DNA of 37,654 nucleotides, taken from positions 1 through 37,654 of the forward strand of contig NZ_JADCDA010000071.1 in assembly GCF_020252405.1 (NCBI RefSeq), given 5' to 3'. Below the pieces are notes generated by a model. That model had not been told where the DNA came from. It made no database searches and saw nothing but the letters and a program-made list of their open reading frames with translations. Below, piece by piece: positions 1-37,654 of the stretch (the first letter of the stretch is position 1; each line of letters begins with the position of its first letter). Origin of the DNA: Aestuariivirga sp. (GTDB lineage Bacteria > Pseudomonadota > Alphaproteobacteria > Rhizobiales > Aestuariivirgaceae). The position numbers and the translations under genes were made by a program.

Positions 1-1
1 A

Positions 2-64
2 GCCGAATGGAGCCTGATCTGCACCGCCCACAACCTCTGCAAACTGGCCAAGGCCGCAACATGA
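2..64 (+). pseudogene. C-terminal end of an IS1182-like transposase (cut by window edge)
   Basis: An open frame enters from the left edge and ends with TGA at 62-64. It reads AEWSLICTAHNLCKLAKAAT. The pattern EW-L-C-AHNL-KL is the usual C-terminus of IS1182-type DDE transposases. Only the last 20 residues are inside the window, so whether the gene is intact upstream cannot be judged. The 65 bases after the stop end in GACAGGCTCC, which would fit an IS terminal repeat lying against the end of the next gene. The family call is from memory of the motif and is moderate. Confidence 0.55.
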
Positions 65-128
65 GCCAGAACATCCCGCTGAACCCATTGCACAAATGCA
101 ACAAAAATCAGATTATCCAGACAGGCTC

Positions 129-1100
129 CTAGAGACTGCCCGCCGAGAAGGTGTCGCAATCCTTCAGGCTCTGGGCGCTGAGGCCCTTCCTGAACCAGTT
201 GACGCGCTGGGCGGAGCTGCCGTGCGTGAAAGACTCAGGCACCACATAGCCCTGGGACTGCTTCTGCAGCCGGTCGTCGCCGATGGCGGCGGCGGCATTC
301 AGCCCCTCCTCGATATCGCCGTCCTCAAGGATATTGGCGGAGGCATTGGCTTCCTGGGCCCAGATGCCGGCGAAGCAATCGGCCTGCAGCTCCATCTTCA
401 CGGACAGCGCATTTGCATCGGTCCGGGAGGCGCGCATGCGGGCCTGCTGCACATCGTCGGCAATGCCCAGCAGGTTCTGCACATGGTGGCCCACCTCATG
501 GGCGATCACATAGGCCTGGGCGAAATCGCCGGGAGCGCCCAGCTTGTTCTTCATGTCCTGATAGAAAGAGAGGTCGATATAGACCTTCTGATCCGCCGGG
601 CAATAGAAGGGCCCCATGGCGGCCTGGGCATTGCCGCAGGCCGACTGGACGAAGCTATCGAACAGCACGAGCTTGGGTTTCTGGTAGTTGCCGCCGAGGA
701 TTTCGCCCCAGACGCGGTTGTTGGAACCCAGCACGCGCGCCACGAATTCCTTGCCGGCATCGGAATTGGCCGAAGGCACGTTGGGGTTCCGCAGGCCGCC
801 GCCGGAATTGTCCGTCACCTCGGTGCGCGTGTCGGGCAGCGTGATCTGCGTGTCCTGGCTGCCCGGAACCGGCATGCCGCCATTCAGCACCTGGAGGAGG
901 TCGAGGCCGAACAGAAACCTGAAAATGAAATAGATGATGACGAGGACAATGATCGTCTTGATGCTCAATCCGCCGCGGCCCGTGCCAATGGGAATGTTGA
1001 CGCCGCCACCGCGTCTGCCGCCTGGAAAGCCAAAGCCGCCGCCCTGGCCCCGCCGGTCCTCGATCGAGTCATAATCGGGCTTCTCATTGTCGAGGCGCAT
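129..1100 (-). CDS. Neutral zinc metallopeptidase, membrane-anchored (YpfJ/KPN_02809-like)
   Basis: The 323-residue protein has a Gly/Arg-rich cytoplasmic N-terminus (residues 18-45), one hydrophobic segment (about 47-66) and then an extracytoplasmic domain. The domain carries the zincin motif HEVGHH (201-206), with ELQADCFAG (238-246) supplying the likely third zinc ligand. These are the hallmarks of the putative neutral zinc metallopeptidase family, whose substrates are not known. It is the last gene of a minus-strand operon, 21 bases after the reductase gene. The C-terminus CDTFSAGSL looks like the natural family end, but the stop codon TAG (129-131) sits exactly where the neighbouring IS element appears to end. 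Family call firm; physiological role unknown. Confidence 0.88.
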   Translation of the reverse strand: MRLDNEKPDYDSIEDRRGQGGGFGFPGGRRGGGVNIPIGTGRGGLSIKTIIVLVIIYFIFRFLFGLDLLQVLNGGMPVPGSQDTQITLPDTRTEVTDNSGGGLRNPNVPSANSDAGKEFVARVLGSNNRVWGEILGGNYQKPKLVLFDSFVQSACGNAQAAMGPFYCPADQKVYIDLSFYQDMKNKLGAPGDFAQAYVIAHEVGHHVQNLLGIADDVQQARMRASRTDANALSVKMELQADCFAGIWAQEANASANILEDGDIEEGLNAAAAIGDDRLQKQSQGYVVPESFTHGSSAQRVNWFRKGLSAQSLKDCDTFSAGSL

Positions 1101-1121
1101 GGCGGGCCGTACTTCATCGTC

Positions 1122-2093
1122 TCAAGGTTGCCGACTGCGGAACTTGCAGAGATCATAGACCAATTGCAAGCCCGGCGTGCCGATGCCGACGATGCGGCCA
1201 AGCTCGATCACGACACCCAGCAATGCGTCGAGTTCGGTGGGCCGGCCCGCCTCCACATCCTGCAGCATGGAGGTGCGGTGGGCCCCCACTTTCGCCGCCA
1301 TGTCCATGCGCTCGCCGGCATCCACCGCGAAGCTGATGCCGAGCTTCTCGGCCACCGCCCGCGCCTCATCCATCATGGTGCGGATGACGCGGCGGGTTCC
1401 GGGGTCGGTGGCGAGATCCTGCAGCGTGCCGAGCGTCAGCACGCTCACCGGGTTGAAACAGAGATTGCCCCACAGCTTGAGCCAGATTTCGTTCCTCAGA
1501 TTGGGCCGCACCGGACTCTTGATGCCGGCGCTGGTCAGCAGCTTGCCGAGCAGCTGCGCACGCTCCGACTTCTCGCCCGCCGGCTCGCCCAGCGGCATGC
1601 GGTCGCCATAGTGGTGCGCGATGACGCCCGGCGCCTCGATCTCGGCCGCCTGCCAGACGACGGCGCCCAAAGCGCGCTCCGGCCCGATGCGGTTCCAGAT
1701 GAGACCACCCGGGTCGACGCTTTCAAGCCGCGTTCCCTCATAAGGCCCGCCCACGCCATGGAAGTACCACCAGGGAATGCCGTTTTGCGCGAAGAGGATC
1801 GCGGTGTTGTCGCCGATCATCGGCATCAGCTGGTCGATGACGGCGGCAAGGCCATGGGCCTTCAGCGTGAGGATGATGTAGTCCTGCGGCCCCAGCTCCT
1901 TCGGGTCATCGGTGACCCTGGGGTGCACGACCTGCGTCCCGCCGCCCTGCTTCAGCGTGAGGCCCCTGGCCCGCATCGCCGCGAGATGGCTCCCGCGCGC
2001 CACGAGCGAGACATCCGCTTCGCCTTTCAGCGCCAGCCTCGCGCCCACATAGCCGCCGATGGCGCCAGCGCCGAAGACGCAGATCTTCGTCAT
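1122..2093 (-). CDS. panE: 2-dehydropantoate 2-reductase family protein
   Basis: The 323-residue protein starts with a Rossmann motif, FGAGAIGGYVG (residues 7-17), for NADPH. The C-terminal ApbA helical domain carries RNEIWLKLWGNLCFNP, where the Lys corresponds to the catalytic Lys of PanE and Asn/Glu residues follow the family pattern. PanE reduces ketopantoate to pantoate in coenzyme A synthesis. Alphaproteobacteria often carry several paralogues of this family that act on other 2-keto acids, and the partner here is an acyl-CoA ligase rather than panB/panC. The biosynthetic role is therefore not certain. Its start overlaps the end of the ligase gene by four bases (ATGA), so the two are translationally coupled. 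Confidence 0.82.
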   Translation of the reverse strand: MTKICVFGAGAIGGYVGARLALKGEADVSLVARGSHLAAMRARGLTLKQGGGTQVVHPRVTDDPKELGPQDYIILTLKAHGLAAVIDQLMPMIGDNTAILFAQNGIPWWYFHGVGGPYEGTRLESVDPGGLIWNRIGPERALGAVVWQAAEIEAPGVIAHHYGDRMPLGEPAGEKSERAQLLGKLLTSAGIKSPVRPNLRNEIWLKLWGNLCFNPVSVLTLGTLQDLATDPGTRRVIRTMMDEARAVAEKLGISFAVDAGERMDMAAKVGAHRTSMLQDVEAGRPTELDALLGVVIELGRIVGIGTPGLQLVYDLCKFRSRQP

Positions 2094-3592
2094 GCCAGAC
2101 CCAGCTTCTGCGCAAGCCCGATGCGCTGCAGCTTGCCGGTGGCGCCCTTGGGGATCTCGTCCAGGATCACGATCTTCTTCGGCGCCTTGAAGGCCGCAAG
2201 CCTGCCATTGGCGAAGTCCTGCAACTCGCGCTCCGTGGCGCTCTGGCCCTCGCGCAGCACGACGGCCGCCGCCACTTCCTCGCCCAGCCTGTCATGCGGC
2301 ATGGCGAAGGTGACGGCCTGCGCCACGGCTTCATGCGCCATCAGCACTTCGTCCACTTCCATGGGGGCGACCTTCTCGCCGCCGCGGTTGATGATCTCCT
2401 TCAGGCGGCCGGTGATCTTGAGATAGCCGTCCCCGTCCATGCAGCCCTGATCGCCGGTGTGGAACCAGCCGAAGGCGAAGCCCGCCTCGTTGGCCTTTGG
2501 GTTGTTCTCATAGCCGGGCGTCACATTGGGGCCGCGGGTTACCACCTCGCCCTCCTCGCCCGCGCCGAGCAGCCTGCCGTCGGCGGACATGACAGCAACC
2601 TCGGGGCCTGCCGCACAGCCCACGAAGCCCGGCTTGCGCTTGCCCGGCGGCAACCGGTTGGACGCCATCTGATGCGCATTCTCCGTCATCGCATAGGCCT
2701 CGATGACAGGGCAGCCGAAAGTCTCCTCCAATGCGTGGAACACCGGCACGGGCAGCGAGGCCGAACTTGAGCGGATGAAGCGCAGCGGGTTGGCCTTGAT
2801 GATATCGGCATTGCGCCCGGCCCGCGCCAGGATCGCCTGATGCATGGTGGGCACCGCCGTAACCCATGTGGGGCGCGCCTCCTCCATCTGCCCGAAGAAC
2901 TTGAGCGCGTTGAAGCCCGGCGTGGCGAAGACCGAGGCCCCCGCCGCGAGCGTTGCAAGGATCGCCGCGACGAGCCCGTGGATGTGGAACAGCGGCATGA
3001 TGTTGAGGCAGCGGTCGGCTTCCGTCAGCTGCAGCGTGTTGCGGATGTTGTTGGCGGAGGCGAGCAGGTTCGCATGGGTCAGCGGCACGATCTTGGGCCG
3101 CGAGGTGGTGCCCGAAGTGTGCAGCACGAGCGCCACGTCACCGCCTTCGGCATAGCCTTGCCCGGACGGCGGAGAAACCGCATCGCCCGTGATGGTGAAG
3201 GCCCCGGCCTCCCGCCTCGGTGACGCCGTCAGAACCGGAATGCCGAGCCGCCTGGCGGCGGCGATGGCGGGCGAGGCGCTGCCCTCCTCGACCAGCAGGG
3301 CCTTGGCCTTCAGGTCATCCATATAGAAGTGGAACTCATCCTCGCGATAGGCGGGGTTCAGGGGTGCGGCGGTCACCGCACAGGCGCAGGCCACGAAGGC
3401 CGCCGCCATGTCCGGCCCGTTGGGCAGCACGATGGCGAGCTTGTCGTTGCGGATGAGACCGCGCCGCCGCAGCGCCGCGCATGTGTCCTCCGCCAGGGCG
3501 GAAAACCGGCCATAGCCATGGGGCTCCCGGCCGGAGGCCAGAAGGGCGGTATCGCCCGGCGGGCGGGCGTCGAGAAGGCCTTTCAGGATCAT
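2090..3592 (-). CDS. Acyl-CoA synthetase (AMP-forming), AAE3/oxalyl-CoA synthetase-like
   Basis: A 500-residue ANL-superfamily adenylate-forming ligase. Visible core motifs are [17 protein letters not shown] (A3, P-loop-like), EAYAMTEN (A5), WFHTGDQG (A7), [16 protein letters not shown] (A8 hinge) and [10 protein letters not shown] (A10, catalytic Lys). The A8 sequence, the segment [11 protein letters not shown] and the compact length resemble the AAE3/Pcs60 group, whose plant and yeast members activate oxalate. A short-chain or dicarboxylic substrate is a reasonable inference, but the sequence alone does not settle it. It is the first gene of a three-gene minus-strand operon with the reductase and the zinc peptidase. 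The region upstream holds palindromic repeats and separates it from the divergent nadE. Confidence 0.82.
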
Positions 3593-3660
3593 TCCGGCAG
3601 TCTGCCCATTTCGGCAGCCCCGTCAACGCCGCGCAACTGAAGGTCAGACCTGCATGGTCC

Positions 3661-3710
3661 GGCGCATGGTCCGTTCACGCGGAATCGCCTGACCGGAAAG
3701 AACATGCGCC
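3661..3710. repeat. Palindromic intergenic repeat, GGCGCATG...CATGCGCC type
   Basis: A 50-base element with perfect 8-base terminal arms (GGCGCATG / CATGCGCC) and a small inner GCG/CGC pairing. Related palindromes occur at 8160-8205 and 33789-33836. Both of those share the GTTCCG-type shoulder and the GGAATC/GATTCC core. It probably folds into a hairpin in RNA or single-stranded DNA. It lies between the divergent ligase and nadE genes. Confidence 0.75.
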
Positions 3711-3725
3711 AAGTCAAAAGCTTGA

Positions 3726-3769
3726 GCATGATCTTATCGCAAAAGCGGTTCCACTTTTGCGGATCATGC
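3726..3769. repeat. Rhizobial palindromic repeat, GCATGATC...GATCATGC
   Basis: A nested perfect palindrome: outer arms GCATGATC/GATCATGC and inner arms CGCAAAAG/CTTTTGCG around an 8-base loop. This is the same general form as the GCATGATC-type intergenic repeat abundant in rhizobial genomes. It ends 15 bases before the nadE start codon, so it will be in the leader or promoter of that gene. A fragment of the same repeat (GGAGCATGATC) recurs at about 33778-33788. Confidence 0.75.
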
Positions 3770-3784
3770 CCTAAGACGGCCTGC

Positions 3785-5413
3785 ATGACCGGCAGACTTA
3801 TCATTGCCCTCGCCCAGCTCAACCCGACACTCGGCGCCATCAATGCCAATCTGGCGCGGGCCCGCGAAGCCCGGCGCGAGGCGCCGGATGCCGACCTGAT
3901 CCTGTTTCCGGAGCTGTTCATCTGCGGCTATCCGCCGGAGGACCTGGTGCTGCGCCCGTCCTTCGTGGAAGCCTGCCGCGAAGCGGTCGAGGAACTGGCG
4001 AAAGACACACTCACCGGCCCCGCCGTGCTGATCGGCCTCCCCTGGCGCGAGGGCGCCTATCTTTATAATTCTATGGCGCTGCTGGCCAATGGCAGGATCG
4101 AGGCGGTGCGCCACAAATTCGACCTGCCCAATTATGGCGTGTTCGACGAGAAGCGCGTGTTCGACGCCGGTCCTGCTCCCGGCCCCATCTCCTTCAAGGG
4201 CGTGCGCATCGGCGTTCCCATCTGCGAGGATATCTGGACGGAGGAGACCTGCGAGACGCTGGCCGAGACCGGCGCTGAAATCCTGCTCTCCCCCAACGGC
4301 TCGCCCTTCGAGCGCAACAAGGATGACGTGCGCCTCAACCTCGTGGTGGCGCGCGTCACCGAAACGGGGCTGCCGCTTGCCTATCTGAACCAGGTGGGCG
4401 GGCAGGACGAACTGGTTTTCGACGGGGCGTCCTTCGTGCTCAACGCGGATCGCAGCCTCGCATGGCAAATGCCGATGTTCGAGGAGCAGTTGGCACTCAC
4501 CGAATGGCTGCGCGGGGAGGACGGCTGGCGCTGCGTGCCGGGCGAGATCGCCGGGGTGCCGGAGAATGAGGCCGAGACGTGGAAGGCCTGCGTGCTGGGG
4601 CTTCGCGACTATGTTTTGAAGAACCGCTTCCCCGGCGTGGTGCTGGGCCTGTCGGGCGGCATCGACTCGGCCGTGGTCGCCGCCATGGCGGTCGATGCGC
4701 TGGGGGCGGACCGCGTGCATTGCGTGATGCTGCCCTATGCCTATACGAGCAGGGACAGCCTGGCCGACGCGGGGGAATGCGCAAATCTTCTGGGCGTGCG
4801 CTATGACGTGGTGCCGATCAGTGAGCCGGTGGAGGGCTTCCTCCATGCGCTGAAGCCGATGTTCGAAGGCACGCCCGCGGGCATCACGGAAGAGAACCTG
4901 CAATCGCGCTCGCGCGGCGCAATCCTGATGGCGATTTCCAACAAGTTCGGCTCCATGGTGCTGACCACCGGCAACAAGTCTGAAATGTCGGTGGGCTATG
5001 CGACGCTCTATGGCGACATGAACGGCGGCTTCAACCCGATCAAGGACGTCTACAAAACGGAAGTGTACCGGCTGGCCAACTGGCGCAATTCGCTGGGCTA
5101 TGTGATCCCCGGGCGCATCATCACCAAGGCGCCGACGGCGGAACTGCGCGAGAACCAGAAGGACCAGGACTCGCTGCCGCCCTATGAGGTGCTGGACGCG
5201 ATCCTCGAGGGCCTTGTGGAGAACGAGCTGCCGGTGGAGCAGATCGTCAGGGCCACGGGCTTCGAGGAGGCGCTGGTGCGCCGCATCCAGCACATGCTCT
5301 ACATCGCCGAATACAAGCGGCGCCAGGCGGCCCCCGGCGTCAAGATCACACGCCGCAACTTCGGCCGCGACCGGCGTTACCCGATCACCAACGCTTTCCG
5401 GGACGGGCGCTGA
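3785..5413 (+). CDS. nadE: Glutamine-dependent NAD+ synthetase
   Basis: A 542-residue two-domain enzyme making NAD from nicotinate adenine dinucleotide, ATP and glutamine. The N-terminal nitrilase-like glutaminase domain has the triad Glu43 (FPELF), Lys111 ([15 protein letters not shown]) and Cys147 (PICEDIW). The C-terminal ATP-pyrophosphatase domain has SGGIDS (290-295), TTGNKSE and [12 protein letters not shown]. The frame is open upstream to 3704, but those 27 codons translate the palindromic repeat. The family N-terminus ([13 protein letters not shown]) starts here, so I chose the ATG at 3785. The stop codon lies one base before the gltX start, so the two genes are almost certainly cotranscribed. 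Confidence 0.96.
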
Positions 5414-5414
5414 G

Positions 5415-6734
5415 ATGACCGCCATCGTCCGCTTCGCGCCTTCGCCCACGGGGCGCATCCATATCGGCAATGCCCGCACCGCCATTCTCAACTGGTTGAT
5501 GGCGCAGAAAACCGATGGCCAGTTCGTGCTGCGCTATGACGACACCGACACGGCGCGTTCAACGGACGAATTCGCGCAGGGCATCGCCGCCGATGTGGAC
5601 TGGCTCGGCATCAGGCCCCACCGCGTCGAATGGCAGTCGAAGCGCTTCGGGCGCTATGACGAGGTGGCAGACAGGCTGCGCGCCGAAGGCCGGCTCTATC
5701 CCTGCTATGAGACGGCGTACGAGCTTGACCGCAAGCGCAAGCTGCAGGAGGCGCGCAAGCTGCCGCCCGTCTATGACCGCGCCGCGCTGATGCTGACGGA
5801 CGCGGAGCGTGCCAAGCTCGAGGCCGGCGGCCGCAGGGCGCACTGGCGTTTCCGGCTGGACGGACGTGTGGTGGCGTGGAACGACCTGATCCGCGGCCCG
5901 CAGCACATCGACACGCGCTCGCTGTCCGACCCTGTGCTGGTGCGCGAGGATGGCAGCTATCTCTACACCCTGCCCTCCGTCATCGACGACATCGACTTCC
6001 GGATAACCCATGTGATCCGCGGCGAGGACCATGTGGTCAACACCGCGGTGCAGATCGAGATCACCCAAGCGCTGGGCGCGAAACCGCCGGCTTACGCGCA
6101 CCACAGCCTGCTGACGGGGGCGGACGGCAAGGGCCTGTCAAAGCGCCTGGGCTCGCTCTCCATCGCCTCGATGCGCGAGGACGGGCTCGAACCCATGGCG
6201 GTCGTCAGCCACGCCGCCCTGCTCGGCACCTCCGGCAATATCCATCCGTATACGGATTACCGCGGGCTGGTCGACGGCTTCGGCCTCGACAAGCTCTCCC
6301 GCGCGCCCGCCCGCTTCGACGAGCAGGAACTTCTGATGCTGAACGCGAAGCTGCTGCATCACCTCCCATGGGAAAAGGTGAAGGACCGGCTGCCCGGCGA
6401 CAGCGAGGCTCTCTGGCTGGCGGTGCGCGGCAACATCGTGACACTGTCCGATGCCGGAACGTGGCGCGAGGTCGTGAACGGCGGCGTCACGCCGGTGGTG
6501 GCCCCGGAAGATGCCGAGTTCATCGCCGCTGCACGCAAGCTGCTGCCGCCCTCGCCATGGGATGCCACCACATGGAAGGTCTGGACCGAAGCGGTGAAGG
6601 CCGCGACAGGCCGCAAGGGCAAGCCGCTGTTCATGCCGCTGCGCCTGGCGCTGACGGGCCTTGATCACGGACCGGAACTGGCCCAGCTGCTGCCGCTGAT
6701 CGGGCGTGAAACGGCGCTTGAGCGGCTCGGCTAG
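5415..6734 (+). CDS. gltX: Glutamyl-tRNA synthetase
   Basis: A 439-residue class I synthetase charging tRNA with glutamate. It has [14 protein letters not shown] (residues 7-20, the HIGH motif as HIGN), IRGEDH and the KMSKS-equivalent KGLSKR near residues 237-242. The alphaproteobacterial C-terminal anticodon-binding region follows. The length is that of the shorter alphaproteobacterial GluRS type. Alphaproteobacteria usually carry two GluRS paralogues that share tRNA-Glu and tRNA-Gln misacylation with GatCAB, and which one this is cannot be told from sequence alone. The true start is the ATG two bases after the nadE stop (TGAGATG). A longer in-frame extension to 5184 only overlaps nadE and is not used. 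Confidence 0.95.
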
Positions 6735-6736
6735 AC

Positions 6737-6778
6737 GTCAACACTTTTGTTGACAAACTGGAGATGTTCGCCTATTTG
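6737..6778 (+). promoter_or_regulatory. Predicted hicAB promoter with overlapping palindromic operator
   Basis: A perfect TTGACA -35 box lies at 6750-6755, followed by a 17-base spacer and a weak -10 TATTTG at 6773-6778. The -35 box overlaps the right arm of an inverted repeat GTCAACA-CTTT-TGTTGAC (6737-6754). A repressor bound there would block RNA polymerase, as expected if HicB, which has a C-terminal DNA-binding domain, autoregulates the operon. The promoter is seen in the sequence; the binding protein is inferred. Confidence 0.55.
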
Positions 6779-6795
6779 AAAATGACGGAAGGAGT

Positions 6796-6824
6796 ACTGC
6801 ATCTGCAGTGAGCCGCTGCGGCTC
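6796..6824 (+). promoter_or_regulatory. Two short stem-loops in the hicAB leader
   Basis: ACTGCA-TC-TGCAGT (6796-6809) and GAGCCGC-T-GCGGCTC (6810-6824) follow each other without a gap and are followed by GCCTTTTC. The second, GC-rich stem with a short T run resembles a weak intrinsic terminator placed between the promoter and hicA. It could lower expression of the toxin operon, or be the tail end of transcription coming from gltX. Confidence 0.4.
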
Positions 6825-6863
6825 GCCTTTTCAGACCGCTTGGAGTCTTGAAGGTGGAGATGC

Positions 6864-7052
6864 ATGAAGTATTCCGAATTCCGACGCTGGCTCAGGAAGC
6901 AGGGTTGTACGTTCGAAACGCATGAAGGTGGCAGCGGTCACATCACAGTGCTCTACAAGGGGCGGCGTTCCCAGCTTCCGGCACATGGAGCGGGCAAGGA
7001 CTTGAAGAAAGGCCTCGTGGAGGCCATCAAGAAACAGCTCGGATTGAAATGA
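6864..7052 (+). CDS. hicA: HicA-type mRNA interferase toxin
   Basis: A 62-residue protein with the HicA dsRBD-like fold pattern. It opens with MKYSEFRRWLRKQG and carries the GGSGHITVLYKG strand, in which His26 is the conserved catalytic His. The C-terminal helix KGLVEAIKKQLGLK completes the fold. HicA cleaves mRNA when not neutralised by HicB. Upstream, AAGGTGGA (6851-6858) is a good ribosome site for the ATG at 6864, and a second out-of-frame ATG at 6860 is ignored. The stop overlaps the start of hicB by four bases, the usual toxin-first arrangement of hicAB. Confidence 0.92.
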   Translation: MKYSEFRRWLRKQGCTFETHEGGSGHITVLYKGRRSQLPAHGAGKDLKKGLVEAIKKQLGLK

Positions 7053-7465
7053 TCTCTTATCGCGTAAAACTTCAGGATGACGACGGCACGGTGCTGGTCA
7101 CCTCGCCCGACTTTCCGGAACTCGTCACCTTCGGCGATGATCGGGAGGACGCGCTGTCCTACGCGGTTGGCGCCTTTTCCGAAGCGATTGCAGCGCGCAT
7201 GGCCCATCGCGAGCGGATCCCGCCGCCATCCAAAGGCAAACCCTCCGAACCGCATGTCGTATTGCCGTTGCAGGTCGAACTGAAGGTACGGCTCTACCAG
7301 AACATGGACGAACTCGGCGTGCGCAAGGCGGACCTCGCCCGCAAGATGGACCTGCACCGGCAGGAGATAGACCGGCTTCTCGACCTCAACCACGCCACAA
7401 GCGTTGCCAGGCTTGAGAAGGCTTTCCGCGCCCTCGGCAAAACCCTCGACATCAAGGTCGCCTGA
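7049..7465 (+). CDS. hicB: HicB antitoxin with C-terminal helix-turn-helix
   Basis: A 138-residue protein. The N-terminal degenerate RNase-H-like HicB domain (about residues 1-65) contains VTSPDFPELVTFGDDREDAL, the family signature. The C-terminal half (about 85-138) is a Cro/CI-type helix-turn-helix with ADLARKMDLHRQEIDRLLD. HicB binds and masks HicA and represses its own promoter; the palindrome over the -35 box at 6737-6754 is the likely operator. Start ATG overlaps the hicA stop. Confidence 0.92.
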   Translation: MISYRVKLQDDDGTVLVTSPDFPELVTFGDDREDALSYAVGAFSEAIAARMAHRERIPPPSKGKPSEPHVVLPLQVELKVRLYQNMDELGVRKADLARKMDLHRQEIDRLLDLNHATSVARLEKAFRALGKTLDIKVA

Positions 7466-7481
7466 GGTCCATACTCCGTCA

Positions 7482-8123
7482 ATGATCCTCGTTGGCCAGT
7501 TCGACTCTCCCTTCGTGCGGCGCGTGGCGGTGACGCTCAATCACTATCACATGCCTTTCACGCGCAATCCGATCTCCGTCTTCCGCGACATGGACGCGAT
7601 GCGGCAGATCAATCCGCTGGTGCGCGTGCCGTCGCTGATCCTGGAGACCGGCGAGGTGCTGATCGATTCCTCCGCCATCATCGACCACCTTGACGAGATG
7701 GCGGGCCCTGCCCGCGCACTCACCCCGGCGCATGGGCCGGAACGGCGCAAGGTGCTGCAGGCCGTGGTGCTGGGCTTGGGCATTGGGGAGAAGGCCGTGG
7801 CGCTGTTCCTCGAGCGGCTGTTCCACATCGACAAACACATCAACCGCGACTTCGAGAAGCGCATGATGGGGCAGATTTCGGCCGCCCTCGAAAAACTGGA
7901 ACATGACTGCGGCGCGCCATGGTTCTTCGACGGCAAGATGACCCAGGCCGACATCACCGCCGGCTGCGTTTTAGGATACCTCAAAATGCGCGTGCCGGAC
8001 ATGTTCCCGGCGGACAAATACCCGAAGCTTCACCACCTGGCGCTCCATTGCGAAACCAGGGAAGACTTCGTGAAGGCCCGCCCCTCGCCCGAAGAGACCG
8101 TGCCGGGCCGGACGCGGCATTGA
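7482..8123 (+). CDS. Glutathione S-transferase family protein
   Basis: A 213-residue protein. The N-terminal thioredoxin-like domain begins MILVGQFDSPFVRRVAVTL. It has the cis-Pro loop VRVPSLIL and the glutathione-binding GEVLIDSSAIIDHLDE. The all-helical C-terminal domain contains FFDGKMTQADITAGCVLGY, the usual N-capping-box region. The open frame extends upstream to 7404 inside hicB, but the family N-terminus begins at the ATG at 7482, 16 bases after the hicB stop. The substrate is unknown. It may share a transcript with hicAB. Confidence 0.85.
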   Translation: MILVGQFDSPFVRRVAVTLNHYHMPFTRNPISVFRDMDAMRQINPLVRVPSLILETGEVLIDSSAIIDHLDEMAGPARALTPAHGPERRKVLQAVVLGLGIGEKAVALFLERLFHIDKHINRDFEKRMMGQISAALEKLEHDCGAPWFFDGKMTQADITAGCVLGYLKMRVPDMFPADKYPKLHHLALHCETREDFVKARPSPEETVPGRTRH

Positions 8124-8159
8124 GATTGGCCCGCGCCGCTTCGGCAGGCCAATCGGGCT

Positions 8160-8224
8160 GGCGCATGTTCCGGCCGGGCGGTTCCGCCTGAACGGAACAA
8201 GCGCCAGCTTTCGCTGGGGTGACG
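8160..8224. repeat. Palindromic repeat plus half of a GCTTTCGC-type repeat after the GST gene
   Basis: GGCGC..GTTCCG..GGCGG/CCGCC..CGGAAC..GCGCC (8160-8205) is an extended, nearly perfect palindrome related to those at 3661-3710 and 33789-33836. It is followed directly by CAGCTTTCGCTGGGGTGACGG (8205-8225). That resembles the right half of the 84-base inverted repeat at 12984-13067. The composite sits between the convergent ends of the GST and PhnD-like genes and may serve as a two-way transcription barrier. Confidence 0.65.
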
Positions 8225-8240
8225 GATTGAGGGGGTGGGG

Positions 8241-9023
8241 TTACGCCAGCCCGGAACCGTCGAACAGCCGCAAGCCGCCGGCCTCTTCCATCGCGGCTTC
8301 GAGATCGGTGATGCGGTCGTAGGCGATGACCGGCAGCTCCGAGAATCCGGACAGCAGCAGCGCTTCGCGCACATCCGCAAGCGAGGGATCGGCGAAGGTC
8401 TTTCGCAATGCGCTGCGGAGCGCGGTCACATCGCCGGCCCCCGTGATCCACGGCAGGCCCGGCACGGCGGGCGAGCGCGCGGCCTCCACCAGGCCTTCCA
8501 GGGCTGCGGGCCGATAGCGCCTTGCCATCTCCACGCAGACACAGTCGATGGCGCAGACATCGGCCACGCCCTTCTGCACGGCGGCGAGCGAGGCGAGATG
8601 GCCGCCGGTTTCCACAGCGCCCGCGAAGAATTGCCCCTGTTCCGCCAAGGCCGAGAAGACCAGCTTCAGCGCCAGCATGCCGGACATGGAATCCGGCGTG
8701 TTCACCGCCGCCACGCCGCCGCGAAACGCCTCCAGCGGCCTCGCCTCCCGCGCCATGACGATGCTGCGGTAATTCGGCCCCCCGCAGCCGTCCGCCGCAT
8801 AATGCGGCGTTCCAACATAGGCCACCTTGCCCTTCAGCGCATGGGTGAAGGGATAGCCGCAGGTCTGGGCGAAGAGCAGGTCATCGCGCAACCACGGCAT
8901 GGCGAATTCATCCGGACGCGAGAGCGCGATGTCAACGCCCAGGCAATCCGCGACTGCTTTCCACCACAGGTCCGTGGCCTCCCGCACCTCGGGCCAGTCA
9001 TACATCTGCAGCGCGGCAATCAT
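8241..9023 (-). CDS. PhnD-like phosphate/phosphonate-type substrate-binding protein
   Basis: A 260-residue protein of the PhnD/type-2 periplasmic-binding fold. It opens with IAALQMYDWPEVREATD, continues with LLFAQTCGYPFTH and the segment AAVNTPDSMSGMLALK, and has a DVCAIDCV strand typical of the second lobe. I see no signal peptide or lipobox and no permease or ATPase beside it. It may therefore be cytoplasmic, anchored through partners, or not a transport protein at all. Ligand unknown. It is divergent from the glycosyltransferase gene across only 27 bases containing a perfect palindrome. Confidence 0.75.
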   Translation of the reverse strand: MIAALQMYDWPEVREATDLWWKAVADCLGVDIALSRPDEFAMPWLRDDLLFAQTCGYPFTHALKGKVAYVGTPHYAADGCGGPNYRSIVMAREARPLEAFRGGVAAVNTPDSMSGMLALKLVFSALAEQGQFFAGAVETGGHLASLAAVQKGVADVCAIDCVCVEMARRYRPAALEGLVEAARSPAVPGLPWITGAGDVTALRSALRKTFADPSLADVREALLLSGFSELPVIAYDRITDLEAAMEEAGGLRLFDGSGLA

Positions 9024-9029
9024 GGGGGC

Positions 9030-9041
9030 ATGCTATAGCAT
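9030..9041. promoter_or_regulatory. Perfect 12-base palindrome ATGCTATAGCAT between divergent genes
   Basis: ATGCTA/TAGCAT occupies nearly half of the 27-base gap between the start codons of the PhnD-like gene and the glycosyltransferase. It could be a shared operator or part of a promoter -10 region (CTATAG). No further support is visible. Confidence 0.35.
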
Positions 9042-9050
9042 CCGTGGAAA

Positions 9051-9812
9051 ATGAAACAGCGTAACGGCAGCATGAACAGCATTTCCGTCGTCATTCCCAC
9101 CCGGGGCCGCCACCGCTTCCTGCGTCAGGCGCTGGAGAGCGTGCTGGCGCAGGGTTACGCGCCACATGAGATCATCGTCGTCGATGACGGCGCCGGCGCG
9201 GCGGAGGCCGTGGCCGGCATGCACGAGGCGATCACGGTCCTGGACAATGGCCGGCGCGGCCCGGTGCCGGCGCGCAACATGGGCGTCGCCCATGCAACAG
9301 GCGACTGCATCTGCTTTCTCGATGACGATGACTGGTTCACCGACAATGGCTATTTCGCCCAGGTGGCGGAGGCCTTCGGCCGCGGCGCGGACTTCTGCTT
9401 CTGCGACGGCATCCTGCGTTTCGAGGACGGCAGGCCGGACCTGCCCTTCGCCTTCGACGCCGATCAAGAGACGCTGACGCGCGACAACACCATCCTTATC
9501 TCCGGCGTCGTCTATCGCCGCGCGCTGCATCGAGCTCTCGGCCCCTTCGACGAGACACTGCCCTTCTACTGGGACTGGGACTGGTATCTGCGCGTCGCCC
9601 GTGGCGGCCATCCGCTCACCCACATCCGCAAGGCCGTGGTGGCCATCCGCGTCCATGCCCAGAACATGTCAGGCCAATCGCTCGAAGCCCAGCGCCGGGA
9701 CAATCTGGACAGGTTTTCCACAAAGCACGCGCTGCCGCCGATCCCGCTCAAGAACCATCTCGACATCGCCACGCAAGCGCCAGGCAAGCCGCCCGCGCCG
9801 CGGGAACCTTAA
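9051..9812 (+). CDS. Family 2 glycosyltransferase
   Basis: A 253-residue GT-A fold enzyme. SVVIPTRGRHRFLRQALESV is the N-terminal nucleotide-sugar-binding segment and EIIVVDDGAG carries the first acidic motif. ARNMGVAHATGDCICFLDDDDW contains the metal-binding DxD region, and WDWDWYLRVARGG is the region of the catalytic base. No membrane segment is evident, so it is probably cytosolic or peripheral. Donor and acceptor are unknown. An alternative ATG at 9072 (MNSISVV) would remove seven residues and is equally plausible. No polysaccharide genes are adjacent. Confidence 0.85.
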   Translation: MKQRNGSMNSISVVIPTRGRHRFLRQALESVLAQGYAPHEIIVVDDGAGAAEAVAGMHEAITVLDNGRRGPVPARNMGVAHATGDCICFLDDDDWFTDNGYFAQVAEAFGRGADFCFCDGILRFEDGRPDLPFAFDADQETLTRDNTILISGVVYRRALHRALGPFDETLPFYWDWDWYLRVARGGHPLTHIRKAVVAIRVHAQNMSGQSLEAQRRDNLDRFSTKHALPPIPLKNHLDIATQAPGKPPAPREP

Positions 9813-9989
9813 GCAAAGCATTGATTTTAAACCGTTTCCAAGGCCGTCCGGGCGGCCACAGGACGCAGACCCCCTATTCTCAAGGGTTTTTCCGCCGCTC
9901 GCCCGAAAAAACCCCGGAAAATAAGAGTTTTCGCGAATCGCAATCGGCGTTATCGCAGTGGTCAGCCTAACCCCAACAAGGAGAGAGAC

Positions 9990-10283
9990 ATGGCTGACGA
10001 CAAGATCCAGACGATTGCCCTTTCGAAGCTCGCGGCTGAACTCGCCGAGAAGCACGAGATGTCGAAGAAGGCGGCAGGCGAATTCCTCGGCGCCTTCGTC
10101 GAACTCACCGTCAAGAACCTGAAGAAGGGCCACAAGGTGCGCGTCACCGGACTCGGCATCTTCCAGGTGAAGAAGCGCCCCGCCCGCATGGGCCGCAATC
10201 CGGCCACCGGCGAAGCCATCAAGATCAAGGCGTCAAAGAAGCTCGCATTCCGCGCCGCCAAGGAAGTCAAGGACGCCATCTGA
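9990..10283 (+). CDS. HU family DNA-binding protein
   Basis: A 97-residue nucleoid protein of the HU/IHF fold. The N-terminal helices include LAAELAEKHEMSKKAAGEFL. The body strand KVRVTGLGIFQVKKRPAR precedes the DNA-binding arm, with GRNPATGEAIKIKASKK carrying the conserved NP-TGE motif and the intercalating Pro. AAGGAGAGAGAC directly before the ATG is a very strong ribosome site, fitting an abundant protein. It is monocistronic: a 177-base upstream region and a strong terminator follow the glycosyltransferase and HU genes respectively. Confidence 0.95.
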   Translation: MADDKIQTIALSKLAAELAEKHEMSKKAAGEFLGAFVELTVKNLKKGHKVRVTGLGIFQVKKRPARMGRNPATGEAIKIKASKKLAFRAAKEVKDAI

Positions 10284-10308
10284 AATTGCTCCTTTCTTCA
10301 ATCGAGAG

Positions 10309-10334
10309 ATGGCCCTGCCCAACGGCGGGGCCAT
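10309..10334 (+). terminator. Rho-independent-type terminator after the HU gene
   Basis: ATGGCCCTGCC-CAAC-GGCGGGGCCAT forms an 11-base-pair stem (one T-G pair) with a 4-base loop, 25 bases after the HU stop codon. TGCGTTTCGGG and then TTCTTTT follow. The stem is excellent; the T run is imperfect. Confidence 0.65.
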
Positions 10335-10398
10335 TGCGTTTCGGGATGAATTCTTTTCACCCGCGGCGCCGATTGCAGACCCCGCCGAAGAGGCGCTA

Positions 10399-10430
10399 GA
10401 ACACTGTTCAAAACCGTTATCTTGCAAGGA
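10399..10430 (+). promoter_or_regulatory. Palindrome GAACA-C-TGTTC and ribosome site before the DMGDH-type gene
   Basis: A short inverted repeat (10399-10409) lies 30 bases ahead of the ATG at 10439 and might be an operator. AAGGA at 10426-10430, eight bases from the ATG, is the ribosome binding site and fixes the start. I see no convincing -35/-10 pair. Confidence 0.35.
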
Positions 10431-10438
10431 TATTTTCC

Positions 10439-12874
10439 ATGAAGACCCAGGCTCGTGTCGTGGTGGTCGGCGGCGGCGTTGTCGGCTGTTCGGTGCTCTA
10501 TCATCTCACCAAGGCCGGCTGGAAGGACGTGGTTCTGGTGGAGCGCGATATCCTCACCTCCGGCTCCACCTGGCATGCCGCGGGCGGCTTCCACACGCTG
10601 AACGGCGACCCGAACGTGGCGAAGCTGCAGGGCTATACGATCGCCCTCTACAACGAGCTTGAGCAGATCTCGGGCCAGGCCTGCGGGCTGCACCGAACAG
10701 GCGGCCTCATCCTCGCCGACACGCCGGAGCGCATGGAATGGCTGAAGATGGCGCACGCCCGCGCCCGCTACCTGGGTCTGGAGACCGAGATCATCTCCAT
10801 GGCCGAAGCCAAGAAGATGCATCCGCTGCTGGAAGAGAGATATTTCGCCGGCGCCATGATCGACGCCGCCGACGGCAACCTCGACCCCGAAGGCACCACG
10901 CATGCCTATGCCAAGTCGGCCCGCATCAATGGCGCGGAGATATACCAGGACACCAGGGTGGAGGAGCTGAAGCACCGCCCTGACGGCACATGGAACGTGA
11001 TCACCAACAAGGGCAACATTCACGCCGAGCATGTCGTCAATTGCGGCGGGTTATGGGCGCGCGAAGTGGGCCGCATGGTGGGGATCGAACTGCCCGTGCT
11101 GGCCATGGAGCACATGTATCTCGTCACCGACGAGATGCCGGAGGTCGTGTCCTACAACAAGGAGCGCGGCCACGAATTGCCGCACATCATCGACTTCAAG
11201 TCCGAGATCTACATGCGCCAGGAGCGTTCGGGGCTGGTGCTCGGCGCCTATGAGCGCGCCTGCGTGCCGTGGAGCCCCAGGAACACGCCGTGGCAGTTCG
11301 GCCGGGAGCTGCTCCAGCCCGACCTTGACCGCCTCGCGCCCAACCTCGAGCTCGGCTACAAGCATTTTCCCGCGCTGGCGAACGCCGGCATCAAGCGCGT
11401 CATCAACGGGCCCTTCACCTTCACACCCGATGGCAACCCCATCGTCGGCCCGGTGCAGGGTGTCCGGAACTTCTGGCTCGCCTGCGGCGTCATGGCGGGC
11501 TTCAGCCAGGGCGGCGGCGTGGGCCTGGCGCTGTCACAGTGGATGGCGAACGGCGACCCGGGCTTCGACGTCTGGGCCATGGACTGCGCCCGCTTCGGCG
11601 AATGGGCGACGCGCACCTACACCAACGAAAAGGTGCGCGAGAATTATTCCCGCCGCTTTTCGATCCGCTTCCCCAACGAGGAGCTTCCCGCCGCCCGTCC
11701 GCAGCAGACCACCGCGCTTTACGACGTCATGCTCTCCCAGGGCGCCGTGATGGGCGACTCGTGGGGCCTCGAGACGCCCTTGTGGTTCGCGCCCAAGGGT
11801 GTGGAGCCGAAGGACATCGTGTCGTTCCGCCGCTCCAACGACTTCCAGCACGTGAAGGCAGAGGTGCTGGCGACCCGCACTGGCGTGGGCGTCACCGAGA
11901 TCGCCAATTTCGCCAAGTACCGCTTCTCCGGTCCGGGCGCGGAGGCCTTCCTGTCGCGCATGATGACCAACAAGATGCCGAAGACGGGCCGCATCATCCT
12001 CACGCCGATGCTGAACCCCTCAGGCAAGCTGATCGGCGACTTCACCATCGCCAAGGCGGCGGATGACTGCTTTTACATGTGGGGCTCGTCCCAGGCGCAG
12101 ATATATCACATGCGCTGGTTCGGGCAGCACCTGCCGGCGGACGGCTCGGTCAGGATTGAGCGCCTCGACATGGGTCTCGTCGGCCTCTCCATCGCGGGGC
12201 CGAAGTCGCGCGGGGTGCTGCAGCAGCTGGTCGACGAGGACGTCTCCAACGCCGCATTCAGGTTCATGGACCATCGCTCCATGGACGTGGCGCATTGCCC
12301 CGCCCTCATCAACCGCGTCACCTACACCGGCGACTTGGGCTATGAAATCTGGGTGCGGCCTGAATATCAGCGCCGCCTCTACCGGGAGATCATGCGGGCG
12401 GGCGAAGCGCATGGCATCGTCAACTTCGGCATGCGGGCGCTGCTCTGCATGCGGCTTGAAAAGAACTTCCCCACCTGGTTCCGCGAGCTCCGCCCCATCT
12501 ACGGCGGCTTCGAGGCGGGCATGGACCGCTTCATCGACCTCACCAAGAATGACTTCATCGGCCGCGACGCCGCGATGGAGGAGAAGCGCACGGGCGGCAA
12601 GCTGCGCCGCGTGTCCTTCATCGTCGATGCCGGCGACGCCGACGTGCTGGGCGACGAGCCGATCTGGCGCGAGGGCAAGGTGGTGGGCTGGGTCACCTCC
12701 GGAGGCTTCGCGCATTACGTCGACAAGTCGATGGCGCAGGGCTATGTGCCGGCGGAACTCGTGGGCGATACCTCCGCCGGGGCGTTTGAGATCGAGATCA
12801 TCGGCGAAAACCGCAAGGCCACCATCATCACCGAACCGCCCTTCGACCCGGAAGGCAAGCGGATGAGGGGCTGA
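10439..12874 (+). CDS. FAD-dependent dimethylglycine/sarcosine dehydrogenase-type protein with GcvT domain
   Basis: An 811-residue flavoprotein with the architecture of mammalian dimethylglycine and sarcosine dehydrogenases. It has an N-terminal DAO-type FAD domain (VVVVGGGVVGCSVLYHL, residues 7-23), a linker, and a C-terminal GcvT-like tetrahydrofolate-binding domain (from about 440). The motif SGSTWHAAGG places His46 at the position where FAD is covalently bound in DMGDH/SARDH. Family chemistry is oxidative N-demethylation, with the methyl group passed to tetrahydrofolate. Whether the substrate is dimethylglycine, sarcosine or another N-methyl amine cannot be decided by eye. It is convergent with the sarcosine oxidase operon and thematically linked to it. 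Confidence 0.87.
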   Translation: MKTQARVVVVGGGVVGCSVLYHLTKAGWKDVVLVERDILTSGSTWHAAGGFHTLNGDPNVAKLQGYTIALYNELEQISGQACGLHRTGGLILADTPERMEWLKMAHARARYLGLETEIISMAEAKKMHPLLEERYFAGAMIDAADGNLDPEGTTHAYAKSARINGAEIYQDTRVEELKHRPDGTWNVITNKGNIHAEHVVNCGGLWAREVGRMVGIELPVLAMEHMYLVTDEMPEVVSYNKERGHELPHIIDFKSEIYMRQERSGLVLGAYERACVPWSPRNTPWQFGRELLQPDLDRLAPNLELGYKHFPALANAGIKRVINGPFTFTPDGNPIVGPVQGVRNFWLACGVMAGFSQGGGVGLALSQWMANGDPGFDVWAMDCARFGEWATRTYTNEKVRENYSRRFSIRFPNEELPAARPQQTTALYDVMLSQGAVMGDSWGLETPLWFAPKGVEPKDIVSFRRSNDFQHVKAEVLATRTGVGVTEIANFAKYRFSGPGAEAFLSRMMTNKMPKTGRIILTPMLNPSGKLIGDFTIAKAADDCFYMWGSSQAQIYHMRWFGQHLPADGSVRIERLDMGLVGLSIAGPKSRGVLQQLVDEDVSNAAFRFMDHRSMDVAHCPALINRVTYTGDLGYEIWVRPEYQRRLYREIMRAGEAHGIVNFGMRALLCMRLEKNFPTWFRELRPIYGGFEAGMDRFIDLTKNDFIGRDAAMEEKRTGGKLRRVSFIVDAGDADVLGDEPIWREGKVVGWVTSGGFAHYVDKSMAQGYVPAELVGDTSAGAFEIEIIGENRKATIITEPPFDPEGKRMRG

Positions 12875-12891
12875 CAAAGGTTGAGGGCCCC

Positions 12892-12927
12892 GGCTGGTTT
12901 CGATTTCACTGAACCGAAGCCTGCTCT
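12892..12927. repeat. Degenerate copy of the first hairpin of the GAAACCTGCT repeat
   Basis: GGCTGGTTTCGATTTCACTG followed by AACCGAAGCCTGCTC is the reverse-orientation, diverged counterpart of the first 34 bases of the elements at 26986 and 33421. The second hairpin of those elements is missing here. Confidence 0.6.
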
Positions 12928-12983
12928 GGTGAACATGTCGGGCGCGACAGTGGCGGGTATCCCAAAGCGCTGACCCCCATGCT

Positions 12984-13067
12984 CGTCATCCCGGCGAAAG
13001 CCGGGACCCCGCTTTGGATCAACATGCAGGGCAAGAAAGCGGGGCCCCGGCTTTCGCCGGGGTGACG
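12984..13067. repeat. 84-base inverted repeat, CGTCATCCCGGCGAAAGCCGGG type
   Basis: The left arm CGTCATCCCGGCGAAAGCCG.. to CCCCGCTTT pairs almost perfectly with the right arm AAAGCGGGG.. to GCCGGGGTGACG. Each arm also contains its own small hairpin (CCGGC-GAAA-GCCGG). It lies between the convergent DMGDH-type gene and the oxygenase at the end of the sox operon, where it could end transcription from both sides. Half-copies occur elsewhere (8205-8225). Confidence 0.8.
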
Positions 13068-13088
13068 CCATCAAAAACTCGGCTGTGC

Positions 13089-13883
13089 TCACGCCGTCCG
13101 TCCATAAAAGCCCAGCTGGTCCTCGCGGCTGAACACCACGCCCGGCCTGTCGAAATATGAAAACACCGCGATCATGCGGTCCTTCCCGCCCTTCACCGTG
13201 CCCACCTTGTGGGCGGTGTTCTTGCCGCGGAAGACGTTGAGCGTGCCGGCATCCAGCGTCAGCGATTTCACATCCTTGTCCTCGCCGCGCAGCAGGCGCG
13301 CGACGCCGTCGTAGTTGGGATCGGAGTCGCTTCTCAGATCGGTGCGGTAGATGAACTCGCCGCCCTGCTCCGGCGCCTGCAGCAGGAGCGTGGTGGTGAA
13401 CTCGCTGCGGTCGAAGTGCCAGTTCAGCGCCTCGCCGTCACGGTAGCTCATGACATTGACGCGAGCCAGCGCATCGCGCGCCGGGTACAGCGCCTCCTTC
13501 TCCATCGTCGCGGCGAGGAAGGTGATGAAGTGCGACCATTCGTAGACCCACACCGGGATCGACTGGCTGATCTGGTCGGCGCAGACCGTGTGGTTAACCG
13601 TCTCGCACAAGGCAAGTGCCGGATGGTCGGCGCTGAGGCCGGGCATGTCCTTGCGGAAATAGACATTGTGGCGGCGCTTGTGGGTGAAGGAGAGCGTCTC
13701 CATCACCGGGCGGATTTCGTCCACCGCCTGCTTCAGGGCGTCAGGCTTCACGAAGCCCGCGAGATTATACATGCCGTCCTTGGCGAGGTCGGCCCGGCAC
13801 CTGGCGACCAGCCCCTCCCATTCAGGCGTGCCCGGCTTGTCGAGCGGATAACGGTCGAGATCGAGGATGTCATGTATCGGCAT
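13089..13883 (-). CDS. 2-oxoglutarate/Fe(II) oxygenase of the HalD/BesD (ArpA-like) family, hydroxylase-type
   Basis: A 264-residue double-stranded beta-helix protein. NWHFDRSEF gives His156 and Asp158, and GKNTAHKVG gives His225. Arg236 (KDRMIAVFSYF) is the likely 2-oxoglutarate anchor. The spacing matches, from memory, the BesD lysine halogenase, which uses His137 and His204 with Gly139 in place of the Asp to make room for chloride. Here the Asp is present, so a hydroxylase or oxidative demethylase is expected, not a halogenase. The start overlaps the end of soxG by 14 bases. A longer start at 13916 is possible, but the AGGT upstream and the shorter overlap favour 13883. It is the last gene of the sox operon. 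Substrate unknown; an N-methyl or basic amino acid is a fair guess. Confidence 0.78.
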   Translation of the reverse strand: MPIHDILDLDRYPLDKPGTPEWEGLVARCRADLAKDGMYNLAGFVKPDALKQAVDEIRPVMETLSFTHKRRHNVYFRKDMPGLSADHPALALCETVNHTVCADQISQSIPVWVYEWSHFITFLAATMEKEALYPARDALARVNVMSYRDGEALNWHFDRSEFTTTLLLQAPEQGGEFIYRTDLRSDSDPNYDGVARLLRGEDKDVKSLTLDAGTLNVFRGKNTAHKVGTVKGGKDRMIAVFSYFDRPGVVFSREDQLGFYGRTA

Positions 13884-14424
13884 TTGTGCGGTGACCTGCG
13901 AATTCGAGCGCCGCATCCGTGACGGCTTCCCACACGTCGAGCGAAAAGGTGCGCATCACGTAGATGTCAAAGGCGTTCCCGGCCGTGCAATGCACGGTGA
14001 CCGGCGTGTGGTGGAGGCCGGTGAGGGCCACCGTGCCGGGCGTGAAGACCGACGCATCCCAGTCAACCGGCATCAGCTTGGCCAGAACGGCGCGCGCCGG
14101 AGCACCTTCCAGCGCGATGCGCACGCGGCTGCTCGTCAGAGGCGTTACCGCGCATTGGCCGTGAAGCCGCGCGGCGGCATCATCCGTCTCAGGTCCAATG
14201 ATCCAGAACTGCGCCGGGCCGATGCGGAACAGGGCGCGGTCGCCATTCACCTGCGCCCGCGCCACCGTCTCCGGCAACGCTCCGACGACATCGGAGAGCT
14301 TCGCCTCGAAATCGGGCGAGAGGCCCGCCACCTGTGTCAGCGTGAAGCCGGGGCGCTCCGCGATCCTGAGCGCCGCGCCCGCATAGGGCCTCGCTGAAGC
14401 CAGTGCCGATCTGCGCTCAAGCAT
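13870..14424 (-). CDS. soxG: Sarcosine oxidase gamma subunit
   Basis: A 184-residue protein with the SoxG pattern: LTQVAGLSPDFEAKL, RIGPAQFWIIGPE, SSRVRIALEGAPARAVLAKL and VTVHCTAGNAFDIYVMRTF. It is the smallest folate-fold subunit of the heterotetrameric enzyme and a structural relative of GcvT, without a cofactor of its own. It starts eight bases inside the end of soxA and is followed in overlap by the oxygenase gene. Confidence 0.92.
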   Translation of the reverse strand: MLERRSALASARPYAGAALRIAERPGFTLTQVAGLSPDFEAKLSDVVGALPETVARAQVNGDRALFRIGPAQFWIIGPETDDAAARLHGQCAVTPLTSSRVRIALEGAPARAVLAKLMPVDWDASVFTPGTVALTGLHHTPVTVHCTAGNAFDIYVMRTFSLDVWEAVTDAALEFAGHRTNADT

Positions 14425-17371
14425 GGAGGCGGGCTCCTTCCCTGTCGATGAAATGGGGCGACACGATCTTCAGCCGCGCCTGCTCGTTCTTGAGCGGGAA
14501 GGCGGCGATGATCTCCTCGCCTTCGTGCTTGAGGCCACCCTTGTAGAGGCCGAGCGCGATGAACTTGTTGAGCTCCGTCGACCAGGTCACCGAGGTGATG
14601 TAGCCGCGGCCATGGCCCTTGATCTCGTCCGATGCCGCAAACAGGATCGACCCGCCGCGCAGCTTCTTGTCAGGCTCCATCAGCTCGAGGCCAACGAGGC
14701 TCCAGCGGTCAGGCGCCTGGCAATCCTCGCGGAAGCGCAGCGCCTTGCCCACATAGTCCTTGTCCTTGCCGGCCATCTTGCCGAGTCCCAAATCATCGAG
14801 CGTGTTGCGGTGGTCAAGCTCGAGGCCCGCCACATGGCCCTTCTCGATGCGCAGGCTGGCCAGCGCCTCGAGGCCATAGGGCTTGATGCCGGTGGGCGCC
14901 GCCGCCTTCAGAATATGCTCCCACAGGCTGATCGCATAATCCGCCGCGACATGGACCTCAAAGGCGAGTTCGCCCGAGAAGGACATGCGCAGCAGGCGCA
15001 CGGTGACGCCCCCGAAGACGAAGTCCCTGCAGCCCATATGGGGAAGTGCGGCGTCAGAAAGGTCAGCCTCCGGGAAGGCCAGCTCAAGCGCCGCGCGCGC
15101 CCTGGGGCCCGAAACCGCCATGCCGGCCCATTCGTCCGTGAGGGAGGCGACCTGCACATTGAGCTCCGGCCACTGCATCTGCAGCAGGTATTCGAGCCAC
15201 GACATGACCTCGCCGGCCTGGGCGGTTGTCGTGGTCATGTAGAACTGATTTTCGGTGATGCGCGCCGTGGCGCCGTCATCCAGCACGATGCCGTCGTCGT
15301 ACAGCATCACGCCATAGCGCACCTTGCCGACGGGCAGCCTGGCGAAGCCGTTGACATAGACGCGGTTGAGGAACTCCGCCGCGTCCGGCCCCTGAATGTC
15401 GATCTTGCCGAGCGTTGACACATCGGCGAGGCCCACGCCGCGGCGAACGAGCTCCATTTCCTTCACATAGGCCGTCTCGGGCGTGGCGCCGGCCCAGGCA
15501 TAGAACCAGGCGCGCTTCCAAAGCCCCGCGTCGATGAAGGTGGCGCCGTTCTTCACGTGCCAGTCATTGAGCGGCGAGCGGCGCACAGGGCGAAAATGCG
15601 AACCGCGCGTGCGGCCGGCGATGGCCCCCATGGTGAGCGGCGCATAAGGGGGCCGGAAGGTGGTCGTGCCCGCTTCCGGAATGGTGATGCCGCGATATTC
15701 AGCCATCAGGGCGAGCGCATTGATGTTGGAGGTCTTGCCCTGGTCAGTGCCCATGCCGAGCGTGGTGTAACGCTTCAGGTGCTCGACCGAGCGATAGCCT
15801 TCCTGATGCGCGACCTTCACGTCCCTGATGGTCACGTCGCTCTGGAAGTCGACGAAGGCCTTGCCCTTGGCGCCCTGCGTCGGCGCCCATGTCGGCAGGA
15901 TCGCGTAGGTGCGGTCCGTCGCATGCTCCGGCGCATAGGCGGGCCGCGTCTTGCCAAAGCCGGCATGGGAAGCAGCGGAGGCGCCGGCATTGGAGCCTTC
16001 CGCGATGGCGGCAGAGAGGCCGAAGGTGCCCATCATCGCGCCCGCACCGAAATGCGAGCCAGGGAAGCCGCCCGGCACGAAGCCGGCAACAGCTTCATCA
16101 TATTTCGGCTTGATGCCGCCGTGGGACGAGAGATGCACCACGGGCGACCAGCCCCCCGCCATGCCAACCGCATCGCACTCGACAGTAACCGCATGGGGCC
16201 CGCCGAGTTTCACCGCCTTGACGGTCTTGGCGCCTTCGACATCGACGATGCCGCTGCCGGGAAAGATGGCGATGCCCTGCGCACCGGCGCGCGTGAGAAT
16301 ATCGGCGGAGACGTTGCTGCGATGGTCCGCCACCGTCACCGCGACGCCCGCCGCGGCGAGGTCGAGCGCCGCCTGATAGGCCGTGTCGTTGTTGGTGACG
16401 AGCACGGCACGCTTGTCCGGGGCGACCGCATAGCGGTTGACATAGGTTCTGAGCGCCGAGGCGAGCAGCACGCCAGGGCGGTCGTTATTGGAGAAGACCA
16501 GCGGCCGCTCGATGGCGCCGGTGGCCATCACGATGGTCCTGGCGCGCAGCTGGGTGAGCAGCATGCGCGCCTCGCCCTTCTGCGCGGAGGGGAAGAGGTG
16601 GCTGCGGTTCTGGACGAGCACGGCGAGGTTGCCGTCATAGAGGCCCTGCACGGTCGTGCGGGTGAAGGCCTCGGCATTGGGGAGGCTCTTCAGCTCGTTG
16701 ATGCAGGCCAGGCGCCAAGCCTCCTGTTCGGCATCATTGCAGGAGAGCAGCGAGCCGCCGAAGTCAGTGTCCTGCTCGGCCAGCACGACGCGGGCACCAC
16801 TGCGCGCCGCCGTCAGCGCCGCTGCGAGGCCCGCGGGGCCGGAGCCGACCACCAGCACGTCGCAGAAAGCGTAGCACATGTCATAACGGTCAGGATCGGG
16901 GAGAGCCGTGGCGCGGCCCAGGCCCGCCGCCTTGCGGATGAACGGCTCGTAGAACATCCACGAGCCCTTCGAGGGGCCCATGAAGGTCTTGTAGTAGAAG
17001 CCCGACTGGAACAGGGGGGCGAGCAGGGAATTCACCGCCATCAGGTCGAAGTCCGGCGAGGGCCAGGCATTCTGCGCGCGGGCCACGAGGCCATCCACGA
17101 GGTCCACCATGGTGGCCGCGACATTGGGCTCAGTGGCAGCCCCCTCGCCGAGCGTGAAAAGCGCATTCGGCTCCTCGATCCCCGCCGCGACAATGCCGCG
17201 CGGGCGGTGATATTTGAAGCTGCGGCCGATCAGCAGCCTGTCATTGGCGAGCAGCGCGGAGGCCAGCGTGTCGCCCGCGAAGCCCGGCAACGGCTTGCCG
17301 CCGAGGCGGGCGGATATGGGCCTGGCGCGGTCGATGCGGCCGCCCTGCGGCAGCCTGCGGAAGCTGGTCAT
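14417..17371 (-). CDS. soxA: Sarcosine oxidase alpha subunit
   Basis: A 984-residue subunit. In order it has a ferredoxin-like N-terminal domain (Fer2_4 type, about residues 10-100, no intact 2Fe-2S Cys set), a pyridine-nucleotide-disulfide-oxidoreductase-like domain beginning CDVLVVGSGPAGLAAALTAA (about 172), and a C-terminal GcvT-like tetrahydrofolate domain (about 590 onward). The enzyme converts sarcosine, oxygen and tetrahydrofolate to glycine, hydrogen peroxide and 5,10-methylene-tetrahydrofolate. This subunit holds NAD, and the methyl group is loaded on folate in its C-terminal half. Order soxB-soxD-soxA-soxG with short overlaps (four bases with soxD, eight with soxG) is the standard operon. 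Full family length, no damage seen. Confidence 0.96.
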   Translation of the reverse strand: MTSFRRLPQGGRIDRARPISARLGGKPLPGFAGDTLASALLANDRLLIGRSFKYHRPRGIVAAGIEEPNALFTLGEGAATEPNVAATMVDLVDGLVARAQNAWPSPDFDLMAVNSLLAPLFQSGFYYKTFMGPSKGSWMFYEPFIRKAAGLGRATALPDPDRYDMCYAFCDVLVVGSGPAGLAAALTAARSGARVVLAEQDTDFGGSLLSCNDAEQEAWRLACINELKSLPNAEAFTRTTVQGLYDGNLAVLVQNRSHLFPSAQKGEARMLLTQLRARTIVMATGAIERPLVFSNNDRPGVLLASALRTYVNRYAVAPDKRAVLVTNNDTAYQAALDLAAAGVAVTVADHRSNVSADILTRAGAQGIAIFPGSGIVDVEGAKTVKAVKLGGPHAVTVECDAVGMAGGWSPVVHLSSHGGIKPKYDEAVAGFVPGGFPGSHFGAGAMMGTFGLSAAIAEGSNAGASAASHAGFGKTRPAYAPEHATDRTYAILPTWAPTQGAKGKAFVDFQSDVTIRDVKVAHQEGYRSVEHLKRYTTLGMGTDQGKTSNINALALMAEYRGITIPEAGTTTFRPPYAPLTMGAIAGRTRGSHFRPVRRSPLNDWHVKNGATFIDAGLWKRAWFYAWAGATPETAYVKEMELVRRGVGLADVSTLGKIDIQGPDAAEFLNRVYVNGFARLPVGKVRYGVMLYDDGIVLDDGATARITENQFYMTTTTAQAGEVMSWLEYLLQMQWPELNVQVASLTDEWAGMAVSGPRARAALELAFPEADLSDAALPHMGCRDFVFGGVTVRLLRMSFSGELAFEVHVAADYAISLWEHILKAAAPTGIKPYGLEALASLRIEKGHVAGLELDHRNTLDDLGLGKMAGKDKDYVGKALRFREDCQAPDRWSLVGLELMEPDKKLRGGSILFAASDEIKGHGRGYITSVTWSTELNKFIALGLYKGGLKHEGEEIIAAFPLKNEQARLKIVSPHFIDREGARLHA

Positions 17372-17613
17372 GACACCACCCCGCCGATTTCGTTGGTGGC
17401 CGTATTCCGCGCGAGCTTGAACCAGCGGCGGCAGCCCAGCACGTGCTGCCAGTATTCCGTGTGCGGACCTTTGGGGTTTTCAAAGACAAAGACATGGTCA
17501 TGCCAGGTCCTGAGATCACCCGTGCCGTGCTTCGGGCGTTGCTTTGTCGCATCGCCGCCATAGCGGAATTCGGAGACGTCGCGGTCGCCGCAGTGGGGGC
17601 ACGGGATCATCAT
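17368..17613 (-). CDS. soxD: Sarcosine oxidase delta subunit
   Basis: An 81-residue zinc-binding subunit. MMIPCPHCGDRDVSEFRYGGD carries the CxxC pair. HDHVFVFENPKGPHTEYWQH and GCRRWF supply the further His/Cys ligands of the small subunit. It overlaps both soxB upstream and soxA downstream by four bases, so its synthesis is coupled to both. Confidence 0.95.
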   Translation of the reverse strand: MMIPCPHCGDRDVSEFRYGGDATKQRPKHGTGDLRTWHDHVFVFENPKGPHTEYWQHVLGCRRWFKLARNTATNEIGGVVS

Positions 17614-18869
17614 TGCTTATAGGTCCAGTTGCCGAGGCCGAATTCGTCGAGCTCCCTACCCTTCCCGAAACGGTCGAGCGAAAAATCGCGCACGAGATCA
17701 TGTTCCCGGTCATGGGCGATGGTGTGGGAAAAGGTCCAGCCGGAGGCGGGTGTTGCCTTGAAGCCCTGATAGCACCAGCCGCCGTTGAGATAGAGGTTCC
17801 TGACGTCAGTCTTGCAGATGAAGGGGCTGCCGTCCGGCGTCATGTCCTGGATGCCGCCCCAGTGGCGCAGCAGGCGCAGGCGCGAGATGAAGGGCATGAG
17901 CGAGACGGCGCATTCCGCAACCGTCTGGATGCGGTTGAACTGGCCGCGCTGGGTATAGGTGTTGAAGCCGTCGATGTGGCCGCCGAAGACGAGGCCGCCC
18001 TTGTCGGACTGCGAGAGATAGAAGAGCTCCGCGCCCCAGGAGACCACATGGTCCACGATGGGCTTGACCGGCTCGGTCACGAAGGCCTGCAGGATGTGGC
18101 TTTCGACGGGCAGCCTGAGGCCCGCCATCTTCGCCACGTGGCTGGTGTGGCCCGCCACCGCGATCCCGACCTTCCCCGCATTGATGCGGCCGCGCGAGGT
18201 TTCGACACCGGAGACCAAGCCGTCATTGATGAGGAAGCCCGTGACCTCGCAATTCTCGATGATGTGGACGCCCAGCGCCGAGGCCGCGCGGGCATAGCCC
18301 CAGGCCACCGCGTCATGCCGCACGGTGCCCGCGCGCGGCTGCATGATGGCGCCAAGGATCGGCCAGCGGGCGTCCTTCGACCAGTCGAGATAGGGCAGAA
18401 GCTTCCGCACCTCGCCCGCATCCAGCAGCTCGGCATCGATGCCGTTCAGACGCATGATGTTTCCGCGCCGGGCGAAGACGTCCATCTGCACCGGGCTGAT
18501 GGCCAGCACGATCTGACCGCGCTGGGAGACCATGCAGTTGAAGTTGAGCTCGTGCGAGAGCCCTTCCCACAGCTTCAGCGAATGCTCGAAAAAGGCCGTG
18601 TTGCCGCCGATCATGTAGTTCGAACGGATCAGCGTGGTGTTGCGGCCCACATTGCCGGAGCCGATGTAGCTCCGCTCGATCACCGCGACATTTGTGATGC
18701 CGTGGTTCTTGGCAAGATAATAGGCCGTGGCGAGGCCATGGCCGCCGCCGCCGACGATGACCACGTCATAGGAGGATTTGGGTTCGGGCGACTCCCAGGC
18801 CTTCGGCCACGGCATATCCGGGTCGAGGGCGTGGCGCGCAAGGGCTAAGGCTGAATAATGCTTGGACAC
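17610..18869 (-). CDS. soxB: Sarcosine oxidase beta subunit
   Basis: A 419-residue DAO-fold flavoprotein, the catalytic subunit. The N-terminus MSKHYSALALARHAL and PKSSYDVVIVGGGGHGLATAYYL (FAD-binding dinucleotide fold, about residues 30-52) are typical. So is the FAD-loop GSGNVGRNTTLIRSNY. GTVRHDAVAWG (His185) is the region I associate with the covalently attached FMN of this enzyme. It is the first sox gene, but lies only 49 bases after the exporter gene on the same strand, with a small stem-loop in between, so it may be cotranscribed with the peptidase and exporter. Confidence 0.96.
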   Translation of the reverse strand: MSKHYSALALARHALDPDMPWPKAWESPEPKSSYDVVIVGGGGHGLATAYYLAKNHGITNVAVIERSYIGSGNVGRNTTLIRSNYMIGGNTAFFEHSLKLWEGLSHELNFNCMVSQRGQIVLAISPVQMDVFARRGNIMRLNGIDAELLDAGEVRKLLPYLDWSKDARWPILGAIMQPRAGTVRHDAVAWGYARAASALGVHIIENCEVTGFLINDGLVSGVETSRGRINAGKVGIAVAGHTSHVAKMAGLRLPVESHILQAFVTEPVKPIVDHVVSWGAELFYLSQSDKGGLVFGGHIDGFNTYTQRGQFNRIQTVAECAVSLMPFISRLRLLRHWGGIQDMTPDGSPFICKTDVRNLYLNGGWCYQGFKATPASGWTFSHTIAHDREHDLVRDFSLDRFGKGRELDEFGLGNWTYKQ

Positions 18870-18887
18870 GGCGGCGTTGGTATCAGA

Positions 18888-18907
18888 CTTGCCCGCTCCT
18901 GGGCAAG
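18888..18907 (-). promoter_or_regulatory. Stem-loop between the exporter gene and soxB
   Basis: CTTGCCC-GCTCCT-GGGCAAG, a perfect 7-base-pair stem with a 6-base loop, fills much of the 49-base gap. There is no T run on the minus strand, so it looks more like a processing or stability element, or an operator, than a terminator. Confidence 0.4.
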
Positions 18908-18918
18908 GTGCAGAAAGC

Positions 18919-20115
18919 TCACCTCCGGCGCCGTTCCGCCCATTCCGTGACGGCGAAGGCCACCAGTCCCAACCCTGCGAAACCGCCCACCAGGGGAATC
19001 ACCGTGCCATTATAAAGCTGGCCGATGGACCCCCCGGTCACAATGGCAATGAGGGAGGAGAGCGAGCCGACAATCGCCGCCGCCATGCCGGCAATGCGCC
19101 CCATCGGTTCCATGGCGATGGCGTTGAAATTGCCGAACAGCAGGCCCGAGCAGAAGAAGCTGAGGAACAGATAGCCCGCAATGAACCACAGGGGCGGCGG
19201 GCCGTCGGCCATGAGGCTCACCACCAGGGCGATGGCCGACAGCGCCAGGAAGGCGCGCAGCGCATATTTCGACAGCCGCCGCATGCCATAGCGCATCACG
19301 AGCCGCGCGTTCACCATCATGGCAATGGCCATGCCGCCGGCGAAGAAGGCGAACCACAGCGCGAAGTAGGCGCCCTGACCGTAAAGCTCCGCAAACACCT
19401 GCTGCGACGTGCCGAGATAGACGATGAAGGCGCCGAAGATCGTGCCTGCACCCACCGTATAGCCCATGGCAACGGGGTTGCGCAGCACCTGCCCCGCCGC
19501 CCGGAGCAGCGAGGATACGGCGAGCGGCGTTCGCTTGGCGCGCGGCAGCGTCTCCTCCTGGCGGAACCACAGCCACAGCCCGGCAATGACGCCCACCACC
19601 ACGAAGCCCACGAAAATCATGCGCCAGCCGGCGAAGAGCAGCACCAGCGTGCCGATCGAAGGCGCGATCATCGGCACCAGCATGAACACCATCATCACGA
19701 AGGACATGACGCGCGCCATGGCGGCCCCCGCCTGCCCGTCGCGCACCATGGCGATGGACACGATGCGCGGGGCAGACGCCCCGAAGCCCTGGATGAAGCG
19801 CCCCACGAGGATCATCGGAAAGTTGACGGAGAACAGGCAGATCAGCGCGCCCAGCGCATAGAAGCCCAGGCCGATGATGATGGCGGGCTTGCGGCCAAGC
19901 GCATCCGACCACGGGCCATAGATCAGCGTGCCCAGCGTCAGGCCGCCGAAGAACGTGGTGATGATGAACTGGCGGCTGTTGGGGTCCGCCGCGCCCAGCT
20001 CGTGGGCGATTGTGCCGATGGCGGGCAGCATGGTGTCAATCGACATCGCCACCATGGCGTTGAGCAACGCCACCAGCAGGATGAACTCGACCGAGAGCTT
20101 TGCCGGGCTCCGCAT
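18919..20115 (-). CDS. Bcr/CflA-family major facilitator transporter
   Basis: A 398-residue membrane protein with 12 predicted hydrophobic segments and the drug:H+ antiporter hallmarks of Bcr/CflA. SIDTMLPAIGTIAHELG is the first periplasmic loop. GTLIYGPWSDALGRKPAI is motif A between helices 2 and 3, and FIQGFGASAPRI the motif in helix 4. Family members export small drugs, peptides or amino acids such as cysteine. The chosen start is the ATG that shares one base with the stop of the peptidase gene (TGATG). The open frame extends to 20211, but only into the peptidase. Coupling to a D-aminopeptidase suggests traffic of amino acids or peptides, which is inference. Confidence 0.87.
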   Translation of the reverse strand: MRSPAKLSVEFILLVALLNAMVAMSIDTMLPAIGTIAHELGAADPNSRQFIITTFFGGLTLGTLIYGPWSDALGRKPAIIIGLGFYALGALICLFSVNFPMILVGRFIQGFGASAPRIVSIAMVRDGQAGAAMARVMSFVMMVFMLVPMIAPSIGTLVLLFAGWRMIFVGFVVVGVIAGLWLWFRQEETLPRAKRTPLAVSSLLRAAGQVLRNPVAMGYTVGAGTIFGAFIVYLGTSQQVFAELYGQGAYFALWFAFFAGGMAIAMMVNARLVMRYGMRRLSKYALRAFLALSAIALVVSLMADGPPPLWFIAGYLFLSFFCSGLLFGNFNAIAMEPMGRIAGMAAAIVGSLSSLIAIVTGGSIGQLYNGTVIPLVGGFAGLGLVAFAVTEWAERRRR

Positions 20116-20912
20116 CAGGTCACATAGTTCAACATGCGCAGCACGTCGAAATAATGATTGGTCTCGAAGCGAAGCGTGCGATTGCCGATATGTTCCATGC
20201 CGGGATACCACTGGTGGCGCGCCGCAAGCGTTGGGCTGGAATAGGCGATCTCGACGATGACATGCTCCGGCATCGCGAGAAGCGACGCCGCGAGGTCGCC
20301 GCGCAGGGCCGTGGCGGCGCCATCTCGGATTGCTTTCACCGCCGCGGCGGGCGTCATGGAAATCGTCGACTGGCCGCGGCCTTGCTTCACGGCACAGCGC
20401 CCGACATGCGGGTTCACCTCTTCGACTTCGTCCATCAACCCCTTGTCGCCGCTGACGAACACCGTGGGCACGCCCAGCATGGAGGAGGCGAGCGCATGGA
20501 TAAGGTATTCGGAAGCCCGGTGGCCGTTGATGCGGATCTCGGCGGCATCAAGCGACAGGGTGTGAGCGAGGCTGTTCTCCTCCGAGCCCGCGGCGGAGTG
20601 ATAGCCGATCATCATCACCGCATCGAATGTCTCGTCCAGCTCCTGCACCATGCCGAGCGGGTGGCCAGCCCAGGAGCGGATGAGCCGCACATCGGCGGGC
20701 AGCATGGAGGCGATGATGTTGCGACCGGAACAATGCGCATCCTTCACCAGAATCTCGGTGGCGCCCGCGATCTGCGCGCCTTCGACCGCAGCCACCGCTT
20801 CCCTGGTCATCTGCTCGCGGAATTCCTGCCAGTCGGCATGGTTCTTCTCCGCCTCGTCCCAGTGCGTGATGCCAGCGCAGCCTTCGATATCGACGCTGAT
20901 GTAGACCTTCAT
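20115..20912 (-). CDS. M55-family D-aminopeptidase (DppA-like)
   Basis: A 265-residue zinc peptidase. The metal ligands match DppA of Bacillus subtilis almost residue for residue: Asp8 and Glu10 (SVDIEGCAG), His60 (VKDAHCSG), His105 (IGYHSAAG) and Glu135 (HRASEY). DppA is a decameric D-Ala-specific aminopeptidase. The open frame reaches 20936, but MKVYISVDIEG is the family start, with a GGGGGA ribosome site upstream. It is the first gene of the minus-strand run, divergent from the P450 gene across 73 bases, and translationally coupled to the exporter. Confidence 0.88.
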   Translation of the reverse strand: MKVYISVDIEGCAGITHWDEAEKNHADWQEFREQMTREAVAAVEGAQIAGATEILVKDAHCSGRNIIASMLPADVRLIRSWAGHPLGMVQELDETFDAVMMIGYHSAAGSEENSLAHTLSLDAAEIRINGHRASEYLIHALASSMLGVPTVFVSGDKGLMDEVEEVNPHVGRCAVKQGRGQSTISMTPAAAVKAIRDGAATALRGDLAASLLAMPEHVIVEIAYSSPTLAARHQWYPGMEHIGNRTLRFETNHYFDVLRMLNYVT

Positions 20913-20985
20913 GTTCGTCCCCCAAATCACGGACACTCATAGCCGGACTTGCCATAATAGGCGACTTCGCGGGAAGATGGCAGCC

Positions 20986-22191
20986 ATGCGCATCGATACC
21001 GCACGCCGTTCCGTTTTCCTCGATCCGGTCGACCCCGCTTTCTACAACGATCCCTACCCCGCCTATCACGCAATCCGGGCGGAGCTTCCCGTGTTCCGGT
21101 GGGAACACTATGGCCACTGGTGTTTCGCCCGCTTCGAGGACGTGAACGCCCTGCTGCGCGACCGCCGCTTCGGCCGCCATATCCTGCACATCGCCAGCCC
21201 CGGAGAGCTGGGCTGGCCGGAGACGCCTGCCCATCTCAAGCCCTTCCACGACTTCGAATCGCATTCGCTGCTGGAACTCGAGCCGCCTGTCCACACCAGG
21301 CTGCGGAGCCTCATCAACCGCTCTTTCCTGTCCCGCCAGGTGGAGCGGATGAGGCCCGCAATCACCAGCCTCGCCAATGGCTTGATCGACCGCTTTGAGG
21401 CAAAGGGCAAGGCGGAACTGCTGAGCGACTTCGCAACGCCCATCCCCGTCATCGTGATCTGCGATCTTCTGGGTGTTCCCACCGACATGGCACAGCAGCT
21501 GCTCGCCTGGTCGCATGACATGGTGGCGATGTACCAGGCCCGCCGCGACCGTGCGGTGGAAGACAGCGCCGTGAAGGCCACGGTGGAATTCTCCGATTTC
21601 ATGCGGGGCTATATCACCAGACGGCGGAAGCAGCCGAAAGAGGATCTTCTCTCCGAACTGATCCGGGCGGAGGAACAGGGCGCGAAGCTGACGGAGGATG
21701 AGCTTGTCACCACCGCCATCCTGATCCTCAATGCGGGCCACGAGGCGACGGTGCATGCCATCGGCAACGCCATCAAGTGCCTGCTCGAACAAGGCATCCG
21801 CACCGGCATCGAGGAGGCCTGTGTGGAAGAGACGCTCAGATACGACGCGCCCCTTCACCTGTTCACCCGCTATGCGCTGGAAGATCTTGAATATGCCGGG
21901 ATCCGCCTGAAGAAGGGCGAGAGCGTGGGCCTCTTGCTGGGTGCCGCCAACCGGGACCCGGCGCGATTTCCCGAGCCGGACCGCTTCATTCCCGGTCGAG
22001 ACCCCAACCCCCAGGTCAGCTTCGGTGCGGGCATCCACTTCTGCATCGGCGCACCCTTGGCACGGCTGGAGATGCAGATCGCCCTGCCGCTGCTGTTCCA
22101 GCGCCTGCCCCGGCTGGCGTTGGCGGAGCAGCCGGGATACCGGAACGCCTATCATTTCCATGGGCTGGAGGCCCTGAACGTCACCTTCTGA
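20986..22191 (+). CDS. Cytochrome P450
   Basis: A 401-residue soluble bacterial P450. The I-helix oxygen-activation motif is AGHEAT. EETLRYDAPLHLFTR holds ExxR. The heme-binding loop is FGAGIHFCIGAPLARLE, with the thiolate Cys. DPVDPAFYNDPYPAYHAIR near the N-terminus is also typical. It needs a ferredoxin and reductase, neither of which is adjacent. Substrate unknown. The GGGAAG at 20971-20976 is well placed for the ATG at 20986 and too close for the ATG at 20977. It is followed 102 bases later by the MttB homologue on the same strand. Confidence 0.92.
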   Translation: MRIDTARRSVFLDPVDPAFYNDPYPAYHAIRAELPVFRWEHYGHWCFARFEDVNALLRDRRFGRHILHIASPGELGWPETPAHLKPFHDFESHSLLELEPPVHTRLRSLINRSFLSRQVERMRPAITSLANGLIDRFEAKGKAELLSDFATPIPVIVICDLLGVPTDMAQQLLAWSHDMVAMYQARRDRAVEDSAVKATVEFSDFMRGYITRRRKQPKEDLLSELIRAEEQGAKLTEDELVTTAILILNAGHEATVHAIGNAIKCLLEQGIRTGIEEACVEETLRYDAPLHLFTRYALEDLEYAGIRLKKGESVGLLLGAANRDPARFPEPDRFIPGRDPNPQVSFGAGIHFCIGAPLARLEMQIALPLLFQRLPRLALAEQPGYRNAYHFHGLEALNVTF

Positions 22192-22293
22192 GGCGTCGTT
22201 TCCCGGCCATCCCCTGACGTTTCCCTTCACACCCGGCATGGCTGTTGAGCGTAAACCACGCTTCAGGTGAAAACTTCTCAACAGGCCCTTGAC

Positions 22294-23874
22294 ATGACCG
22301 ACGTCCAGCCCGCCTCCGCCCCATCCTCCAGCCGCCGCGTCCGCGGTGGAGCCGACGCCCGCCGCGCCGCCCGCACCTCGACCACCGTGAAGCAGGCGGG
22401 CTTCATCCGCCGCGCCATCAAACCCTATGAACCCTTCACGGACGAGCAGCTGGAGCTGATCGAGCACAACGCGGACATCGTGCTGCAGGAAATTGGCCTC
22501 GACATTTATGAGGACGAGGAGGCGGTCCGCATGTGGAAGGACGCAGGCGCCGACGTGAAGCCGTCCGCCACCGACCCGAAACGCTTCCGCCTGCGCTTCC
22601 CCAAGGGCCTCGTCCGCTCGCTCATCAAGACCGCGCCGCGCGAATATGTACAGCATGCGCGCAACCCGGCGAACAATGTGACCATCGGCGGCAACAACAT
22701 GGTTTTTGCCCCGGTCTATGGCCCGCCCTTCATCCGCAACCTCGACGAAGGCCGCCGCTATGCCACGATCGAGGATTTCCGCAACTTCGCCAAGCTCGTC
22801 TACATGCTGCCGAGCCTGCACCATGCGGGCGGCACGCTGTGCGAACCGGTGGACATTCCGGTGGCCAAGCGCCACCTGGACATGATCTACACCCACATCA
22901 AATATTCCGACAAACCCTTCATGGCCTCGGTGACGGCGGGCGAACGTTCGGCCGATTCCGTTGCCATGGCGGAGATGGTCTTCGGCAAGGAGTTCGTGGA
23001 CCAGAACTGCGTGATGACCTCGCTCATCAACGCCAATTCGCCCATGGTTTGGGATGGCGTGATGCTGGGCGCCCTGAAGGTTCTGGCGCGGGCCAACCAG
23101 GCCTGCGTGATCTCGCCCTTCATCGTGGCGGGCGCAATGTCGCCGGTGACGACGGTCGGAACCCTCACGCAGATCCTGGCTGAGGCCTCCGTCGGCATCG
23201 CCTTCACGCAGCTCTGCCGCCCCGGTGCGCCCGTGGTGTTCGGCACCTTCGCGGCGTCCATGTCCATGCAGTCGGGTGCGCCCACCTTCGGTTCGCCGGA
23301 GCCCGCCATGGTGACATTCGGCGCGGCTCAGCTCGCGCGGCGCATGGGCGTTCCCTTCCGTTCCGGCGGCAGCCTCTGCGGCTCGAAGCTTCCCGATGCG
23401 CAGGCGGCCTATGAGAGTGCGAACACCATGTGGTCGACGCTGCTCTCGGGCGTGAACTTCTGCCTCCATGCCGCAGGCTGGCTCGAGGGCGGGCTGGCCT
23501 CCGGCTACGAGAAGCTCATCATGGATGCCGACCAGCTGACCATGTTCCAGAAATTCGCCGGGGGCGTTGACTTCTCGGAGAACGGCCAGGCGCTGGACGC
23601 CATCCGCGAGGTGGGCCCCGGCTCGCATTACCTGGGCTGCTCGCACACCCAGGCCAATTTCGAAACCGCCTTCTGGCGCTCTTCTCTCGCCGACAACAAC
23701 TCCTTCGAGCAATGGCGCGACGAGGGGGAGAAGGACATCGTGGTCCGCGCCAATGAGCGCTGGAAGCAGATGCTGCGCGACTACCAGGCCCCCGCGCTGG
23801 ACGAGGGCATCGACGAGCAGCTCCAGGCCTTCATGGCCAGGCGCAAGGACGTGCTGCCCGACAATGTGAGCTGA
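22294..23874 (+). CDS. Trimethylamine methyltransferase (MttB) family protein, non-pyrrolysine type
   Basis: A protein of about 526 residues of the MttB superfamily, a TIM barrel that passes a methyl group from a quaternary amine to a corrinoid protein. Recognisable segments are YEPFTDEQLELIEHNADIVL, NNMVFAPVYGPPFIRNLDEG, FMASVTAGERSADSVAMAEM and LLSGVNFCLHAAGWLEGGL. The frame is continuous without an in-frame amber codon, so it is not the pyrrolysine enzyme. Family members without pyrrolysine act on glycine betaine, carnitine or proline betaine. No corrinoid protein or MtgA-like partner is in the window. A GTG at 22267 would add nine residues but has no ribosome site; the ATG at 22294 is preferred. 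Confidence 0.88.
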   Translation: MTDVQPASAPSSSRRVRGGADARRAARTSTTVKQAGFIRRAIKPYEPFTDEQLELIEHNADIVLQEIGLDIYEDEEAVRMWKDAGADVKPSATDPKRFRLRFPKGLVRSLIKTAPREYVQHARNPANNVTIGGNNMVFAPVYGPPFIRNLDEGRRYATIEDFRNFAKLVYMLPSLHHAGGTLCEPVDIPVAKRHLDMIYTHIKYSDKPFMASVTAGERSADSVAMAEMVFGKEFVDQNCVMTSLINANSPMVWDGVMLGALKVLARANQACVISPFIVAGAMSPVTTVGTLTQILAEASVGIAFTQLCRPGAPVVFGTFAASMSMQSGAPTFGSPEPAMVTFGAAQLARRMGVPFRSGGSLCGSKLPDAQAAYESANTMWSTLLSGVNFCLHAAGWLEGGLASGYEKLIMDADQLTMFQKFAGGVDFSENGQALDAIREVGPGSHYLGCSHTQANFETAFWRSSLADNNSFEQWRDEGEKDIVVRANERWKQMLRDYQAPALDEGIDEQLQAFMARRKDVLPDNVS

Positions 23875-23880
23875 GGCGCC

Positions 23881-24171
23881 TCAGGCCGCGGCAAGCGGCT
23901 CGATGCTGGAAACGTCGATGGTTTCGCGTGCGCGAGCCAGGTCCCAGGCGCGCTGGAGATTCATCCAGTACTCCGCCGTCGTGCCAAAAACCCGCGCAAG
24001 GCGCATGGCGGTATCCGCGGTGAGGGAGGTCTCGCCCTTCAAAAGCCGCTCGATGCGGGTGCGCGGCACATGGATGCGCCGCGCGAGAGCAATCGCGCTC
24101 AGACCCAGCGGGGCGAGGTAAAGCTCCTGAAGCACTTCGCCCGGGTGGGATGGATTGATGAGCAAGGACAT
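23881..24171 (-). CDS. higA: HigA-type antitoxin, XRE helix-turn-helix
   Basis: A 96-residue protein of the HigA/VapI group. INPSHPGEVLQELYLAPLGL is the family opening, followed by SAIALARRIHVPRTRIERLL (helix-turn-helix) and TAEYWMNLQRAWDLARAR (C-terminal helix). It neutralises the HigB toxin and represses the operon. I chose the ATG at 24171, 14 bases after the toxin stop with AAGGA upstream. A TTG at 24189 overlapping the toxin stop by four bases is possible. The operator is probably the palindrome at 24476-24494. Confidence 0.9.
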   Translation of the reverse strand: MSLLINPSHPGEVLQELYLAPLGLSAIALARRIHVPRTRIERLLKGETSLTADTAMRLARVFGTTAEYWMNLQRAWDLARARETIDVSSIEPLAAA

Positions 24172-24185
24172 GGCTCCGGATTCCT

Positions 24186-24467
24186 TCAATGATAATCCAC
24201 GATCTCAACGTCAGCGGGGCCCTGATCGGTCCAGCGGAAACAGATCCGCCACTTATCGTTTATCCGGACGGAGTGCTGCCCTGCCCGATCGCCCTTCAGT
24301 TCCTCCAGCTGGTTGCCCGGCGGAAAGCGCAGATCTTCGATGGCCGCCGCCGCATCGAGGGCGGATAGTATCGCACGGGTTCGCCTCACCAGGTCGGCGG
24401 GAAAACCCTTGCCGAACCTGTCCCGTAACGCGTCCGCCGCCCATTTGCCCTTGGTGCCGACGATCAT
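24186..24467 (-). CDS. higB: HigB/RelE-type mRNA interferase toxin
   Basis: A 93-residue protein with the HigB pattern: LRDRFGKGFPADLVRRTRAIL, DLRFPPGNQLEELKGDRAGQHSVRINDKWRICFRW and a final VEIVDYH. The basic/aromatic RINDKWRICFRW strand and the C-terminal His are the usual catalytic residues of this ribosome-dependent nuclease. Toxin-first order with higA is typical. The start ATG is only eight bases from a palindrome in the promoter region. Confidence 0.9.
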   Translation of the reverse strand: MIVGTKGKWAADALRDRFGKGFPADLVRRTRAILSALDAAAAIEDLRFPPGNQLEELKGDRAGQHSVRINDKWRICFRWTDQGPADVEIVDYH

Positions 24468-24475
24468 GAATGAAT

Positions 24476-24494
24476 TGTATCATTACGTGATACA
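24476..24494. promoter_or_regulatory. Predicted HigA operator TGTATCA-TTACG-TGATACA
   Basis: A perfect inverted repeat with 7-base arms and a 5-base spacer in an AT-rich pocket, immediately upstream of higB. Position and symmetry fit binding of a dimeric helix-turn-helix repressor. AT content is much higher than in the surroundings. Confidence 0.65.
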
Positions 24495-24512
24495 TTGCGC
24501 AAGCATCCCCGC

Positions 24513-25433
24513 TTACGCATTCTGCCCCTTCAGTTCCCGCCACGTGTGATATCCCACTCCGCCCACCACCAGTGCGGTTCCCAGCGCGTGGGGCCAGGTG
24601 AAGGCTTCGCCCAGCAGCATGACGGCGAAACAGATCGTCAACAGCGGCGAGATGTTGGAGATCATGGCGGTGGAAGTGGCGCCGATTTTCGCCATTCCGG
24701 CGTTCACGGAGAAGGACGGGATCACGGTGGCCAGCAGCCCCGTGCCCGCCGCCAGCATGAAATAGTGCCACGACATCGACGTATCGAGGTGGCCCCGAAC
24801 GATGAACACATGGGCGAGCGTCGTCACTGCGGCGGCCGAGAGCGCCACGGATGTGAACAGCGTCGCCCCCATCTCGGCAATATAGCGCTTGGCCATCAGC
24901 TGGTAGACCGCGAAGCTCACCGCCGAGCCCAGCACCAGCGCCGTGCCCAACGCCACGTCGGATCCGCCGGCCGAGAAGTCGGTGGCGAAGACGGCCGCGA
25001 GGCCCAGATAGGAGATGAAGGCGGCGGTCAGGCTGGTGCGGGAGAGCTTCATGCCGAAGAAGGCCGCCCCGATGAAGATCAGGAAGATCGGATAGGTGAA
25101 CAGCGCCAGCCGCTCCAGCTGGGCCGTGACGTAGAGGAGCCCGCCGAAGTCGAGGATCATGGCGAGGAAATAGCCGATGAGTCCGATGCCGATGGCGCCG
25201 AGCACCGCACCCCGGCGCGGCATGGGCTTTCCCTCCGCCTTCCGCCGCGCGATCTCGACGGCTCCGACCACCACGAAGACCGGCAGCGCGAAAACCATGC
25301 GCCAGGCGAGGATCAGCAGCGCGTCCAAACGCTCCTGATAGGCCAGCTTGATGAAGATGGCCTTGGAGGCGAACAGCGCCGAACCCGCGGCAACGAGCAG
25401 GTATCCGATGATGAGGGCGCGGCGGTCCATCAA
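24513..25433 (-). CDS. EamA (drug/metabolite) family transporter
   Basis: A 306-residue protein with ten hydrophobic helices in two EamA repeats. The first repeat starts LIIGYLLVAAGSALFASKAIFIKLAY and the second VALGTALVLGSAVSFAVYQLM. The final loop HALGTALVVGGVGYHTWRE is a common family ending. EamA proteins export or import amino acids and small metabolites. The substrate is unknown. It is divergent from the amidase gene across 89 bases. Confidence 0.87.
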   Translation of the reverse strand: MMDRRALIIGYLLVAAGSALFASKAIFIKLAYQERLDALLILAWRMVFALPVFVVVGAVEIARRKAEGKPMPRRGAVLGAIGIGLIGYFLAMILDFGGLLYVTAQLERLALFTYPIFLIFIGAAFFGMKLSRTSLTAAFISYLGLAAVFATDFSAGGSDVALGTALVLGSAVSFAVYQLMAKRYIAEMGATLFTSVALSAAAVTTLAHVFIVRGHLDTSMSWHYFMLAAGTGLLATVIPSFSVNAGMAKIGATSTAMISNISPLLTICFAVMLLGEAFTWPHALGTALVVGGVGYHTWRELKGQNA

Positions 25434-25522
25434 GGCTCTCTATACCGTGAAGACCTGCCCGTCAGCCCGGGGGATTGCAGTTCTGGCATGCGGCGGTAGG
25501 CTGGCGCCGACAGGAGTTCGCC

Positions 25523-26980
25523 ATGCCCAACCTTCCCCTTCACTTCCGCTCCGCCACCGGTCTTGCCCGCCTGCTGCGCAGCGGCAAGATCACCGCATCC
25601 GCCCTGCTGGAGGATTGCCTCGGTCAGTATGAGGCTCACAACAAGGCGCTCAATGCCGTGGTGGTGACCGACATTCCGCGCGCCAAGCGAGCCGCAAAGG
25701 CGGCGGACCGGCGGCTGAAGGCGGGCAAGCCCATGGGCCCCTTCGACGGCGTGCCGATGACGGCCAAGGAAAGCTTCGACATGAAGGGCCTGCCCTCCAC
25801 CTGGGGCGATCCGCGCTTCAAGGACAACATCGCATCGACCGATGCGGTGGCCATGCAGCGGCTGGAAGCGGCAGGCGCCATTGTCTATGGCAAGACCAAC
25901 GTGCCGCTGATGCTGGCGGACTGGCAGAGCTTCAACGCCATCTACGGCGCCACCAACAACCCATGGGATGTGACGCGCTCGCCCGGCGGCTCGTCTGGGG
26001 GCTCGGCGGTGGCGCTGGCCACCGGCATGTCGGCGCTTGAGATCGGCTCCGACATCGGGGCGTCGATCCGCAACCCGGCGCATTATTGCGGCGTCTATGG
26101 CCACAAGCCGACCTACGGCGTCGTGCCCTATCAGGGCCACCTGCTGCCGGGCGTCGTCCAGCCGGGCGACATCACGGTGGCAGGTCCGCTGGCCCGCTCA
26201 GCGCGCGATCTTGCGGCGATGTTGAAGCTCCTCGCGGGGCCAGCAGGGCCGGAGGCGCGCGGCTATGCCCTGATGCTGCCGCAGGCCAGGCAGAAGTCGC
26301 TGAAGGAGTTCCGTGTCGCCGTGATGGTCACCGACGAGCAGTCGGAGGTGGACCTTCCCGTGCAGGACCTGCTTGGCAAGCTCACCCGGTTCCTGGGCAA
26401 ACGGGTGAAGAAACTCTCCGCCACCGCGCGCCCCGCCTTCACGACAAAAGAGGCGATGGATGTCTACATCGCACTCCTGCGCTCGGCGACGAGCCGCCGC
26501 CAGTCGGATGCGGAGTTCGCGGCCAATTCCGCAAAGGTCGCGGCATCCGACCCGCGCGACGACAGCTACCTCACCAGGATGCTGCGCGCCTATGTGCTGC
26601 CGCACCGCGACTGGCTGAAATACAACGAACGCCGCCACCAGATGCGGCTTCTTTGGGAGCAGTTCTTCGACGACTGGGACGTGATGATCTGCCCCGCCGC
26701 CGCCTCCGCCGCTTTCCCGCATGACCACGAAGGCGAGCGCCACGAACGCAAGATCACGGTGAACGGCAAGCCTGTTCCGACCACGGATCAATTGTTCTGG
26801 GCCGGCTATTCCGGATGCTTCCTGCTGCCCTCCACCGTGGCGCCCATGGGCCTTACACCGGAAGGCCTGCCCGCCGGCGTGCAGATCATCACGAGGTGCT
26901 ACGGCGACTTGACCTCAATCCACTTCGCCGAATTGCTGGAGAAGGAATACACAGGCTTCGTGCCCCCGCCGGGTTATTGA
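25523..26980 (+). CDS. Amidase signature family hydrolase
   Basis: A 485-residue amidase with the Ser-cisSer-Lys triad visible: Lys82 (GVPMTAKESFD), Ser157 (SPGGSSGGSAVALATG) and Ser181 (GSDIGASIRNPAHYCG). Members hydrolyse small aliphatic or aryl amides. GatA is excluded by the lack of neighbouring gat genes and by the divergent C-terminal half. AGGAG six bases ahead fixes the ATG at 25523; the longer frame begins with TTG. The gene ends six bases before a 98-base repeat. Confidence 0.9.
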   Translation: MPNLPLHFRSATGLARLLRSGKITASALLEDCLGQYEAHNKALNAVVVTDIPRAKRAAKAADRRLKAGKPMGPFDGVPMTAKESFDMKGLPSTWGDPRFKDNIASTDAVAMQRLEAAGAIVYGKTNVPLMLADWQSFNAIYGATNNPWDVTRSPGGSSGGSAVALATGMSALEIGSDIGASIRNPAHYCGVYGHKPTYGVVPYQGHLLPGVVQPGDITVAGPLARSARDLAAMLKLLAGPAGPEARGYALMLPQARQKSLKEFRVAVMVTDEQSEVDLPVQDLLGKLTRFLGKRVKKLSATARPAFTTKEAMDVYIALLRSATSRRQSDAEFAANSAKVAASDPRDDSYLTRMLRAYVLPHRDWLKYNERRHQMRLLWEQFFDDWDVMICPAAASAAFPHDHEGERHERKITVNGKPVPTTDQLFWAGYSGCFLLPSTVAPMGLTPEGLPAGVQIITRCYGDLTSIHFAELLEKEYTGFVPPPGY

Positions 26981-26985
26981 GGGCG

Positions 26986-27083
26986 AGAGCAGGTTTCAGT
27001 TCAGTGGAATCGAAACCTGCTCCCTCTTTGTTTGGTCGCATTTTCGAGGGTCAACCGGTGTCCACTTGACCTGAAAATGCTTT
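26986..27083. repeat. Two-hairpin intergenic repeat, copy A
   Basis: 98 bases with two stem-loops. The first is AGCAGGTTTC...GAAACCTGCT (perfect 10-base arms). The second has nested arms CATTTTC/GAAAATG and GGTCAA/TTGACC. It matches copy B (33421-33518) over the same length without gaps, with about seven mismatches by eye. Its right end supplies the last ten codons and the stop of the hydrolase gene. Confidence 0.85.
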
Positions 27084-27878
27084 AGTGTTGGCGCGGAAGA
27101 AATCCGCCTCCCGCTCCCACACGCCGCGGTCGAACACGGCGTCGTGCGTGCCGCCGGGGATGATGACGAGCTCCTTCGGCTCATTGGCCATGGCGAAGAG
27201 GGCGCGGCCCTGCGCCACGGGGACGATGGTGTCGGCGTCGCCATGATGGATCAGGAGCGGTGCCTTCACCTGTCCGATGTAATCGCGCGAGCGGAACTGG
27301 TCCTTCATCAGCAGGCGCACCGGCAGCCACCAGTAGATTTCCGACGCAATGTCGACGGTCGCAGTATAGGGGGCCTCAAGCGCCACGGCGGCGACCGGCT
27401 TCCGTGCGGCCAGCTGCACCGCCACGCCGGTGCCGAGCGATTCGCCCAGCAGCACGATCTGCTGCGGTGACACGCCCTTGGCAATCAGAAAATCATAGGC
27501 CGTCAGCGCATCGGCGATCAGGCCCTGTTCGGATATGGTCCCCGTGCTCGCGCCATAGCCGCGATAGGACACGAAGAGCACGCCGAACCCTTGAGCCTGA
27601 AGGAAGGCGAAGCGCTCCGTCCGGTCGGCGATCTCGCCCGCATTGCCGTGGAAGAACAGCACGGTGGGCCTGTCGGGCTGGGCGGGGACATACCACAGCA
27701 CGATGGTCTCGCCATCCGGCGTCTTCACCCGCTCCTCGGTGACGCCCGAAAGGCCCATCGCCTGGGGCGGCGTGCCCTTGTGGGCGGGGTGGTACTGCAA
27801 GCTGCGCTGCTGCAGATACATGAAGCCGACAATCGCCGCATAGGCCAGCACCGCGACGATGAGGACGGATTTCAACAT
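27051..27878 (-). CDS. Membrane-anchored alpha/beta hydrolase (BEM46/ABHD13-like)
   Basis: A 275-residue serine hydrolase with an N-terminal signal-anchor helix (LKSVLIVAVLAYAAIVGFMYL). The catalytic domain has the oxyanion segment FFHGNAGEIADR, the nucleophile elbow GESLGTG, the acid in HHGDADTIVP and the base in GGTHDAVF. Family members are poorly characterised. The final residues KAFSGQVDTG and the stop are encoded by repeat copy A, so the original C-terminus was replaced or extended by insertion of that element. It is the last gene of a minus-strand operon, two bases after the alcohol dehydrogenase gene. Confidence 0.85.
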   Translation of the reverse strand: MLKSVLIVAVLAYAAIVGFMYLQQRSLQYHPAHKGTPPQAMGLSGVTEERVKTPDGETIVLWYVPAQPDRPTVLFFHGNAGEIADRTERFAFLQAQGFGVLFVSYRGYGASTGTISEQGLIADALTAYDFLIAKGVSPQQIVLLGESLGTGVAVQLAARKPVAAVALEAPYTATVDIASEIYWWLPVRLLMKDQFRSRDYIGQVKAPLLIHHGDADTIVPVAQGRALFAMANEPKELVIIPGGTHDAVFDRGVWEREADFFRANTKAFSGQVDTG

Positions 27879-27880
27879 TG

Positions 27881-29014
27881 TCAGGCCAACGCGAGGAAGC
27901 GCCCGGCCAGCATCACAAGGTCGCCGTCCGTTGGGTAGCGCAGCGTCGACTTGCGCATGGGTGCATTGGCGGGCGCGGCCATCTGCGCCGCCAGCGCTTC
28001 GGGCGTGACACTTTCAAGGCCGGGCGCCACCACAATGCCGCTCGCCCGCACAATGCGGTCAAAGGCCACCACCGGATCATCTCTTCCCATGGCCTGTGCT
28101 ACGCGGGAGAAGGCCGAACGGTTTCCTTCCGCCACCCAATCCATGGTCGCCAGCATGGCAAGGCCGGTGGCTCGTCCATGCGGCATGGCCGCCAGATTGG
28201 CCAGGGCATGCGAGATGTTATGCGCCAGGGCCGTGCCGCAATTGTCGATACCGATGCCGCCATAGCAGGAGGCGAGCAGCATGGCGCCGCGCGCCGCGAG
28301 GTCATCGGGGTGCGTGACGGCGCGCGCGAGATTGGCGGCAATCAGGCGGATGGCTTCAAGGCAATAGAGATCGTTGCCGGGGTTCGCCTGCTTGTTGGTG
28401 GCGGCCTCGATCGCATGCACCAGCGCATCGAGCCCCGTGCCCGCCGTCACCGCGGGCGGAACGCCCACAGTGAGTTCCGGATCGAGGATCGCCACGTCCG
28501 GCTTCAATTCCTCGCCCCAGGCCCAGACCTTCGCCTTGTTCGCATCGGCATAGACAGACACGCGCGTCACCTCGGAGCCGGTGCCCGCCGTGGTGGGAAC
28601 GGCGATGACCGGCAGCCGGTTCTGCGGCAGCGGCGTGGCGCAAAGCGCATAGGCCGAAGCGTCGAGGCCGGTCACGGCGCAACACGCCGCAAGCTTCGCC
28701 GTATCGAGTGCTGAGCCGCCGCCGAGGCCGATCACCGTGCCCGCACCATGCCGCCGCGCCAGCGCCGTGGCCGCATCGATGTCGGCCACCGAGGGCTCGG
28801 CCGTGAAGCCGTCATAGACATGCGACCCGACGCCCGCCTTGGCGAGCAGCTCCTGCGCCAGTCCGGTTATGCCCTGGCCTTTCAATGCCGGGTCAGCCAC
28901 CAGCAGCGCCACGGCTCCGGCACCCGCCCGGGCCTGTGCAATGGGGCCGATGTCGGCGAGGCGGCCGGCGCCAAAGCGGATCTCGGGGACGGGGCTCAGC
29001 GTGAAACTGGACAT
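27881..29014 (-). CDS. Iron-containing alcohol dehydrogenase / maleylacetate-reductase-like
   Basis: A 377-residue group III (Fe-ADH) dehydrogenase. GLGGGSALDTAKLAA is the NAD-binding motif and AVPTTAGTGSEVT the cofactor loop. The metal ligands lie in GTGLDALVHAIEA (Asp, His) and HNISHALANLAAMPHG (two His). Substrates in this family range from ethanol to 1,3-propanediol and phosphonoacetaldehyde; none can be assigned. The open frame runs to 29272 into the DUF1194 gene, but MSSFTLSPVPEIRFGAG is the family start. Spacing of 19 bases upstream and two bases downstream puts it inside an operon. Confidence 0.87.
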   Translation of the reverse strand: MSSFTLSPVPEIRFGAGRLADIGPIAQARAGAGAVALLVADPALKGQGITGLAQELLAKAGVGSHVYDGFTAEPSVADIDAATALARRHGAGTVIGLGGGSALDTAKLAACCAVTGLDASAYALCATPLPQNRLPVIAVPTTAGTGSEVTRVSVYADANKAKVWAWGEELKPDVAILDPELTVGVPPAVTAGTGLDALVHAIEAATNKQANPGNDLYCLEAIRLIAANLARAVTHPDDLAARGAMLLASCYGGIGIDNCGTALAHNISHALANLAAMPHGRATGLAMLATMDWVAEGNRSAFSRVAQAMGRDDPVVAFDRIVRASGIVVAPGLESVTPEALAAQMAAPANAPMRKSTLRYPTDGDLVMLAGRFLALA

Positions 29015-29033
29015 GAGGCGCTCTTCAGAAAAA

Positions 29034-29753
29034 TCACGTGATGCCGGGGCCGGTGATCTCGCGGACGAGCTTCCGCAAGATGGCCTCCGCGTAGGCATCA
29101 TAGTCATTGGCGGGAATGACGAAATGGCCGGGTCCGCCTGCCGCGTTGTTCTCGAAATAGGTGTCGAGCGTCGGCCACTCGTTGAGGATGGTGAGGCCAT
29201 TGATGGTGACGCCCTGCGCCACCACGTGGTCACGCACCGGGGCCACCGGCGGGCCGCTGTTGTTGCGGCCATCGGTCGAAACGTCGATCACCAGCCGCCC
29301 GGCGGTTGGCGCCGCCGCGAACAGGCTGGCGGAGAAGACGAGTGCGGTGGAGAGCGACGTGCCGCCCCCGGTAAGCTGGCGCCGGGTGTTGATGAAGACC
29401 TCGCCCAGTTCATCCGCACCGGCATCACCGGACACGACGGTCCACGGCACCACGATCTTCTGGTTCCGGTCATCCGACCATTGCACGACCGCCACCGCAA
29501 TGCGCCGGCGCAGCCCTTGCGCAATGGCCCTCTTCACGGCTTCGTTCATGAAAGCCTCGCCGAGGCCGCGCATCTGCACATCATATTCACGCGAGTCGAC
29601 GCTGAAGGAGCAGTCGATCGCCAGCACAAGGGCCAGATCGACCTCATGGTCATAGGCCCGGCCCGCCGGCAGCGGCAGCAGGAAGCAGAAGGAAACGGCA
29701 AGGCCCATGAGCCAGCACGCGACGTGTCGAAACCCGCGGCCGGCTGCCATCAC
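29034..29753 (-). CDS. Secreted DUF1194 (von Willebrand A-like) protein
   Basis: A 239-residue protein with a signal peptide (hydrophobic CWLMGLAVSFCFLLPLPAGRA, cleavage probably before YDHEVD). The DUF1194 domain that follows has a vWA-type fold, with the metal site DCSFSVDSREY, then VVQWSDDRNQ, LTGGGTSLSTAL, VIDVSTDGRNNSG and NGLTILNEWPTLDTYFE. The family is common in rhizobia and has no known function. Exported and likely metal-binding. Six bases separate it from the ABC ATPase gene, so they are cotranscribed. Confidence 0.88.
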   Translation of the reverse strand: MMAAGRGFRHVACWLMGLAVSFCFLLPLPAGRAYDHEVDLALVLAIDCSFSVDSREYDVQMRGLGEAFMNEAVKRAIAQGLRRRIAVAVVQWSDDRNQKIVVPWTVVSGDAGADELGEVFINTRRQLTGGGTSLSTALVFSASLFAAAPTAGRLVIDVSTDGRNNSGPPVAPVRDHVVAQGVTINGLTILNEWPTLDTYFENNAAGGPGHFVIPANDYDAYAEAILRKLVREITGPGIT

Positions 29754-29759
29754 CTCACC

Positions 29760-30875
29760 TCAGTGCCGGAACTCGGCAAAGTCCAGCGCGCGGCAGTCGG
29801 CAGCCTTCCAGCCCACCTTCACCTCGCGGCCCTCGGCGACGTCGTTGGAGGCGCCCTTGTTCGGCACCTTGACGATGAAATTGTTGTCACCCGCCACTTC
29901 AAGGCGCGCACGGATGTGGTCACCCAGATAAATCAGTTCCGCGATGCGGCCCGACAGGATCACGTCCGCCGTCTGCGCCGTGGGGTTGATCTCGACGCGC
30001 TCGGGCCGGACGGACAGAAGCGTGCGCCCGCCCTTCTCGCGCGGGCCGATGACCAGGGCCTTCACCAACTCGCCCGTCTCGAGCTTGACCGATGCGACAT
30101 TGTCAGCCCCGATCTCGGCCACCGTGCCCTTGAGCTTGTTGTTCTCGCCGATGAACTGGGCGACGAAGGAATTGACCGGGCGCTCATAAAGCTCGGCCGG
30201 CGTCGAGAGCTGCTGCACCACGCCGTCGTTGAACACCGCGATGCGGTTCGACATGGTGAGGGCTTCCGACTGGTCATGCGTCACATAGACCATGGTCACG
30301 CCGAGGCGCTCATGGATGTGCTTGATCTCATATTGCATCTGCTCGCGCAGCTGCTTGTCCAGCGCGCCGAGCGGCTCGTCCATCAGCACCAGGTCCGGTT
30401 CGAACACCAGCGCGCGGGCCACCGCGATGCGCTGCTGCTGGCCGCCCGAAAGCTGGCCGGGGCGGCGGTTGCCCATCTGCGGCAGTTCGACCATCTTCAG
30501 CACCCTGGCAACGCGTTCCTCGATCTGCGCCTTCGGCACGTTTCTCACCTGCAGCGGGAAAGCGAGATTCTCGTTGACCGACATGTGCGGGAACAGCGCA
30601 TAGTTCTGAAACACCATGCCGATGCCGCGCTTGTGTGGCGGCACGTTGTTGATCGGCCGGTCCTTGAGATAGATCTCGCCATGCGTTGCGGGCTCGAAGC
30701 CGGCCAGCATCATCAGCGTCGTGGTCTTGCCGGAGCCGGAGGGGCCAAGCATGGTCAGGAACTCGCCCCTGGCAATGTCCAGGTTGAGGTTCTTCACGAC
30801 GAGCGTTTCGCCGTCATAGCTCTTCTGCACATTGACGAAGCGAACCATCGCATCGCTCAGCGGTTCCTTGGCCAT
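29760..30875 (-). CDS. ABC transporter ATP-binding protein (PotA/UgpC type)
   Basis: A 371-residue importer ATPase. Walker A is GPSGSGKT (44-51), the Q-loop FQNYALF, the signature [15 protein letters not shown], Walker [12 protein letters not shown] and the switch His in [12 protein letters not shown]-terminal TOBE domain follows (from about 270). The closest groups are the polyamine/iron/putative amino acid importers. No permease or binding protein is adjacent, so it must serve a transporter encoded elsewhere. A plausible promoter lies 48 bases upstream. First gene of a four-gene operon. Confidence 0.92.
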
Positions 30876-30922
30876 GCTCCTGTGTCCTCGCCCTGTACGT
30901 GTCGATGGCTGCTTGAGAAAAT

Positions 30923-30950
30923 ATCATAGGGCGCGGACCCGGGGATGCAA
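30923..30950 (-). promoter_or_regulatory. Predicted promoter of the ABC ATPase operon
   Basis: On the minus strand, TTGCAT (30950-30945), a 16-base spacer and TATGAT (30928-30923). The -10 box matches the sigma-70 consensus at five of six positions. It lies between the creatinase stop and the ATPase start and would transcribe ATPase, DUF1194, dehydrogenase and hydrolase. Confidence 0.5.
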
Positions 30951-31010
30951 GTCCCTCCTGCGCCGCGCCCCATGAAGGCGTCATGAGTTGAGTTCGTGTC
31001 TGGCGCGGTA

Positions 31011-32282
31011 TCAGCGCTTCTTCCGGGGCGATTTCCTGGGTGCCGCTTTCCTGCGGGCGCCACCGCCCGCCTTCACGATCAGGTGCTCCGGGCCATAGGG
31101 GAAGCCGGTGATGTTGCGGTTGCCCTTCCCGGTGATGACCAGAATGTCATGCTCGCGATAACCGCCCGCACCCTTCTGGCCCTCGGGGATCATGATCATG
31201 GGCTCCATGGATACCACCATGCCGGGCTCCAGCACGGTGTCGCAATCCTCGCGCAGCTCGAGGCCGCCCTCGCGGCCATAATAGTGGCAGAGCACGCCGA
31301 ATGAATGGCCATAGCCGAAGGTGCGGTATTTGAGCAGGTCGTGGCTGGCGTAGATCTCGTTCAGCGCCTTGGCCACGTCGGAGCACTTGGCGCCGGGAAC
31401 GAGCAGCTTCTTGCCCTCGTCATGGACGTGGCAGTTGATCTCCCACAGGCGGATGTGTTCCCTGGACGCCTGTCCGGCGAACAGCGTGCGCTCAAGGGCG
31501 ACGTAATAGCCCGCCACCATCGGGAAGCAGTTGAGGCTGAGGATGTCGCCACGCCTGATCTTGCGCGAGGTGACGGGGTTGTGGGCGCCATCGGTGTTGA
31601 CCCCGGACTGGAACCAGGTCCAGGTGTCCATGAGCTCGCCCTGCGGCCAGACCCTGGCGATTTCGCGCACCATGGCCTGGGTGGAATGCAGCGCCACCTC
31701 ATGCTCCGGCACGCCCACGGCGATGGCTTCAACGCAGGCCGCGCCGCCGATGTCGGCAATGCGCGTCATCCTGGCGATGTGCTTGATCTCTTCCGCGCTC
31801 TTGATCATGCGGAGCCGCATCGAGGGCGCCGCCACATCGACGAACTCGACGCTGGGAAAGGCATCATCCAGCTGCTTGCGGAAGTCGAGGTTCACATGGT
31901 CGAACTCGATGCCGATGCGCTTGGCGCCCTTCATCAGGCCCTGGATGGCGACGAAGTAATTCTCTTTCGACCAGTCGGTGTAGGTCAGATTGTCGCCGAA
32001 GGTGCGGCGCGCCGGCTGGCCGCCGTCGATCGCCGCCGTCACCGAGGTCGTCTTGGAGGGGGTGATGACCAGGCCGTATTTGCGGCCGAAGTAGCAATAG
32101 AGGAAGTCGGAAAGGTAATTGATGTTGTGGTAGCTGGTGAACAGGCAAGCATCGACCTTGGCGGTCTTCATCCAGCCGCGGATGCCGTCCTGGCGCCGCT
32201 TCATCTCCGCGTCGGAGAAGGTTGGCTTCGGCTTCTTGCCGTTGTTGCGATAGTCGACGACCGCGGGACGGGCGAGGTTCAT
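31011..32282 (-). CDS. Creatinase (creatine amidinohydrolase)
   Basis: A 423-residue pita-bread enzyme hydrolysing creatine to sarcosine and urea. It resembles Pseudomonas creatinase along its whole length: TSYHNINYLSDFLYC, DTWTWFQSG, NTDGAHNPVT and FGYGHSFG. The catalytic set is in place with an offset of two from the Pseudomonas numbering: His234 (His232), Glu264 (Glu262), Arg337 (Arg335) and Glu360 (Glu358). The metal ligands of true aminopeptidase P are not kept, which separates it from prolidases. The last 19 residues (AGGGARRKAAPRKSPRKKR) form a basic tail beyond the usual end. GGAGAAA precedes the ATG. It is divergent from a LysR gene whose site lies upstream of a TTGACA box. Confidence 0.93.
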   Translation of the reverse strand: MNLARPAVVDYRNNGKKPKPTFSDAEMKRRQDGIRGWMKTAKVDACLFTSYHNINYLSDFLYCYFGRKYGLVITPSKTTSVTAAIDGGQPARRTFGDNLTYTDWSKENYFVAIQGLMKGAKRIGIEFDHVNLDFRKQLDDAFPSVEFVDVAAPSMRLRMIKSAEEIKHIARMTRIADIGGAACVEAIAVGVPEHEVALHSTQAMVREIARVWPQGELMDTWTWFQSGVNTDGAHNPVTSRKIRRGDILSLNCFPMVAGYYVALERTLFAGQASREHIRLWEINCHVHDEGKKLLVPGAKCSDVAKALNEIYASHDLLKYRTFGYGHSFGVLCHYYGREGGLELREDCDTVLEPGMVVSMEPMIMIPEGQKGAGGYREHDILVITGKGNRNITGFPYGPEHLIVKAGGGARRKAAPRKSPRKKR

Positions 32283-32337
32283 GGGGCGTTTCTCCGGGTT
32301 TGAGATGCGCGGAACAACTTCCCCGGATCCGGCCTTG

Positions 32338-32381
32338 TGTCAAAAGACGATCCCTCACATACTGCATGAGTTTTTCTCATG
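32338..32381 (-). promoter_or_regulatory. LysR-type operator and creatinase promoter -35
   Basis: A perfect inverted repeat CATGAG-TTTTT-CTCATG (32365-32381) contains the T-N11-A pattern of LysR regulators. A perfect TTGACA (minus strand, 32343-32338) lies about 30 bases further toward creatinase; the expected -10 region (AAGTTG, 17-base spacer) is poor. The palindrome centre would sit near -65 of the predicted start site, the classical position of a LysR recognition site at an activator-dependent promoter. Confidence 0.7.
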
Positions 32382-32392
32382 GAGCCGTCCTG

Positions 32393-33283
32393 GTGTCCCG
32401 ACTGCCGTCTCTCAATGCGCTTCGCTGCTTCGAGGCCGCCGCCCGCTCCGGCTCCTTCTCCAGGGCGGCGGCGGAACTGAACGTCACCCAGTCCGCCGTC
32501 AGCCATCAGGTGCGCCAGCTCGAACAATGGTTCGGCCTCACCCTGTTTGACCGGCTGGGCCGCCAGACCATGCCCACCCAGAAGGGCCAGGAACTGGCCC
32601 GCTCGCTGGCGGAGGCCTTCGACATCATGTCCGCCGCCTGCCGCCGCCTGCAGCAAAGCGAGCAGGGCCCGGCGCTCACCATCGCCGCGCTCCCCTCCTT
32701 CGCCACCATCTGGCTGATCCCCCGCCTGTCGCAGTTCCTTGGCGGTCATCCGGATATTTCTATAAAAGTTGTTTATGCTTTTGCCGATCACAAGATCGAC
32801 TTCGGCGAGGTGGATATCGCGGTGCTCTGGGGGCCGGGAGAATGGGAGGGCTGCCGTTCCACGCGTCTTCTGCCCGGCAGCACCGTGCCCATCTGCAACC
32901 CCATTTACCTCGAGAAGGAAGGCCCCTTCGACGTGCCGCAGGCCATTCTGGGCAAGCCCCTGCTGCATGACACCGACCGGCTGGACTGGCAGAACTGGAT
33001 GCGCCATGCCGGCCTTAAGCATGCCGGCCCATCGCCCGGCCCCATCTTTCAGGACTTCAACCTGCTGCGCGCGGCGGCGCTGGCCGGCCAGGGCATCGCG
33101 CTGTGCCCCAGGAGCCTCATCGCCGACGACCTGGCCTCGGGCCGCCTCGTCCAGCTCTTCGACACCGACATCAAGCACGACTACGCCTACTCGATCATCG
33201 AACCCGCCTCGGGCTCCGGCCGCAGGACGGAGGCGCTGGACATATTCAAGGACTGGCTGCTGTCAACGGCAAAGGGGAAGTAG
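32393..33283 (+). CDS. LysR-type regulator, GcvA-like
   Basis: A 296-residue regulator. RLPSLNALRCFEAAARSGSF and AAAELNVTQSAVSHQVRQLE form the N-terminal winged helix-turn-helix, followed by the linker helix and a LysR effector domain (from about residue 92). The opening LNALR-FEAAAR is typical of the GcvA subgroup, which often controls glycine or one-carbon genes. GGAG eight bases before GTG at 32393 supports this start. An ATG at 32366 lies inside the palindromic operator and lacks a ribosome site. It probably activates the divergent creatinase gene, with creatine or sarcosine as candidate effectors (inference). Confidence 0.9.
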   Translation: MSRLPSLNALRCFEAAARSGSFSRAAAELNVTQSAVSHQVRQLEQWFGLTLFDRLGRQTMPTQKGQELARSLAEAFDIMSAACRRLQQSEQGPALTIAALPSFATIWLIPRLSQFLGGHPDISIKVVYAFADHKIDFGEVDIAVLWGPGEWEGCRSTRLLPGSTVPICNPIYLEKEGPFDVPQAILGKPLLHDTDRLDWQNWMRHAGLKHAGPSPGPIFQDFNLLRAAALAGQGIALCPRSLIADDLASGRLVQLFDTDIKHDYAYSIIEPASGSGRRTEALDIFKDWLLSTAKGK

Positions 33284-33420
33284 GACACACCCAAACGGGA
33301 CTCGTTTCGTCCCGGACTTCAGAGCGCGGCGACGGGAATGATTCCACCCCAATATCCTGCTGACACCATCGGCTATCTGCATCGACCGACGTGAGCCCGG
33401 TTTCGCATTGCGATGGATTT

Positions 33421-33518
33421 AGAGCAGGTTTCTGTTCAGCGGAATCGAAACCTGCTCTCTCTTTGGTTGGTCGCATTTTCGACGGTCAACCGGTGTCCGC
33501 TTGACCTGTAAATGCTTT
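33421..33518. repeat. Two-hairpin intergenic repeat, copy B
   Basis: The same 98-base element as copy A with the same two hairpins and the same ends (AGAGCAGG ... AATGCTTT). Its right end abuts the truncated 3' part of an IS630 transposase remnant, the expected continuation of which is missing. Confidence 0.85.
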
Positions 33519-33519
33519 G

Positions 33520-33780
33520 GTTCGAGCGGACATACTGCCAGATATTCTCCTGCGGATTCAGTTTCAGCGATCGCGGAGGCGGGAGCATTGCGGTGATGTT
33601 GGCGGGCATGCGCAGTTGGCGTGTCGTGTGTCACGCTGCCCGGTTCATGAGCAGGACAGCATGGGCATTGGATGCGACGCGGCGGGAGATTTCGGCGATG
33701 TGCAGTTGCATCGGTCCGGCGTCCGCCCCGAAAAGATATGCGTTGTCGCAGCGCTGGTCTGCCGGTTGCCGGGGCCTGGA
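33520..33780 (-). pseudogene. Decayed IS630-family transposase fragment
   Basis: One minus-strand frame reads SRPRQPADQRCDNAYLFGA, then MQLHIAEISRRVASNAHAVL, then MNRAA, a TGA (33633-33631), HTTRQLRMPANIT and KLNPQENIWQYVRSN. This follows the IS630 catalytic core pattern: AYLFGA, LH-AEIS, VLL-DRAGWH and ELNP-ENIWQ. The remnant lacks about 20 residues after YLFGA, has Asn for the second catalytic Asp, has TGA in place of the Trp codon, and loses its C-terminus where repeat copy B begins. Recognised from memory of the family; clearly non-functional. Confidence 0.75.
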
Positions 33781-33788
33781 GCATGATC

Positions 33789-33836
33789 TGGCGCCGGTTC
33801 CCGTCAGGTGATTCCGCCTTATCGGAACATGCGCCA
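33789..33836. repeat. Palindromic repeat TGGCGC...GCGCCA with adjacent GCATGATC fragment
   Basis: TGGCGC/GCGCCA arms and inner GGTTCC/GGAAC pairing resemble the palindromes at 3661-3710 and 8160-8205. Immediately to the left, GGAGCATGATC (33778-33788) is a fragment of the repeat seen complete at 3726-3769. Lying 27 bases after the parC stop on the minus strand, it may help end that transcript. Confidence 0.65.
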
Positions 33837-33863
33837 GGGGTGGTGGAACGGGAACCCCCCGCC

Positions 33864-36107
33864 TCAGCTGAACTTGTTGCGCGACGGGAAGCCCTTGGGT
33901 GGGAGCCTGCCGGCCTGGGCGCGTTCGCCGATCCATTCCTTAAGGTCGGTGACCACGAAGTTGCGGCCCGAGCTGTCGGTCCAGCTGAGGCCGTCCTTCA
34001 GCTTGAAGGCGCGGGCGTCGCTCAGGCCGCCGTCCTTGAACTTCTGCAGACGCACGCCCTTGCCGCGCGCCATCTCCGGCACCTCGGTCAGCTTGAAGAT
34101 GATCATCTTGCGGTTCTCGCCGATGGTGGCGATGTGGGTGGCATCCTCCGGCGCCACGACGCAGACGCAGGCCTCGGCCGGCGCCTTGACGTTCAGCACC
34201 TGCTTGCCCTTGCGGGTCGTCGCCACGCACTCGTCCTCCGCCACGATGAAGCCATCGCCCCCGGTGGAGGCCAGAAGCCGCTTCGTTCCCGCGACATGCA
34301 CGAAGAGCGAGACGACCGAATCCGCGGCATCGAGATCGCACAGCAGGCGCACCGGCTCGCCGTGCCCACGGCCGCCCGGAAGCTTGCCCACCTCGAGCGT
34401 GAAGAACTTGCCGGAGGATGAGAACAGCATCACCTTGTCGGTGGACATGGCGTGGAAGGCGAAAGCGCCCTTGTCGCCGTCCTTGTAGGCGAGGCCGGAG
34501 ACATCCTCCATGTGGCCCTTTATGGTGCGGATCCAGCCCTTCTCGGAGCAGACCACGGTGACGGGTTCCTTCTCGATCATCGACTGTTCGAGCTCGAGGT
34601 CGATCTCAGGGGCTTCCGAGAAGTCCGTCCGGCGGCGTCCGAGCGGCGTCTTCTTGGAGAATTTCTCCTTCACGGCCTTGATCTCCTCCGAAATCGCCGC
34701 CCACTGCCCGTCATCCGATTTCAGGAGCGCGTTCAGGGCCTTCTGCTCCCTGGCGAGATTCTGGTGCTCGCCGCGGATCTCAATTTCCTCCAGCTTGCGA
34801 AGCGCGCGCAGCCGCATGTTGAGGATGGCCTCGGCCTGCTCGCCGGTGAGCTTGAAGCGCGCCATCAGTTTTGGCTTCGGCTCATCCTCCTCGCGGATGA
34901 TGCGGATCACCTCGTCGAGATTGAGGTAGGCGATCAGATAGCCTTCAAGAATTTCAAGGCGCCGGGCGATTTCGCCGAGGCGGAAGCCGGTGCGCCGGAC
35001 GAGCACGTCCTTGCGGTGGTCAAGCCACTCGCGCAGAACTTGCCTGAGGCTCATCACCTTCGGCACCTTGCCGTGGCTCAGCACATTCATGTTGAGCGGG
35101 ATGCGGGATTCGAGTTCCGTGTTGCGGAACATCTGCTCCATCATCAGGGTGGGGTCCACGGTGCGGCTCCTGGGCTCCAGCACGATGCGCACGTCCTCGG
35201 CGGATTCATCGCGCACGTCGGCAAGCAGCGGCAGCTTCCTGGCTGACAGGAGCTCGGCGATCTTCTCGATCAGGCGGCTCTTCTGCACCAGATAGGGAAT
35301 CTCGGTGATGACGATCTGCCACATGCCGCGCGGCAACTCCTCGACGCTCCAGCGGGCGCGCACGCGGAAGCCGCCGCGGCCGGTTCTGTAGGCTTCGAGG
35401 ATCGAGGCGCGGTCATCGATAATGATGCCGCCCGTCGGGAAGTCCGGCCCCTGCACCAGCGCGGCGATCTTCTCGTCGGTGGCATTGGGCGTCTTGATGA
35501 GGTGAAGCGCGGCGTCGCAGAGTTCGGCGGCATTGTGCGGCGGAATGGAGGTGGCCATGCCGACCGCGATGCCGGAGGACCCGTTGGCGAGCAGGTTGGG
35601 GAAGGCGCCGGGCAGCACCACGGGCTCCTGCACCGAGCCGTCATAGTTCGGGCGGAAGTCGACGGTGTCCTCGTCGAGGCCTTCGAGGAGGAGCTTCGCC
35701 ACCTCCGTCATGCGCGCTTCGGTGTAGCGGTAGGCGGCGGCGCTGTCGCCGTCGATGTTGCCGAAATTGCCCTGCCCGTCGACCAGCGGATAGCGCGAGG
35801 CAAAATCCTGCGCGAGGCGGACGAGCGCATCATAGATCGACTGGTCGCCATGCGGGTGATAGCCGCCCATCACGTCGCCGACGATCTTGGCGGATTTCTT
35901 GAAGGCCGCATTGGGATCGAGGCGCAAGATCTGCATCACATGCAGCAGGCGGCGGTGAACCGGCTTCAGCCCGTCGCGCACATCGGGCAGCGCACGGTGC
36001 ATGATGGTGGACAGCGCATAGGCGAGGTAGCGCTCTTCCAGCGCCTCCTTCAGGTCGATCTTCTCGATGTCGTTGGGGCCTTGCGGCGGAGGAACGTGCT
36101 TGCTCAT
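33864..36107 (-). CDS. parC: DNA topoisomerase IV subunit A
   Basis: A 747-residue type IIA topoisomerase breakage-reunion subunit that decatenates daughter chromosomes together with ParE. Visible are [22 protein letters not shown] and [22 protein letters not shown] (quinolone pocket). The active-site Tyr128 lies in YRYTEARMT, and [16 protein letters not shown] and the C-terminal beta-pinwheel follow. The length and the GDQ-IYDALV form match alphaproteobacterial ParC rather than GyrA, which is longer and has a GyrA-box-rich C-terminus. At the position of E. coli Ser80 there is Gln89, and Asp93 replaces Glu84. It lies 254 bases downstream of the RNase J gene on the same strand. Confidence 0.94.
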
Positions 36108-36204
36108 GATTCGGCGCTTATAGCATTTTGGGCAGGGGGAATTCGATGCGGGAGCCGTTTAGGCCACAGGCCCGGAAATGCCGAACGGAATGTGAACGCG
36201 CTGT

Positions 36205-36355
36205 CCTCTCCCGCTGCGCGGGAGAGGAAGGGGCCCCAACGCAGTTGGGGTAGGTGAGGGAAAGCAGCGCTCCACACGAGCCGGACCCTGATCCCCTCAT
36301 CTCCCCGTTGCTTGCGCAACGGGTCCCTTCTTCTCCCGCTGAAGAAGCGGGAGAA
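36205..36355. repeat. Cluster of four hairpins, CCTCTCCCGC...GCGGGAGAGG type
   Basis: Four perfect stems follow one another: CCTCTCCCGC/GCGGGAGAGG (36205-36227), CCCCAAC/GTTGGGG (36234-36250), CCCGTTGC/GCAACGGG (36304-36323) and TTCTCCCGCT/AGCGGGAGAA (36331-36355). The outer pair also resemble each other in reverse orientation, so the whole block is a large imperfect inverted repeat. Similar blocks are frequent in rhizobial genomes. It begins seven bases after the RNase J stop and probably blocks read-through into parC. Confidence 0.75.
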
Positions 36356-36361
36356 GACATC

Positions 36362-37654
36362 TCACACCTTGGCGACCGAAACCTTCACGATGGGCTTCTT
36401 GCCCCATGTCAGGTCCGCCGCGCGGCGCACCGCGGTGCGGATCGTTTCGGCGAGCTGGTCAACATCCTTGCGGCGCGGCTTGGGCGTGGAGCCGAAGGCG
36501 CGCTCCGCTGCATCCAGCAATTCGCCGTCGAGGCCTGCGGGAATGCCGTCGGTGATGAGTTCGATATCGGCGGCAAGCTCCGCCCTGGCGTCGATCACCA
36601 CCGAGACGAAGACGATGCCAACAAAAGACAGCTTGCGGCGCTGCTTCGCCGGGCCATCCTCCGACGGCACGATGAGGCGGCCATCGACATGGAGCCTTCC
36701 ACAGGGGGCCTCGTCGATGTCCTGCAGCGGGCCGGGCGCCAGCCTCACAATGGCGCCGTCGCGCGGGATCAGCACGTCGCGGATGCCCTTCGATTCCGCG
36801 AAGATGCGGTGGGCGCGAAGGTGGCGCGGCTCGCCATGCATGGGGATCAGCGCCCTGGGTTTCACCCACTCATAGAGCATCGCCAGCTCGCCCTGGCGCG
36901 GGTGGCCGGAGGAGTGCACGAGGTCGTCATCGCCCGTCACCGTGTCGATGTCGAGGCGCGCGAGGTTGTTGAGCACGCGGCTCACGTCCTTCTCGTTGCC
37001 GGGAATGGTCTTGGAGGAGAAGATCACGAGATCGCCCGGCTCCAGAGAAACATGCGGGTGCTGGTCCTCCGCGATGCGGGCGATGGCCGCGCGGGGCTCG
37101 CCCTGGCTGCCGGTGCAGAGCAGCATCACCTTGTCGGGCGGCAGGTAGCCGAACTCCTCCTGGTCGAGCAAACGGCCTGCGTCATTCAGCATGCCGCAGA
37201 GCCGAGCCGCCTCAATGGTGTTGCGCATGGCGCGGCCGGCGATGACCACCTCGCGGCCCGTGGCGCGCGCGGCGCGGATCGCCGTGGCGATGCGGTCCAG
37301 ATGCGAGGCGAAGGTGGTGATGGCGACGCGGGCCCTGGCCTGTTTGACGATCTCGGTAATCCGCTCCGCCACGTTCTTCTCGGAGGGCGAATGGCCCTCG
37401 CGCAGCACGTTCGTGGAATCGCAGACCAGCACGTCGACGCCCTTGGCGCCAATCTCGCGCAGGCGCTTCTCGTCCATGCCCTGGCCGAGGACCGGCGTAC
37501 GGTCGATCTTCCAGTCGCCCGAGTGCAGCACCCGGCCCCGGTCGGTCTCGATCAGCAGTGCCGAAGGCTCCGGGATCGAATGGGTGACGGAGATGAGTTC
37601 GAGGCCGAAGGGGCCGAGCTTGAACCTGGATCCCACCGGCATGACCTTGACCGG
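36362..37654 (-). CDS. rnj: Ribonuclease J, C-terminal part (5' end outside window)
   Basis: 430 residues continue in frame through the right edge (PVKVMPVGSRFKLG). The metallo-beta-lactamase/beta-CASP core shows LISVTHSIPEPSALLIE, RVLHSGDWKID, VDVLVCDSTNV, VAITTFASHLDRI and LLCTGSQGEPRAAI. IPGNEKDVSRVLNNL and HSSGHPRQGEL follow, and then MHGEPRHLRAHR, which carries the late motif His. The C-terminal domain ends KKPIVKVSVAKV. RNase J has 5'-3' exonuclease and endonuclease activity in mRNA decay and rRNA maturation, and alphaproteobacteria commonly have it. The HxHxDH metal motif lies outside the window. Confidence 0.93.
   Translation of the reverse strand, partial: PVKVMPVGSRFKLGPFGLELISVTHSIPEPSALLIETDRGRVLHSGDWKIDRTPVLGQGMDEKRLREIGAKGVDVLVCDSTNVLREGHSPSEKNVAERITEIVKQARARVAITTFASHLDRIATAIRAARATGREVVIAGRAMRNTIEAARLCGMLNDAGRLLDQEEFGYLPPDKVMLLCTGSQGEPRAAIARIAEDQHPHVSLEPGDLVIFSSKTIPGNEKDVSRVLNNLARLDIDTVTGDDDLVHSSGHPRQGELAMLYEWVKPRALIPMHGEPRHLRAHRIFAESKGIRDVLIPRDGAIVRLAPGPLQDIDEAPCGRLHVDGRLIVPSEDGPAKQRRKLSFVGIVFVSVVIDARAELAADIELITDGIPAGLDGELLDAAERAFGSTPKPRRKDVDQLAETIRTAVRRAADLTWGKKPIVKVSVAKV

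Follow-up and report, generated by a model that had tools for sequence, protein, structure and literature searches.

The HalD/BesD family of Fe(II)/2OG oxygenases has been studied mainly for the halogenation of free amino acids. HalB and HalD carry Gly where the oxygenase described here has Asp158. PMC13244439 places Gly at this position in BesD and HalA as well, and PMC10187165 proposes that the BesD halogenase derives from a hydroxylase. SoxBDAG-type tetramers, for their part, can also function as N-methylglutamate dehydrogenase, which PMC3160333 discusses for SAR11. Members of both groups adjoin each other in the window, i.e. the whole stretch of 37,654 nucleotides analysed here, which holds the following features:

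10439-12874, plus strand: FAD oxidoreductase of the DMGDH type with fused GcvT domains; the gene converges on that of the oxygenase
13089-13883, minus strand: HalD/BesD-family Fe(II)/2OG oxygenase, Asp-type, 264 aa (H156-x-D158...H225, R236)
13870-13883, minus strand: overlap of the oxygenase start with the soxG end, 14 nt
13870-14424, minus strand: soxG-like, sarcosine oxidase gamma family (NCBIfam 66.6 bits, below the cut-off of 143.95)
14417-17371, minus strand: soxA-like, alpha subunit with C-terminal GcvT domains (Pfam/NCBIfam)
17368-17613, minus strand: soxD-like (NCBIfam 99.5 bits, cut-off 116.5; Pfam SoxD above cut-off)
17610-18869, minus strand: soxB-like (Pfam/NCBIfam)
18919-20115, minus strand: MFS transporter, named by eye from the sequence, 49 nt upstream of soxB
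20115-20936, minus strand: M55 D-aminopeptidase-like protein (Pfam), first gene of the probable operon
20977-22191, plus strand: cytochrome P450 (assigned by eye from the sequence), transcribed away from the sox operon
22267-23874, plus strand: MttB-family methyltransferase (276.4 bits; trimethylamine-MttB cut-off 525)
31011-32282, minus strand: creatinase (creatine amidinohydrolase), same contig (PDB 7yto, E 2e-180; 1chm, E 2e-174)

The oxygenase and its predicted active site

The 264-residue oxygenase frame begins with the ATG at 13883 and stays open further upstream, up to an ATG at 13916; we took 13883 as the start because the proteins of relatives start at or near this position. The gene therefore begins inside the end of soxG (stop codon TGA at 13872-13870), as a sequence-only reading of this DNA had noted. 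It is the only copy in the genome, and a scan for promoters and terminators around it revealed no signal clearly above shuffles. Between the DMGDH gene and the oxygenase gene lies a 32-nt inverted repeat (94% complementary, window positions 12984-13067) that is part of a palindromic repeat element, the 21-base core of which occurs at 78 places (41 + 37, at most 3 mismatches) in the draft genome versus 0 for the reversed control.

The assignment to the BesD/HalD family, first made from the letters, is borne out by profile and by fold. The oxygenase scored 38.4 bits against Pfam HalD (PF23169; BesD/HalABD/Hydrox family; cut-off 26), and all members of a set of its relatives (set A2, 37/37) matched this model at E <= 0.001. 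HalB was the closest solved structure by sequence profile (E 1e-12), the predicted fold (pLDDT 94) was closest to HalB, HalD, BesD and the BesD-like lysine hydroxylase, and the double-stranded beta-helix of the model lay closest to those of BesD, HalA, HalB, HalD and Hydrox, which places the protein in the family.

Counted from the ATG at 13883, the motif residues are W155-H156-F157-D158, H225 and R236, and in family profiles the WHFD aligns with WHWG of HalB and HalD and with WHWD of the hydroxylase 7jsd. H156, D158, H225 and R236 were identical in 124/124 aligned rows (123 distinct) that had been gathered by tblastn with the window protein at E <= 1e-10, a search that would not reach the halogenases, and from which proteins with stops or fewer than 200 aligned residues were excluded. 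This invariance is far from chance. On the basis of the alignment, His156, Asp158 and His225 are the predicted iron ligands and Arg236 the predicted 2OG holder. The sequence-only reading quoted 137/139/204 for the BesD positions; in PMC13244439 the two iron His are numbered 140 and 207. Because of the triad, Arg236 and the fold, 2OG-dependent C-H hydroxylation by the oxygenase is very likely, judging by its family.

The Gly that marks halogenases at the second triad position is absent from the window protein, which has Asp158, and from the aligned rows, all 124 of which have Asp. Asp158 rules out a halogenase, and the expectation of hydroxylation in place of halogenation, drawn earlier from the triad, holds as a prediction. 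The accompanying proposal that a halogenase Gly had reverted to Asp is unsupported, no row carrying Gly in a set that was gathered without reaching the halogenases. As regards lysine, Glu123 of BesD presumably binds the lysine ammonium. In PMC13244439, His137 of BesD is called substrate-binding, and Glu123 is among the residues affecting transition states. In the sequence alignment with 7jsd, counting back from the aligned iron His, the positions of Glu123 and His137 fall on Leu139 (Leu in 112/124 rows) and Leu153 (Leu in 105/124 rows), and this replacement of lysine-site residues would disfavour lysine as substrate. The Asp-type branch is large, a relative being present in 51/387 sampled genomes of the same class, and we found no characterised member of it. 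Four genomes of that class (G354, G139, G205 and G416; loci L123, L124, L129 and L138) hold at least six distant relatives each.

The sox operon and the LysR gene within the genus

The M55, MFS, soxB, soxD, soxA, soxG and oxygenase genes probably form, in this order, a seven-gene operon that would be transcribed as a unit with the oxygenase gene last. The junctions soxG-soxA, soxA-soxD and soxD-soxB overlap by 8, 4 and 4 nt, respectively, and the MFS transporter gene is syntenic across the genus. The DMGDH-type gene is present in 12/20 genus loci and the P450 gene at 11/17 sox-linked loci; the MttB-family gene adjoins the P450 gene, both divergent from the sox operon, an arrangement that recurs in the genus. 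Most of the 37 genus genomes gave a strong creatinase match, which in several lies on the soxG contig.

There are three soxA paralogues in the genome (G000, a 2.9-Mb draft), on contigs C77, C68 and C38 (L265, L266), and the other two are 46% and 45% identical to that of the window. Among the three sets, the window's scored lowest against NCBIfam models (soxA 1236.8 versus 1351.4 and 1351.5 bits; soxB 637.2 versus 711.1 and 675.1; soxG 66.6 versus 123.7 and 106, with the cut-off reached by none). The C68 set has a gene for a type III glutamate-ammonia ligase nearby and may encode N-methylglutamate dehydrogenase. Because of the three paralogues, the lowest scores and the N-methylglutamate dehydrogenase kin, the window's tetramer may act on a compound other than sarcosine, which is no more than a candidate substrate for this Sox.

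To follow the linkage, we searched 37 genomes of the genus, counting as strong a soxG match with E below 1e-17. The oxygenase gene was present in 27 and a strong soxG match in 33; six genomes have sox without the oxygenase and four have neither. In 21 of the 27 gene-bearing genomes (G000, 1, 4, 10-13, 15, 16, 17, 19, 20, 22, 24, 25, 27-30, 33 and 34) the two lie within ~3 kb on the same contig, and in the other six (G002, 5, 8, 23, 35 and 36, some of them fragmented drafts) the oxygenase and the best soxG match are on different contigs. Two of the copies beside soxG are damaged, that of G015 (L181) retaining only approximately residues 206-264 and that of G024 (L177) lacking approximately residues 87-163, the stretch with H156 and D158; the G019 oxygenase is in pieces at contig ends. 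Since six genomes have sox without the oxygenase and two sox-linked copies are damaged, the oxygenase is dispensable. On the oxygenase tree the sox-linked copies group in a single clade of 18 rows with support 98/95. Outside the genus, sox genes were found at 1/60 loci (L051, ~8 kb from the oxygenase); the soxG linkage noted from the sequence is thus kept in one clade of the genus and was nearly lacking among these outside loci.

Within the clade, the loci differ in a divergent LysR gene. In nine (L031 from Aestuariivirga litoralis KCTC 52945, and L032, 34, 37, 42, 44, 46, 49 and 69) it stands between soxG and the oxygenase gene, with a gap of 902-2690 nt. In eight (the window, L033, 35, 36, 38, 39, 40 and 41) it is absent, and the soxG-oxygenase gaps by called starts are, in the same order, -14, +1, +12, -1, -4, -4, -4 and -4 nt; at L045, which has no called upstream gene, a soxG match lies 21 nt before the oxygenase match. 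The fewest changes of LysR state are six on the oxygenase tree and five on a tree of six flanking proteins that is built without L042, in which L034 and L040 fill less than half of the columns, stops are written as gaps and some forks near the window are open. Loss is the likelier direction, because outgroup loci mostly carry the LysR gene. The five changes correspond to four losses and one regain, or to six losses if regain is disallowed, and are best read as four to six losses that left -14 to +12 nt between the genes. The draft genome of the window (94% complete) gave no strong match to the LysR protein, the best being 31% identity with a 237-residue piece. Most simply, then, the soxG/oxygenase overlap results from loss of the regulator, an event that recurred in sister lineages, and this repetition suggests selection for joint expression with sox. 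It is the most unusual part of the case and, within the limits given, well supported: close genomes offer a natural series in which loss of a regulator gene makes a separate gene the final member of an operon.

Gene neighbourhoods and candidate functions

We then compared neighbourhoods across relatives. A scan of one genome per species (84,980 species) yielded 463 confirmed relatives, of which we retained the best 80 loci, at 60-88% identity; many of these 80 are short contigs, and loci and lineages are only partly independent. Controls were 40 regions of 20 kb from gene-bearing genomes, placed at round coordinates and covering some taxa only. Neighbour genes were called with a codon-use model, and the labels 'Rieske', 'M24' and LysR denote NCBIfam models against which the scanned members stay below the cut-offs (GbcA 175.5, cut-off 670; DddP 372.8, cut-off 600; GcvA 213.4, cut-off 288). 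In the best 80 loci the probes found LysR in 60, a dipeptide-type binding protein in 23, two enolase-superfamily proteins in 16 and 17, DMGDH-type in 16, SoxB in 14, SoxA in 13, GbcA-like Rieske in 12, DddP-like M24 in 11, MttB in 6, Ldh in 2 and creatinase in 1. The 40 controls held DMGDH in 2 and Rieske, binding protein and Ldh in 1 each, with the others, LysR included, in 0; Ldh thus showed no excess (2/80 versus 1/40). A further 42 loci, for the most part more distant or duplicates, formed a second set and gave LysR in 8, M24 in 6, DMGDH in 4, Rieske in 3, SoxA and binding protein in 2 each, SoxB, MttB, Ldh and creatinase in 1 each, and enolase in 0.

LysR is accordingly the commonest partner of near relatives (60/80 versus 0/40), and the gene is divergent and at most two genes upstream in 58/80 loci, or in 56/74 of those with at least 1.5 kb upstream. 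Outside the genus it occurs in 48/60 loci and 22/30 lineages (80% identity), and it drops to 8/42 in the second set and to 3/24 among loci with copies ~35-40% identical, so that it is a steady partner of near relatives only. For the N-demethylation genes, at least one of SoxA, SoxB, DMGDH, MttB and Rieske occurs in 16/20 genus loci (LysR in 12/20). Outside the genus the figure is 13/60 loci versus 3/40 controls (p 0.09), or 9/30 lineages at 80% identity (p 0.02); it is 8/42 in the second set and 2/24 among the ~35-40% identical copies. All loci pooled give 29/80 (p 8e-4) and 16/38 lineages (p 5e-4), an excess that leans on the genus loci. The link to N-methyl catabolism drawn in the sequence-only reading is therefore strong within the genus but modest outside it.

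Individual loci vary in the company that the oxygenase keeps. L051, a Rhizobium MAG, has sox, DMGDH-type, MttB, LysR, oxygenase and Rieske genes inside 12 kb, and a Mesorhizobium plasmid is annotated, in a row, with LysR, a trimethylamine-methyltransferase family protein, Ldh, a 2OG oxygenase, a Rieske-type oxygenase and a binding protein. In a group of Mesorhizobium loci (L076-L108) a GntR-like gene (by eye) comes after the oxygenase instead, together with genes for two proteins of the enolase superfamily and for an ABC transporter of the dipeptide type, the GntR-like setting occurring at 15/80 loci; one of the two enolase-superfamily proteins, considered as a downstream cis-3-hydroxy-L-proline dehydratase, reached 349.5 bits against a cut-off of 500 for that enzyme and was not called as such. 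On plasmids of Pantoea and Yersinia, two distant relatives (35-38% identical) adjoin a divergent LysR gene and amino-acid genes.

On the basis of these neighbours, from which alone we infer the N-methylated nature of the substrate, we tentatively favour a C-H hydroxylase that acts in the catabolism of an N-methylated amino acid or betaine and feeds N-demethylation, a function that the oxygenase may quite possibly have, with activity, substrate class, order of steps and regulation all part of the proposal. The enzyme would convert its substrate, O2 and 2OG to hydroxylated substrate, succinate and CO2. That substrate would be an N-methylated amino acid or betaine of small size, with the carbon skeleton as the most likely site of attack. 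The SoxBDAG-type tetramer encoded alongside and the DMGDH-type enzyme next to it would then N-demethylate the product, or a later derivative, and hand the methyl carbon to tetrahydrofolate. The LysR neighbour of most near relatives would be the regulator, gone in the window, where the oxygenase gene is now presumably the last of the sox operon. Counting against an N-methylated substrate are the weak excess outside the genus, the Mesorhizobium and Pantoea/Yersinia settings and the dispensability of the gene; moreover, 51/80 loci, many of them short contigs, have no N-demethylation genes in the stretch examined. The literature on homarine and hydroxyproline-betaine gave no usable lead on the substrate.

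An alternative that we regard as unlikely is that the oxygenase is a demethylase in its own right, which hydroxylates an N-methyl group of a quaternary or tertiary amine, with release of formaldehyde, and so makes the SoxBDAG substrate directly. It sits among N-demethylation genes in the genus, and 2OG enzymes do so elsewhere, as described for the methylguanidine hydroxylase MgdH in PMC12508155; MgdH, however, is a 41-kDa protein, to which we liken the oxygenase by function. Because Rieske and MttB-family genes accompany the oxygenase elsewhere, we prefer hydroxylation of the skeleton: a GbcA-like Rieske (12/80 loci) or an MttB-family protein (6/80) could fill the first demethylation, as far as matches well below the cut-offs allow.

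It is equally doubtful that the oxygenase hydroxylates an ordinary amino acid under LysR control and came to stand behind soxG by a local rearrangement, with no shared pathway. The prominence of LysR outside the genus (48/60 loci) and the weak N-demethylation excess there would fit this, as would the gene for a binding protein of the Lys/Arg/Orn type (224.3 bits; cut-off 256.35) beside or near the oxygenase in six loci, including Pseudomonas and Burkholderia, and the free amino acids on which characterised relatives act, as PDB titles indicate. Such a rearrangement sits poorly, however, with the DMGDH-type, MttB, Rieske and (L051) sox neighbours outside the genus and with the tight joining of soxG and oxygenase in several sister lineages. 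A role in creatine breakdown, with creatine or a relative hydroxylated and creatinase and Sox in the same route, is very improbable despite the creatinase gene on the window's contig and creatinase-like genes two genes from the oxygenase in L164 and ~5 kb off in L093, since three genomes (G016, G017 and G020, 93-100% complete) keep oxygenase and sox but gave only weak creatinase matches (E 1e-5 to 8e-5 at best), and in G035 and G036 sox and creatinase share a contig and the oxygenase is on another.

Returning to the hydroxylation of an N-methylated compound, a wider reading may be entertained, with more reserve than the function itself: that HalD-family 2OG oxygenases add an undescribed step to the aerobic breakdown of N-methylated amino acids or betaines, that the genus repeatedly drew the oxygenase into a third, divergent SoxBDAG operon by deletion of the regulator, and that the 'sarcosine oxidase' there is the demethylase for that compound. 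If true, oxidation of an N-methylated nutrient before removal of its methyl groups would add a new step to a pathway of known type, and the oxygenase substrate, if found, would show what the third SoxBDAG paralogue demethylates.

Comparison with known systems

The oxygenase is an addition to a known enzyme family. To our knowledge no sox operon with a 2OG oxygenase has been described, and we found no description of this setting among the matches listed from the open-licence literature. The HalB, HalD, HalA and BesD halogenases (7u6i, 7u6h, 9oer and 6nie) are the closest solved structures by profile and fold. The BesD-like lysine hydroxylase 'Hydrox' (PDB 7jsd) is of the Asp type, like the window's oxygenase, but is 14% identical to it in structural alignment and differs at the two positions that are Leu139 and Leu153 here. 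MgdH resembles the window's enzyme in being a 2OG oxygenase whose operon serves the catabolism of a methylated nitrogen compound, but differs in its size and in its guanidine-riboswitch operon (PMC12508155). With the SoxBDAG and N-methylglutamate dehydrogenase kin, the likeness lies in the GcvT-bearing alpha subunit and in the operon that the oxygenase ends; compared with known SoxBDAG operons, the window's adds a 2OG oxygenase, and its tetramer is one of three paralogues.
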